Shown in pieces: positions 1 to 38,457 of a DNA stretch of 38,457 nucleotides. The DNA lies in the IMG/VR virus record IMGVR_UViG_3300025286_000049, positions 1 through 38,457 of that record; one strand, written 5' to 3'. The notes under the pieces were generated by a model. The model worked only from the letters and a program-made list of their open reading frames with translations. It searched no databases and was not told where the DNA came from. The position numbers and the translations under genes were made by a program. This stretch comes from a virus. Position 1 is the first letter of the stretch. Every line of letters begins with the position of its first letter.

Positions 1-3000
1 TCACCCCCACCACCCCCGTCACCACCTACCCTGCGGCGGCTGGTAGTAGGGCCGCAGATCAGCTCATTCGTGGAGAGGAAGAGTTTTTTCTTTCGACGTT
101 TGATGATCAACTCGCCGCCGCAAAGGCAACTGAGAGAAGCGCACGAATAGCATTACGAAATGCTGAGACTGCGTTACGGGGGAAGACAGCCAAGAAGGCA
201 TTAACACAGAGGGATTTGGCCATTGGAAGGCAACTCCCTGAAACCACACCTGGGAAGGTTGTGGAGGAAGCCCCTCCCATTGGGAGACAGGCTGTTGCGG
301 AGGTTGTGGAGGAAGTACCCGCCCCCGTCACCCCCGACCCCGACGATGTTCTTGTTCGTCTCATAAGGGATCGCACGCCTGGCGAGGCACCCACCTTTAC
401 TCTCTTGAGGCTATATGAAGGGGCGATTAGTGCAGCTAAGACCGAGGCAAGGCTGATCGTAGACGAGGGGGGCAACCGTCTGAAAGCCGTTGGTATTGGA
501 AAATTTGTGGGTGAACGGCTTGTTCCGCGTGTCCAAGACATCTCGAAACTGGATGAACTCTTCAACGCACTTCACAACGCTAGCGAAGTTACTGCGGGTA
601 GGCTGAGAGTAGCCGATGAGTTGGCTGACGACTACGCTCGGCTCCGGGAACTCACGGACTGGGAAGAGTCTATGCGGTTGGACTTCGACCCTGAAATGGC
701 AACCGTACAGGACTACTTCTACCGTGGCTGGAAGGTTCCCGAAGGAATGTTCGACGCCGCTGGTACTCAGGTTGGTCCACGGCTGGGAACAAAGCCTTCG
801 TTTGCACGGCCTAGAGCCAATGCGACTTATCAACAGATGCGGGACTTAGGTTTTGAGCCCCTGTTCTGGAATCCGTATGAGCAGTGGCGCGTCTCTCGCT
901 TGCAGGGGGTGATTCACCGGGAGCAGACACGTCTGGTCCAAGACTTAAAACAGATTGGACTTGCTGTGCCCCATTCGGGAGGCCCTGTACCTAAAGGCTG
1001 GCGTCTTCCAGAGGTTGGACCGGCCTTTGAGGGGAAACCGTTTGCGGCCAATCTTGCCGACGGAACGCAAACGACGATGTATACCAAACGGTGGATCGTT
1101 CCCGAAGAGGTGGCGAAACTTCTCGATAGCATCTACGGAAAGAGGCCTGATCTACACTCAGTCCGTGTCGGCGGCAAGGACATTGACATTATGAATGTCA
1201 TTGATGCTGCCGTGTTCATTCCCAAGCGTGCCAAACTCTTTGGCTCTCTTTTCCAGCAGAGGGACTTCTTGCAGCGCAGTTTAGGTGGGGCCTGGAGTGG
1301 CATGGTTGATGCACTCCAGGCAGGCGAACCTGTACAGGCCGTGAGACACTTGGCCATCTGGCCCAAGTCAGCCGTGGACATCGTACTAGCGAATCTTGGA
1401 CCACGCGCCCGTACTAAGATCAGACAGCAACTGAACAGCACCGACTCTATTATTGAGGGAAGGCCCGGTGTTCATCTACGCGGTATAGTGAAAGCTGGTC
1501 TCTCGACTATCGACGTAACAATCATGCCGGGCAACATAGACGAGGTAGCCAGAGAAGTAGCAAGCGAGTCTGGCTTCTTGGGTGTCAAGAGAGTCGCTCG
1601 CGCCGTTATCGAGATCGAAAGTGCTATGCGCCGAGGCTTGTTTGAGGGAGTCTACCCAGCGGCACAGATCACAGACATACGCAATAATATCGCACCGATG
1701 CTCGCTAGGCAGTATCCGTCCCTGACCGACGAGGCCCTGAACGGTCTGATCGCACAGGTCACTAACAAGCGGTACTCTACGATCCCTGCCTCCCAGAGCG
1801 TTCTTCAGAATCGCGCTTGGCGCGAGACGTTTAAGAGAGTGTTCTTCTCCATTGGTGAGAACGAAGGACTGCTCCGGCAGGGAACGAGCACCTTCCACGG
1901 GCCGGAGAGGGCGTTTTGGCGCAAACACTGGATTGGGGCGTATCTATCCCTGATAGCCACCGCTAACGTGATCCACTTCGCTTCCACCGGCAAGATGCTG
2001 CCCAAGGACAGGTACTCACCTATCTCCAAAGATCGTTTTGGCCCCTTGCCCTTTGGTTTTAATATCAACTTCGCATCCCCCACCCTCCCTTTTGTGGGCC
2101 GTGGACGCAACGAGCTTCTTCTTGATCTTGCTGGGCAGTTAGACACGGTCTTCAAGATACTTGACCCGATATCGTTCATCTCGTCTAGGCAATCGGTGCC
2201 GATTCGAGCAATTCAGAACCAGTTCACAGGTAAAGACTTCTTCAACCAGCCGATAGATGAGGTGGGGCCCGGTGGCTTCTTCTCCCGTACCCTCCAGTTG
2301 CTCAGTGATACGCTCGCTCCCATCGGGATCGGCACGTCCGCATTGCAGATTCTCCGGCAGCAGGTTCCTGCGACGCAGGCTCTGATACCACCGTCTGAGG
2401 AGCGGGGAGGTACGCCTCTACAGATTATTCAGGCCACTGGTCTTAACGTCAAAGCTGCAAGCACGAAGAGAATGTTAGAGGAAGAGGCTGCGAGGATGTT
2501 CCCTGGAGAGCCCTGGGACACGCTGACGCCGACGCAACGCGATAAGGTTGTCTCTAAGCCCGATATCGAGAAGGAGCTTATGCTCCGGAATGAGATATCA
2601 GTTGCGCGGGGCAGCGACATCGCGATTTACTATGCGGAGAGAGACAAGATCAATGAGGACCGAGACGTACTCATAGCTGCGTTGGCTGAGAGAGTCGGTC
2701 CGAGTCGGGAGTTCGTGTTGGCGCTTTCTCAGCATCAGGGAGACCGTGCGGTAGAGTTGCGGGCTCTACGCAGATTAAGCGAGAAGAACATTAAGGACTT
2801 CTCCAAGCGGGAGGTACGCACCAGCAAGGCAGACATAGCGTTGGCGGATTACTATAAAGCTCTCTTTGAGACTCAGCCGCCCTTGGAAGACCCTGTCACT
2901 TTTGATTATGACTTTGCCCGACGAGAACAGATTCTCAAGGACTGGCGGGACGAGCATTCCGATGTAGCCGATGCTGTCCTGGAGTTCCTGCGTCGGAACG

Positions 3001-3425
3001 AACATCCCCTGGTGCGAGAACTCAGGGAAGACAGGGATGTGATAGCAGATTCTGGTTACTGGGACATCACTGATACCTTGATCGACTCCCAAGGAATCCG
3101 TGATCTCTGGGAACGGTACCATGAGGAACCCAAATCAGACCGACCGGTCTTCCTCAGAAATTTGATGAATAAGAACCCGGAACAACATATGAAGTTCATA
3201 GACGCCCAAGCAGTGATCGACCGTTTTAAACACGCTAAACGTACTACCAACTGTGATCTCGACCGGAATCTTTTGAAGTGGGGCTACGTCTCCGTTCCAA
3301 AATGTAAAGATGTCATAGAAGAGCTTCGGGCAAGGCAGCTCAAGAAACTACGAGAGGATGGATTTAATCCTGACCCTGTGGAGGTTATGGGTAATGGCTC
3401 AAGTACAGGACGTGCGTTGCCCTAA
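1..3425 (+). CDS. Giant virion (probable internal/ejection) protein, C-terminal part, 5' end cut by window
   Basis: The frame whose first full codon is at base 3 is open from the window edge to the TAA at 3423-3425, so the start lies outside the window or at the other end of it. The first ~120 codons are Pro/Glu/Ala-rich linker (PAPVTPDPDD-type). The middle is long helical sequence; a hydrophobic stretch around 1925-1985 (WIGAYLSLIATANVIHF) is followed by a Pro/Phe/Gly-rich segment (FGPLPFGFNINFASPTLPF). That order recalls the membrane-proximal end of large phage ejection proteins and large polyvalent proteins; I recognise the style, not a named family. The C-terminal 250 residues are charged helices. 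It follows portal and an 891-residue protein if the ends are joined, which fits an internal virion protein released into the host with the DNA. A catalytic domain could be hidden; none was seen. Confidence 0.8.
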   Translation, partial: TPTTPVTTYPAAAGSRAADQLIRGEEEFFLSTFDDQLAAAKATERSARIALRNAETALRGKTAKKALTQRDLAIGRQLPETTPGKVVEEAPPIGRQAVAEVVEEVPAPVTPDPDDVLVRLIRDRTPGEAPTFTLLRLYEGAISAAKTEARLIVDEGGNRLKAVGIGKFVGERLVPRVQDISKLDELFNALHNASEVTAGRLRVADELADDYARLRELTDWEESMRLDFDPEMATVQDYFYRGWKVPEGMFDAAGTQVGPRLGTKPSFARPRANATYQQMRDLGFEPLFWNPYEQWRVSRLQGVIHREQTRLVQDLKQIGLAVPHSGGPVPKGWRLPEVGPAFEGKPFAANLADGTQTTMYTKRWIVPEEVAKLLDSIYGKRPDLHSVRVGGKDIDIMNVIDAAVFIPKRAKLFGSLFQQRDFLQRSLGGAWSGMVDALQAGEPVQAVRHLAIWPKSAVDIVLANLGPRARTKIRQQLNSTDSIIEGRPGVHLRGIVKAGLSTIDVTIMPGNIDEVAREVASESGFLGVKRVARAVIEIESAMRRGLFEGVYPAAQITDIRNNIAPMLARQYPSLTDEALNGLIAQVTNKRYSTIPASQSVLQNRAWRETFKRVFFSIGENEGLLRQGTSTFHGPERAFWRKHWIGAYLSLIATANVIHFASTGKMLPKDRYSPISKDRFGPLPFGFNINFASPTLPFVGRGRNELLLDLAGQLDTVFKILDPISFISSRQSVPIRAIQNQFTGKDFFNQPIDEVGPGGFFSRTLQLLSDTLAPIGIGTSALQILRQQVPATQALIPPSEERGGTPLQIIQATGLNVKAASTKRMLEEEAARMFPGEPWDTLTPTQRDKVVSKPDIEKELMLRNEISVARGSDIAIYYAERDKINEDRDVLIAALAERVGPSREFVLALSQHQGDRAVELRALRRLSEKNIKDFSKREVRTSKADIALADYYKALFETQPPLEDPVTFDYDFARREQILKDWRDEHSDVADAVLEFLRRNEHPLVRELREDRDVIADSGYWDITDTLIDSQGIRDLWERYHEEPKSDRPVFLRNLMNKNPEQHMKFIDAQAVIDRFKHAKRTTNCDLDRNLLKWGYVSVPKCKDVIEELRARQLKKLREDGFNPDPVEVMGNGSSTGRALP

Positions 3426-3561
3426 TTGCAGCAAGAAGCTGGCTGAGAGGCTGGAGGGCACACTGGTGGCTTTCTGCCGTGGGTGCAAGAGGATTGTTTC
3501 TGTACATCACCCCAAGCCCATTGCGGACTTGACAGGGGAACTGCGTCCTGTCAATACTTAG
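3394..3561 (+). CDS. Com-like zinc-ribbon protein (55 aa)
   Basis: Small protein with two CxxC knuckles, Cys9/Cys12 (RCPNCSKKL) and Cys28/Cys31 (FCRGCKRIV), spaced as in the Com family of phage zinc-ribbon translational regulators (phage Mu Com activates mom translation). The ATG at 3394 is chosen over one at 3358 because GAGG at 3381-3384 sits about nine bases upstream and the earlier start would read deep inside the giant gene. It still overlaps that gene's 3' end by 32 bases, suggesting coupled translation. No mom-like gene is evident nearby, so the RNA or DNA it binds is unknown. A terminator hairpin follows. Confidence 0.7.
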   Translation: MAQVQDVRCPNCSKKLAERLEGTLVAFCRGCKRIVSVHHPKPIADLTGELRPVNT

Positions 3562-3601
3562 GTGCTGTAGGCAGATAATCGGATAGGGACTGAAGTGCGC
3601 T

Positions 3602-3632
3602 AAGTCGCCTCGTAAGGGGCGACTTCTCTTTT
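3602..3632 (+). terminator. Rho-independent terminator
   Basis: A perfect 8-bp stem, AAGTCGCC (3602-3609) with GGCGACTT (3618-3625), and an 8-base loop, followed by TCTCTTTT. It closes the ejection-protein/Com-like unit ahead of the scaffold and capsid genes and could lower read-through between them. Confidence 0.8.
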
Positions 3633-3672
3633 ACGGCGATTCCCTATGTATGGGAGATGCTGGGAGGGATAG

Positions 3673-4434
3673 ATGGTACAGGAAGAGAAGTCAGATTCGC
3701 TCACTGATGAGGATGCCTCCTCAGAGGAAGGCGAGATTGACTACAAGGCGATGGCAGACGCCGCTATTGCTGAACGCGACAAGGCTCAGACGAGGATCAA
3801 ACAGCTAGAGGATGCTGGCAAATCCCGTCAGAAGACTTGGATGCAGCAGCAGGATCGGGACAGGATGCTATTGGGTATCCAGGAAGAGGTGAAGTCGTCC
3901 AGAGAGATCAATGCCGCGTTGGTAGATGCCTTGACCAGAGGCGATACCGACGAGTTGGCTGGTAGAGTACGGGAGATCGAAACAAAGTCAGAGGCGGCAC
4001 GGACCGGGATCGATAACAGAGAGATAAGCACTTCTCTGGTGAACACGATCTTCCAGCAGGCTGAGGATGCGGGATTAGACCCTCAGACAGCACCGGAGTT
4101 TGAGGAGATACGCGCTGAATATGAGGCCATAAGGTCCAGTCCCAATCCCCAGGGCCTGACAACAGAGCTATACCAATTGGCCCTGAAGGCCGGACAGATC
4201 TCTAATGATTACAAATCAGAGTCGAACTTCAACAATCGGATCAAGGAGATGGAGGAGAGGTTGACCAAGGCCCAGGATAATGCCAAAGAGGTCGCCGACA
4301 AGGCTGAAGAAGAGGGTTTCATAACCGATACCGGCAGGAGCACTCCTGTTCCGAGGCCCACGACCAAAGCACAGGCGGCCAAGCTATACAACGAGGGCAA
4401 GATCACCTCCATAGAATACGCTAAACATAGGTAG
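3673..4434 (+). CDS. Probable capsid assembly scaffolding protein
   Basis: A 253-residue, highly charged, almost wholly helical protein with an acidic N-terminus (EEKSDSLTDEDASSEEGE), predicted coiled coil from about residue 25 to 60 and again from 175 to 215, and few aromatics. Its place seven bases upstream of the major capsid gene is the usual place of phage scaffolds, which template procapsid assembly and then leave or are digested. The start has a good site (GGGAGGG at 3662-3668). No protease domain is visible in it or beside it, so removal would be by exit or by an unrecognised protease. The assignment rests on composition and position, since scaffolds diverge quickly in sequence. Confidence 0.65.
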   Translation: MVQEEKSDSLTDEDASSEEGEIDYKAMADAAIAERDKAQTRIKQLEDAGKSRQKTWMQQQDRDRMLLGIQEEVKSSREINAALVDALTRGDTDELAGRVREIETKSEAARTGIDNREISTSLVNTIFQQAEDAGLDPQTAPEFEEIRAEYEAIRSSPNPQGLTTELYQLALKAGQISNDYKSESNFNNRIKEMEERLTKAQDNAKEVADKAEEEGFITDTGRSTPVPRPTTKAQAAKLYNEGKITSIEYAKHR

Positions 4435-4441
4435 GTAACCC

Positions 4442-5314
4442 ATGCCAGTAACAACTGCTTCTGACCTAGACAGTTTGATACAAGTAATAGTCGGAGAGAT
4501 GCGTTTCACCGCACGTCACGCGGTGCCGATGGCCAACCTGGTCACTCGGGTGGATATGCCGGAGAACAGAGGGGCGCCTTTCGACCTCCCGAAGCTAGAC
4601 ACGTTGACGGCAGTGAACCTCACTGAGGGCGTGGATGTCACCTCCTTCGAGACGGTCACGGACACAGATGTGTCCATAGATCCGACGGAGGTAGGGGTGT
4701 TCGTTGCTCTTTCGGACAGGTCTCTCAGAAGGGCACCGACAGCTTTCGAGTCGGCGGTCGCAGGAGAAGCGGCCCGTGCTTATGCCTACAAGCTGGACCT
4801 CGACCTATTGAGACAGTTGGACAGCTTCAGCACCAGCCTTGTCGGTGCGAATACAGCGGTTGGTATAAACCACTTGTCAGCAGCCAGGTCGAGGGTCAAG
4901 GGTGGCTCAGAGCCGGGACAGGGTCCTGTTCATGTGGTCTTGCATCCTTACGGGATAAAGGACATTGTGGACGATCTCGTTCCTGCGGTCTCTAACTCCA
5001 TTCCGGCGGGTATCTCGGACGATGTCACTCGTCAGTACCTGACTGAGAACTTCGTCGGCAACACCAAGCTCTACGGTATGAGTGTCTGGGAAGACGGGAA
5101 CATAGAGATAGATACTTCGAACGATGCCAAGGGCGGGGTGTTCTGTCAGAACGCCATCTTCCTGGCAATCACGATGGAGCCCACGCAGGAGAAGCAGAGG
5201 GATGCCAGCTTGCGTGGTGACGAGGTTGTGGTCGTTGGAGAGTACGGGTATGCGGAATGGCTGGATGCGGCGGGAGTCGAGATTTACCACGACGCGACAG
5301 CCCCGACTGCGTAG
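4442..5314 (+). CDS. Major capsid protein (HK97-fold)
   Basis: A 290-residue protein forming the icosahedral shell. Recognisable features are the N-terminal helix leading to an E-loop-like segment (VTRVDMPENRGAPFDLPK), a strand pair with VGVFVALSDRSLRR near residues 82-95, the long spine-helix-like stretch with EAARAYAYKLDLDLLRQL (about 114-131), and a P-domain/A-domain segment with VHVVLHPYGIKDIVDDL. These are typical of HK97-fold coat proteins of tailed phages. It starts just after the scaffold gene with a weak GGTAGG-type site. The short length is normal for a coat protein made with a separate scaffold. It is one of the surest assignments in the capsid block. Confidence 0.85.
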   Translation: MPVTTASDLDSLIQVIVGEMRFTARHAVPMANLVTRVDMPENRGAPFDLPKLDTLTAVNLTEGVDVTSFETVTDTDVSIDPTEVGVFVALSDRSLRRAPTAFESAVAGEAARAYAYKLDLDLLRQLDSFSTSLVGANTAVGINHLSAARSRVKGGSEPGQGPVHVVLHPYGIKDIVDDLVPAVSNSIPAGISDDVTRQYLTENFVGNTKLYGMSVWEDGNIEIDTSNDAKGGVFCQNAIFLAITMEPTQEKQRDASLRGDEVVVVGEYGYAEWLDAAGVEIYHDATAPTA

Positions 5315-5361
5315 CGGGTGTAACGGGTAGTTATCAGCGACCTGAAGAAGGGCCTGGGTCG

Positions 5362-5403
5362 GGAGGGGAGGCCGGTTAGGCCTTCCCTCCTCTGGCACGC
5401 CAG
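5362..5403 (+). other. Hairpin pair between capsid and decoration genes
   Basis: A 12-bp stem with one G-U pair (5362-5373 with 5379-5390, loop GGTTA), followed at 5392-5403 by a short CTGGC/GCCAG hairpin. There is no T-run after either, so they look more like mRNA processing or stabilising structures than a terminator. They lie directly downstream of the most highly expressed type of gene in a phage. Confidence 0.55.
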
Positions 5404-5424
5404 AAGGACAAAAAGGAGAAGTCC

Positions 5425-6183
5425 ATGCCATCAGGGATAATTTACGGTAAGCCGGGAGAACAGTTCCAAGAGCATCAGTACAAGCGCCACAACTTCGGGA
5501 CCAAGATGTACATCAACGATAGCGTCTGGGTCTATGCACAGATGGGTCCTACTGTGGGTGTTGCTGGGAGTTTGTACCAGTCAGAGGCGGTCACGGCTAA
5601 CTGGAACTCGAAAACAGTGGATACGGCCAGAGCAGTTGGTGCTACCCAGATATCGGCGACTATTGGGGGCACCGCCACGGTACAGGATGAGTTCGACGAG
5701 GGGTATGTCGTGATCGAGGACGATGCGGGGGAAGGGCACCTCTACCACATAGCCCGCGCATGGAAGGCCGGAGACTCTAATGCGCAAGCCGATGGGAGTG
5801 CCGTACAGACGGTCAACCTCATATCGGGCGAGAGTGTCCAAGTAGCTCTGACCACGTCTACGACTCTGTCGTTCTTCAAGAACAAGCTGGACGAGGTCAT
5901 CGTACATCCCTCGCCGCCTACTGCGGCGGTTGTGGGGGTTGCCATGAAGGCTGTCACCGCTAGCTATTACTGCTGGCTCCAGGTCAGGGGTCCGGCATCG
6001 GTGAAGGCCGATGGTACTCTGGTAGCTGGTAGGGGGGTCAGGGCCTCAGAGGACGATGATGGTGCGGTAGCGGCGCTCGACTACGATGAGAGCGGTAGGG
6101 ACGAGGTCCCGTTGGGGTCGGTCATAGATATCGGCACTGATACAGAACACGCCGCTATCGACCTCAACATACCTGGGTACTAG
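5425..6183 (+). CDS. Putative capsid decoration / head structural protein
   Basis: A 252-residue protein, rich in Gly, Ala, Val and Thr and predicted to be mostly beta strand. A Gly/Val-rich C-terminal half (VGVAMKAVTASYYCWLQVRG, then VKADGTLVAGRGV) resembles small beta-barrel head proteins found directly after phage coat genes (the DUF2190-like style). It has a strong ribosome binding site (AAAAGGAG just upstream) and follows the capsid gene across a hairpin pair. A role as decoration or cement protein on the outer shell is inferred from position and fold style; a minor head protein is the alternative. No signal peptide or membrane segment. Confidence 0.5.
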   Translation: MPSGIIYGKPGEQFQEHQYKRHNFGTKMYINDSVWVYAQMGPTVGVAGSLYQSEAVTANWNSKTVDTARAVGATQISATIGGTATVQDEFDEGYVVIEDDAGEGHLYHIARAWKAGDSNAQADGSAVQTVNLISGESVQVALTTSTTLSFFKNKLDEVIVHPSPPTAAVVGVAMKAVTASYYCWLQVRGPASVKADGTLVAGRGVRASEDDDGAVAALDYDESGRDEVPLGSVIDIGTDTEHAAIDLNIPGY

Positions 6184-6204
6184 CCAGTCGCACAGATGAC
6201 ATGA

Positions 6205-6232
6205 GGGGGCTGGGCCTTCGGGCCCGGCCTCC
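6205..6232 (+). other. 12-bp hairpin with TTCG tetraloop
   Basis: Bases 6205-6216 pair with 6221-6232 (two G-U pairs), closed by the very stable TTCG loop. No T-run follows, so an mRNA 3'-end stabiliser or partial terminator is likelier than a strong terminator. It sits between the decoration-like gene and the next reading frame. Confidence 0.55.
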
Positions 6233-6277
6233 ATCCCAAGCCGAGGAGATTCCGTCAGATACAGAAGGGGGTAGTAG

Positions 6278-6814
6278 ATGGTACAGCAAGGTACAAGACC
6301 TACAGTTAGGACCGAGGAGATGATCACCAGCGGGGAGAAGAGACGCTATTGGGACCCGGCAGACGGTCTCTGGACACATCAGTTAGCTGGTAACGCCTCG
6401 GCAGAGAGGTTCTATACCCGCACCAAGGGTTTCCTCCTACAACCCCCTGGGGAGCTTGCCATCTATGTCAACAATGAACTCTTAGACAGCAAGCATCCAG
6501 ACATGAGGCAGAGGGAGATAGACAAACAGAAGGCCTACGCTGGTCCATACCCTGTAGGTGAGAAGAAAACCATATGTAGGTGTAGTCAGTGGTTTGATAA
6601 GAACTGCGACACATGGGATGAGCATTATGGCCAATTGGGCCTATTAGTGCATCATCTGGTCAAGGATGAGATGAGCGACAGGGCCACATCCATGACCGAG
6701 GATGATATCTCGGCTGTTGTGGACCGTCTGGCCAACGAGGGATACAAGCTCGTTAAGGAAGATGATGGGAATAACGATAATAGTCAAGAGAAGAAAGAAC
6801 GAGAGTGGGTCTAG
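6278..6814 (+). CDS. Unknown protein in the virion block (178 aa)
   Basis: I do not recognise this protein. It is hydrophilic and mixed in charge, has a CRC motif near residue 91 (TICRCSQWFDKNCDTW), a central helical part (YGQLGLLVHHLVKDEM) and a low-complexity acidic/Asn tail (EDDGNNDNSQEKKER). GAAGGGGG upstream of the ATG supports the start. The position between capsid/decoration and tail genes suggests a head-completion or head-associated role, but nothing in the sequence proves it. Its 3' end overlaps the next frame by about 50 bases. Confidence 0.6.
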   Translation: MVQQGTRPTVRTEEMITSGEKRRYWDPADGLWTHQLAGNASAERFYTRTKGFLLQPPGELAIYVNNELLDSKHPDMRQREIDKQKAYAGPYPVGEKKTICRCSQWFDKNCDTWDEHYGQLGLLVHHLVKDEMSDRATSMTEDDISAVVDRLANEGYKLVKEDDGNNDNSQEKKEREWV

Positions 6815-7082
6815 CGTGACCTTCGGGTCTCGGCCTGTTCCGAAGGCCAAGATCCATGAGGACCGCAGCAACGTCAGTGGGCGTCACTTGTCCGTTATTG
6901 TTCCTATGGCGGAGAGCATGGAGCCCTCAGAACTCAGGGAACACGCGCATTACCTCCGGGAGAAGCTGAAGAGGGATGACATCACAGAGGATTCCATATC
7001 GGCCAAGATAGAGAAAGGCCATCATCCCACTCCCAAACCTTCCATGAAGCCGTCCTCGAAGAAAAGAATGGCGGGTGGATAG
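6762..7082 (+). CDS. Small basic virion-block protein, start uncertain
   Basis: An unrecognised protein of about 106 residues, with a helical centre (MEPSELREHAHYLREKLKR) and a Lys/Pro/Ser-rich basic tail (TPKPSMKPSSKKRMAGG). Two starts are possible: the ATG pair at 6762/6765 behind AAGGAA (6755-6760), which overlaps the upstream gene by about 50 bases, or a GTG at 6816 just after the upstream stop. The first has the better ribosome binding site and is used here. The basic tail might contact DNA or an acidic partner; this is inference only. Confidence 0.55.
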   Translation: MMGITIIVKRRKNESGSSVTFGSRPVPKAKIHEDRSNVSGRHLSVIVPMAESMEPSELREHAHYLREKLKRDDITEDSISAKIEKGHHPTPKPSMKPSSKKRMAGG

Positions 7083-7085
7083 GAA

Positions 7086-7409
7086 GTGGCTTTCGGTCCT
7101 ATATCGGGCGGAGCTTACGACCAGACCGTTACGGCTACTGCGGCAGGGATAGGTAGCGACAACATACCGAACGGTGCGGCGTCTGCTGAGGGATATGTGC
7201 GTACAGCGGCAGTTGTTGAGTACAGGGACGGAACGACTCCCACCGCGAGCAAGGGTAGGCAGTGGAACGCTACCGATACCATAATACTCAGGAGCCCATC
7301 TGAGATGGATGGCTTCTCGGCTATCAGGCAGTCTGGCAGCAACGCCACAATAAACTGGGAGTTCTATAACAGTCCCCAGAAGAACTCGCCTCCCGGCCTG
7401 GGGGTCTAG
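7086..7409 (+). CDS. Small beta-rich virion-block protein (107 aa)
   Basis: Unrecognised. It starts with GTG three bases after the upstream stop. The sequence is Gly/Ala/Ser/Thr-rich with short alternating segments (QTVTATAAGIGSDNIPN, TINWEFYNSPQKN), as in small beta-sandwich virion proteins. No cysteine, signal peptide or membrane segment. It and the 93-residue protein after the next hairpin look alike in style and could be tail or head-surface components. Function not known. Confidence 0.55.
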   Translation: MAFGPISGGAYDQTVTATAAGIGSDNIPNGAASAEGYVRTAAVVEYRDGTTPTASKGRQWNATDTIILRSPSEMDGFSAIRQSGSNATINWEFYNSPQKNSPPGLGV

Positions 7410-7466
7410 TTCTGGTCCAGGGACACCGGATCACTCATAGCATCTAAAACCCATATAGGTGATGAG

Positions 7467-7504
7467 CCCCCGGACATTCGGGGGTGAGCCTGGGCATCGA
7501 GCCC
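7467..7504 (+). other. Intergenic hairpins upstream of the 93-aa gene
   Basis: CCCCCG (7467-7472) pairs with CGGGGG (7479-7484), followed by GGGC/GCCC (7492-7495 with 7501-7504). No T-run. Like the other junction hairpins in this block they lie between virion genes, just ahead of the GAAGGAG ribosome binding site of the next gene. Confidence 0.45.
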
Positions 7505-7518
7505 GAAGGAGTTCAATA

Positions 7519-7800
7519 ATGTCAAACATCCTCTTGAACGGTCAGGGTTCCGAGAAGCTGACCGTGTCCTCTTCCTCTGTTGGTCTCGCGAGCATCCCCG
7601 ACGATGGTAAGCGTGCCACTATCCGTGTGACGGGCGACGCTATCCACATAGAGAATGACGGGGGCGCTGCGACCACGAACGACTTCCTGGTCAGAGCAGA
7701 AGAGGTGGTCCACTTCACTGATAACAGGTTTGAACTGACCAAGCTACGCTTCATCCGTAACTCGGGCGATGCCGTATTGTACATAACGTACTTCAACTAA
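7519..7800 (+). CDS. Small beta-sandwich-like virion-block protein (93 aa)
   Basis: Unrecognised. The ATG at 7519 is preferred over an upstream ATG at 7459 because GAAGGAG lies just before it and the extra residues would be read through a hairpin. The protein is predicted as a single beta domain with alternating hydrophobic strands (KRATIRVTGDAIHIEN, KLRFIRNSGDAVLYITYF). It precedes the fibre-like gene by ten bases and is probably co-translated with it. A fibre-base, decoration or assembly role would fit; none is shown. Confidence 0.6.
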   Translation: MSNILLNGQGSEKLTVSSSSVGLASIPDDGKRATIRVTGDAIHIENDGGAATTNDFLVRAEEVVHFTDNRFELTKLRFIRNSGDAVLYITYFN

Positions 7801-7810
7801 GGAGACCGTA

Positions 7811-9016
7811 ATGAGAATTGAAGTACCCTCGGCTTTTTATAACGAAGGGTCTAACTACACCGGACGCATCGCCCAGGCCCTCCACCTTGACGGCGACCTT
7901 GCTTTCCAGGGGGCTCAACAAATCTCGACCACTTCAGGCGACCTCACCGTTAATATTGATGGGGACATCATTCTCGATGCTGACGGCGGGGATATCTTCT
8001 TCAAGGACGATGGCACCACATTCGGCTCTGCCACTAATACCTCGGGGAACCTCATAATCAAGTCTGGTACGACCACCGCCATGACGTTCTCGGGAGCCGA
8101 CCTGACAATGAGCGGTGCCATCGACATGGGAAACAACACGCTGACCGGCGGTACGGGCGACCTGAACTGGGACTCCGGCACCCTGTTCGTCGACTCGTCA
8201 GCGGACAAGGTTGCTATCAATCGGACAAGCTCTCTGCTCGCTGCACTGGACGTGATAAGGACGGGCTCCTCGGTGCAGATCGCGATCGCGCCGGGGAACC
8301 TGACATCGGCGGCAGATGGCGTTGGGGCAAGCATCCACTACCAGGGCAACACAGCCGGTCAGTCGATGATCGACCTGGCGGGCGTGTGGGAGGCTGACGC
8401 GACGAGTGCCTCCTTCAAGGTCGAGACCCGCAACGCTGGCACCATGCAGCAGCAGTTGGTCATCAAAGGGGACGGTGAGGTCGATTTCAAGAGCCGTTCT
8501 CCCGGCCTCTCCAACATCGGCGCAGCGGGTAACGACTTCGGGGCCAGTACCCTCGACCTGGCGGCAGGGTATACGATCTCGGGGGCAGGGGAGTTGACCG
8601 TAGAGGCTGCGAGCGGCAATCTGAACCTCGGCAATACCGGAAACATGAAATTCTTGCGGGGAGCCTCTACGATGGCGTTGATCGGTGCCTCGGGGATACG
8701 GCTGGCGTCTGACACGGCCCACGGCACCACGGCGGGGACTAATCTCATCTCCATCTTCAACGGGACGGCCCCGGTGGGAACTCTGGCTAACGGCGCGAGC
8801 TTCTTCTGCGCGTCGGGAGAGATGAAGGTGATCGATGCTGCCGGTAACGTCACTGTCCTCTCGCCACATGATGACGACGGCCAGTGGATATTCGATTCGC
8901 GGGACTCGGTGACAGGCCGGGGTTTGCGTATCCAGATGGAGCAGATGATGCGGCGACTGGACGAGATGCTCGGCGGCGGGTTCATCGAGGAGTTCACGGA
9001 AGACATAGGAGCATAA
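7811..9016 (+). CDS. Tail-fibre-like structural protein
   Basis: A 401-residue protein. Residues from about 20 to 115 are short Gly/Asp/Thr-rich repeats of the type GDLTVNIDGDIILDADGGDI, which form beta-helix or triple-beta fibres in phage tails. A middle region repeats similar strands (GELTVEAASGNLNLGNTGN). The C-terminus changes to a conserved-looking module with WIFDSRDSVTGRGLRI followed by an amphipathic helix (MEQMMRRLDEMLGG), an ending I associate with fibre-like proteins of environmental phages and which may drive trimerisation. It lacks an obvious receptor-binding head, so it may be a fibre shaft or a capsid/neck fibre rather than the adhesin. Confidence 0.65.
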   Translation: MRIEVPSAFYNEGSNYTGRIAQALHLDGDLAFQGAQQISTTSGDLTVNIDGDIILDADGGDIFFKDDGTTFGSATNTSGNLIIKSGTTTAMTFSGADLTMSGAIDMGNNTLTGGTGDLNWDSGTLFVDSSADKVAINRTSSLLAALDVIRTGSSVQIAIAPGNLTSAADGVGASIHYQGNTAGQSMIDLAGVWEADATSASFKVETRNAGTMQQQLVIKGDGEVDFKSRSPGLSNIGAAGNDFGASTLDLAAGYTISGAGELTVEAASGNLNLGNTGNMKFLRGASTMALIGASGIRLASDTAHGTTAGTNLISIFNGTAPVGTLANGASFFCASGEMKVIDAAGNVTVLSPHDDDGQWIFDSRDSVTGRGLRIQMEQMMRRLDEMLGGGFIEEFTEDIGA

Positions 9017-9017
9017 C

Positions 9018-9227
9018 ATGGCAACTACAGAGGCCCTACTCGAACATCTGACGGCACTACGCAGGGCTGTCACGGATGCGATGGTCTCGGCCAACGGATA
9101 CAAAGAATATGGCTCTAAACTGACCTCGTCCAACAGGGCGGCACAACTCGCCGAGGTGACCACGGTCCCGTCGGCTAGGCAACACGCCAGTGACTGCTCG
9201 ATCTGTAACAGTTGGGACGGATCATGA
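9018..9227 (+). CDS. Small helical protein (69 aa)
   Basis: Unrecognised. Helical N-terminal half (ALLEHLTALRRAVTDAMVSA) and a short tail with a CSIC motif (CSICNSWDGS). AGGAG lies just upstream of the ATG, which follows the fibre gene's stop by one base. Its TGA overlaps the next ATG (ATGA at 9224-9227), so the two are translationally coupled. A fibre-assembly helper is possible from position alone. Confidence 0.55.
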   Translation: MATTEALLEHLTALRRAVTDAMVSANGYKEYGSKLTSSNRAAQLAEVTTVPSARQHASDCSICNSWDGS

Positions 9228-9457
9228 GCATGGGCTCCGACGCATCTCATCTAGATATCACGAATGCTGATATCGAGAGGTTGTTCAGGGAGAACCCTAT
9301 GGCGTTTGAGCAGGTATGCCGCATCATGGCAGAGCGGCAGCGCGATGAGTCGAGAGCCGAATCAGCCGAACTCAGGGTTGAGTTGACCAGGCTGAATGGT
9401 GATAAGGAGGAAGCAGTTGTTGCTGCGACTTCTGACAATAATAGCTCCGACAGTTAA
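9224..9457 (+). CDS. Small coiled-coil protein (77 aa)
   Basis: Unrecognised. The ATG at 9224 overlaps the upstream stop, and this start is preferred over ATG 9212. The centre is a charged helix with coiled-coil character (ERQRDESRAESAELRVELTRL), ending in a Ser/Asp/Asn tail. Soluble, no cysteines beyond one in the helix region. Together with its neighbours on both sides it forms a set of tiny helical proteins between the fibre and adaptor genes; these might be chaperones or minor virion parts. Confidence 0.55.
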   Translation: MSMGSDASHLDITNADIERLFRENPMAFEQVCRIMAERQRDESRAESAELRVELTRLNGDKEEAVVAATSDNNSSDS

Positions 9458-9629
9458 TAAGTCGATCCGCCTAATGAAAGAGACCGAGGAGGCCATTCAG
9501 AAAGGGAACGAACTCTGGGACGAAGTAGAAGAGGCCTTACACATCGACCGTGACTTACAGGCTAAGTTCCGAGGGTGGCGGAATGAGATGAAGGACGTTC
9601 AGCAGGCGCTATCAGACTTCTGGGACTAG
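9417..9629 (+). CDS. Small amphipathic helical protein (70 aa, TTG start)
   Basis: Unrecognised. The start is taken as TTG at 9417 because a full AAGGAGG (9404-9410) lies six bases upstream; an ATG at 9396 in the same frame has no such site. This gives a hydrophobic N-terminus (LLRLLTIIAPTV) followed by a long charged helix (EEAIQKGNELWDEVEEAL). The N-terminus is short for a full membrane span but could anchor the protein or insert at a membrane surface. The gene overlaps the previous one by 41 bases. Confidence 0.55.
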   Translation: MLLRLLTIIAPTVNKSIRLMKETEEAIQKGNELWDEVEEALHIDRDLQAKFRGWRNEMKDVQQALSDFWD

Positions 9630-9640
9630 AGGGAGTGGCC

Positions 9641-9733
9641 ATGCCCCACAAAACTATGCGTAAGGCTTACAAGTCAACCAAGGCTCATCCGAAGCCAGCG
9701 TACAAGTACAAGAAGAAGAAGAAGAAGAGATAG
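9641..9733 (+). CDS. Lysine-rich 30-residue peptide
   Basis: A short frame from ATG 9641 to TAG 9731-9733, preceded by GAGGGAG. Twelve of 30 residues are Lys, with six in a row near the end, plus two Arg and three Tyr (AYKSTKAHPKPAYKY). It fits neatly between its neighbours, 11 bases after one stop and 13 bases before the next start. Such a peptide could bind nucleic acid or neutralise charge on packaged DNA. The tract of AAG codons may instead be a low-complexity accident, so confidence is moderate. Confidence 0.5.
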   Translation: MPHKTMRKAYKSTKAHPKPAYKYKKKKKKR

Positions 9734-9746
9734 GTCACAATAGCGT

Positions 9747-10991
9747 ATGGGCACGACTACAGGTCTCATACTACGCCAACGGCTCAGTGAGGCTCTCGGG
9801 GGATATCACTCGCTGACGGCAGACTCAACCAGCGGGTCGTCTTCTATCACCGATGCCGCTCTGGCGAACATCACCGAGAATGATGACGGCATCGAGTCTG
9901 ATTGGATAGCGGTGACCTCCGGCAGTGCGTCCGGGGACATCCGGCGTCTGAAGTCCAGTTCCGGGTACACTGCTTCTTCCACAGTGTTGGACCCCAACCA
10001 GAACTTCTCTGCGTCTGTGGCTTCCGGGAACACCTACGAGCTTCACCGCTACGACCCCGCACTGCTACGCAACGCCATCAATCAGGCTATCCGGGGACTC
10101 TACCCCAGGAATGGCCGTAAGGGGCTGTACAGGCGTTTATTGGACACATCCCTGGCGGTGGACAACCTCTTGCTCAACTCCGACATGGAGACGGGCACAT
10201 TCACTAGCTGGACCGCAGTTGGGTCACCAACGGTTACGGCAGAGACTACTATATTCAACCAGGGAACACAGAGTGCCAAGGTGGTTGGTGGTTCCGTTTG
10301 TCAACTGACTCAGGCACCTCATATCCCGGTAGAAGAGATGACTGGCAGGACGGCCACACTGGAGTTCTGGGTATACACGACTGCTCCCAACACGGCCAGG
10401 GTACGATTGGACTGGGGTAGCTCTAACTTCCAGAACTCGGACTACCACTCGGGTAAGGACCAGTGGGAGTTCATGAAGGCCGAGGCGACTATACCTGACA
10501 GTGCCACCCAGGTGAAGGCTATCCTGGAGAATGAGGGCGGGACCGTTTACTTCAGTTCGGGGTATCTGAAGGTAGGCAAGCTGACCCGGTACACTATTCC
10601 GACTGCGATGCGCGGTGGCCCCAACTTCGTGAATATCCAGCACAGGGCGTCTGAGCCCAACGGGCTCTACTATCCCCTCAACGGGGCGTACTCTTCCGGA
10701 AGGCGTCTCAGGCTTGAGGGCACCGGCATACTCAGCCAGCCCACTTCGGACTCTGCGACCACAGAGGTAGACGGCGAGCAGGTGGAGTTGATCGTGGCCG
10801 AGGCGGCGCGGCTGTTCTGGATGTCCCGGCAGGGCGACGAGGATGCCCCTTTCGAGATGGCTAAGTGGACGGGCCGTGCGGCAGAACTCAGGGAAGAGGT
10901 CGGGATGAAGCTGAGGCCTGCGGAGGTCAGTAATCACTGGAGTATCCAAGAGAACATAGGGACGCGTGAGCTTGTCCTTGAGCCTCACTGA
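9747..10991 (+). CDS. Adaptor-like head-tail protein with inserted carbohydrate-binding-like domain
   Basis: A 414-residue protein. The N-terminal ~135 residues (LRQRLSEALGGYHSLT, then LLRNAINQAIRGLYP) and the C-terminal ~75 residues (VELIVAEAARLFWMSR) look like the helical body of podovirus adaptor/neck proteins that join the portal to the tail nozzle. Between them, residues about 139-280 read like a beta-sandwich carbohydrate-binding module of the CBM4/9/22 style: NLLLNSDMETGTFTSW opening, GTQSAKVVGG, a TLEFWVYT strand and a VYFSSGYLKVG closing strand. It directly precedes the beta-propeller tail gene, the usual order for adaptor then nozzle. A tail-tubular or minor tail protein is the main alternative. 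Confidence 0.55.
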   Translation: MGTTTGLILRQRLSEALGGYHSLTADSTSGSSSITDAALANITENDDGIESDWIAVTSGSASGDIRRLKSSSGYTASSTVLDPNQNFSASVASGNTYELHRYDPALLRNAINQAIRGLYPRNGRKGLYRRLLDTSLAVDNLLLNSDMETGTFTSWTAVGSPTVTAETTIFNQGTQSAKVVGGSVCQLTQAPHIPVEEMTGRTATLEFWVYTTAPNTARVRLDWGSSNFQNSDYHSGKDQWEFMKAEATIPDSATQVKAILENEGGTVYFSSGYLKVGKLTRYTIPTAMRGGPNFVNIQHRASEPNGLYYPLNGAYSSGRRLRLEGTGILSQPTSDSATTEVDGEQVELIVAEAARLFWMSRQGDEDAPFEMAKWTGRAAELREEVGMKLRPAEVSNHWSIQENIGTRELVLEPH

Positions 10992-10993
10992 CC

Positions 10994-12988
10994 ATGGCTG
11001 AGATAACCCTCAACTCGAAGCGTTATTCCGGGGATTTCATAGACCGTCAGACTGCTGAAGCCTTTGCTCAGGTTATTCGCCGCCAAGGCCTCTCGCAGCA
11101 GATAGACTTGCAGTCTCCCGACTCCAAGGTGTTCGGCCCTCTCACCGGGGGCTTTGGCCGCAGCCGTATCCCATCTCACCTCTCCAGCGATCCCGCCCAG
11201 TACCTACGCTTCTTCGATTCCCGTTGTGAGACCCGCTTCGGCACGACGTATCTCGCTATCCTGAACGAGGACAGTGGTAACAGTGGGCTGGAGGTCATGC
11301 GGGCCTCAACTGTGTACAAGGGTAATCTGTGGGCGCTCTGGGGAGCAGCCAATTCTACTAGTAGTGTTACCAGTGAGGCTCTGAGGTGGAGATACTATGA
11401 CGGCTCCAGCACGGAGTGGGCTGGCGGCACTGAAAGTAATCTGTCAGACCCCATCATAGGCCTGGATTTGATATCGCACAAAGACAAGATGGTCACGCTT
11501 TCTGCATACCAGAACGACCACAGGGCCTATCATTCGACAGACGGCTCTACATGGACGGTCTCTGGCACTCCGATCACAGTTAACTTGCTATCTAACAACG
11601 TCACGGCAAACGAGGACATCAACGCCGGTATGCTGGCCTCTATCGGTAATGAACTGGTTGCCGTCGTATGGCATGAGGCCAACGGCACGATCACCTTCTT
11701 CTCCAGCACAGACAGCGGAACTGCCTGGGCGGACGAGGCTGTGGACATAGGCTCCGGGAACGGCCCCCTCGGCGTTGCGGTATATCCGGGAATAGACGAT
11801 GCGGACAAGCTGTATGTATTGACGGTGGAGGGCCTGTACGAAGTCGATACCTCTCCGGGGACATGGACTATCCACCAGACTGAATTGCGGAACAGTGCCG
11901 GGGGCGACGATTTCAACTGTCGGCGGCTGGTGGTACATGAAGGAAAGCTGTGGATAGCCCTGGGTACATCTACCAGTGCACCGGTCAAGATCGCCACGAT
12001 GGACACCTCGGGTGGGACACGTCTGTTCAACATCAATATGGGATTGAACGTGCTGGACGGTGTACCCTCAGATATGCTGGGTGGCGTACATTGGATGAAG
12101 TCGGTCGAGGATATGTTGTACATCACGGTTGGGGGCGAGGCTGCCAATCGTAACGGTCGCATACTGTGTTACACGGGAACGGATGTGAACGGGTTCCCCC
12201 AGTGGCATCATATGTTCCGGAACAGCACGGCTAACCAGGAGGTTCAGTGGATCGACTTCTCGACGCGAGACGACGGGAATGCCAGGTTGCACTTCGCCAT
12301 GAGGACGGCGGCAGCTACGAGCGATACGGAGTTCCTGGCCGATCCCAACACGAACCCGGCATCTGGGATAAGCGGCAAGACACAGGCCAGCGGTATTATC
12401 GACTATCCCTTCATGGATGGGGGTATGCCCACGATACCGGGGATCATCCTCCAGCTACGCGCTGATGCCCGCTCCCTGTCTGCTTCTACCTCCGGGGAGT
12501 ACATAGCTGCATCTTACGGGGTGAACGAAGAGGCGCGTACCGCCAACACGAACCTGACCAACTCAGCCAACTTCGAGTCTGACGACCTGGACCTTGACGT
12601 GGCCTCTGGGGCGGGACTGGCAGGTAGGAGCTTTGGGGTCCGCTTGACCCTCAACCGGGACAGCGGCGACACAACCCATACGCCTGAGCTAGGGTCTTTG
12701 GAGATAGACTACATGAAGGTGCCGTCTCTCCGTAAGAGGTTCCTGTTCGAGGTGGACCTAGAGAAGACCGCACGCCTTCCTGGGCATAGCTCTACGGAGC
12801 AGGTGATAGCTAACATAAACGCTGCTGAGGCTTTGACCGTACTTCCTGCTCTATCGTACAGCAGGGATGCGACGACATACGTCAAGGTGACCCGTGTGGA
12901 TGATGTGTTCAAGCTACGGGAGGGAAGTGGGCCGTCGCTTCGGAGGCGTAGCGGCACCTCTCTGATACATATGGAAGAGCCCCTCTGA
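10994..12988 (+). CDS. Beta-propeller tail protein (nozzle-like)
   Basis: A 664-residue protein with an N-terminal ~60-residue lead, then repeated four-strand blades with sialidase-like or photosystem-assembly-like phrasing: KDKMVTLSAYQNDHRAYHS, TDGSTWTVSG, STDSGTAWADEAVDI, LYVLTVEGLYEVD, EGKLWIALGTSTSAPVKI. The C-terminal ~170 residues form another beta-rich domain ending in a basic strand region. Podovirus tail nozzle proteins and receptor-reading tail proteins often carry beta-propellers, and the gene follows the adaptor-like gene by two bases. A nozzle role is inferred; a free-standing receptor-binding or glycan-reading tail protein is the alternative. Asp-box-like S-x-D-x-G-x-T-W motifs appear more than once; no catalytic set was identified. 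Confidence 0.6.
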   Translation: MAEITLNSKRYSGDFIDRQTAEAFAQVIRRQGLSQQIDLQSPDSKVFGPLTGGFGRSRIPSHLSSDPAQYLRFFDSRCETRFGTTYLAILNEDSGNSGLEVMRASTVYKGNLWALWGAANSTSSVTSEALRWRYYDGSSTEWAGGTESNLSDPIIGLDLISHKDKMVTLSAYQNDHRAYHSTDGSTWTVSGTPITVNLLSNNVTANEDINAGMLASIGNELVAVVWHEANGTITFFSSTDSGTAWADEAVDIGSGNGPLGVAVYPGIDDADKLYVLTVEGLYEVDTSPGTWTIHQTELRNSAGGDDFNCRRLVVHEGKLWIALGTSTSAPVKIATMDTSGGTRLFNINMGLNVLDGVPSDMLGGVHWMKSVEDMLYITVGGEAANRNGRILCYTGTDVNGFPQWHHMFRNSTANQEVQWIDFSTRDDGNARLHFAMRTAAATSDTEFLADPNTNPASGISGKTQASGIIDYPFMDGGMPTIPGIILQLRADARSLSASTSGEYIAASYGVNEEARTANTNLTNSANFESDDLDLDVASGAGLAGRSFGVRLTLNRDSGDTTHTPELGSLEIDYMKVPSLRKRFLFEVDLEKTARLPGHSSTEQVIANINAAEALTVLPALSYSRDATTYVKVTRVDDVFKLREGSGPSLRRRSGTSLIHMEEPL

Positions 12989-12990
12989 TA

Positions 12991-13269
12991 ATGACAGATA
13001 ATCCAGAGAAGGAGGTGCCAAATCGCGGGAGTCGGAAGAACGGCAAGGAATCAGTCACCCTTTCGGGCAGAGAACTGATTCAGCTAGTCATCTTCACTCC
13101 CGTGGTTTGACCTGTCTTCACATGGCTGTTCTTGGGTGCACGCATAATATGGTCTGCGTCGAGCAATCCAGAGACCTTGGATAACATCGAGGGTCTCCTG
13201 ACTGCCCTGGCAGTGCTGACGATTCCGGTTTCTGCGGGTCTCGGCAAGATATTTGAGGGCGACAAATGA
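12991..13269 (+). CDS. Two-span membrane protein (holin-like) interrupted by in-frame TGA
   Basis: From ATG 12991 the frame meets TGA at 13108-13110 after 39 codons, then stays open for 52 more codons to TGA 13267-13269, which overlaps the next start (ATGA). Read through, the product is a basic N-terminus, a first membrane span straddling the TGA (LIQLVIFTPVV, stop, PVFTWLFLGARIIW), a short loop, and a second span (GLLTALAVLTIPVSAGLG) ending GKIFEGDK. This is the size and shape of a small phage holin. The stop is followed by C, a leaky context for UGA. It may be a nonsense mutation, a sequencing error for TGG, or real recoding. Other genes here end in TGA, so a genome-wide TGA=Trp code is not supported. 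Confidence 0.6.
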
Positions 13270-14192
13270 AGAGAATGAAGCTCGTAGTCAAAGAGCGCCA
13301 TATCAGTTTCCCCAGGTTACCGTTCATCGGCATCACGCTGCCCCTGGACCTGACGTTCAGGCTACCGACACTCCAAGGGCTGTCCTTCGGGCGCAACGCC
13401 AAGGCGATGATCGCCCTCACCATGATCGTGTCTGTGGCAGTCATCTCAGGCGCGGTGTATTTCGCCATCCAGGGCATATCCCCGGCTCCGGTCTGGCCCC
13501 AGAGCGCCAGCTATGATGCAGCAGTGGCCCAGAGGCTCGGCCAAGAGCAGATAGGCGTTGGTACCGAAATACCGGATGATGTCCAGACCGGCACCATGAC
13601 GTTGGAGCTAATCATAGGTTCGGCCAGGATTTCATCCATTGAGTTCAGTGATATGTCCATAGGCGCTGCATCCGGCCTGACGGACGCCATCAACATCTCG
13701 GCCACGGACGGGACCAACATCCTGTGTGAGACCCTGCTGCTGGAGGATGTAGAAGCAACCGATTTCACGTTGGCAACCTCCACTGCCTACGCACTGACAG
13801 TGGCGACCACCACGGCGGACGGGCTCAGTATCTCCCCTACCCTATCGAGTGACCCGATCCAGTACGCATTCGGCTCCACCCGTGGCGCTCTGAGCGTCCC
13901 GGCTGTCAGCGGGGGAACGTTTGACAGACTCCTGATCTCATCAGATGCAACGTCCACCGTCGGCCTTATCAGCTTCAAAAGGGTCAAGGCATTCGGTAGC
14001 GGAATCACCATCTCAGGTATCAGGTGCGGGGAGATCATCATCCGTGGGACTGATGCGGACGAGAGCGTATACGGGGACGGGACGGGCATAGATTCTGCCA
14101 GCTTCAAGATTGGCGGCTCCGCTGTTGGGACTGTCAAAGTCCAGTCGAGTACGCTCACAGGGAACGTCGAGCGTCCCGTGTCGGTCAAGTGA
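13266..14192 (+). CDS. Single-span membrane-anchored beta-rich protein (308 aa)
   Basis: Unrecognised. A basic N-terminal ~45 residues is followed by one clear membrane span (about residues 46-70: AKAMIALTMIVSVAVISGAV, then YFAI) and a ~235-residue Ser/Thr/Gly/Ile-rich domain predicted to be beta strands. Positive residues before the span suggest the N-terminus is cytoplasmic and the large domain faces outward. It is coupled to the upstream holin-like frame by an ATGA overlap and is followed by three more small membrane proteins. A lysis-related, spanin-like or superinfection role is possible from context, but no muralytic motif or lipobox was seen. Confidence 0.6.
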   Translation: MKRMKLVVKERHISFPRLPFIGITLPLDLTFRLPTLQGLSFGRNAKAMIALTMIVSVAVISGAVYFAIQGISPAPVWPQSASYDAAVAQRLGQEQIGVGTEIPDDVQTGTMTLELIIGSARISSIEFSDMSIGAASGLTDAINISATDGTNILCETLLLEDVEATDFTLATSTAYALTVATTTADGLSISPTLSSDPIQYAFGSTRGALSVPAVSGGTFDRLLISSDATSTVGLISFKRVKAFGSGITISGIRCGEIIIRGTDADESVYGDGTGIDSASFKIGGSAVGTVKVQSSTLTGNVERPVSVK

Positions 14193-14314
14193 AGGCTGAT
14201 CATATAGCCCTCCGAATGGAGCGGATGGCACTGAGCCACTGGTTCTGGCGTTTGATGGCCTCTACGGCCATCCTCGCCACTGTGTGGCGGGTGTACATGG
14301 GGGTGCGAGGCTGA
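14189..14314 (+). CDS. Small single-span membrane protein (41 aa)
   Basis: A GTG at 14189 overlaps the stop of the upstream gene (GTGA), and the frame ends one base before the next ATG. A basic/Met-rich start is followed by a hydrophobic Trp-rich helix (HWFWRLMASTAILATVW) and a short positive tail. The tight fit between neighbours supports it, although no strong ribosome binding site is visible and an internal ATG (14216 or 14228) might be used. Possibly a holin partner or antiholin; function not shown. Confidence 0.45.
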   Translation: MKADHIALRMERMALSHWFWRLMASTAILATVWRVYMGVRG

Positions 14315-14315
14315 T

Positions 14316-14498
14316 ATGGACTGGATGAACGGACTGGCTCAATTCATAGGGAAGGTGAGGCCTCAGATATTCTTGGCTTTGAGCATTCTCGGGGTCATCG
14401 CATACATCTCGATTCAGGAGAACCTCACCGAGGTGGCGGTTGGGTGCATGGCGGGGATCATAGCCTTGGCGAAGGACGTGCTCCAGAGTGACGCTTGA
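14316..14498 (+). CDS. Small holin-like membrane protein (60 aa)
   Basis: Two hydrophobic helices: IFLALSILGVIAYISI (about residues 18-33) and VAVGCMAGIIALA (about 40-52), with a charged loop ENLTE between them and short polar ends. Size and layout fit class II phage holins, which form membrane holes timed to lysis. It lies in a row of membrane genes behind the tail genes, the normal site of a lysis cassette. No family is recognised and no endolysin was seen nearby, so the holin call is by shape and place. Confidence 0.55.
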   Translation: MDWMNGLAQFIGKVRPQIFLALSILGVIAYISIQENLTEVAVGCMAGIIALAKDVLQSDA

Positions 14499-14502
14499 GC
14501 GC

Positions 14503-14577
14503 ATGGCTCAGGTCGCCACCATAGGCATCTGCCTTGGGGTCTGGCTGACATTCGTATGGTTGGTGCTCGGTGCTTAA
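14503..14577 (+). CDS. Tiny hydrophobic peptide (24 aa)
   Basis: An ATG at 14503 opens a 24-codon frame made of a single hydrophobic helix (TIGICLGVWLTFVWLVLG) after a four-residue start. Its 3' end overlaps the GTG start of the next gene by eight bases. There is no strong ribosome binding site. It continues the run of membrane peptides and could be a lysis regulator, but a chance hydrophobic frame cannot be excluded. Confidence 0.35.
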   Translation: MAQVATIGICLGVWLTFVWLVLGA

Positions 14578-14767
14578 CATAGCAGCGTGGCTACGCTCTC
14601 TCCTGGCACATACCGTGCAGGACATCTGGTGTGTCAGTTGTCGGGCACGTCGGAACGTCCTGCGTATTGATGTCGTAGACAGCCCTAGCTCTAAGCGTCT
14701 ATCGAGACGCCTGATCGGGCAATGCACGACGTGCAACGGGCAAACGTCTACCTATATCGCTCGCTGA
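14570..14767 (+). CDS. Zinc-ribbon protein of DUF5679-like style (65 aa)
   Basis: A GTG start at 14570 overlaps the preceding peptide. Two knuckles, WCVSC (near residues 21-24) and QCTTC (near 52-55), with a basic stretch between them (SKRLSRRLIG), match the layout of small phage zinc ribbons annotated as DUF5679 (V-x-C-V-x-C ... G-x-C-P-x-C). Function of that family is unknown; a nucleic-acid or protein-binding role is usual for zinc ribbons. It is the last gene before the early promoter. Confidence 0.55.
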   Translation: MLNIAAWLRSLLAHTVQDIWCVSCRARRNVLRIDVVDSPSSKRLSRRLIGQCTTCNGQTSTYIAR

Positions 14768-14816
14768 CACCCTCGGTTTTCGAGTCCCTGACCCCCTCCC
14801 CTGTTCGCCTGAAACC

Positions 14817-14845
14817 TTGTTCGATACCCCCAGGCCTGATATAAT
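14817..14845 (+). promoter_or_regulatory. Sigma70-like promoter for the recombination operon
   Basis: TTGTTC (14817-14822), a 17-base spacer, then a perfect TATAAT (14840-14845). It lies 32 bases upstream of the start of the RecT-like gene, whose AGGAGG site is at 14866-14871. It marks the boundary between the rightward late block and the rightward early block and should be read by host RNA polymerase. Confidence 0.75.
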
Positions 14846-14877
14846 TATGGCAATCCCACTACATCAGGAGGTTTTGT

Positions 14878-16110
14878 ATGTCTGACGAAACTGCGATGGC
14901 TGAGGTTGATTCGTCGATTATGGCGAAAATCGTGTTAGAGGGTGACCTGTCGAGCTTGGCCCCAGATGAGCGGCTCCAATACTACACGGGGCTGTGCCGG
15001 TCGTTGAAGCTGAATCCGCTGACCAAGCCGTTCGATTACCTACAGCTTAACGGGAAGCTGATCCTATACGCCAACAAGGATTGCGCGCAGCAGTTGGTCC
15101 GCAACCATAGGCTCTCGTTACAGATACTCTCCCAGGGCAGACTCGACGGCGACATCTACATGGTCACGGTCAGGGCAACAAACGGCACTCAGACGGTAGA
15201 TGCGGTCGGAGTGGTGAACGTCTACAATCTGCGCGGCGACCAGCTTGCGAACACGATCATGAAATGCTCCACCAAGGCATCTCGTCGGGCCACCCTCTCG
15301 ATAGTGGGCCTCGGCATCTTGGACGAGACCGAGGTGGAGACGATCCCGAATGCCGCAGTGGTGGATGTGGACTATAGCACTGGGGAGATCCAGACCACAC
15401 CGTCGATCACTGCCGGTAAAGCGGGGCCCGTGGTGCTGGCACCTAACTCTGATATTGCTGATGTGCCAGAGGATACGCACCCGCTGCTGCTGACCTGTCC
15501 CACGCACGATGTGCCCTGGGAGCAGAAGGCAGGGCGGTACGGTGAGTTCAAGTCCCACAAGGACGGGTCCAAATGGTGCAACTTCAACAAGGTGATGAAG
15601 GGACTGCTGGCTGACCTCGCCAAGGCGACTGACCGAAAGGTGCCGGTCTTGTCCAAGCTCAGTGACGAGGAGGTGGTGGCCCTACATGACGCATGGCAAA
15701 CTGCCCCGGTGGCCGAGGAGGTCGTGGAGGATGTGATCGTGGAGGATGAGGTGGCGACGGCAGAGGTTGTTGTGGAGCCAGAACCTGAGCCAGAACCTGA
15801 GCCAGCACCCGAGCCAGAACCCGAGGCCGTAGAGGCGCAGATCATCCAGGAGGAAACGCCCGAGGCAGCAGTGGAGCTTGACGGTGACTCCTTCGAGGAC
15901 CATAAGCTGAGATTCATGGCGTGGCTCGACGAGCATGGCAGAGGCCCCGCACACGTGCGGGCAGTCCTCCGGCATACCACCGCTGATCGCGAGGTCACCG
16001 TCACGAAGTGGATGGAGGAACAACAAGAGTTGCATTGGGCCGAAACCCTAACACAGACTGAGAAGTGGAATAAATTACGTGAGCTATGCCTCACGAGTTG
16101 GACCAGATAG
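14878..16110 (+). CDS. RecT/Bet-like single-strand annealing protein
   Basis: A 410-residue protein. The N-terminal ~180 residues follow the pattern of phage annealing proteins: YYTGLCRSLKLNPLTKPFDY (compare the LNPLT signature of Bet/RecT), a LNGKLILYANKDCAQQL segment, a strand-rich middle, and ANTIMKCSTKASRRATLS near residues 125-142. A cysteine/histidine patch (LLTCPTHDVPWEQK) follows, then an acidic Pro-Glu repeat linker (EPEPEPEPEPAPEPEPE, about 300-318) and a C-terminal helical domain. It would anneal complementary single strands during recombination or replication. It pairs with the exonuclease gene two positions downstream. First gene after the promoter, with an ideal ribosome binding site. 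Certain about the phage family style, moderately sure about the biochemical role. Confidence 0.65.
   Translation: MSDETAMAEVDSSIMAKIVLEGDLSSLAPDERLQYYTGLCRSLKLNPLTKPFDYLQLNGKLILYANKDCAQQLVRNHRLSLQILSQGRLDGDIYMVTVRATNGTQTVDAVGVVNVYNLRGDQLANTIMKCSTKASRRATLSIVGLGILDETEVETIPNAAVVDVDYSTGEIQTTPSITAGKAGPVVLAPNSDIADVPEDTHPLLLTCPTHDVPWEQKAGRYGEFKSHKDGSKWCNFNKVMKGLLADLAKATDRKVPVLSKLSDEEVVALHDAWQTAPVAEEVVEDVIVEDEVATAEVVVEPEPEPEPEPAPEPEPEAVEAQIIQEETPEAAVELDGDSFEDHKLRFMAWLDEHGRGPAHVRAVLRHTTADREVTVTKWMEEQQELHWAETLTQTEKWNKLRELCLTSWTR
15775..15825 (+). repeat. Pro-Glu codon repeat
   Basis: Imperfect tandem hexa- to dodecanucleotide repeats of the GAGCCAGAACCT type encode the EPEPEP linker of the annealing protein. 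The repeat is prone to length change by slippage. Confidence 0.7.
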
Positions 16111-16428
16111 ATGCCGTATGAGATGCGATGCGAATGGTGTGGATGCGCTAAACGCATCAACGACGTGATCAACTACGCGAAACGCCTTGAGAAGCAGCGG
16201 TGCCTCAGATCGCCCATCTATACGTCTACGATCATGCAGCAGCGCATCTCTCGACTGAGAGCCTCTCTGCACAACACGATGGGGCAACATCCCCATTGCA
16301 CCTCATGCACGATCCTGTTCGGACCCGTGCATACCAACGTCGAGTACCTGGACGGGATGTGTAGATGGTGCCACAAGCGCCATAACGACGCGAGGCGAAA
16401 CACACAGCGACGTAATGGAGGCACCTAG
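16111..16428 (+). CDS. Zinc-finger protein (105 aa)
   Basis: Unrecognised. It carries CEWCGC near the N-terminus, HPHCTSC near the middle (residues ~60-66) and CRWCHKRH near residues 84-91, with a basic tail (RRNTQRRN). The CxxC pairs suggest one or two bound zinc ions, and the net positive charge suggests nucleic-acid binding. It starts directly after the annealing protein's stop and shares its last base with the exonuclease start, so it belongs to the recombination operon. An HNH-like nuclease was considered because of the CxxC pairs, but no H-N-H core is visible. Confidence 0.55.
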   Translation: MPYEMRCEWCGCAKRINDVINYAKRLEKQRCLRSPIYTSTIMQQRISRLRASLHNTMGQHPHCTSCTILFGPVHTNVEYLDGMCRWCHKRHNDARRNTQRRNGGT

Positions 16429-17192
16429 TGCGATACCCTAGCACCCCCGATCCAAAACGCTCTCAGGAACCGATACGGAGGACATCGAGCAACGGATCGA
16501 GGACATATACGATAAATGCCGTGGAATATCCGTCGGTCACAACGGTTCTGCAGATCGTGGCCAAGCCCGCGCTGCTCGGTTGGTCGAGAAAGGTGGCCCT
16601 GGAAAAAGTTCGGCACACATTGTTGGACCAGATGCGAACAGGGGAGAGGCTCGCAGGCATCACGCCTGGTTGGATCGACACGATGCTCGAAGCGGCCCGG
16701 AAGCGCCCAGACGAGGAGCGGGACCAAGCTGCTGATTTCGGACTGCGATCCCATGAGTTGATCGACAGTGTCCTCCGAGGGGAAGAGACCATCGTACCAG
16801 CAGACTTGGAGCCTGTGATGGAGGGTTTCGATGGGTGGCAGGCCGAGTCAGGGCTGGACATCACGGCAACTGAGCAGGTGGTCTGCTCTGAGCTTCACGG
16901 CTATGCCGGGACATTCGATGCGGTTGCGACCAGGGACGGCGAGGGGGTGTACGTCATTGATTTCAAGACGAGCAACGGCATCTACGATGAGATGTCATTC
17001 CAGGTAGCGGCGTATGCCCAGGCCTATGAGGAGCAGACCGGCCAGGAGGTATTGGGCGGGTATGTTGTGCGGTTCGGCAAGCGGAAGCCCGAGTTCGAGA
17101 CCCGAGAGGTGGACCTTGAGCAGGGGCTATGTGGTTTCTTGGGGGCGCTGGCGCTCTGGCGCACCCTGAGAAAAAAACAGATCTGGAGGTGA
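16428..17192 (+). CDS. RecB/Cas4-like PD-(D/E)XK exonuclease
   Basis: A 254-residue protein. The N-terminus has the YPSVTTVLQI motif (residues 34-43) common to phage recombination nucleases of this kind. The core shows His109 in GLRSHELID, Glu155, Asp164 in GTFDAV, Asp178 and Lys180 in VIDFKTS, and the QVAAYAQAY helix (192-200), which together form the metal site of the PD-(D/E)XK fold. It would chew DNA ends to give single strands for the upstream annealing protein, as lambda Exo does for Bet. The GTG start at 16428 overlaps the preceding TAG (TAGTG). Confidence 0.8.
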   Translation: MRYPSTPDPKRSQEPIRRTSSNGSRTYTINAVEYPSVTTVLQIVAKPALLGWSRKVALEKVRHTLLDQMRTGERLAGITPGWIDTMLEAARKRPDEERDQAADFGLRSHELIDSVLRGEETIVPADLEPVMEGFDGWQAESGLDITATEQVVCSELHGYAGTFDAVATRDGEGVYVIDFKTSNGIYDEMSFQVAAYAQAYEEQTGQEVLGGYVVRFGKRKPEFETREVDLEQGLCGFLGALALWRTLRKKQIWR

Positions 17193-17196
17193 TGCC

Positions 17197-17412
17197 ATGT
17201 GTGATATCTGCGAGAGTAGTGGGATAGATTACGAAGCGCGGTGGCCGTGGGCGGCGTGTGCTCGCCCACCCCGGCCGAAGGCGGAGGAACCTCAGTCTGA
17301 CGTGCAGTCCCTCATAGCGTCCATAGACAAGCTCATATCCGCCCTGGAACGCCGGGTAGAGGTTGATGCCAGGGTGTCCGCGCCGAGAGCTAATCGCTGG
17401 AGTGCGTCGTGA
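17197..17412 (+). CDS. Small Cys-containing protein (71 aa)
   Basis: Unrecognised. The N-terminus has CDIC followed later by one more cysteine (WPWAACARPP), so zinc binding is possible but incomplete. The second half is an amphipathic helix (VQSLIASIDKLISALERRV) that could dimerise. Its TGA overlaps the GTG of the ATPase gene (GTGA), which suggests coupled expression and perhaps a shared complex. A loader or partner for the ATPase would fit the place but is speculation. Confidence 0.55.
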   Translation: MCDICESSGIDYEARWPWAACARPPRPKAEEPQSDVQSLIASIDKLISALERRVEVDARVSAPRANRWSAS

Positions 17413-18635
17413 TCGTGAAGGTGGCCTACAACAACGGTGAGGTCAAGTCCAGCGTGATGCTGGAGAGCGGACAGGTATTCGTATACCGCTGCGACGGCTT
17501 GGGCCGAGAGAAAACGGGCATCCACGGCAGTGTCTCGATCTCGATGGATGGCAGAGAGCTTGCGTGGGGCCGTATCAACCTCGAACGGCAGGAGTCAAGG
17601 ACGAGTCTGGCGCTGGGCGCGTACAAGGCCTCGGGGATCGGTGACCTGTACCCCGCAGAGGATATCAAGGCGGACCTCCTGAGCTTTTGCAGGCAGGCGT
17701 GGCCGGTGCGGTTGGATGGCATGAAGGGCTCGATGCTCGCTGGGGACGCCACATCTGCTCCGCCCGAGTTCCTGGCCAAGCCCCATGTCCTACGGGGAGG
17801 TGGCACCCTGCTGTTCGGTCCGCCGGAAAGGGGCAAATCATACACGGCATTGATCATGGCCGTCGCCATAGACGCTGGGGTGAACGGTTATTGGCAGACC
17901 GAGAAATCAAACGTGATGTACGTGAACCTTGAGCGGGGCGCGGCGTCAGTCCGGCGCAGGCTGGGGTGCGTCAACACGGCCCTGGGGCTGGACCCTGATC
18001 GTGCGCTACTGATCCTGAACGCTCGGGGCTACAGCCTATCAGATGTGCGAGAGAGCATTGACCGGTCTATCAAGGAGAATGGAGTTGAGTTACTGGTATT
18101 GGACTCCATCTCGCGTGCAGGCATGGGAGACCTCACAGAGAACCGTCCAGTCAACATGATCGCAGACGCCATGAACTCCCTGGCTGAGACCTGGATCGGT
18201 ATCGGCCATACCCCCCGTGGGGACTCGACCCATATCTACGGCAGCGTGTTCCTGGATGCCGCAGCCGATATCCTATTACGTCAGAAGTCCGAGCGCCAGG
18301 AACACTCCCTGGGCGTGGGTCTGGAGGTGACCAAGGCCAACGACATAGCCAGACCCCCACCGATGTACCTGCGGTACGGCTTTGACGAGTGGGGCCTGTC
18401 CGGCATCAGTACGGCGGCAGCCGGGGATTTCCCTGGGATGGATGAGGACACGGCGGGGCCGCTACCGTCTGCCTCGCATCAGTTGGAAGAACTCCTGGGA
18501 CGAGGTAAGCTCAAGCTGACTGACATCTACTCCGCCCTGCCGGACTACAAACCCGGAACCATCAGGGCTGCGCTATCACGCCAGAAACACTACGTGCAAG
18601 TGCAGCCGGGGGTGTGGGGATTAGTCTCCCAGTAG
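17409..18635 (+). CDS. RecA-like (AAA_25/RepA-type) ATPase with C-terminal winged-helix-like end
   Basis: A 408-residue protein. The N-terminal ~120 residues are a beta-rich lead domain. The ATPase core has Walker A GPPERGKS (137-144), Walker B LLVLDS (228-233), and a GIGHTPRG segment (264-271) in the place of the sensor/arginine loop of RepA-type hexameric ATPases. The last ~45 residues (LKLTDIYSALPDYKPGTIRAALSRQ) look like a winged helix that could bind DNA. Proteins of this type serve as replicative helicases or helicase-like factors of plasmids and phages. Next to the recombination genes and the inverted-repeat cluster it is the best candidate here for a replication initiator/helicase, although no primase or polymerase is found. 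Confidence 0.7.
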   Translation: MIVKVAYNNGEVKSSVMLESGQVFVYRCDGLGREKTGIHGSVSISMDGRELAWGRINLERQESRTSLALGAYKASGIGDLYPAEDIKADLLSFCRQAWPVRLDGMKGSMLAGDATSAPPEFLAKPHVLRGGGTLLFGPPERGKSYTALIMAVAIDAGVNGYWQTEKSNVMYVNLERGAASVRRRLGCVNTALGLDPDRALLILNARGYSLSDVRESIDRSIKENGVELLVLDSISRAGMGDLTENRPVNMIADAMNSLAETWIGIGHTPRGDSTHIYGSVFLDAAADILLRQKSERQEHSLGVGLEVTKANDIARPPPMYLRYGFDEWGLSGISTAAAGDFPGMDEDTAGPLPSASHQLEELLGRGKLKLTDIYSALPDYKPGTIRAALSRQKHYVQVQPGVWGLVSQ

Positions 18636-18641
18636 TTACAG

Positions 18642-18720
18642 TTGTTACGGTGTAACAAAGGGTGAAACACTCTCTCTTAAGATGTTGTTACACTCTTACT
18701 TTAGTAAGAGAGTGTAACAA
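18642..18720. repeat. TTGTTAC/GTAACAA inverted-repeat cluster (possible origin or operator)
   Basis: Four copies of TTGTTAC occur in two inverted pairs: 18642-18648 facing 18652-18658, and 18685-18691 facing 18714-18720. The second pair extends to a 37-base near-perfect palindrome (18685-18700 with 18703-18720). A purine-rich strand of AAGAGAG type follows to 18758. The place, right after the helicase-like ATPase and before the methyltransferase, fits iterons of an origin or binding sites of a dimeric regulator. It has no T-run after the large hairpin, so a terminator is less likely. Confidence 0.6.
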
Positions 18721-18795
18721 TAAGATAAAAGAAAGAGTAAGAGAGAGTACGAGAGAGGTTTGTTGTTGCAAGAGCGCATTGAGTTACGAGCTAGT

Positions 18796-18810
18796 GAGGT
18801 GACGAATGTG
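18796..18810 (+). promoter_or_regulatory. Single ribosome binding site serving two overlapping starts (ATGTG)
   Basis: GAGGTGA (18796-18802) is fully complementary to the usual anti-Shine-Dalgarno end. Three bases on is ATG (18806-18808) of one frame, and five bases on is GTG (18808-18810) of the methyltransferase frame; they share the base at 18808. Spacing favours the GTG, but either could be used. Confidence 0.6.
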
Positions 18811-19882
18811 GATACACGTACCCTCAACGTCCTGTCAATATGCAGCGGCGTCGCCGGTCTTGAATTGGGACTCCACGCAGCCCTGGGTGGCAGAACTCGC
18901 ACGGTCTGTTACGTGGAGAACGAACTCGGTGTCGCTGCGATCCTTGCAGCGCGTATGGGAGACGGTTCCCTCGATCCAGCGCCTATCTGGTCTGACATCA
19001 GAACCTTCGATCCAGGCCCGTGGAGTGGCCGAGTGGATATCCTCGCTGGGGGATTCCCGTGCCAGCCATTTTCGTTCGCCGGAAAGCGTCTCCAGGAGTC
19101 AGACTCCAGAAACCTCTGGCCTGCCGTCGCCCGAATCATCGACGGCATCAAGCCCGACAGAGTCTTCTTGGAGAATGTTACAGGCATCCTGCGGTATTAC
19201 CATGAACGAATTCGGAGAGACCTACGAGAGATGGGTTACGAGGTTGCGGAGGGCCTCTTCACAGCGGCAGAAACAGGCGCACCTCACAAGAGAGAGCGCC
19301 TCTTCATCCTGGCCCACGCCGAGCAGCGAGGGGTCAAAGGGGGAGATATCAGAGGACTTGGAGCGGAAGGGAGCGAAACTCTACAACAAGCAGACAGGAC
19401 GTATGCTACAGACCAACTTGGCGACAGAAACTCGGAACTGGCCCACGCCGAATGCGGGGCCACAGAACGACTCGGACACAACCTGGAAGGAACGCCGCCA
19501 GCGAATCAAGGAACAGGGGATCAACGGCAACGGATTCGGCCTGACGCTGGGGATGGCGGCATCCAACTGGCCCACGCCGACCACAGCGGACACGTTCACG
19601 AACAACCTGGAGTCGAGCCAGGTCAGAGAGGGGTCGATGCACAGCGTCACCCTGCCTCGGGCGGCGGGGAACTGGCCCACGCAGGACTCCCGCTCTATCC
19701 CCCAGGCCCCAACGACCACGCCGGATGGGCATACTTGCTCTCCGTCATGCCGCAGGCTCTCCCCACGTTTTGTCGAGATGCTGATGGGGCTCCCGCTGGG
19801 GTGGGTGATCAGCTCAGAGCACTTGGGAATGGCGTTGTACCAGCAGTGGGAAAGACGGCTTATCGAGAACTCAGCGAGATGA
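18806..19882 (+). CDS. Overlapping +1-frame protein with WPTP repeats (possible dual-coding partner of the methyltransferase)
   Basis: A 358-codon frame, shifted +1 relative to the methyltransferase. From about residue 165 on it does not look like noise: four SWPTP/NWPTP-type repeats (Trp169, 212, 255, 290), plausible helices between them, then CSPSCRRLSPRFVEMLMGLPL (318-330 onward, GW at 332) and QQWERRL near the end. From memory, WPTP repeats followed by LNPRFVEWLMGFP-GW are a recurrent C-terminal signature of many phage proteins annotated as cytosine methyltransferases. The same bases (CTGGCCCACGCC) give LAHA in one frame and WPTP in the other. The N-terminal half (SSLGDSRASHF over motif IV) is weaker. 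It may be a separate overprinted protein, an alternative C-terminus reached by frameshifting, or a conserved shadow. Confidence 0.45.
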   Translation: MWIHVPSTSCQYAAASPVLNWDSTQPWVAELARSVTWRTNSVSLRSLQRVWETVPSIQRLSGLTSEPSIQARGVAEWISSLGDSRASHFRSPESVSRSQTPETSGLPSPESSTASSPTESSWRMLQASCGITMNEFGETYERWVTRLRRASSQRQKQAHLTRESASSSWPTPSSEGSKGEISEDLERKGAKLYNKQTGRMLQTNLATETRNWPTPNAGPQNDSDTTWKERRQRIKEQGINGNGFGLTLGMAASNWPTPTTADTFTNNLESSQVREGSMHSVTLPRAAGNWPTQDSRSIPQAPTTTPDGHTCSPSCRRLSPRFVEMLMGLPLGWVISSEHLGMALYQQWERRLIENSAR

Positions 19883-19998
19883 TAGGAGGACTATGTTGCG
19901 ATGGGCATTCGCAGAACGCAAAAAAGGACCCCGTCCAGACCCTCGGATTGAGAGTCCAGACGGGGCCTGATTCTCCAGGGGGACGATATGGAACCTGA
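18808..19998 (+). CDS. C5 cytosine-specific DNA methyltransferase
   Basis: About 396 residues from GTG 18808; TTG starts near 18760-18768 would add up to 16. All key C5 methyltransferase motifs are present: motif I LSICSGVAGLELGL (residues 9-22), motif IV GGFPCQPFSFAGKR with catalytic Cys85, motif VI FLENV (121-125), motif VIII GAPHKRERLFIL (157-168) and motif X RALGNGVVPAVG (337-348). The target-recognition region has four LAHA-type repeats and then YPPGPNDHAGW, typical of phage Dcm proteins. It would methylate cytosine at C5, protecting phage DNA or altering regulation. No partner endonuclease is seen. The last ~25 residues beyond motif X are extra. Nearly the whole gene is covered by a second open frame (see next entry). 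Confidence 0.85.
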   Translation: MDTRTLNVLSICSGVAGLELGLHAALGGRTRTVCYVENELGVAAILAARMGDGSLDPAPIWSDIRTFDPGPWSGRVDILAGGFPCQPFSFAGKRLQESDSRNLWPAVARIIDGIKPDRVFLENVTGILRYYHERIRRDLREMGYEVAEGLFTAAETGAPHKRERLFILAHAEQRGVKGGDIRGLGAEGSETLQQADRTYATDQLGDRNSELAHAECGATERLGHNLEGTPPANQGTGDQRQRIRPDAGDGGIQLAHADHSGHVHEQPGVEPGQRGVDAQRHPASGGGELAHAGLPLYPPGPNDHAGWAYLLSVMPQALPTFCRDADGAPAGVGDQLRALGNGVVPAVGKTAYRELSEMIGGLCCDGHSQNAKKDPVQTLGLRVQTGPDSPGGRYGT

Positions 19999-20248
19999 GT
20001 TGCTGCTGGTAGCAGAGGTGATCCGAGCATCTGTAAGCAGCGATGCTGAATGGCTCGATGCTGAATGGCTAAGGGGGCCGTGCGGACGCTGGTGGCACTC
20101 ACTGGGGGGGCTGAACATAGAGGCGTCGTGGAAAATGGCTGGACATCAGGAAAGACACGGTTCGTACAGCGAGAGAAAAGTTTGCCGGTGCGGTGCTGGC
20201 GGAGGTGATCTGTTGAATTCCATAACATCAGGGGGGTCGGATGACTAA
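19988..20248 (+). CDS. Small unknown protein with tandem duplication (86 aa)
   Basis: Unrecognised. The ATG at 19988 has AGGGGG upstream and overlaps the methyltransferase's 3' end by 11 bases; the stop overlaps the next ATG. It contains a perfect 15-base tandem duplication encoding DAEWLDAEWL (residues ~19-28), Trp-rich sequence (GRWWHSLGG) and a late CRC motif. The helix EPELLLVAEVIRASV opens the protein. Position between methyltransferase and a ribbon-helix-helix-like gene suggests an early regulatory or accessory protein. Confidence 0.45.
   Translation: MEPELLLVAEVIRASVSSDAEWLDAEWLRGPCGRWWHSLGGLNIEASWKMAGHQERHGSYSERKVCRCGAGGGDLLNSITSGGSDD
20041..20070. repeat. Perfect 15-bp tandem duplication
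   Basis: CGATGCTGAATGGCT occurs twice head to tail. It keeps frame in the 86-residue protein and looks like a recent duplication. Confidence 0.9.
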
Positions 20249-20435
20249 ACGATACGTGACCACGACGGTGCATCTGGATGCGGACGATATGTATGCGTTC
20301 CGGCATATGTTGGTCAATGCTCAGACCACGTTCTCTCAATGGGTCAGGGCGCAGATTCGGGAGGCGGTACAGGATGACCACATTGACATTCCGGGTGCCG
20401 GGGAAGCCAGCCGGAAAAGCTCGGCCACGGTTTAA
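20241..20435 (+). CDS. Ribbon-helix-helix-like small DNA-binding protein (64 aa)
   Basis: Starts KRYVTTTVHLDADDMYAFRH, a strand followed by a helix, then TTFSQWVRAQIREAV as the second helix, which is the layout of Arc/CopG/MetJ-type ribbon-helix-helix repressors that bind operators as dimers of dimers. The last ~20 residues are a loose tail overlapping the resolvase start. The start overlaps the upstream stop. It could control the nearby promoters or the TGTTAC sites; its target is not shown. Confidence 0.5.
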   Translation: MTKRYVTTTVHLDADDMYAFRHMLVNAQTTFSQWVRAQIREAVQDDHIDIPGAGEASRKSSATV

Positions 20436-20841
20436 CCGAGCCACTGGGACTGTCTACTCGCCTGATGTGGGTCTGTATCAGGTGCGGGTGGCAGAACACG
20501 GGCTACAGGCGGGACTGCGGTTGGTCGAGGGGCCGGTCGAGGTACACATCCGCATCACTCGCCGTATGCCGTCTAGCTGGTCGAAGAAACGTCGGAAGGC
20601 CCGCATGGGAGAGGCTGCGACCAACAAACCCGATGGCAACAATATACTGGCCGGTGTGCTGGATGGGTTGACCGGGATACTGGTGGCGGATGACAAAGAT
20701 GTCTGGCGGTGCTCGGTCGAGAAGCGGTGGGGAGAGGCGGATAATACGATGATCACGGTGGGATGGGAGGATAACGCCTCCCACCCCACCGTCAAGGGGT
20801 CACTCTCCGAAGCGTTCGGTGCCGATGGAGTTTGGGGCTAG
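20374..20841 (+). CDS. RusA-like Holliday-junction resolvase with altered acidic motif
   Basis: A 155-residue protein from ATG 20374 (an ATG 96 bases earlier would read through the upstream gene in another frame). It has the RusA opening FRVPGKPAGKARPRF, a middle PVEVHIRITRRMPSSWSKK, and the catalytic region KPDGNNILAGVLDGL (85-99) with ADDKDVW (105-111) and the conserved EKRWGE. RusA resolves Holliday junctions by paired nicks near recombination sites. In the usual motif the residue at position 89 is Asp (PDxDN); here it is Asn, which could weaken metal binding. Last gene of the rightward early block, converging on the leftward block. Confidence 0.75.
   Translation: MTTLTFRVPGKPAGKARPRFNRATGTVYSPDVGLYQVRVAEHGLQAGLRLVEGPVEVHIRITRRMPSSWSKKRRKARMGEAATNKPDGNNILAGVLDGLTGILVADDKDVWRCSVEKRWGEADNTMITVGWEDNASHPTVKGSLSEAFGADGVWG
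20755..20792. terminator. 16-bp hairpin at the convergent junction
   Basis: ACGGTGGGATGGGAGG (20755-20770) pairs with 20777-20792 with one A-C mismatch and a six-base loop. It lies inside the resolvase's 3' coding region and seven bases beyond the stop of the leftward 68-residue gene. No T-run on either strand, so termination strength is uncertain; it could slow or process transcripts from both sides. Confidence 0.45.
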
Positions 20842-21006
20842 CCTCCGCACTAATCCCCTGGCGTTCTGCACCAGTACCCCGTGACCCTGGCGGAATACCA
20901 GCACCACTTCTGCCCCGTTGTGGAAGCAATCCTTCTTCGGGTCACTGTCGCGCCTGTCATGCCTACAGGGATTCCGATCGTAGAGAATCGTTCCTAGTGT
21001 GTACAT
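20800..21006 (-). CDS. Small unknown protein (68 aa)
   Basis: Unrecognised. A clear AGGAGG upstream of ATG 21006 supports it. The protein starts MYTLGTILYDRN, is basic in the middle (RHDRRDSDPKKD), has a beta-like strand VVLVFRQGHGVLVQN and a basic end. Its 3' end overlaps the resolvase's 3' end by 42 bases on the opposite strand. Last gene of the leftward block. Confidence 0.55.
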   Translation of the reverse strand: MYTLGTILYDRNPCRHDRRDSDPKKDCFHNGAEVVLVFRQGHGVLVQNARGLVRRLAPNSIGTERFGE

Positions 21007-21068
21007 CACTCCTCCTATTTCTATTTTTTCCAGCTATGGCGTAGCACTATGTGTTGGAGACCCACCCG

Positions 21069-21284
21069 TCATATCAGTGTAGTGTTCACCTCGATGTAGC
21101 GTGCGAGAGCCGAGGGGGGGATGCGGATGACGCCCCCCTTCACCCCGGCCCTGAACGCCTCGATCTTCCCCTCTCTCACCAGCCGCCGGACGGTGCCCTC
21201 ATGCAGCCCCAGGATCTTGGCGGCCTCTACCGGCGTCAGGGCGTTGTTGTTGGTCGGTACTGCGGTATCCTCACCATCGTTCAT
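21069..21284 (-). CDS. Excisionase/MerR-like helix-turn-helix protein (71 aa)
   Basis: The start at 21284 is chosen because AGGGAGG lies just upstream; ATG 21338 would add an unsupported Gln-rich lead. After a short tail comes LTPVEAAKILGLHEGTVRRL, then REGKIEAFRAG and GVIRIPPSALARYI, which is the HTH_17/excisionase pattern: helix-turn-helix followed by a two-strand wing. Such proteins bind DNA in phage switches, plasmid maintenance and excision. No integrase is present here, so a transcription or replication role is likelier than excision. Confidence 0.75.
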   Translation of the reverse strand: MNDGEDTAVPTNNNALTPVEAAKILGLHEGTVRRLVREGKIEAFRAGVKGGVIRIPPSALARYIEVNTTLI

Positions 21285-21321
21285 TTGAACCTCCCTATGT
21301 GTCTCCTGGCGTTGTTGTTGG

Positions 21322-21696
21322 CTACTCCCAGCGGTCATCGAATGGGCTCGTCAGATCCCTTTTCCCCATATCGTGGTCCTCGTCGATCGTGTCGAGGTCC
21401 ATCTCCACCCGGCGATGCTCCCATGTAGCGAGGTGCCCCTCGCAGACCGAGATGGACGTACCCTCATCCGGAGATGTGTGGTCCACTGCGATAGCGTCAC
21501 AGCCGCTGATGTCGCATAGCGCCTCGTCCCATGCCTCGGCTACCATATCCAAGAGGTCTCGGGCCTTGCCGGTCCTCCTGATATGGCGCTGCTGATCGTG
21601 TTGCATCTCGCCCTCCTCGGCGTTGGCTTGGTCCCGTGCAATGTCTGCGGAATCGGCCTCTCTCATTGCTTTTTCTCTCGGTCCCTGTCTAGTCAT
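21322..21696 (-). CDS. Acidic small protein with Cys/His cluster (124 aa)
   Basis: Unrecognised. ATG 21696 overlaps the upstream gene's stop (ATGACTAG); a second possible start is ATG 21666. Helical N-terminal part, then CDISGC and SVCEGHLATWEH in the second half, so one zinc site is possible (Cys, Cys, Cys, His). The C-terminus is strongly acidic (DLDTIDEDHD). No ribosome binding site is obvious at 21696, fitting translational coupling. Confidence 0.45.
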   Translation of the reverse strand: MTRQGPREKAMREADSADIARDQANAEEGEMQHDQQRHIRRTGKARDLLDMVAEAWDEALCDISGCDAIAVDHTSPDEGTSISVCEGHLATWEHRRVEMDLDTIDEDHDMGKRDLTSPFDDRWE

Positions 21697-22111
21697 TAGA
21701 GTGAATCACCATCGCTCTCTCGATGAGCTTGACCTCAGCGGCCTCAAGGCGGTGGCGTAGGACTGATGACTCCCGATGCTTCTCCGCTAGCTGGCCCATG
21801 ATTGCGTCCAGTAGGGCCAGGCCGCGAACGTGTTTGGTTAGCTCGGACATCTGCGACGCGAGTGCGAGCAGTTCCTCGGCGTGGTCATTCAGTGCTCGCT
21901 CCAAATCTCCGATAGACTCGCTCGGCACCGGGGGGCTGATCGGCTCCTCCGGTAGGGCCGCTGGCTCCCGGCTGCCGAAGCGTGCCTTCAATGCGCCCAG
22001 ACTCCCACTGGGGATACCCAACTCTCTCAGGGCGGAGTTCTCGCCCATGCCAGTTGCAACCAATCGCTGGAACTCGTCCCAATGCCTCTTGGTGTATTTC
22101 CTCGCTACCAT
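21689..22111 (-). CDS. HTH-like N-terminus plus coiled coil, unknown (140 aa)
   Basis: Unrecognised. AGGAGG precedes ATG 22111. The first ~50 residues (KRHWDEFQRLVATGMGENSA, then LRELGIPSGSLGALK) look like a small helix-turn-helix of the kind seen in phage terminase-like and regulatory proteins. A Pro/Glu linker follows and then two long helices (DLERALNDHAEELLALASQM, and AEKHRESSVLRHRLEAAEVK) with coiled-coil spacing. A DNA-binding dimer is plausible. It lies 14 bases downstream of the AAA+ gene. Confidence 0.5.
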   Translation of the reverse strand: MVARKYTKRHWDEFQRLVATGMGENSALRELGIPSGSLGALKARFGSREPAALPEEPISPPVPSESIGDLERALNDHAEELLALASQMSELTKHVRGLALLDAIMGQLAEKHRESSVLRHRLEAAEVKLIERAMVIHSND

Positions 22112-22125
22112 GTGGATTCCTCCTG

Positions 22126-23610
22126 TTATTTGTTCAGCAGCCGCCCCGTGGCCGGGGCGGTCGCCTGGGCGTCTGGCATCCGATACACGCCGGGATGCGA
22201 CGCCGAGATGTAGCGCCCGTGGGCCTGACGCTGTAGGGCCTGGACGCCCTCCGGATCAACTCGGGATACCGGGACTATGAACTCGGACGCCATCTCCAGG
22301 GTACATCCCATCCGATCCGAGATGTCCAGGCATTTCTCGATCTCCGCCCCCGTCCAGCCATCGTCATCGGGATGGTCGCCGGGGGTGTCCTCGTACACGT
22401 TCCAGATGGCGGCTCGCTCGTCCGCATCGGGCAGGTCGAAGTAGTACGTCCCGAGGCTGAAGCGCCGTCGGAGTGCCGGGGGCAGATTGGTGATCTTGTT
22501 GGACGTGGCGATGAACATGACCTCGCCAGCACCCACCGCCGTCACTACCTTGAGTGCGGCGCGTATGGTACGCTCCGCACCGCCCACCAGGCCGCCGCCA
22601 GCGGCCTTCAGCCCTCCCAGGTCGAGCTTGAGCGTGGGGATACCCGCCTCGTTGCCAGCGGCCTTGGCCATGACGCTCTTGGCCGCGCCGGGGGGACCAA
22701 CGAAGATCATCCCCGTGGCCTGGGTATCCTGCATGTACTCCAGCATCACGCCGAGGTAGTCCTGGCTCACCCCAGAGGAGTCATTGCCGCCCCCGCTGGC
22801 ACCCGCCATCGCCTTCTCGATCTCATCGATGAACACTATCGCCCTGGGTGCGCGTTTGCCTGCCAGGATGCGTCGGAGGAAGCCCTTTATGTTCTCGGCT
22901 CCGCCGATGCGGTCATAGGACTCCGCTCCGCGCCAGATCGTCAGGCCTGGGGTAGCGTCGATCATCTGCCGCTTTTTGTCCCAGAGCATCTCCAGGTCCA
23001 CGCCGTCCGGGGTCATGGACATCGCCGAGGCCTGATCGGCTGCGAATGCCGATAGCCCTGTCAGAGCCTCGGCGGCGGACTCCAGCCTGCCGTCTGGCTC
23101 CAGCCCCGCATCCTGGTGCGACTGTCGAACGATCTCACTCAGGGCCTGTACGTCCGGCAGGGGCTCGTCCATCACCAACACGTCCTGGTCAAGCTCCGCC
23201 GGGAGATCGATGGTGGGGGCGAGTAGGATCACCATCCGCCCCTGCGCCTTGGAGGGATCACGCACGTTCCATACGGCCTGGGAGATGGCCGGGTCATCGG
23301 CCAAGATACGATGCGCGTTCAAGACAAACAACGCCGTCCTGTCTGGCATTTTCCCAAGGAAGATCAGCGTGTCTATGAGACCGGCGGGGCCAACGGTCTC
23401 CACCTCTCCCGAGATCTCGCTCCAGGCGGCTGCCCCGGCAGCGCCCAGAGCCCTAGTGCCTCGGACGATATCCCATACGAGTATCGCCGTATCCCCGTTC
23501 ATCCATGTGCAACACGATGCCATCGTGGCCTGCGGATCTGCCGTCTGGATGGCCACCAGCGGGGTAGATACCCGCCGTGCGGCCCTGAACTGTGACTCTA
23601 TGCCTGTCAT
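22126..23610 (-). CDS. AAA+ ATPase, Ycf46-like, with Walker B placed before Walker A
   Basis: A 494-residue protein. The N-terminal ~220 residues resemble the lead domain of Ycf46-type ATPases (ALFVLNAHRIL at 93-103, VILLAPTIDLPAEL at 127-140, DKKRQMI at 211-217). Then come IGGAENIKGFL (235-245), IVFIDEIEKAMAG (258-270) with GVSQDYLGVMLEYM, and only afterwards MIFVGPPGAAKSVMAKAAG (301-319), LKLDLGGL, GGAERTIRAALK and the sensor-1 MFIATSNKITNLPPALRRRF (365-384). In ordinary AAA proteins the DEIEK block sits between the AERTIR helix and sensor 1; here that gap is missing and the block has moved forward. All catalytic pieces remain, so it is probably active as a remodelling ATPase. AGGAGG precedes the start. 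Confidence 0.75.
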   Translation of the reverse strand: MTGIESQFRAARRVSTPLVAIQTADPQATMASCCTWMNGDTAILVWDIVRGTRALGAAGAAAWSEISGEVETVGPAGLIDTLIFLGKMPDRTALFVLNAHRILADDPAISQAVWNVRDPSKAQGRMVILLAPTIDLPAELDQDVLVMDEPLPDVQALSEIVRQSHQDAGLEPDGRLESAAEALTGLSAFAADQASAMSMTPDGVDLEMLWDKKRQMIDATPGLTIWRGAESYDRIGGAENIKGFLRRILAGKRAPRAIVFIDEIEKAMAGASGGGNDSSGVSQDYLGVMLEYMQDTQATGMIFVGPPGAAKSVMAKAAGNEAGIPTLKLDLGGLKAAGGGLVGGAERTIRAALKVVTAVGAGEVMFIATSNKITNLPPALRRRFSLGTYYFDLPDADERAAIWNVYEDTPGDHPDDDGWTGAEIEKCLDISDRMGCTLEMASEFIVPVSRVDPEGVQALQRQAHGRYISASHPGVYRMPDAQATAPATGRLLNK

Positions 23611-23636
23611 TGCAAAACGCCTCCTGTGTATTTTGG

Positions 23637-24542
23637 CTAGGACTCGTCCTCGAAGCTGATCAGCCTGGTGGGTTTGATCATCAACGAATCGTCCATGATC
23701 GTCCGCACCGCCGCCAGGGAATTCCGGGTTACGGCTCTGGCCGTCGAGTTCCTGCGTAGCTCGTTGGGATTCGTACCCGATAGGATCTTTTGGGCCTCGC
23801 CCACCAGACCCGCAAGCTCCTGATCGCCCACCACATTCCGCCCCTCAAACGTCCTGAAGAACTCATTCATGTTGGCGATCAAACTGTCCTTGAACATTTT
23901 CGGCTTGCCCCGGCGCTTGCCCCCCGTCTCGCTCCCCAGCCTCTCGACGGCATGGTCTAGGAGGGCAGCCAACTCCTCGCGCATGGCCTGCTGGATCTCG
24001 AGGACCTCCAACTTGGCCTGCTCGATCGCCTTGGCCCTCTCACGCGCCAGCAGTGCTGCCGATACGTTGGATAGGCTCTTCGGGGTGTCCAGCGTGAGGT
24101 ATGAGTATTCAACGCCGAACGATCTCCGTATCACCTCTGCCAGGGGGTAGTCCTCGGCGTCGAACAGGTCTCTCAGCGTCTCGCGTGCCTGCTCCACCAG
24201 TGCCGGGTATGCGTCGATGAAACGGTCGATGCACTCACGTCGCCTCTCCTGGTAGGTTTCCAGGTACGTCTCAAACTCCTCGACCGTGGACAGTGGGACA
24301 CGGTACATGCCATTTTTGAGTGCTCGACTCGGCAGGCTACGAGCGTACAGCCAGTGGCGTAGCTCGGTATCGAGGGCCGTCAGCCGTGCAAGGTCCGGGG
24401 ATCTCAGCAATTCCTTGCTCACGTTGATCGAGTCCTTGTCTGCGTCCACCTCCACCAGTCCCGAGGCCACTCTGCGGCGGTTGCCCGGGATTGAGATTTT
24501 CAACGACAGGATCACGGTTGTGTCTGCGAGTCTATCGGCCAT
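23637..24542 (-). CDS. Helical protein of the AAA+ module (DUF3150-like style), 301 aa
   Basis: No firm family. Mostly helical, soluble and charged: a short strand region (TTVILSLKISIPGNRR), helices with VEEFETYLETYQERRRECID (about 106-125), a long coiled stretch (RERAKAIEQAKLEVLEIQQA), a basic patch (GGKRRGKPKMFKDS) and an Asn/Arg-rich end. Size and layout remind me of DUF3150 proteins that accompany MoxR-type ATPases, but I cannot confirm it. It lies directly upstream of the AAA+ gene, overlaps the DUF2997-like gene by 11 bases and has GAGGAGG before its start, so it is likely a partner or substrate adaptor of the ATPase. Confidence 0.5.
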   Translation of the reverse strand: MADRLADTTVILSLKISIPGNRRRVASGLVEVDADKDSINVSKELLRSPDLARLTALDTELRHWLYARSLPSRALKNGMYRVPLSTVEEFETYLETYQERRRECIDRFIDAYPALVEQARETLRDLFDAEDYPLAEVIRRSFGVEYSYLTLDTPKSLSNVSAALLARERAKAIEQAKLEVLEIQQAMREELAALLDHAVERLGSETGGKRRGKPKMFKDSLIANMNEFFRTFEGRNVVGDQELAGLVGEAQKILSGTNPNELRRNSTARAVTRNSLAAVRTIMDDSLMIKPTRLISFEDES

Positions 24543-24750
24543 TAGATGCGTGCCTCCTCGTGCTGTTGTGTGTGCTGTTGTGCCGGTGGCTGCGAGCCAC
24601 CGGGTTGCGCTTTGACGTAGTTGCGCCGCCCATCAATTGGTCCACCAGTCTGAGTAGATCATCGGCGTTGCGATGGTTCGCCGTGCCGATACCCTCGGTG
24701 GTGATCCTGAGGGTGCCATCGCTCAATATCTCGACCTGGATACTATCCAT
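24532..24750 (-). CDS. DUF2997-like small protein (72 aa)
   Basis: Starts MDSIQVEILSDGTLRITTEG, followed by a helix (NADDLLRLVDQLMGG) and a basic His/Ser/Asn tail. The opening (a strand, DG turn, strand, G-x-G) followed by a helix with a late LMGG matches DUF2997 proteins, which sit beside DUF1257 and Ycf46-like AAA genes in cyanobacteria. AGGAGG five bases upstream fixes ATG 24750. The tail contains a perfect 9-bp GC hairpin (24583-24603) in its DNA. Role unknown; its linkage to the AAA+ gene is the main clue. Confidence 0.5.
   Translation of the reverse strand: MDSIQVEILSDGTLRITTEGIGTANHRNADDLLRLVDQLMGGATTSKRNPVARSHRHNSTHNSTRRHASNGR
24583..24603. other. Perfect 9-bp hairpin inside the DUF2997-like gene
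   Basis: CCGGTGGCT (24583-24591) pairs with AGCCACCGG (24595-24603) around a GCG loop. A related CCGGTGG hairpin lies at 25938-25959. They may be mRNA stability elements of the leftward transcript. Confidence 0.55.
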
Positions 24751-24752
24751 TC

Positions 24753-25040
24753 TCACCTCCTCGCCATCGTGTATTTGTTGCCGCTCTGCCGCACTCCCCA
24801 GCCGTACCGCTTCGCCGCCTGCCGGACGGCCATAGCGGCGTAGCTACGTTTGGTCGCATCGATCAGGCCCTCCCGGCCTTGCGGGACTGTCAGCGTCCCG
24901 GTCTCGACCACCCGCCTGGCCTGGGCGTGGGCCTGGGCCTGATCAGAGGCGAGTCCGGTATCCATCAGCGCCTCGGCGAGTAGCTCGGCATCGACGGCCC
25001 GGAATTCCACGGTCGTTGTCCGAACCTCATAGCAGGGCAT
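24753..25040 (-). CDS. DUF1257/Ycf35-like protein (95 aa)
   Basis: MPCYEVRTTTVEFRAVDAEL opens the protein, with the layout of DUF1257 (Ycf35): a strand, then DAELLAEALMDTGL, then a late helix (YAAMAVRQAAKRYGWGVRQS) and a final strand YTMARR. In cyanobacteria and plastids DUF1257, DUF2997 and the Ycf46 ATPase are associated; the same three neighbours appear here. AGGAGG precedes the ATG, which overlaps the upstream stop (TGATG). Similarity is by eye and modest; the middle is shorter than in cellular versions. Confidence 0.45.
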   Translation of the reverse strand: MPCYEVRTTTVEFRAVDAELLAEALMDTGLASDQAQAHAQARRVVETGTLTVPQGREGLIDATKRSYAAMAVRQAAKRYGWGVRQSGNKYTMARR

Positions 25041-25234
25041 CACTCCTCCTGGCCGGTGGCCTTGGTTCTTGCGGCCTCTAGTCTGGCACCAAACTCCAGC
25101 ATCTCAACCACTAGGTCGCGCCCTTCGCCCTGCGATAGACCGTTCCTGCATAGCGCGACGGCATATCGAAACATCCCAGGCCAGTGCGGCGTCAGGTCGA
25201 TGGTCTCAGGAATAGTCTCGTCCAGGTTTCTCAT
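25040..25234 (-). CDS. Small helical protein upstream of the DUF1257-like gene (64 aa)
   Basis: Unrecognised. GGGAGG upstream of ATG 25234; the stop overlaps the next start. Contains HWPGMFRYAVALCRNGLSQG followed by a helix (VVEMLEFGARLEAARTK). The phrase resembles the short helical modules found in small phage proteins, but no function can be given. Probably co-translated with the AAA+ module. Confidence 0.5.
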   Translation of the reverse strand: MRNLDETIPETIDLTPHWPGMFRYAVALCRNGLSQGEGRDLVVEMLEFGARLEAARTKATGQEE

Positions 25235-25235
25235 G

Positions 25236-25511
25236 TCATCCTCCCTTCCAGCTGGAAGTGCCGATTGGGTAGTTGGTGTCCGGTGTCGCTACTGGGACGG
25301 CCCGTCCCGCCTCTAGCTCGTCCCATAACCAGCTCCCGTCAGCCTCTAGGTCAAGCCCCGCATTGTTGTCCAGGATGTCCAACACCTCGGTCGGGCTGGT
25401 CGGCACCTCAGAATGGTGCAGAGGGCCATAGCCCCTGGAACCGGTGAGACTATTCTCCTCGTAGGCATACAGGTCACCACTACGATGCTTGATTATCGCT
25501 ACGCCTTCCAT
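25236..25511 (-). CDS. Unknown acidic protein (91 aa)
   Basis: Unrecognised. Starts EGVAIIKHRSGDLYAYEENS, Gly/Tyr-rich middle, acidic end with WLWDELEAGRAV and a final TSSWKGG. GAGAGG lies before ATG 25511. Likely a small soluble beta-alpha protein. The leader upstream carries a weak copy of the repeated intergenic element described separately. Confidence 0.5.
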   Translation of the reverse strand: MEGVAIIKHRSGDLYAYEENSLTGSRGYGPLHHSEVPTSPTEVLDILDNNAGLDLEADGSWLWDELEAGRAVPVATPDTNYPIGTSSWKGG

Positions 25512-25603
25512 ATGTCAACCTCTCCCTCTGTTACTGCTATCGTCGTTAGCCGCCCTGGCAGGCTCATAGAGCCATGATTTGCCAGGGGGCTAGGGTTTTG
25601 TGC

Positions 25604-25816
25604 CTATGCGGTATGCGCTTGCGGGTCATCGGGGCCGGTGAACACTGCTGGCATATGGGTAGAGGCATCAAGGGCATGGATAAACCACCCGCCATACCCA
25701 GACGGCTCGTCATAATCGAATGTGGCCTCCTCGAACCACGGGTGGATGGTAGCGTCTACCCACCCGCCACCCATGATGCCTATATCCCGCTCTGCCTCGT
25801 GGTGTGTCCTATACAT
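25604..25816 (-). CDS. Unknown acidic/aromatic small protein (70 aa)
   Basis: Unrecognised. A GAGGAGG site upstream of ATG 25816 supports it strongly. The protein is rich in His, Trp, Tyr and Asp (WVDATIHPWFEEATFDYDEP, GGWFIHALDAS). No cysteines, no membrane span. Acidic, compact early phage proteins of this kind often bind and inhibit host proteins, but that is a general inference. Confidence 0.55.
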   Translation of the reverse strand: MYRTHHEAERDIGIMGGGWVDATIHPWFEEATFDYDEPSGYGGWFIHALDASTHMPAVFTGPDDPQAHTA

Positions 25817-25818
25817 GG

Positions 25819-25926
25819 TCAGTCCTCCTCTGCTATCGCCGCCGTGGCCCCTGAGCGGCCCGTAGCGGCGTCTATGACATCGCCAATGCCCACCCCGTCG
25901 GGCCGTTCCGTCTCCCTCCCTCCCAT
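25819..25926 (-). CDS. Possible small protein (35 aa)
   Basis: A frame from ATG 25926 to the stop at 25819-25821, two bases before the next gene's start. Product: GGRETERPDGVGIGDVIDAA and a short Ala/Gly/Thr end. Its last codons form the ribosome binding site of the downstream gene, the usual sign of a coupled leader frame. No strong ribosome binding site of its own, so it is uncertain. Confidence 0.3.
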   Translation of the reverse strand: MGGRETERPDGVGIGDVIDAATGRSGATAAIAEED

Positions 25927-25937
25927 CTCAGATTCTT

Positions 25938-25994
25938 GCCGGTGGCCCGAACCACCGGCCCGTTATGAGACCCGCCCCGACTGGATGCCGGGGC
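25938..25994. other. Two adjacent GC hairpins
   Basis: GCCGGTGG (25938-25945) pairs with CCACCGGC (25952-25959), and GCCCCG (25974-25979) pairs with CGGGGC (25989-25994). They lie between two leftward genes. No T-run on the leftward strand. Confidence 0.5.
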
Positions 25995-26006
25995 GACGCT
26001 TCGGGC

Positions 26007-26309
26007 TTAACTCCCTCTGTCCTTTTCCAACTGTTCAATCACCTGTGTCCAGTCGACCGACTCGATGGCCGTGCGGAGTCCGACCGTCTGGAGGTAGTCA
26101 ATGAACCCGTGGCCGTCGGCGTAATAGCTGTCGAGGTCGTCAAAGCCATATCTTGCCCACGTTTCAGCTTCAAGCTCTGCCGGACTGACCATCCTATATT
26201 CGCGCCGTTCCTTGCCGGTCGGCGTCGACCTCCATCGCTCTCTCAACTCTTCCCAATCGTGCGTTAACTCATCGACTACCAGCCATGTAACTTCGTTCAG
26301 TTGCTTCAT
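26007..26309 (-). CDS. Unknown acidic protein (100 aa)
   Basis: Unrecognised. Helical, acidic, Trp/Tyr-rich: VTWLVVDELTHDWEELRERW, AETWARYGFDDLDSYYADG and VIEQLEKDRGS at the end. GAAGGGG lies upstream of ATG 26309 at a longish distance. No cysteine. The start overlaps the stop of the upstream zinc protein by one base, so the two are in one transcript. Confidence 0.5.
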   Translation of the reverse strand: MKQLNEVTWLVVDELTHDWEELRERWRSTPTGKERREYRMVSPAELEAETWARYGFDDLDSYYADGHGFIDYLQTVGLRTAIESVDWTQVIEQLEKDRGS

Positions 26310-26512
26310 TAGATAGACCCCTTCGCTGCCGCTATATGCCTACACTCCGGGCGGGTCGTCCCGGTCGCCGACCCGCAACCCTCGCAGACCCACCCGAACC
26401 GATACCGGTGGACGACCACCGAGAAGCTCGACTCGGTCTGGCCGAACGGGATCGGCTGCGTCTCGTCCCTGACCAGATACGTCCCCTCTATCGGGCATTC
26501 CACGACGCTCAT
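26309..26512 (-). CDS. Small protein with Cys/His cluster (67 aa)
   Basis: Starts at ATG 26512, overlapping the upstream gene's stop (ATGA). An upstream in-frame ATG at 26722 is rejected because the added residues are the shadow of the neighbouring 56-residue gene. The protein begins MSVVECPIEGTYLVRDE, and ends with WVCEGCGSATGTTRPECRHI, so Cys, Cys, Cys and His may bind one zinc. Function unknown. Confidence 0.55.
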   Translation of the reverse strand: MSVVECPIEGTYLVRDETQPIPFGQTESSFSVVVHRYRFGWVCEGCGSATGTTRPECRHIAAAKGSI

Positions 26513-26679
26513 GCCAGCACCCTGACAGCGGCCTCGGCCTTCTTCCGCATGACGAGGTCGTGCATCCGCTGGCCGTGGATGGGGTAGCGATGGACGAGGC
26601 TGTCTGCCTTCGTCCGTCTCAGCGGCTGACCGCACTCGCACCGATTCCAGCCGGGGCCGTATCCCGTGAACTTCTTCAT
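26509..26679 (-). CDS. Small CxC-containing protein (56 aa)
   Basis: A short frame from ATG 26679 with a purine-rich GGGAGACGGAG leader and a stop coupled to the next ATG. Product starts MKKFTGYGPGWNRCECGQPL, continues with RRTKADSLVHRYPIHGQRM and a helix, and ends ALLY-like hydrophobic (AVRVLA). The CEC motif with two histidines could bind zinc. Basic overall. Fits exactly between neighbours. Confidence 0.55.
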   Translation of the reverse strand: MKKFTGYGPGWNRCECGQPLRRTKADSLVHRYPIHGQRMHDLVMRKKAEAAVRVLA

Positions 26680-26739
26680 GTCTCCGTCTCCCGCCCTGTA
26701 ATTTGACCAGTCCTTGAGACATCTGGTCTGGGGCTTTTA

Positions 26740-26757
26740 CCGGGGCCGAAGCCCCGG
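26740..26757 (-). terminator. Weak terminator-like hairpin with UUCG-type loop on the leftward strand
   Basis: CCGGGGC (26740-26746) pairs with GCCCCGG (26751-26757); on the leftward strand the loop is TTCG. It follows the stop of the 66-residue gene. The tail is TAAAAG rather than a T-run, so attenuation or mRNA stabilisation is as likely as termination. Confidence 0.4.
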
Positions 26758-26769
26758 CCTCTCAGCCGT

Positions 26770-26970
26770 CTAGTCCCTCTGCAATTGATCCACCCATAGC
26801 ATAGCCTCGCGCTTTGTCCGGAAGGTTCCGATCCCTTTCGGAAACTGCACTTTCCACTGGCCTATTTTCGATGACCACCGAGGCTCCTCTTTCCACAAAT
26901 CACCAATCTTTTTCTTCTCTGGCAACCTTCTCATCGCCAATCCTGATCCTATGTGATCCCATTTATCCAT
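26770..26970 (-). CDS. Unknown basic small protein (66 aa)
   Basis: Unrecognised. AAGGAG upstream of ATG 26970. Basic and Trp-rich, with KKKIGDLWKEEPRWSSKIGQ and a late FRTKREAMLWVDQL. The second half (short strands, TFRTKREA, helix) recalls the fold of AP2/integrase-type DNA-binding repeats, but too loosely to claim. Its leader carries copy A of the repeated intergenic element. Confidence 0.55.
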   Translation of the reverse strand: MDKWDHIGSGLAMRRLPEKKKIGDLWKEEPRWSSKIGQWKVQFPKGIGTFRTKREAMLWVDQLQRD

Positions 26971-26984
26971 CGTTGTCTCCTTCT

Positions 26985-27016
26985 CGCGCCGTTGGCCCGA
27001 CGCTGGCGCTTATGTG
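26985..27016. repeat. Repeated leader element, copy A
   Basis: Plus-strand core CGCCGTTGGCCCGACGCTGG, then CGCTTATGTG, ends 15 bases upstream of the start of the 66-residue leftward gene. GCGCC/GGCGC arms can pair. Related copies lie at 27366-27394, 27731-27760 and 28623-28648, each just upstream of a leftward gene's ribosome binding site. Confidence 0.65.
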
Positions 27017-27027
27017 TCTCTAGCTGT

Positions 27028-27351
27028 CTACCAGTCGCCCCAGGTGCATATGGGCGCACATTTGGACTCCTGGCAGGAGTGTGGCCCGGTTGCGTGCCCG
27101 TCATACCTGGACGAGCGGCCCCATCCCTGCCTAGGTGCGGCCCCGGCTCGAAGCTCGTCGCACCTGGGACAGCCGCCCGTCAGCCGTCCGAACACCGGCC
27201 CACCACAGGTATGCACCGCCTCGACCTCGACCTCCGGCTCGGCCCTGGTGCGGCCCCGAAGCAGGGCGTGGATGGCCGAAGCTTCGGCCTTGCCGATGGC
27301 CGGGTCCCGGTCAATCGCCGCCTGTATCGCGTCCGCGTTATACGTTGCCAT
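27028..27351 (-). CDS. Cys/His-rich zinc-binding-like protein (107 aa)
   Basis: Unrecognised. GGGGAGG upstream of ATG 27351. N-terminal helix (DAIQAAIDRDPAIGKAEASA), acidic linker, then a zinc-ribbon-like VHTCGGPVF and GGCPRCDEL (His47/Cys49, Cys61/Cys64), and near the end SCQESKCAPIC with three more cysteines. Two metal sites are possible. The function is not known. Confidence 0.55.
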   Translation of the reverse strand: MATYNADAIQAAIDRDPAIGKAEASAIHALLRGRTRAEPEVEVEAVHTCGGPVFGRLTGGCPRCDELRAGAAPRQGWGRSSRYDGHATGPHSCQESKCAPICTWGDW

Positions 27352-27365
27352 GTCTCATCCTCCCC

Positions 27366-27394
27366 CGCCGTTAGCCCGGCGTTGGCGCTATGTG
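27366..27394. repeat. Repeated leader element, copy B
   Basis: Core CGCCGTTAGCCCGGCGTTGG then CGCTATGTG, 15 bases upstream of the start of the 107-residue gene. Closest match to copy A; several of the changes keep the CGCCG/CGGCG pairing possible. Confidence 0.65.
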
Positions 27395-27398
27395 GGTG

Positions 27399-27713
27399 CT
27401 ATCGGGCCCAGAGGTAGGCGTAGAAGTCGCGCCACTCGTGAAGGTATTGGCCGGTGCCTGTATTGGCAATGTCTACCGTGTATTTTTCGCCGTCATCAGT
27501 GAGCGGATTCTCAAGGAAAACAAGGCACCTATCGCAGTGGTTTGGGCTATCGGCTTCGCCGCCACCGTCTACGTATGGGCCCTGGGGCCAGAACTCGGAA
27601 TCATTGGGCCAGCTTGAAGGGACATATCCGTTACCGTCGGCCAGGAGCTGGCGCTGGATCGCGTGGCCGCAATCTCCACAGTAGATGGCCGCTTTGTAGA
27701 CGTAGGCGTTCAT
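27399..27713 (-). CDS. Zinc-binding protein with GPYxDGGGEAD motif (104 aa)
   Basis: AAGGAG upstream of ATG 27713. Cys12/Cys15 (YCGDCG) and Cys60/Cys63 (HCDRC) form a clear zinc site. Between them is FWPQGPYVDGGGEADSPNHC, a very distinctive motif, followed by LENPLTDDGEKY. I have a memory of this motif in many small bacterial and phage proteins of unknown function. The C-terminus is aromatic (YLHEWRDFYAYLWA). No catalytic role can be assigned. Confidence 0.65.
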   Translation of the reverse strand: MNAYVYKAAIYCGDCGHAIQRQLLADGNGYVPSSWPNDSEFWPQGPYVDGGGEADSPNHCDRCLVFLENPLTDDGEKYTVDIANTGTGQYLHEWRDFYAYLWAR

Positions 27714-27730
27714 GGTTAGCTCCTTGTCCA

Positions 27731-27760
27731 GTTTGGCCGCTGGATTCCCGGCGCTTGTGG
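27731..27760. repeat. Repeated leader element, copy C (diverged)
   Basis: GTTTGGCCGCTGG and CCCGGCGCTTGTGG, about 18 bases upstream of the start of the 104-residue gene. The order of segments is kept but the middle is changed relative to copies A and B. Confidence 0.5.
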
Positions 27761-27786
27761 TTGCTATGGCCGCTGTACCCGTATAT

Positions 27787-28599
27787 CTAGCTACCTATGC
27801 CAATCATTGTGCCGTTCTGGTTTTCGACTGCTACCACGAACCCGCTCTTGTCGTGCTTTGCGGCACCCTTGGCTCTGAGCCCTGCCACAACCCCGGGTGC
27901 ATCCAGGAATCGCATATCATCCGAATCGGCGTCGATCACTGGTATCGCACGGCGTAGCTTGTGGCTCAGGAATGATTCTGGTAGCGCTTCACCCTTGGCG
28001 GTATCGAATACGACTGCAATGTTCTTACCAGATTCCAACCAGCCATTTGCACGATAACGATTAGCCGCTGTTTCGGCGTATGAGAATGTTAGGTGGTAAT
28101 TTGCGGGTGCAGTGGAGCGCACTGATATCGGAGCCTTGGTGTAGTCATAGAAAATCACGTCATGGTACTTGGCGAACAATTCCGGATATACCTTCTCCCA
28201 GACGATATCGGTCGTGCCGTTCAACCTCACGGCAGCTTTCATGCCTTGGCGGAGCGCCTTAGCTCTGAGCGCGCCAACCTCGGTGTCGAGTTTAGCCTTG
28301 AACGCTGGTCGGCGTTTCATGAACATTTCCGTGCGCCATATCATTGCCTTGGATACTGTGGTTTTCGCCCAATCGAATTCACGACTTGCCAAGGCATTAG
28401 CGCCTTGGTTCATTCTTCCGGAACCGATGCCAAGGCAAACCGCTCTACAGCCGTCAGTCGCCCATGGGCAGAGGTTGCCAAGGCCACCGCTATCGGATGG
28501 TGCCAGATACATCACGGCGTTCAAGATTGGCTCCGATAGTGCCGCCCCGACTGCGTTTGATTTGTCCAGCTTGTAGCTTGTACCGAGGAGGTTCGTCAT
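27787..28599 (-). CDS. Gp88-like phage protein
   Basis: A 270-residue protein. It shows the marks of the mycobacteriophage Gp88-type family: YLAPSDSGGLGNLCPWATDG (31-50) continuing into CRAVCL, giving Cys44, Cys51 and Cys55; RLNGTTDIVWE (about 124-134); a VIFYDYTK segment; NYHLTFSYAE; and a late PVIDADSDDMRFLDAPG, then VVAGLRAKGAAKHDKSGFVV. Family function is unknown. The three close cysteines could hold a metal or iron-sulfur cluster, and the LTFS/FYDYTK core recalls a barrel enzyme, but that is inference. It is the largest gene at the promoter-proximal end of the leftward block. Confidence 0.75.
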   Translation of the reverse strand: MTNLLGTSYKLDKSNAVGAALSEPILNAVMYLAPSDSGGLGNLCPWATDGCRAVCLGIGSGRMNQGANALASREFDWAKTTVSKAMIWRTEMFMKRRPAFKAKLDTEVGALRAKALRQGMKAAVRLNGTTDIVWEKVYPELFAKYHDVIFYDYTKAPISVRSTAPANYHLTFSYAETAANRYRANGWLESGKNIAVVFDTAKGEALPESFLSHKLRRAIPVIDADSDDMRFLDAPGVVAGLRAKGAAKHDKSGFVVAVENQNGTMIGIGS

Positions 28600-28622
28600 C
28601 AGTGCTTTAGCTCCTTTACATC

Positions 28623-28648
28623 GATTAGCCCCGATGCTGGCACTTGTC
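28623..28648. repeat. Repeated leader element, copy D (diverged)
   Basis: GATTAGCCCCGATGCTGGCA then CTTGTC, about 24 bases upstream of the Gp88-like start. It shares TTAGCCC and GCTGGCRCTTRTG-type blocks with copies A and B. Confidence 0.5.
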
Positions 28649-28720
28649 AGTACGGACGTTCTGTTAACAGATCGATCGTAGCGAGGGTTTAGGTGGTCAA
28701 GTGGTGTCCATACACACTAT

Positions 28721-28740
28721 GAACCGCTATAACCGCTGTA
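28721..28740. repeat. Short tandem repeat AACCGCTAT/AACCGCTGT
   Basis: Two nine-base near-identical units lie between the Gp88-like gene and the ribbon-helix-helix gene. Direct repeats of this length can be an operator for ribbon-helix-helix dimers. Nothing else is visible in 28600-28747 apart from leader copy D and a CTGTTAACAG palindrome near 28660. Confidence 0.35.
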
Positions 28741-28747
28741 CGTCGAT

Positions 28748-28933
28748 TCAGCGATCTCGGAGGCTCTGCGTCTCGATCAACCACTCTACGTACTGCGACA
28801 CGCTGCCCTTATCGCTATCAGCGACCTTCTCGCGCAGCCTGTCGCGTGTCTCTACGGGCATCCTGACGCCTACCACAACAGTCTTCTGGCCAGTATGGTA
28901 CTGGCCGAGCCGTCTACTCTCAGTCTCAGTCAT
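28748..28933 (-). CDS. Ribbon-helix-helix regulator (61 aa)
   Basis: AAGGAGG lies six bases upstream of ATG 28933. After a polar lead the protein has KTVVVGVRMPVETRDRLREK (strand then helix A), a short turn, and GSVSQYVEWLIETQ (helix B), the standard Arc/MetJ/CopG fold. As the first gene of the leftward operon it is well placed to repress its own promoter and perhaps the overlapping late promoter in 28934-29342. Confidence 0.7.
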   Translation of the reverse strand: MTETESRRLGQYHTGQKTVVVGVRMPVETRDRLREKVADSDKGSVSQYVEWLIETQSLRDR

Positions 28934-29263
28934 GCATCGCCTCCTTAGGGTGATGTAAGTTTCTAGATGCCTCGTGGCACCCTCGTCGGGCCGGTCGATT
29001 CCGGCGACTCACTACGGACGGGCGCGCGCTACCGCTACCGTCCGTAACACAGTTAAGAGGTTTTGGTCTGTGTTGAATCTCAGGGTCCCAATCCCTGATT
29101 CCCCGTATCCGTGCCGCAGGGATCGCTAATCCCGTTATTGGTAACCGCCATTTTGGGGTTTGGGTTAAGGGCGTATGTCTGGCTGCCCGGTCCGTGTAGT
29201 GTTGGTGCTCTGTGCTTCTCCGTGCTCGCTTGTGTTTGGACGTGATTATGCGGGACAGAAGGA

Positions 29264-29292
29264 ACAGTACCATACTGATATAACTATGTCAA
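29264..29292 (-). promoter_or_regulatory. Leftward promoter (candidate)
   Basis: On the minus strand TTGACA (plus 29287-29292), a 17-base spacer, then TACTGT (plus 29264-29269). The -35 is perfect and the -10 is weak. The transcript would cover the structured region and the ribbon-helix-helix gene. It overlaps the rightward element at 29276-29284. Confidence 0.5.
29276..29284 (+). promoter_or_regulatory. Rightward extended -10 element (candidate)
   Basis: TGA-TATAAC at 29276-29284 has the TGN extension of -10 elements that work without a good -35. It lies 59 bases upstream of the small terminase ATG and overlaps the leftward promoter, so the two could exclude each other. Confidence 0.4.
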
Positions 29293-29342
29293 GGTGTATG
29301 ATTGTCTGGACACCAGAACGCCGATACCCGAGGAGTTAACTG

Positions 29343-29849
29343 ATGCCACGACCAATCACCATTAAGCAGGAGAGATTCGCCAGGGAGTACGTGAGCAACG
29401 GCGGCAATGCGAGCGCGGCTTATAGGGAAGCGTACTCGACTCAGAACATGGCGGAGACTACCGTTTGGCGCTCTGCCCATGAGACGCTACATAAGAGCAT
29501 AGTAGCCGCAAGGGTAGAGTCTCTACGCTCTGCTGCCCTGGAAGCTAGCGGCGTGAGCCCTGAGCAAGTTATAGCCATGCTCCAAGAGGATAGGCTTCAG
29601 GCTAAGGGCCTTCCCACACCACAGCTAGGCGTGGCTGTCAGGGTAGACGAATTGCTAGGCAAGACTGCGGGTATGTTCGGGGATAGGTTGGAAGTGGAGC
29701 TTTCGATCAGGGCGCTCGTCGCCCACCTGGATGGTATGGACGATGGCGACGTGGCCAGGCTGGCCGGGGGGGTCAAGCCTGGGAGCTTAGGCGATGGGAG
29801 CCAGGGTGACCAGGATTCAACAGAGAGCGACGGAAACGACGTCTGGTAG
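29343..29849 (+). CDS. terS: Terminase small subunit
   Basis: A 168-residue protein. The N-terminal half is the helix-turn-helix of Terminase_2-type subunits: ITIKQERFAREYVSNGGNAS, AYREAYSTQNMAETTVWRSA and a following helix. The middle is helical with an LLGKTAGMFGDRL segment common in these proteins, and the end is a loose Gly/Asp/Ser tail. It recognises phage DNA and feeds the large subunit for packaging. GAGGAG upstream of the ATG. It is the first gene of the late block, about 570 bases ahead of the large subunit. Confidence 0.8.
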   Translation: MPRPITIKQERFAREYVSNGGNASAAYREAYSTQNMAETTVWRSAHETLHKSIVAARVESLRSAALEASGVSPEQVIAMLQEDRLQAKGLPTPQLGVAVRVDELLGKTAGMFGDRLEVELSIRALVAHLDGMDDGDVARLAGGVKPGSLGDGSQGDQDSTESDGNDVW

Positions 29850-30044
29850 GGGATTGGACGCCTTGCCTGGTAGGGACGCTGTGTGTGGCAGCTAGGGGCC
29901 TGCAAGGGTAGGCCACGGCGGTATCGGGGGAGCGCGATACGGACAGAGGAACGCGCGTCGGAGTCCCAGAGGTATCAGGGGACTCCTAAATCCCACAGAC
30001 AGAGTTTGGCTTATTTGGGAGTTTGGTTTCTTGGGAGGGGAGTT
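29850..30044. other. Short intergenic stretch after terS
   Basis: About 195 bases with no convincing gene, promoter or terminator. The sequence is G-rich on the plus strand towards its end, where GGGAGGGG serves the next gene. Confidence 0.4.
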
Positions 30045-30221
30045 ATGATACAGGGAGAGTTGGTGGAGTGTGATGAGTGTGGGATTGAGGGGACGGGGGA
30101 GGACATCGGGGTCTGTGGTGAGGAGTTGGGGGTTCCTGGCGTGAGTTATGTCTGTCAGGACATCATCTGTCCGGATTGTCGATCTGGTTCATCTCGGCTG
30201 GGAGGGGATGTGGAGCGGTGA
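30045..30221 (+). CDS. Small zinc-ribbon protein (58 aa)
   Basis: GGGAGGGG (30033-30040) lies four bases upstream of ATG 30045; a longer in-frame start at 29883 adds unsupported basic sequence. The protein is acidic and has two knuckles, ECDECG near residues 7-12 and ICPDCRSG near 43-50, giving one zinc site of the rubredoxin/zinc-ribbon style. Between terminase genes, a regulatory or assembly role is possible. HNH or homing nuclease is not supported. Confidence 0.6.
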   Translation: MIQGELVECDECGIEGTGEDIGVCGEELGVPGVSYVCQDIICPDCRSGSSRLGGDVER

Positions 30222-30263
30222 CCTGGTCTGGTGTTCCCGGGTGGTTTGGGGTGGGAAGAGTCA

Positions 30264-30302
30264 AGGACCTCGGCGGGTTCGGTTGGTACCCACCGAGGCC
30301 CT
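30264..30302 (+). other. Long imperfect hairpin upstream of terL
   Basis: CCTCGG and GGGT (30268-30278) pair with ACCC and CCGAGG (30288-30298) with an inner mismatch, and the stem extends by three more pairs on the outside. A second perfect 7-bp stem, CGATGCC with GGCATCG, follows at about 30314-30334. They lie in the leader of the large terminase and may tune its translation or mark a processing site. Confidence 0.5.
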
Positions 30303-30316
30303 GGCTCAGGAGGCGA

Positions 30317-30436
30317 TGCCATGTGGAGGCATCGGGTTGATTGTATCATATCCGGAGTTGTTAGGAGTTCTGTTTTGTGTTATTCCTGATATGGGAGTGA
30401 GAGGAGATGTGACCCGGTGGTTACGGGAACATTGAC
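30317..30436 (+). CDS. Possible leader peptide before terL (39 aa)
   Basis: ATG 30317 opens a 39-codon frame (GGIGLIVSYPELLGVLFCVI, then a charged end) that overlaps the large terminase start by 20 bases. AGGAGG lies only two bases upstream, which is too close; a second ATG five bases on, in another frame, is better spaced but gives only 22 residues. Either may be a leader frame for coupling or neither may be used. Confidence 0.25.
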
Positions 30437-31916
30437 GGCGGCACAGCGGGAGCAGTTGGGTTATGCGGCGGCGTACAAGGCTGCCTCGGGGAGTTTCGTC
30501 GAGTTCCTGGACTGGGTCTACATCATGGAGCCTCCCCAGCCCTTGCTCGGTCGGGAGGGGGGGAAGACGTTATTCGTCAAGTGGCCTCATCTGATGGAGT
30601 TCGCCCGTTTGTTGGAGAACGAGCGGTTGATCAACGTCCTGAAGGCCCGTCAGGTCGGGGTGTCGTGGACGATAAGTGCGTATGTGGTGTGGTTGTTCTT
30701 GTTCCGGAGCGGTGCCCAGGTCATGGAGTTGTCCAAGGGGGAGTTGGAAGCTCAGGACCTGTTGTCGAAGGCCAAGTTCATCTACAAGAATCTACCCCCG
30801 ATCTGGTTGGAGGTCATCGGGCAGGACAGTGGGGGGAGTTTCACCGTCAAGGGAGAGGCTGGTTCCCGGATAGTGGCGCTCCCTTCCACGGAGGATGCGG
30901 GTAGGGGGCCTGCCGTCACGCTCGTTGTCCAAGACGAGGCTGAGTTCCACAAGTACATGGACGCGAACTACCTCGCGGTGAAGCCGACCATCGACGCCGG
31001 GGGTCAGATGGTCATGGTCTCCACCGTCAACAAACGCAAGGCGGTCTCGCTGTTCAAGAACGTCTACCGGGGCTCTCCGGGGAACGGCTGGGTCACGTTC
31101 TTCATCCCGTGGACCTCCCGACCGGGACGTGACGAGGAGTGGTATCGGAGGACCAAAGAGGAGGCCGGAGACCTCCCCGAGGCCCAGGAGATGGGTATCG
31201 ACCTGTACATGGAGCAGGAGTACCCGAGGAGCGCCGACGAGGCCCTGGCCCCCGCACGCGCTCTGTCGGTGTTCGACCAGGACGTTCTCCGTCAGATGGA
31301 GCAGGACTGCAAGAAACCCGTGACGCGCAGGGGCCCCATCAACATCTATCAGAACCACCAGCACCGCAAACGCTACACAGCAGGCTCCGACACTGGCCAC
31401 GGGGTGGGACGGGACTACTCCGTGACGGTGGTCCTAGACCGGGACACGGGATATGTCGTGGCGGACATAATGTCCAACTCGATACAGCCGGACGACTTCA
31501 CCTACCAGTCGATCGGTATGCTGGCAGAGTACGGGAACCCCGTGTGGGCGATAGAGGACAACGAGTGGGGGAAGACCGTCATAGACGCCGCCCAGGACGC
31601 CCGTTACCCCCGTCTGTTCAAGCAGAAGACCCGCAGGGGCTCCGAGGTGGTCGGGTTCCACACGGACGGCAGGAGCCGCCCGATACTCTGGAACGACCTG
31701 CGAGAGGCCATCGACAACCACCACGTAATGATCCCCAACAAGGCCGGTCTGTCCCAGTTCTACTCGGTGATCTACGATCCGAACAAGGGGGACCGACCGC
31801 AGGCGATGGAGGGTGCCCACGACGACTACCCGATGGCCCTGGGAGTTGCATGGCAGGCGCGTGGCAGGGCGCACTCCCCTTCGAGAGAGTCGGTACTCAT
31901 GCCCGCTATATGGTGA
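30417..31916 (+). CDS. terL: Terminase large subunit
   Basis: A 499-residue protein with GTG start and GAGGAGA nine bases upstream. The ATPase domain has the Walker A-like KARQVGVSW (76-84), a Walker B TLVVQDEAEF (168-177) with Asp173/Glu174, and the coupling motif VMVSTVN (199-205). The nuclease domain has Asp325 in AGSDTGHGVGRDYS, Glu380 in VWAIEDNEWG and Asp470 in EGAHDDYPMA, the usual RNase H-like acidic triad. It cuts concatemers and pumps DNA through the portal into the procapsid. All parts are present and the length is normal. Confidence 0.9.
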   Translation: MVTGTLTAAQREQLGYAAAYKAASGSFVEFLDWVYIMEPPQPLLGREGGKTLFVKWPHLMEFARLLENERLINVLKARQVGVSWTISAYVVWLFLFRSGAQVMELSKGELEAQDLLSKAKFIYKNLPPIWLEVIGQDSGGSFTVKGEAGSRIVALPSTEDAGRGPAVTLVVQDEAEFHKYMDANYLAVKPTIDAGGQMVMVSTVNKRKAVSLFKNVYRGSPGNGWVTFFIPWTSRPGRDEEWYRRTKEEAGDLPEAQEMGIDLYMEQEYPRSADEALAPARALSVFDQDVLRQMEQDCKKPVTRRGPINIYQNHQHRKRYTAGSDTGHGVGRDYSVTVVLDRDTGYVVADIMSNSIQPDDFTYQSIGMLAEYGNPVWAIEDNEWGKTVIDAAQDARYPRLFKQKTRRGSEVVGFHTDGRSRPILWNDLREAIDNHHVMIPNKAGLSQFYSVIYDPNKGDRPQAMEGAHDDYPMALGVAWQARGRAHSPSRESVLMPAIW

Positions 31917-31926
31917 ACAGGGAATA

Positions 31927-33702
31927 ATGGATATCAAACAGATGCCTGACGAGAAGCGTGTCGCAGACGCGATAGGGTACTACCATCGGATGTGGCAACA
32001 GGCCCACGACCAGTGGGCGGACTACGACTCCTTCTACCAGTTGGAGTTCGATGTCTGGGACGAACGTCAGTTCAGAGACCGTCCCTCCTACCGTCGATCG
32101 AGGCCCCGGAACCTGGTGGACCACGCCGTGGACACCCAGATGATCTACCACCCCAACGTCAAACGAGACACGGTGGGAGAAGCGGGGGATGCCCAGGAGA
32201 GGACCGACCGTCTCCGGGACGGACTCGCAGCGGTCATACGGGAGTCGTCTCTCAGGGAGATGTCCCTCCCCTGGAGGATGGCGGCGAAGTACCTGACCCA
32301 CTACGGGTACTTCGTGTTCGAGGCCCCGATACTGGATGGACGTCTGATGCAGGACCGGATAGACGCCCGCAAACGCATGAGGAACGAGACCGACGAGGAG
32401 TTCGAGAATCGCCAGAGAGATACCAAGGCATCGTTCTGGAACCCCATCAGGATAAACGTCCCACATCCGACCAGTGTTCTCATGGATGTCTGTGAGAGGG
32501 ACCCGGACGAGGCGATAAAGATAGAGGCCATGCCCGCATACCGGGTATTAGAACTCAGTGAGTACAAGAAGAAGAGCAGGAAGAACTCGGAGGTGTACCG
32601 GCTCAAGAACCAGGACCCCTCTTCTCCCGTGATAGTCCAGCATTACTGGTCCCGGTACTGGCACGCCGTCAGGGCCGCGAGCGGAGAGCATGGCTCCGAG
32701 CCACAGATGCTGTACGTCGAGAAGAACGGTATGCGTATGCTGCCCTTCTTGCACACGTTGGCGGGATTCGGGATGGAGCCTGTCAACGGCACCGGCAATC
32801 CCCGGCACAGCGCCGTGGGTATACTCCACGGGGTACGGGACAGCCTTCGTGCCCAGTCCCAGGGAGACAGCGCCAAGCACAACCTGCTGATGCGTAAGAG
32901 CTTCGTGGGCATGAGGACCTCCGGCAGCCCCGAGGAGCTTCGGGACCAGCTACGGGGCGGCATAGCCCAGGCCGAGGAGGGTGAGATAGGGATACTGCCC
33001 ACACCCGACGTTGACCGCGCCATGTTCGAGATCGGCAGGGAGCAGGCCGAGGACATCGAGGAGGGCACCTACTCCCGCAGCCTGGGCGGCGTGAGGATAC
33101 CGGGTGTGACCACAGTGGGTCAGCAGGCAGCGATACAGACCGCAGCGGGGAAGAAGTTCGTGGAGACCGTGACCCAGATAACCCACCTGTCGTCCGAGAT
33201 AGGCAGGCGCATCCTCAGACTAGTGGACACCTCCCCGACCCTGTCCGAGGGCATCGGGGCCTACGGCCACGTCATACGTCGCAGCGACATACAGGGCAAC
33301 TACAACGTGGACATCATGTTCGAGGACATAGACCCGGTCATAAAGCTCCAGCAGCAAGAGGTGGATATGCGCCAGGTCCAACTGAACCTAATGAGCCATG
33401 AGACGTATCTCGACAGACACGCGCAGGGTACGGTCTCGGAGGAGATGGACCGGCTCTACGAGGACGAGGTGATGCAGAACCCGAATCTCCGTGCGGAACT
33501 CGCCCGTCAGGCAGCGCGTAGGCTGGGTCTGGGAGAGGAGTACGGCAGTGCTCTGGGCCAGCAGGCAGAGCAACTCAATGCGGACGGTCGCAGGACCGCG
33601 TTCACCAGGGGGCCCGAGAGGGGTAGCACCGAGAACCTGAGAGACCTGCCGCAGGGCATCACCCCCGACGTTCCGACGCCCCCCAGGGGCGGGATGGTCT
33701 GA
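31927..33702 (+). CDS. Portal protein
   Basis: A 591-residue protein. ATG 31927 is chosen because it follows the terminase stop by ten bases with AGGGA in front; an ATG at 31813 would read inside terL. The sequence has the portal layout: helical start (VADAIGYYHRMWQQAHDQWA), RPRNLVDHAVDTQMIY, a wing region with VPHPTSVLMD, then the stem/crown part with GVRDSLRAQSQGD, VGQQAAIQTAAGKKF and a long helical C-terminus. Portals form the dodecameric gate at one capsid vertex for packaging and ejection. Gene order terL-portal and size support the call. Confidence 0.8.
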   Translation: MDIKQMPDEKRVADAIGYYHRMWQQAHDQWADYDSFYQLEFDVWDERQFRDRPSYRRSRPRNLVDHAVDTQMIYHPNVKRDTVGEAGDAQERTDRLRDGLAAVIRESSLREMSLPWRMAAKYLTHYGYFVFEAPILDGRLMQDRIDARKRMRNETDEEFENRQRDTKASFWNPIRINVPHPTSVLMDVCERDPDEAIKIEAMPAYRVLELSEYKKKSRKNSEVYRLKNQDPSSPVIVQHYWSRYWHAVRAASGEHGSEPQMLYVEKNGMRMLPFLHTLAGFGMEPVNGTGNPRHSAVGILHGVRDSLRAQSQGDSAKHNLLMRKSFVGMRTSGSPEELRDQLRGGIAQAEEGEIGILPTPDVDRAMFEIGREQAEDIEEGTYSRSLGGVRIPGVTTVGQQAAIQTAAGKKFVETVTQITHLSSEIGRRILRLVDTSPTLSEGIGAYGHVIRRSDIQGNYNVDIMFEDIDPVIKLQQQEVDMRQVQLNLMSHETYLDRHAQGTVSEEMDRLYEDEVMQNPNLRAELARQAARRLGLGEEYGSALGQQAEQLNADGRRTAFTRGPERGSTENLRDLPQGITPDVPTPPRGGMV

Positions 33703-33908
33703 TGGCAAGACGAAGTAATGTCGGGAACCGAATAATCAGACGGATCATATCGAAACATATGATGATGAAGAACCGGGCAGACCGGGAAGAGGGAAGGGTC
33801 GAGACGATGAACACCTCCGGTCACTTCCGAGGCGGTCCCCGGAGCGAAGCGCAGAAGATGTTGAGCAAGTACGGCATCAGGATGAGCGATCTCAGGTTCC
33901 GAGGGTAA
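33702..33908 (+). CDS. Small basic protein after portal (68 aa)
   Basis: Unrecognised. The start overlaps the portal stop (TGATG). Strongly basic N-terminal half (RRSNVGNRIIRRIISKHMMM) and a Gly/Arg-rich end. Its size, charge and coupling to the portal suggest a head-associated or DNA-binding virion component. It ends three bases before the 891-residue gene. Confidence 0.55.
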   Translation: MARRSNVGNRIIRRIISKHMMMKNRADREEGRVETMNTSGHFRGGPRSEAQKMLSKYGIRMSDLRFRG

Positions 33909-33911
33909 ATC

Positions 33912-36587
33912 ATGGCCGAACCGACACTGGAACAACTGAAAGAAGATCTCGCCGCACTGAAAAAAGATCTCGCCGCAAGGATCAACTATCTCAGGGGGAT
34001 GAGTAGAAAAGCGGAAGAGGACCTTCAACGGCAGATCGATATAGGTGAGGGAGTCTACGGGGGCTTGAATGTAACCCCCGCCGAGCGTGAGCTTATCGAA
34101 GGAGAAGGCCAAGAGCGAGAAGTTCTGGGGCGTCCTGCTAGCACCACTGCTACAGATGTTGGAGTGATCCTCGATGAGATCATCGACGAATTGCCGGGGG
34201 GAGTGAGTCCCTTAACTGACTACGAGAGGAATGAGTACAGAAAAACCATAGCCACTAGTATTCTAGACTCCTCTATCGAAGCTGACGATCCGATGTTTGC
34301 GGGCAAAGAGGCTGACCTGCACTCCGCCATTGCGGCCCGTAGACGCGAGATAGCTCTTTTCCCCCACCATGCCACTCGCGCTCTCCAGATGCAAGAGGCC
34401 ATACAGTACATCATTAGTTCAAGACATGGTGGACTCAGATTTGAGTTTGAGAGATGGCTTGAGACCCATCCAGATGCTTTGGATCGCCTGGAAGACTCAA
34501 TGCCCCACATCATGCCTGAGGCAGACGCTCAGGCGCGCCTGGGGAGGGTTACGGGTGCCCCGAAGCTCTTCCGGCAGTTCGAGAAGATGGATGACTCAGA
34601 CAACCCTGCTGTCCGGCGCATCTTCTTTGACATCGTGACTCCGCCAGCCGAGCGGGAGGCTGCGGAATTCCAGCTAACCGCAGAGAGGCTTCTCCTTGAC
34701 GACAACGGCAATCTCAGGACCGCTGAGGATATCGTAGACAAGATAATCAGTGAGAGAAGTATTCGGAACACTAAAGGAGAGATGGTCGAACCGGGGGATT
34801 GGGAAGCCTTCCAAGCATGGCGCAGCAACACCATAGAGAATATTGAGAATGTCAGGGATCCTCTAATTCTTGATGGTGCCGATACGGGCCTGGTGGCCGT
34901 GCATCTTTTCCAACGGGTCCAATTGGCTATTGATGAGATGCCTCGGGAAATGGGGAGACACAAGGAAGAGGCGGCAGCGAAGGCCCCTCCTCCAGATATT
35001 GTGGCGGTCGCCGAAAAGGCCCTAAAACAAAACGGCCTGACAAAAAGCAGCATCACGTCAGAGGACTACGTCTCTTTAACGGATCACATCGAACTCCTGA
35101 TAGGGGAGGGCCGCGATCTGAATGATGTGCGTAGGTGGGTTGCTGAAAATAAGGAACAGTTAAAGCGGAACAAAGAGTTCGGAAGTGTGAAAGGGATAGA
35201 GGCTAATGACCCGGAGGTCAAAGAAGTCTTAGCCAATTTCGGTATTTTCCAGGACCAGATCACAGTTGAGAGCTTCAGGGATTTGAAGCGCAGGCTAGCT
35301 GACTATTCGAGGGCGGCGGGTTCGTCCCAGGGTGGTGCAGACCTTCTTGATAATTATCTCAGTAAGTTTGATAGGGCCAGACAACTACTTGAGGACAAAG
35401 AGGCTGAAGTAAGGGGTGAAACAACACAGGAGCGACGAGAGGCGTTAGCAACACCCCAAGGTGCCGCTGCCGCTATTGAGGATTTCCTTTTCCAACACCC
35501 GGAGTGGGGACTGAGGCCCGAAGACCTCACAGAAGATAGGAAGGACTGGCTGGCACAATTCGTGAGGCAGAGAGGTGTCGAAGGTCTGTCACGATATCTG
35601 GATGCCAATCCCACTCAGATAAAGAGATTCCATACTGAGAAGAAGTCGCAGGGCGTTGTCTCAGGAGGCAGAGCCGGATTGGAGAGCCTCCTGTACCAGA
35701 TGGGTTATGGGGGGGTGGTAGACGGTATTTCTCAGATTGATGTGATACTTGATCAGTGGAATGTTCCCGAAGTTCTCCAAGATATTGCCAACAGGACTGG
35801 TGAAGACCCTACGGCTATTGTCATGGAGCACTTGGGCCTGAAGGAGCCTGCGAGATACCCACGACCGTACCCGACTGAGCCCCCCGGCTTCCCGACGGAA
35901 CCAGAGTTAGATGAAGGGCGGGTTAAACCATTTGAGCCGTCGGGGATTCCGGGTACGGAGCTACCTGATTTGGAGGTATTGGCAGCCCAGCGCGACCCTT
36001 CCGTTCCTCCCTTCATACCCATTGCCCCTGAACGTCGGACTCCCGCACAAACCACAGCCTTTCAGAGGATGCCTAGTATGGGCGGTGTGGAAGCCCTCCC
36101 CGTTTCGATGTATCCCACTCCTGCCGTTTCTCTCCCGAGAGGTTTCGGGGATACTGACCTGGGGCCCGAGATGGAGGCTATGATCGATAGGAGGGCCGGT
36201 GGCGATAGGAACCTAGTGCCCTATCTCCGTGAGGAGGCCAGGAGGTTCTTGCCGGAGTTCAGGAGGGGTGTGCAGGATGCCAGGGCTGCGAGGACAACTG
36301 CCCTCATGAGATCTGCCAGGGAGGCAGAGATAGATGCCTGGGAGACAGAGATGGCTGCTTGGAACCCAGAGTCGTCAATAGACAAGCCAGTGATAGGGGG
36401 GTGGGATGAAGAAGAGCATGGCGGAATCGCACTGAAGGATATGATCAGGGGTATGCGGGCTACTGCCGAAGCAGAGTCTGTAGAGTTTATGCCAGCGTTC
36501 GAGGAGAGGATAGCGACCCTTCCGCCTATTATGGAGATGAGGAAGGCTAGAAGGCTACGTCGCAAAGGAAGGCCGAGGTTCGTATAA
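33912..36587 (+). CDS. Large helical virion protein (probable internal/ejection protein), 891 aa
   Basis: No family recognised. It begins with a coiled-coil repeat (LEQLKEDLAALKKDLAARIN, encoded by a duplicated GATCTCGCCGCA), continues with about 600 residues of charged helices, has a Pro-rich segment near residues 650-700 (ARYPRPYPTEPPGFPTEP), and ends with basic helices (MRKARRLRRKGRPRF). No membrane span, few cysteines. Size, composition and position between portal and the giant protein fit one of the two or three internal virion proteins of podoviruses that are ejected with the DNA. Codon use is more A/T-rich than in terL and portal. Its stop is directly followed by the next ATG. Confidence 0.6.
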   Translation: MAEPTLEQLKEDLAALKKDLAARINYLRGMSRKAEEDLQRQIDIGEGVYGGLNVTPAERELIEGEGQEREVLGRPASTTATDVGVILDEIIDELPGGVSPLTDYERNEYRKTIATSILDSSIEADDPMFAGKEADLHSAIAARRREIALFPHHATRALQMQEAIQYIISSRHGGLRFEFERWLETHPDALDRLEDSMPHIMPEADAQARLGRVTGAPKLFRQFEKMDDSDNPAVRRIFFDIVTPPAEREAAEFQLTAERLLLDDNGNLRTAEDIVDKIISERSIRNTKGEMVEPGDWEAFQAWRSNTIENIENVRDPLILDGADTGLVAVHLFQRVQLAIDEMPREMGRHKEEAAAKAPPPDIVAVAEKALKQNGLTKSSITSEDYVSLTDHIELLIGEGRDLNDVRRWVAENKEQLKRNKEFGSVKGIEANDPEVKEVLANFGIFQDQITVESFRDLKRRLADYSRAAGSSQGGADLLDNYLSKFDRARQLLEDKEAEVRGETTQERREALATPQGAAAAIEDFLFQHPEWGLRPEDLTEDRKDWLAQFVRQRGVEGLSRYLDANPTQIKRFHTEKKSQGVVSGGRAGLESLLYQMGYGGVVDGISQIDVILDQWNVPEVLQDIANRTGEDPTAIVMEHLGLKEPARYPRPYPTEPPGFPTEPELDEGRVKPFEPSGIPGTELPDLEVLAAQRDPSVPPFIPIAPERRTPAQTTAFQRMPSMGGVEALPVSMYPTPAVSLPRGFGDTDLGPEMEAMIDRRAGGDRNLVPYLREEARRFLPEFRRGVQDARAARTTALMRSAREAEIDAWETEMAAWNPESSIDKPVIGGWDEEEHGGIALKDMIRGMRATAEAESVEFMPAFEERIATLPPIMEMRKARRLRRKGRPRFV

Positions 36588-38457
36588 ATGCCTCATACAC
36601 CAAAGTCAGAGCAACGGAAGATACTTCGGCGGAGGAAGAGTGGTGAAGACGTTCAGGAACCCATCCCTATTCCTGCGTTTTCCCAACGGCTTCCTGCGTT
36701 TTTCCAACGGCGCGATATGCCCCCCCCTCCTACTGACAGCCGTGAAGACGCTACTGGGCCCATAGGAAGATACTTCGGCGGATTTGTTCCTACGGACCTT
36801 CCTGAATGGGCTGAGGATTGGTTGGATCCACCGGCTATTCGACCGTTCAGTGTCGGCTCAAAGTACTATGGCAAGGCTGGCACAGTGGCAGGACCAACCG
36901 GCCAAATATATCCACTGACCACTGAAACAGTGGCTGAGGGCACCAGCTTTTGGGATATAGATGACTGGGCAGAGCGCAGTAAGAGAATTACTGCTGGGGC
37001 GGTTAATCCGCTCATATCTCTAAGACTATGGCCCAATCTTGGAGTTTTTGAGGGTGCAGAGGAAGCAGGAAGACGTTTGACAAGAGATGAGGGAAGCAGG
37101 CTGGAGCAGGCGGTTCGTGCAGTCAAGGAACTTCCTCAAGATGTTCCGTGGTGGCAAAAGTCACTGGCCGGTTTGGGAAAGGCGTTTGAAAAAGAATTGA
37201 GAGCAATTGCGGCAGTAGAGGAAGCCACTTTACCTCTGAGGGGGTTGGTGGAAGTTTCTCCTCATTTTGGTATAGAGGACCCTCACGTTTCTAAGAGGTA
37301 CCAGATACACAGGCAAAGTGGTATGGATGCTGTGTCCTCACTGGCCCTCGCATATGAACAGTCAGAAGAAGTGCCCGGAGAGATGAGTGGATTAACAGAA
37401 GTTGTGCTTGGGGCGCTCTTTTCCCCCTTTGAGCTTTTTCCCGGTATCGGTATTTTTGGTGGTTTGTCGAAAGCAGCACTGGCAGGAGGACTGAGAGCAG
37501 TCGGCAGGAGGGGTGCCATAGGAGCAGCGGGAATTCCGGAAAGCGTAGCAACACGGAGGGCGGCATCTGTTCCTGCCGCTTTGCCTTCTAGCGGGGTTAT
37601 AGCGGCCACAAGTGCAACAACAATGGCGAGAGGGCCTGGTGCTAAGGTTGGCGGTCTCCAAGTACGGTACCGACAGGCAGTTCAGGATGTAAGAAATCTA
37701 GAGGCCAGACGAGAGCGAATCCTCATATCAGAGAAGCCTATCCCACGGGCCGGTGAGGAAGCCCTCCCCTCCCCCGCTGCCGCTGCACGGCCTACTGGAC
37801 TCACGCCAGACCCGGTCACTGGTCTGACCCCAGACCCTACTCTGAGGCCTCTTCCCAAGATATATGAGCAACTCTCTGCACGGCCTGCTGATGTCCCCAC
37901 CGGCCCCGTCACCCCCGCACGAAAGCGTACTATTGAAGAACTACTTGAGGCTGGTGAGTACAAGCTACCACAAACAGAAAAAGAACTGGCCGACTTCGCC
38001 AAATTGCCTCCCGAAGGTACTCCCGGAAGAATCCCAGGCGATTTCAGTCGTGAAGGCTCCTCGTTCAATAGGACCCTAAAACAACTTCAAGAAAAAATAG
38101 ATGATGCGGTCCGGGAGCAAAACTTATATAGGTCTATAGAAGGAAAGGCCCAAAGAGTTTTTGATGATCTAGATGAATTTTCCAGCCGGGAGGCTGAGTT
38201 TCTTGAAGACCTAGTCCCAGATAAATCTCTTTACCAGACTTATCCCGGTGAAGAGATTATGAAATTATCAGATATAAATGCGGCAGTACGCCCTGAGATG
38301 GCGAGAACAGAACGCAGTATCCAGCGTTGGCGGGCACAATTAGCCGAAAAGACTGAGCTTGACCTTGCGGCTAGGGAAGCTGCGATGCAGCGTGGCATCG
38401 AGCGTATTGGCTTAGAAGAAGCCGCCCCCGGTCCCGCCCAGGTTGCCGAGGCAGTCC
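36588..38457 (+). CDS. Giant virion (probable internal/ejection) protein, N-terminal part, cut by window end
   Basis: ATG 36588 directly follows the preceding stop; the frame is open through the last base (623 codons). The N-terminus is basic (TPKSEQRKILRRRKSGEDV), followed by a Pro/Arg linker. Around residues 268-310 is a hydrophobic, Gly-rich stretch (GALFSPFELFPGIGIFGGLS, then KAALAGGLRAVG) that could enter a membrane. From residue 390 come Pro-rich linkers (TGLTPDPTLRPL, PTGPVTPARKRT) like those at the left end of the window. Frame phase and linker style agree with continuation at base 1, giving about 1,764 residues ending at 3425. The likely role is an ejection protein. A catalytic domain is not visible. 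Confidence 0.75.
   Translation, partial: MPHTPKSEQRKILRRRKSGEDVQEPIPIPAFSQRLPAFFQRRDMPPPPTDSREDATGPIGRYFGGFVPTDLPEWAEDWLDPPAIRPFSVGSKYYGKAGTVAGPTGQIYPLTTETVAEGTSFWDIDDWAERSKRITAGAVNPLISLRLWPNLGVFEGAEEAGRRLTRDEGSRLEQAVRAVKELPQDVPWWQKSLAGLGKAFEKELRAIAAVEEATLPLRGLVEVSPHFGIEDPHVSKRYQIHRQSGMDAVSSLALAYEQSEEVPGEMSGLTEVVLGALFSPFELFPGIGIFGGLSKAALAGGLRAVGRRGAIGAAGIPESVATRRAASVPAALPSSGVIAATSATTMARGPGAKVGGLQVRYRQAVQDVRNLEARRERILISEKPIPRAGEEALPSPAAAARPTGLTPDPVTGLTPDPTLRPLPKIYEQLSARPADVPTGPVTPARKRTIEELLEAGEYKLPQTEKELADFAKLPPEGTPGRIPGDFSREGSSFNRTLKQLQEKIDDAVREQNLYRSIEGKAQRVFDDLDEFSSREAEFLEDLVPDKSLYQTYPGEEIMKLSDINAAVRPEMARTERSIQRWRAQLAEKTELDLAAREAAMQRGIERIGLEEAAPGPAQVAEAV

What the first reader, a model, noticed from the sequence alone, without database searches (positions are those of the whole stretch)
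18806..19882. C5 methyltransferase gene is double-coding: the +1 frame also carries methyltransferase-associated C-terminal motifs
Seen: the methyltransferase frame has motifs I, IV, VI, VIII and X in one uninterrupted frame with LAHA-type repeats and YPPGPNDHAGW. The +1 frame is open for 358 codons over the same DNA and carries four WPTP/WPTQ repeats plus LSPRFVEMLMGLPLGW. The bases CTGGCCCACGCC encode LAHA in one frame and WPTP in the other. From memory, WPTP repeats with LNPRFVEWLMGFP-GW are a signature of many phage proteins annotated as methyltransferases. Inference: either two proteins are overprinted, or a frameshift gives an alternative target-recognition domain and hence a switch in sequence specificity, or a database family is a conserved shadow of the other.
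Basis: partly seen in the sequence, partly recalled or inferred. Interest (0 to 1): 0.85.

Follow-up and report, generated by a model that had tools for sequence, protein, structure and literature searches.

The report
Phage methyltransferase hidden in two frames
One stretch of phage DNA encodes two overlapping proteins that look like the two halves of a single DNA-methylating enzyme, one with the catalytic core and one with the part that reads the target sequence, and the same layout recurs in many relatives.

Summary
Window 18808-19998 (frame 0) encodes a C5-cytosine methyltransferase with motifs I, IV, VI, VIII and X but no motif IX. Nested in it, 18806-19882 (+1) is open for 358 codons and carries four WPTP/WPTQ modules and LSPRFVEMLMGLPLGW, which is the missing motif IX. 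The +1 frame is not a shadow: across 80 loci it has 50 stops where 380 are expected, substitutions between motifs VIII and IX peak at its third codon position, and window module 2 has a homologue encoded in frame 0 of a single-chain methyltransferase (L336). Best reading: two proteins, alpha (catalytic core plus X) and beta (target-recognition modules plus IX), which pair into one enzyme. Their starts, ATG and GTG, overlap in 80 of 137 nonredundant loci, window included. The arrangement is known from one restriction-modification enzyme, M.EcoHK31I; here it is a broad phage family that varies in where motif X sits and in the number and exchange of modules. At least two phage records already annotate the nested gene. 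Translation of beta, pairing with alpha and target sequences are inferred, not shown. New variant of a known kind.

The parts
18808..19998 (+). alpha gene: C5-cytosine methyltransferase catalytic subunit (motifs I-VIII and X), GTG start, 396 aa; an upstream in-frame TTG at 18760 is also possible
   Evidence: ORF; PF00145 E 8.2e-34, phrog_363 E 5.1e-53; AlphaFold2 mean pLDDT 78-98 per ten residues over residues 1-170; Foldseek to M.HhaI E 8.5e-15 over 175 columns
18806..19882 (+). beta gene nested in +1 frame: target-recognition modules plus motif IX, 358 aa, ATG start
   Evidence: ORF; phrog_1008 E 3.2e-18; selection on this frame in relatives; hhalign of the beta family to the motif IX of in-frame phage enzymes E 5.1e-8
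18796..18810 (+). shared start region: GAGGTGA (18796-18802), then ATGTG with the beta ATG (18806) and alpha GTG (18808) overlapping by one base
   Evidence: sequence; NTGTGG start with beta open to IX in 80 of 137 nonredundant loci, window included; in 42 of those 80 the overlapping GTG is the only possible alpha start, the window is not among the 42
18832..18864 (+). motif I in alpha (LSICSGVAGLE)
   Evidence: read by eye
19048..19074 (+). motif IV in alpha (GGFPCQPFS, catalytic Cys)
   Evidence: read by eye
19171..19179 (+). motif VI in alpha (ENV)
   Evidence: read by eye
19273..19305 (+). motif VIII in alpha (TGAPHKRERLF)
   Evidence: read by eye
19310..19438 (+). beta module 1 (WPTPSSEG...)
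   Evidence: module search hits 3 modules of overprinted loci
19439..19567 (+). beta module 2 (WPTPNAGPQNDSDTTWKERR...NGNGFGLTL); homologous to an in-frame module of the single-chain enzyme L336
   Evidence: 47.6% over 42 aa, E 5.1e-9; frame 0 in L336, +1 in the window
19568..19672 (+). beta module 3 (WPTPTTADTFTNNLESSQVREGSMHSVTLP); shared with Lacticaseibacillus phages and others
   Evidence: +1 identity 23 of 30 against 7 of 30 in frame 0 versus L005
19673..19750 (+). fourth beta repeat (WPTQ...) leading into motif IX
19751..19804 (+). motif IX in beta (RRLSPRFVEMLMGLPLGW)
19813..19842 (+). motif X in alpha (LRALGNGVVP)
   Evidence: alpha model residues 341-360 at pLDDT 90-92, the first residues of the motif lower

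Best explanation
The locus makes one C5-cytosine DNA methyltransferase as two proteins from the same DNA. Alpha (frame 0) is the SAM-binding catalytic domain, motifs I-VIII, plus the C-terminal motif X helix; what it has between VIII and X is largely a disordered spacer. Beta (+1 frame) carries the variable target-recognition region, here a string of WPTP modules, and motif IX, that is, the small domain that alpha lacks. Each is started from its own codon; in the window these are probably ATG (beta) and GTG (alpha), overlapping behind one ribosome-binding site. Alpha and beta then assemble into an active enzyme which probably methylates phage DNA against host restriction. Shown here by sequence: both frames under selection in relatives, and the identity of the +1 frame as module region plus motif IX. 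Inferred: translation of beta, assembly, activity, target sequence and biological role.
For: (1) Motif IX is in +1, not in frame 0: 86 of 89 IMG/VR loci fetched by the alpha frame with full-length alpha (1 in frame 0, 2 none; 13 short or truncated loci and 3 without a motif IV match set aside); a wider count is, and after removing loci fetched twice 91 of 95. (2) Stops: 80 nonredundant loci (window and alpha-retrieved IMG/VR, chosen as having IX in +1) have 50 stops in +1 against 380.3 expected from synonymous shuffles, in +2 1110 against 1132.5; 61 in-frame enzymes: 394 against 461.7. (3) Substitutions in 53 disjoint pairs: in VIII..IX the alpha positions 1/2/3 change at .283/.128/.133 with amino acid identity .656 (frame 0).789 (+1).635 (+2); flanking genes .140/.124/.397 and .803/.536/.538; in-frame enzymes over the same region .234/.143/.315, identity .700/.609/.530. 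(4) Window module 2 is homologous to a frame-0 module of L336; 38 module pairs (at least 60% over 28 aa) link in-frame and overprinted loci whose alpha domains are under 42% identical. (5) The beta family aligns to the motif IX block of in-frame phage enzymes. (6) AlphaFold2 of alpha is confident for I-VIII and most of X and below pLDDT 50 over residues 175-289 and 320-337, which lie under beta's modules and most of IX (and over the tail 361-395). (7) Beta was found without alpha only once in 160 loci fetched by beta (L091, at a contig end). (8) Naturally split and fragment-complementing C5 enzymes exist (PMC3404938, passages).
Against: No expression, proteomic or activity data. The beta model is poor (pLDDT 57.4, pTM 0.27), so its fold and contact with alpha are untested. 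In the window alone the openness is weak evidence, and its +2 frame is as low against its own expectation. Over motifs I-VIII the extra conservation of +1 is moderate (.63-.69 against .536 in flanking genes and .575 in the same domain of in-frame enzymes), and absent for 90 bases from motif IV on (.54); in the window's own clade it is slight (.476 against .456 for +2). That WPTP modules are target-recognition domains rests on position, homology and exchange, not on a solved structure. A published summary places the predicted recognition domain of M.EcoHK31I in alpha, not beta. Some loci do not fit: L050 (IX frame 0), L258 (IX +2), L095 (no IX).
Confidence: 0.85

Rival explanations
1. Programmed frameshifting: ribosomes start in alpha, shift +1 after motif VIII to read the recognition modules and motif IX, then shift back for motif X, making one chain.
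For: The IX frame is +1 in nearly all overprinted loci, never +2 except in the irregular L258. In a second class of relatives (26 loci, 'B') modules, IX and X all lie in +1, so one +1 shift would give a full enzyme.
Against: In the window two opposite shifts would be needed. Beta has its own recurrent start: NTGTGG in 80 of 137 nonredundant loci, and an SD-like motif upstream in 53 of 80 against 0.21 in shuffled upstream sequence. The +1 frame upstream of motif IV is more conserved (.665 and .685) than in flanking genes (.536) or in in-frame enzymes over I-VIII (.575), which a shift after VIII would not explain. Slippery sites were not searched for.
Confidence: 0.08
2. Shadow: the +1 frame is open only because of GC-rich composition and conservation of frame 0, and the database family is a mis-annotated reading.
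For: GC of the tested stretch of the window is 61%; window-only stop test is modest. Phage records annotate either frame: Ssp-JY39 the +1 frame, Yong-M2-251, with identical ORF translations, frame 0.
Against: +1 stops 50 against 380 expected; substitutions peak at beta's third position between VIII and IX; homology between the +1 frame of the window and frame 0 of L336; module 3 is 23 of 30 identical in +1 against 7 of 30 in frame 0 versus L005.
Confidence: 0.02
3. Beta is a separate translated protein with some other role (for example a regulator or anti-restriction factor), and alpha works alone.
For: Beta has a recurrent N-terminal part (MW..P...) overlying alpha's motif I region, of unknown role; alpha keeps motif X.
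Against: Alpha has no motif IX and no confidently modelled recognition domain, and beta has a motif IX and modules like those of in-frame enzymes. Beta was found without alpha in 1 of 160 loci, at a contig end.
Confidence: 0.05

Closest known systems
M.EcoHK31I (and, recalled, M.EaeI): naturally two-polypeptide C5 methyltransferase
   Same: Two polypeptides; motifs I-VIII and X in the larger, motif IX in the smaller (PMC3404938, passages). That beta lies inside alpha in another frame and that both are needed is recalled; [quoted passage not shown]
   Different: The summary places the predicted recognition domain in the larger subunit; here the stretch between VIII and IX is selected in beta. 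Here beta carries repeated modules, often starts at an ATG overlapping alpha's GTG, and the arrangement is spread over well over a hundred nonredundant phage and genome loci. Sequence homology to M.EcoHK31I was not tested (no sequence at hand).
M.AquI: C5 methyltransferase split in the variable region
   Same: Large subunit I-VIII, small subunit with part of the recognition region and IX-X; class B relatives (26 loci, 12 inspected) look like this but with the two ORFs overlapping.
   Different: In the window motif X is in alpha, not in beta, and the overlap is nearly complete.
Single-chain phage C5 methyltransferases (Mycobacterium phage Tweety gp72, JoeyJr gp71, Gordonia phage Gudmit gp58, Rothia phage Spartoi gp40)
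   Same: Same motifs, (L/M)PTP modules and EWMM-type motif IX.
   Different: IX and X in frame 0 together with at least one module.
Multispecific Bacillus phage C5 methyltransferases with tandem target-recognition domains (recalled)
   Same: Several recognition modules in a row in the variable region.
   Different: There in one frame; here in a nested +1 gene. Multispecificity here is a guess.

Membership tests
C5-cytosine methyltransferase (PF00145) | motifs I, IV (PCQ), VI (ENV), VIII and X | tested here: met
   frame 0, E 8.2e-34; motifs aligned with relatives
C5-cytosine methyltransferase (PF00145) | recognition region and motif IX in the same chain | tested here: not met
   IX lies in +1; alpha below pLDDT 50 there
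M.EcoHK31I-type two-polypeptide enzyme | motif IX in a second polypeptide, I-VIII and X in the first | tested here: met
   as reading frames; definition; polypeptides themselves not shown
M.EcoHK31I-type two-polypeptide enzyme | second ORF inside the first in another frame (recalled) | tested here: met
   18806-19882 inside 18760-19998
M.EcoHK31I-type two-polypeptide enzyme | recognition domain in the larger subunit (as summarised in PMC3404938) | tested here: not met
   selection between VIII and IX is on the +1 frame
M.EcoHK31I-type two-polypeptide enzyme | both polypeptides needed for activity | not testable with these tools
   needs expression and a methylation assay
M.EcoHK31I-type two-polypeptide enzyme | sequence homology to M.EcoHK31I | not tested
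   its sequence was not at hand
M.AquI-type split enzyme | motif X in the small subunit with IX | tested here: not met
   window X is in frame 0; met in 26 class B relatives
phrog_1008 | profile match of the +1 protein | tested here: met
   E 3.2e-18; 61 of 61 members of the beta alignment match
Multispecific C5 methyltransferase with tandem recognition domains | several exchangeable recognition modules in tandem | tested here: inconclusive
   pattern count of TP repeats 0-8 per locus; 167 module pairs at least 60% identical over 28 aa between loci with alpha under 42% identical, 38 of them between in-frame and overprinted loci
Multispecific C5 methyltransferase with tandem recognition domains | more than one target sequence methylated | not testable with these tools
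   needs methylome sequencing

The most novel reading that the evidence does not exclude
A large and old branch of phage C5 methyltransferases has moved its specificity part into a nested +1 gene. The +1 frame then evolves as a cassette of exchangeable recognition modules (0 to 8 per locus by pattern count, shared between distantly related enzymes and between frames), while the overlying spacer of the catalytic subunit is free to drift. The state with motif X in alpha, the state with X in beta and the single-chain state interconvert by small shifts of frame; in single-chain mycobacteriophage relatives the +1 modules may still be used to give a second specificity.
Probability: 0.25. Interest if true: 0.85.

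Novelty: new variant of a known kind. Interest (0 to 1): 0.72.

Why it matters
Phage methyltransferases are used to explain escape from restriction, but of 20 hand-picked cultured phage records with motif IX in +1, 17 annotate one frame only (11 alpha, 6 beta) and 3 annotate both, so half of the enzyme is often missing from the protein lists. [quoted passage not shown] whether their enzymes are of this type was not tested here. As an overlapping-gene case it is long, same-strand and found in distant phages, and single-chain relatives that keep similar modules in frame 0 give an outside check on what the nested frame encodes. It also offers natural split C5 methyltransferases, which are sought for targeted methylation (PMC3404938, PMC3439449, PMC4014571, passages).

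Tried and rejected
Rejected: shadow reading; pure composition effect; decayed single-chain gene (both frames are conserved over large divergence). Matches of the beta profile to MS2-type coat proteins in the PDB (best E 8.1e-5) were judged compositional: the best domain has E 0.8 and the stretch is a short TxPSxxxxGVxxWISS likeness. The structure of beta was too poor for a fold search, so none was run. A single-protein scan with the +1 protein found no confirmed relative among 39 pattern matches; the alignment scan did. The first motif X pattern was wrong and was replaced. A first module count (248 pairs) took a missing alpha comparison as 0% and was replaced (167 pairs). Not tried: search for slippery sites, homology to the M.EcoHK31I sequence, rooting of the tree (one search is midpoint-rooted, quick method, 85 of 199 inner branches under 80).

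Results against the reading: window-only stop test modest, with +2 equally low; the N-terminal half of +1 only weakly constrained in the window's clade; L050, L258, L095 irregular; single-chain enzymes also have slightly low +1 stops (394 against 461.7) and some +1 conservation between VIII and IX (.609); after motif IX, +1 identity is .600, still above flanking genes. One of the 16 flanking control stretches (L121/L134) shows its peak at position 2 and is probably mis-framed; it was kept. Several IMG/VR contigs were fetched twice; the counts include them, one search gives counts without them.

Literature: ten searches listed no paper that describes this phage family as dual-coded, as far as titles, abstract starts and the passages I opened show; only open-licence papers are held, so this is weak. 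A related but different case, an out-of-frame HNH gene inserted in a phage methylase, is PMC11855218 (abstract and passages).

Full report
WHAT IS THERE. Frame 0 of window 18760-19998 and the +1 frame 18806-19882 are both open. Frame 0 is a C5-cytosine methyltransferase: PF00145 E 8.2e-34, phrog_363 E 5.1e-53. Pfam covers only profile positions 2-192; motif X (LRALGNGVVP) follows at the end; no motif IX is in this frame. The +1 protein matches phrog_1008, 'DNA methyltransferase', E 3.2e-18, and weakly (E 0.2) PF00145 positions 222-305, a part that frame 0 lacks. The window is a virus record. Of 20 other ORFs scanned, matches include terminase, head, exonuclease, primase/helicase-like and RusA families; the locus lies between the primase/helicase-like gene and RusA.

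RELATIVES. I fetched IMG/VR loci by the frame-0 protein and its alignment (25, 80), by the +1 alignment (80), by single-chain enzymes (80), GTDB genome loci by the +1 alignment (80), and 24 hand-picked cultured phage regions. The scans keep the best 80 matches only. With a motif IX profile, 86 of 89 full-length alpha-retrieved loci have IX in +1, 1 in frame 0 (L030), 2 none; 13 short or truncated ones and 3 without a motif IV match were set aside. A second count with a wider profile gives IX in +1 for 101 of 105 alpha-retrieved (1 frame 0, 3 none), 76 of 80 beta-retrieved (1 frame 0, 2 none, 1 without alpha), 77 of 80 GTDB (1 in +2, 2 none), 14 of 18 cultured phages (4 frame 0), and in frame 0 for 55 of 80 fetched by single-chain enzymes (23 in +1, 1 broken, 1 none). 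Without loci fetched twice (first fetch kept), +1 counts are 91 of 95, 75 of 78, 75 of 78, 13 of 17 and 23 of 79. The other six cultured phages all have IX in +1. With whole-beta and alpha profiles, beta overlaps alpha in +1 in 105 of 105, 79 of 80, 80 of 80 and 16 of 18 (the odd IMG/VR one, L091, is at a contig end; L030 counts as +1 there although its motif IX is in frame 0; Tweety and Gudmit count as +1 there although their motif IX is in frame 0).

IS THE +1 FRAME CODING? Three tests. Stops: 137 nonredundant loci chosen as having IX in +1 have 72 +1 stops against 643.6 expected from synonymous shuffles; the 80 of these that are the window or alpha-retrieved have 50 against 380.3, 56 of them none at all, with +2 at 1110 against 1132.5. 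The comparison set of 61 single-chain enzymes has 394 against 461.7. Substitutions: in 53 disjoint pairs the stretch between VIII and IX changes most at alpha position 1, which is beta position 3 (.283/.128/.133), and amino acid identity is .789 in +1 against .656 in frame 0. Flanking genes (16 stretches) and single-chain enzymes (24 pairs) change most at position 3 of frame 0. Over motifs I-VIII alpha dominates, but the +1 frame is more conserved (.63-.69) than in flanking genes (.536) or the same domain of single-chain enzymes (.575), except for 90 bases from motif IV on (.54). After motif IX the pattern is mainly that of alpha (.183/.110/.330; +1 identity .600). Window against six clade members: identity between VIII and IX .605 in +1.493 in frame 0.433 in +2. 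Homology: window module 2, in +1, aligns with a frame-0 module of the single-chain enzyme L336 (47.6% over 42 aa, E 5.1e-9; alpha domains 37.3%), and module 3 is 23 of 30 identical in +1, 7 of 30 in frame 0, to the Lacticaseibacillus phage R9.1 locus L005. A by-product of frame 0 cannot give the first of these.

WHAT THE +1 PROTEIN IS. The beta family aligns with the single-chain enzymes at motif IX (E 5.1e-8, probability 94.8), alpha at I-VIII (E 1.2e-52). In the five single-chain enzymes aligned, IX (EWMM...) and the GNGV motif X follow VIII in one frame, in four of them with a PTP module before IX. AlphaFold2 of alpha (61 sequences) is confident over I-VIII and most of X and below 50 over 175-289, 320-337 and 361-395; Foldseek finds M.HhaI over 175 columns of a 327-residue chain. 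The beta model is poor.

START. The beta ATG (18806) and alpha GTG (18808) overlap behind GAGGTGA. NTGTGG with beta open to IX is found in 80 of 137 nonredundant loci. That GTG occurs at +2 is automatic; but in 42 of the 80 it is the only possible alpha start (not in the window, which has an upstream TTG). An SD-like motif lies upstream in 53 of 80 against 0.21 in shuffled sequence. In the other 57 no such start was found; in L004 the beta frame opens only about 150 bases inside the annotated alpha gene.

CLASSES AND HISTORY. A: all in one frame. B: modules, IX and X in +1 (26 loci; in the 12 inspected the stop-to-stop beta frame overlaps alpha by about 180-760 bases). C: as in the window. In a quick midpoint-rooted tree of 202 alpha domains the classes need 8 changes against a shuffled mean of 50.8, which fits old, fairly stable states with occasional switches. 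Direction is not settled.

KNOWN OR NOT. M.EcoHK31I is described as two polypeptides with motif IX alone in the smaller (PMC3404938, passages); the original paper is not held. Recalled: its beta ORF is nested in alpha. So the kind is known. New here, as far as ten searches of open papers show: its breadth in phages, that the recognition part is in beta, module arrays, classes B and C, and the overlapping start. Records differ in what they annotate: both genes in K1H and Diva, +1 only in Ssp-JY39 and frame 0 only in Yong-M2-251, whose ORF translations are identical.

VERDICT. A real, conserved pair of overlapping genes, best read as a two-subunit methyltransferase. Function is inferred.

Noticed in passing
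window 18684-18721: Inverted repeat upstream of the alpha/beta start; 18640-18830 folds at -55.2 kcal/mol, z -3.59, 0 of 200 shuffles as low. Possible terminator or control element.
   Followed up: partly
L198 2824-3222 and L199 1472-2068: Single-chain mycobacteriophage enzymes (Tweety gp72, JoeyJr gp71) also hold in +1 a beta-like N part (ETLPTSGMTRSGSLLPLP) and PTP/PSP modules, while another module, IX and X are in frame 0. Whether the +1 modules are used is unknown.
   Followed up: partly
L050 2406-3713, L258 225-1936, L095 2490-3342: Irregular loci: L050 has its first modules in +1, its last ones and IX in frame 0 and X in +2; L258 has IX in +2 and X in +1 (each as if the frame shifted once); L095 has a beta without a recognisable motif IX. 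Sequencing error or real not decided.
   Followed up: partly
L014 2303-3811: Alpha frame is broken by a stop between VIII and X while beta stays open for 452 codons stop to stop.
   Followed up: no
L366 813-1637 and L368 717-1769: Existing annotations of the nested gene: K1H ORF28 'putative Mte8-like protein' and Diva gp50 'g49 internal gene'.
   Followed up: yes
window 22126-23610 minus strand: 494-aa ORF on the opposite strand matching phrog_8638 (unknown function, E 1.4e-34) and an ATPase family (E 1.2e-10).
   Followed up: no

Follow-up and report, generated by a model that had tools for sequence, protein, structure and literature searches.

The closest kin of the proteins described here are the Ycf46-like AAA+ ATPases of cyanobacteria, plastids, other bacteria and many phages, which share their two-domain architecture and motifs and carry these motifs in the normal order. 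AAA+ families, and the profile models that represent them, presuppose that Walker A, Walker B and sensor 1 always follow one another in a single order, which the phage family presented below breaks. Elsewhere among P-loop NTPases, the circularly permuted GTPases RsgA/YjeQ and YlqF are known to work with reordered motifs. A literature search that left out most subscription journals turned up no account of an AAA+ core, or of Walker motifs, in permuted order.

The window, that is, the whole stretch of 38,457 nucleotides analysed here, comes from an IMG/VR virus record and encodes a terminase and a major head protein, indicating that it is a fragment of a tailed phage. A first-pass annotation made from the letters alone had claimed a minus-strand ORF of 494 amino acids at 22126-23610, in which Walker B stands ahead of Walker A. 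The ORF is present and the residue positions quoted for it are correct: IVFIDEIEKAMAG lies at 258-270, with the Walker B stretch IVFIDEIEK at 258-266, followed by GPPGAAKS at 305-312 and IATSN at 367-371. The features of the gene are as follows.

22126-23610, minus strand: permuted-core Ycf46-like AAA+ ATPase, 494 amino acids (ORF; Pfam AAA; AlphaFold2, AF2)
22945-23610, minus strand: N-terminal domain, residues 1-222 (VIA-align to p97; hhalign)
22717-22842, minus strand: segment B, residues 257-298, strand 3 with Walker B and helix 3, shifted forward
22813-22827, minus strand: Walker B DEIEK, residues 262-266 (invariant D, E, E and K)
22528-22716, minus strand: segment A, residues 299-361, strand 1, P-loop, helix 1, strand 2 and helix 2
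22675-22698, minus strand: Walker A GPPGAAKS, residues 305-312 (motif position and tally over 74 cores)
22498-22512, minus strand: sensor 1 IATSN, residues 367-371, immediately after helix 2 (N371 invariant)
22462-22464, minus strand: R383 of the RRRF motif, at the arginine-finger position (invariant; function inferred from the AAA family)

Pfam AAA matches the window protein at 52.7 bits, and no Walker motif was found in its N-terminal domain (residues 1-222). The residues expected of an AAA+ protein, namely Walker A, the Walker B Asp-Glu, the sensor-1 asparagine and the arginine finger, are present in the permuted family; the motif order of AAA (PF00004), which is A, B, sensor 1, is not met by its members, which run B, A, sensor 1.

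Scans of IMG/VR with two queries gave 182 and 211 contig matches, and the best 80 of each were examined. Block order was determined with one profile each for the N-terminal domain and for blocks A, B and C: the order N-B-A-C was found in 154 ORFs and N-A-B-C in 83. Once same-contig repeats were removed, the distinct cores numbered 74 for the permuted order and 58, as parsed, for the normal order; 20 further normal-order ORFs fell outside the motif patterns, several through degenerate Walker motifs. Duplicated A or B blocks, which would mark evolutionary intermediates, were absent among the ~240 ORFs. Permuted ATPases are also encoded on three bacterial MAG contigs, and gp103 of the podovirus Tunturi_3, whose host is the acidobacterium Tunturiibacter psychrotolerans and whose isolate has been described (PMC11924767), was the one close relative in a collection of phage records. 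The search for the same motif order that the first-pass annotation proposed thus recovered it in IMG/VR, in MAG contigs and in a cultured phage, and the suspicion that we were dealing with a phage lineage rather than a lone gene was confirmed by 74 distinct relatives. Since the order B, A, sensor 1 recurs in all these permuted cores, it is due neither to chance nor to an assembly fault.

Some relatives carry interrupted or degenerate genes. Normal-order phage relatives L139-L143, L166 and several others have no recognisable Walker A or Walker B, which suggests that ATPase activity may have been lost in these sister lineages. Insertions at or between the Walker motifs split the normal-order genes of L131 (6894-7770), L180 (3143-4229) and L181-L185 (6876-7165); that of L131 lies inside Walker B (LFID/EIEK) and that of L181 inside the P-loop region. 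Some of these insertions have their own ORFs resembling homing endonucleases, and an Rfam scan of four relatives with split genes detected no known intron family. Among permuted relatives, L072 (4971-6929) has an apparent intein at sensor 1 (ATC/N), and L002 (1007-2555) and L081 (2901-4555) are broken by apparent frameshifts.

The nature of the rearrangement emerged from spacing and alignment. Walker A and Walker B are 59 residues apart in normal-order proteins, and sensor 1 follows Walker B by ~37-42; in permuted proteins Walker A mostly lies 40-43 residues after Walker B, and sensor 1 ~60 after Walker A. Aligned by hhalign, the permuted and normal-order alignments scored 553.5, plus a separate off-diagonal match of block B with a probability of 98%. 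Un-swapping the columns in silico raised the score to 693.3 in one collinear alignment running from residue 4 to near the end, so that homology with Ycf46-like proteins covers the full length, N-terminal domain included, over 457 columns. These data, together with the block-order profiles, bear out the proposal that strand 3, together with its helix, was relocated ahead of strand 1. The lid, sensor 1 and the N-terminal domain stayed where they were, and because collinearity with normal-order relatives is unbroken in both the N-terminal domain and the C-terminal part, the rearrangement is, as read from the alignments, an internal swap of the neighbouring segments 257-298 and 299-361 and not a circular permutation of the domain. 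The broken order also explains why annotation pipelines see only fragments, with Pfam AAA matching the window protein in three separate stretches and PHROG_8638 matching permuted proteins in four, against one in a normal-order relative.

Apart from the odd order itself, nothing favours the alternative that there is no true permutation, the real Walker B being elsewhere and the DEIEK block being an unrelated insertion before a normal core. In none of the 74 distinct permuted cores does an hhhDE motif occur between helix 2 and sensor 1, and the block matches the normal Walker B block with the high probability given above, at lengths that agree within a few residues. In the window protein the slot before sensor 1 is closed, as had been claimed, with no hidden second Walker B at 350-365. 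We regard the insertion as scarcely tenable.

For structure prediction, AlphaFold2 was given permuted sequences only, with no templates and without one row from an annotated phage record. The model of the window protein (pLDDT 91.4, pTM 0.87) has strands at 257-261, 299-304, 326-329, 364-370 and 388-390, and the monomer prediction called for earlier returned a confident AAA+ fold matching p97 and Vps4, although the placement of the strands was not inspected. Residues 1-467 of the model align to p97 209-763 with Z 17.9 (VIA-align), across both domains. The C-terminal domain model matches p97 D2 over 195 residues at 2.6 Å and Vps4 over 206 at 2.8 Å, and the model also matches phage Ycf46 models. 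The N-terminal domain was aligned with the D1 part of p97/Cdc48 and runs collinear with its counterpart in normal-order Ycf46-like relatives. Structure searches follow chain order and so cannot show a non-sequential placement of segment B; block B was probably left unplaced by these sequential alignments. Covariation, based on ~66 effective sequences, was strongest in the permuted family between helix 3 and both helix 2 and strand 2 (Y292-T357, D284-E346, M289-L329), pairs that are the neighbours expected in the normal fold. Its echo in normal-order proteins was marginal (7 of the top 20 pairs, with at most 6 in shifted controls), and comparison of permuted with normal covariation outside the B-A pair was uninformative.

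In an alignment of 62-63 sequences D262, E263, E265, K266, G305, G308, K311, N371 and R383 are invariant, and all 74 distinct permuted cores have the D, E, E and K of DEIEK unchanged. The position of the third P-loop glycine is occupied in permuted cores by G (38), A (28) or S (7; n=74) and in normal cores by glycine (58 of 58); the P-loop of Tunturi_3 reads GVPGVSKS. Absence of this glycine from about half of the permuted family could mean altered nucleotide handling. In the pairs compared dN was well below dS, with dS near saturation for the more distant pairs.

The alanine or serine at this position, the Tunturi_3 P-loop and the lack of recognisable Walker motifs in some normal-order sister proteins could be taken to mean that the core, permuted as it is, no longer makes a working ATPase and survives as a structural or nucleotide-binding relic that only scaffolds its DUF1257, DUF2997 and DUF3150 partners. 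Relics, however, normally lose catalytic residues, whereas even very diverged permuted members all retain the Walker A Gly and Lys, the Walker B Asp-Glu, the sensor-1 Asn and R383; RavA/MoxR ATPases, moreover, have GPPGxAKS too and are nevertheless active. A relic is therefore improbable in our judgement.

Two trees were calculated, one from all re-ordered columns and one from the unswapped regions only, and in both every permuted sequence falls on one side of a fully supported branch. With the unswapped-region tree rooted towards bacterial sequences, the permuted clade is nested within normal-order phage proteins, and its nearest normal-order relatives are L266, L147 and L155 (support 96). 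The permuted proteins thereby group with the Ycf46-like proteins, nested among the normal-order phage members with support 96-100. The simplest reading of these sequence trees is one transposition in a phage lineage, and the family appears to descend from a single ancient rearrangement in which the catalytic residues were kept.

The ATPase gene of the window is accompanied by three partner genes.

23637-24542, minus strand: DUF3150-like, mostly helical partner, 301 amino acids (family HMM; AF2 pLDDT 93)
24532-24756, minus strand: DUF2997-like small protein, diverged form (family HMM E 1.3e-27; link to PF11211 through relatives only)
24753-25043, minus strand: DUF1257 (Ycf35)-like protein, diverged form (family HMM E 1.8e-24; link to PF06868 through relatives only)

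All three partners connect to their Pfam families only through relatives; normal-order DUF3150-like members match PF11348 with E 1e-23 to 1e-26, and the DUF3150-like family HMM matches at 74 of the 78 permuted loci. The complete set lies near the ATPase in 70 of these 78 loci. The same three partners occur beside many normal-order relatives, so that the permuted family shares the DUF1257/DUF2997 neighbourhood of Ycf46-like genes. An annotated Candidatus Manganitrophus plasmid has AAA ATPase, DUF1257, DUF2997 and DUF3150 genes in a row, the ATPase being of normal order, and in Synechocystis-type cyanobacteria DUF2997 and DUF1257 (ycf35) are found together with a ferredoxin gene (PMC4284462). 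We found no assigned function for any of the three partners. When its fold was searched, the DUF3150-like partner matched nothing significantly (best Foldseek E 0.07; Z <9), and Z <9 is usual for helical bundles. The DUF2997-like genes of some permuted loci (e.g. L012, L028, L033) encode histidine-rich C-terminal tails, a composition suggestive of possible metal binding.

On an IncC plasmid (L270, 154-8147), AAA ATPase, ssb, bet, exo, DUF3150 and VWA genes lie close together, a hint that AAA ATPases of several kinds have DUF3150 proteins as companions. Genes elsewhere in the window include a PD-(D/E)XK nuclease (16428-17192), an AAA_25 ATPase (17409-18635), a DNA methyltransferase (18760-19998) and a GP88-family gene (27787-28599).

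The company of ssb, bet and exo on the IncC plasmid, and the presence of RusA and PD-(D/E)XK nuclease genes not far off in the window, raise the possibility that the permuted ATPase, instead of being a general protein remodeller, works in phage DNA metabolism, where it could, for instance, have a loading or remodelling function in the region of recombination and replication. In the flanks examined, however, permuted loci do not regularly have the window's recombination genes nearby, and no DNA-binding domain was found in the module. This role, although it deserves consideration, seems to us rather unlikely. The tie to the window's recombination genes was rejected, as it did not hold across loci.

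Weak PADLOC matches to IetA and a weak NCBIfam match to IteA raised a different function, in anti-defence or in conflict between phages, on the analogy of IetA, the AAA ATPase of the IetAS anti-phage system. No match to IetA is full-length. The matches span only parts of the AAA core and therefore reflect shared AAA ancestry, and no protease-like partner was recognised among the conserved neighbours. A role of this kind would be very unlikely.

Together these data demonstrate that the swap is exact, that the catalytic residues are conserved, that the permuted form arose once, from within the normal-order phage Ycf46-like proteins, and that the gene module is conserved. We consider it highly probable that the protein is a tailed-phage Ycf46-type AAA+ ATPase with two blocks of its C-terminal core swapped, predicted in the absence of biochemical data to be a working ring machine. 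Activity and ring assembly are inferred, and this segmentally permuted ATPase of single origin is presumably active. The chain is predicted to refold into a standard parallel AAA+ sheet, because one edge carries all the strand starts and no re-joined loop has to skip more than one strand; D262 and E263 would then meet the P-loop as usual, although that distance was not measured. The protein would form a ring-shaped, ATP-driven machine with R383 as arginine finger. Mechanically, the chief difference would be the entry point of the N-terminal linker, at strand 3 and no longer at strand 1. That the core, re-wired by one block transposition and still active, has also changed the coupling of the N-terminal domain to nucleotide state, with the linker pulling the Walker B strand rather than the P-loop strand, is possible, and we stop just short of favouring it. 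With its three partners, the ATPase may remodel or unfold a protein complex during phage infection; this is inferred only, the substrate is unknown, and we offer a general remodelling role no more than tentatively.

Compared with known systems, the permuted family is nearest to Ycf46-like ATPases, with which it is collinear outside the swapped blocks (hhalign probability 100) and has DUF1257 (Ycf35), DUF2997 and DUF3150 neighbours in common; PHROG_8638 includes normal-order phage members of this group. It differs in the reversal of segments A and B, in an RRRF motif without the usual glycine spacer and in the frequent alanine at the third P-loop glycine. With p97/Cdc48 D1-D2 and Vps4 the predicted likeness consists of a D2-like C-terminal AAA domain and a D1-like N-terminal domain (Z ~16-18), whereas the strand order along the chain is different, the N-terminal domain lacks Walker motifs and identity is <25%. 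In the IncC plasmid cluster, too, a gene for an AAA family ATPase is found close to a DUF3150 protein, with a VWA partner in place of DUF1257 and DUF2997. The fold is known, and its chain order is altered in a widespread phage family, providing a natural experiment on how much chain order P-loop machines need for function, in which unpermuted sister proteins of the same gene module serve as controls. Whereas RsgA/YjeQ and YlqF are GTPases with a circular permutation, the phage family is an AAA+ ATPase with an internal block swap.
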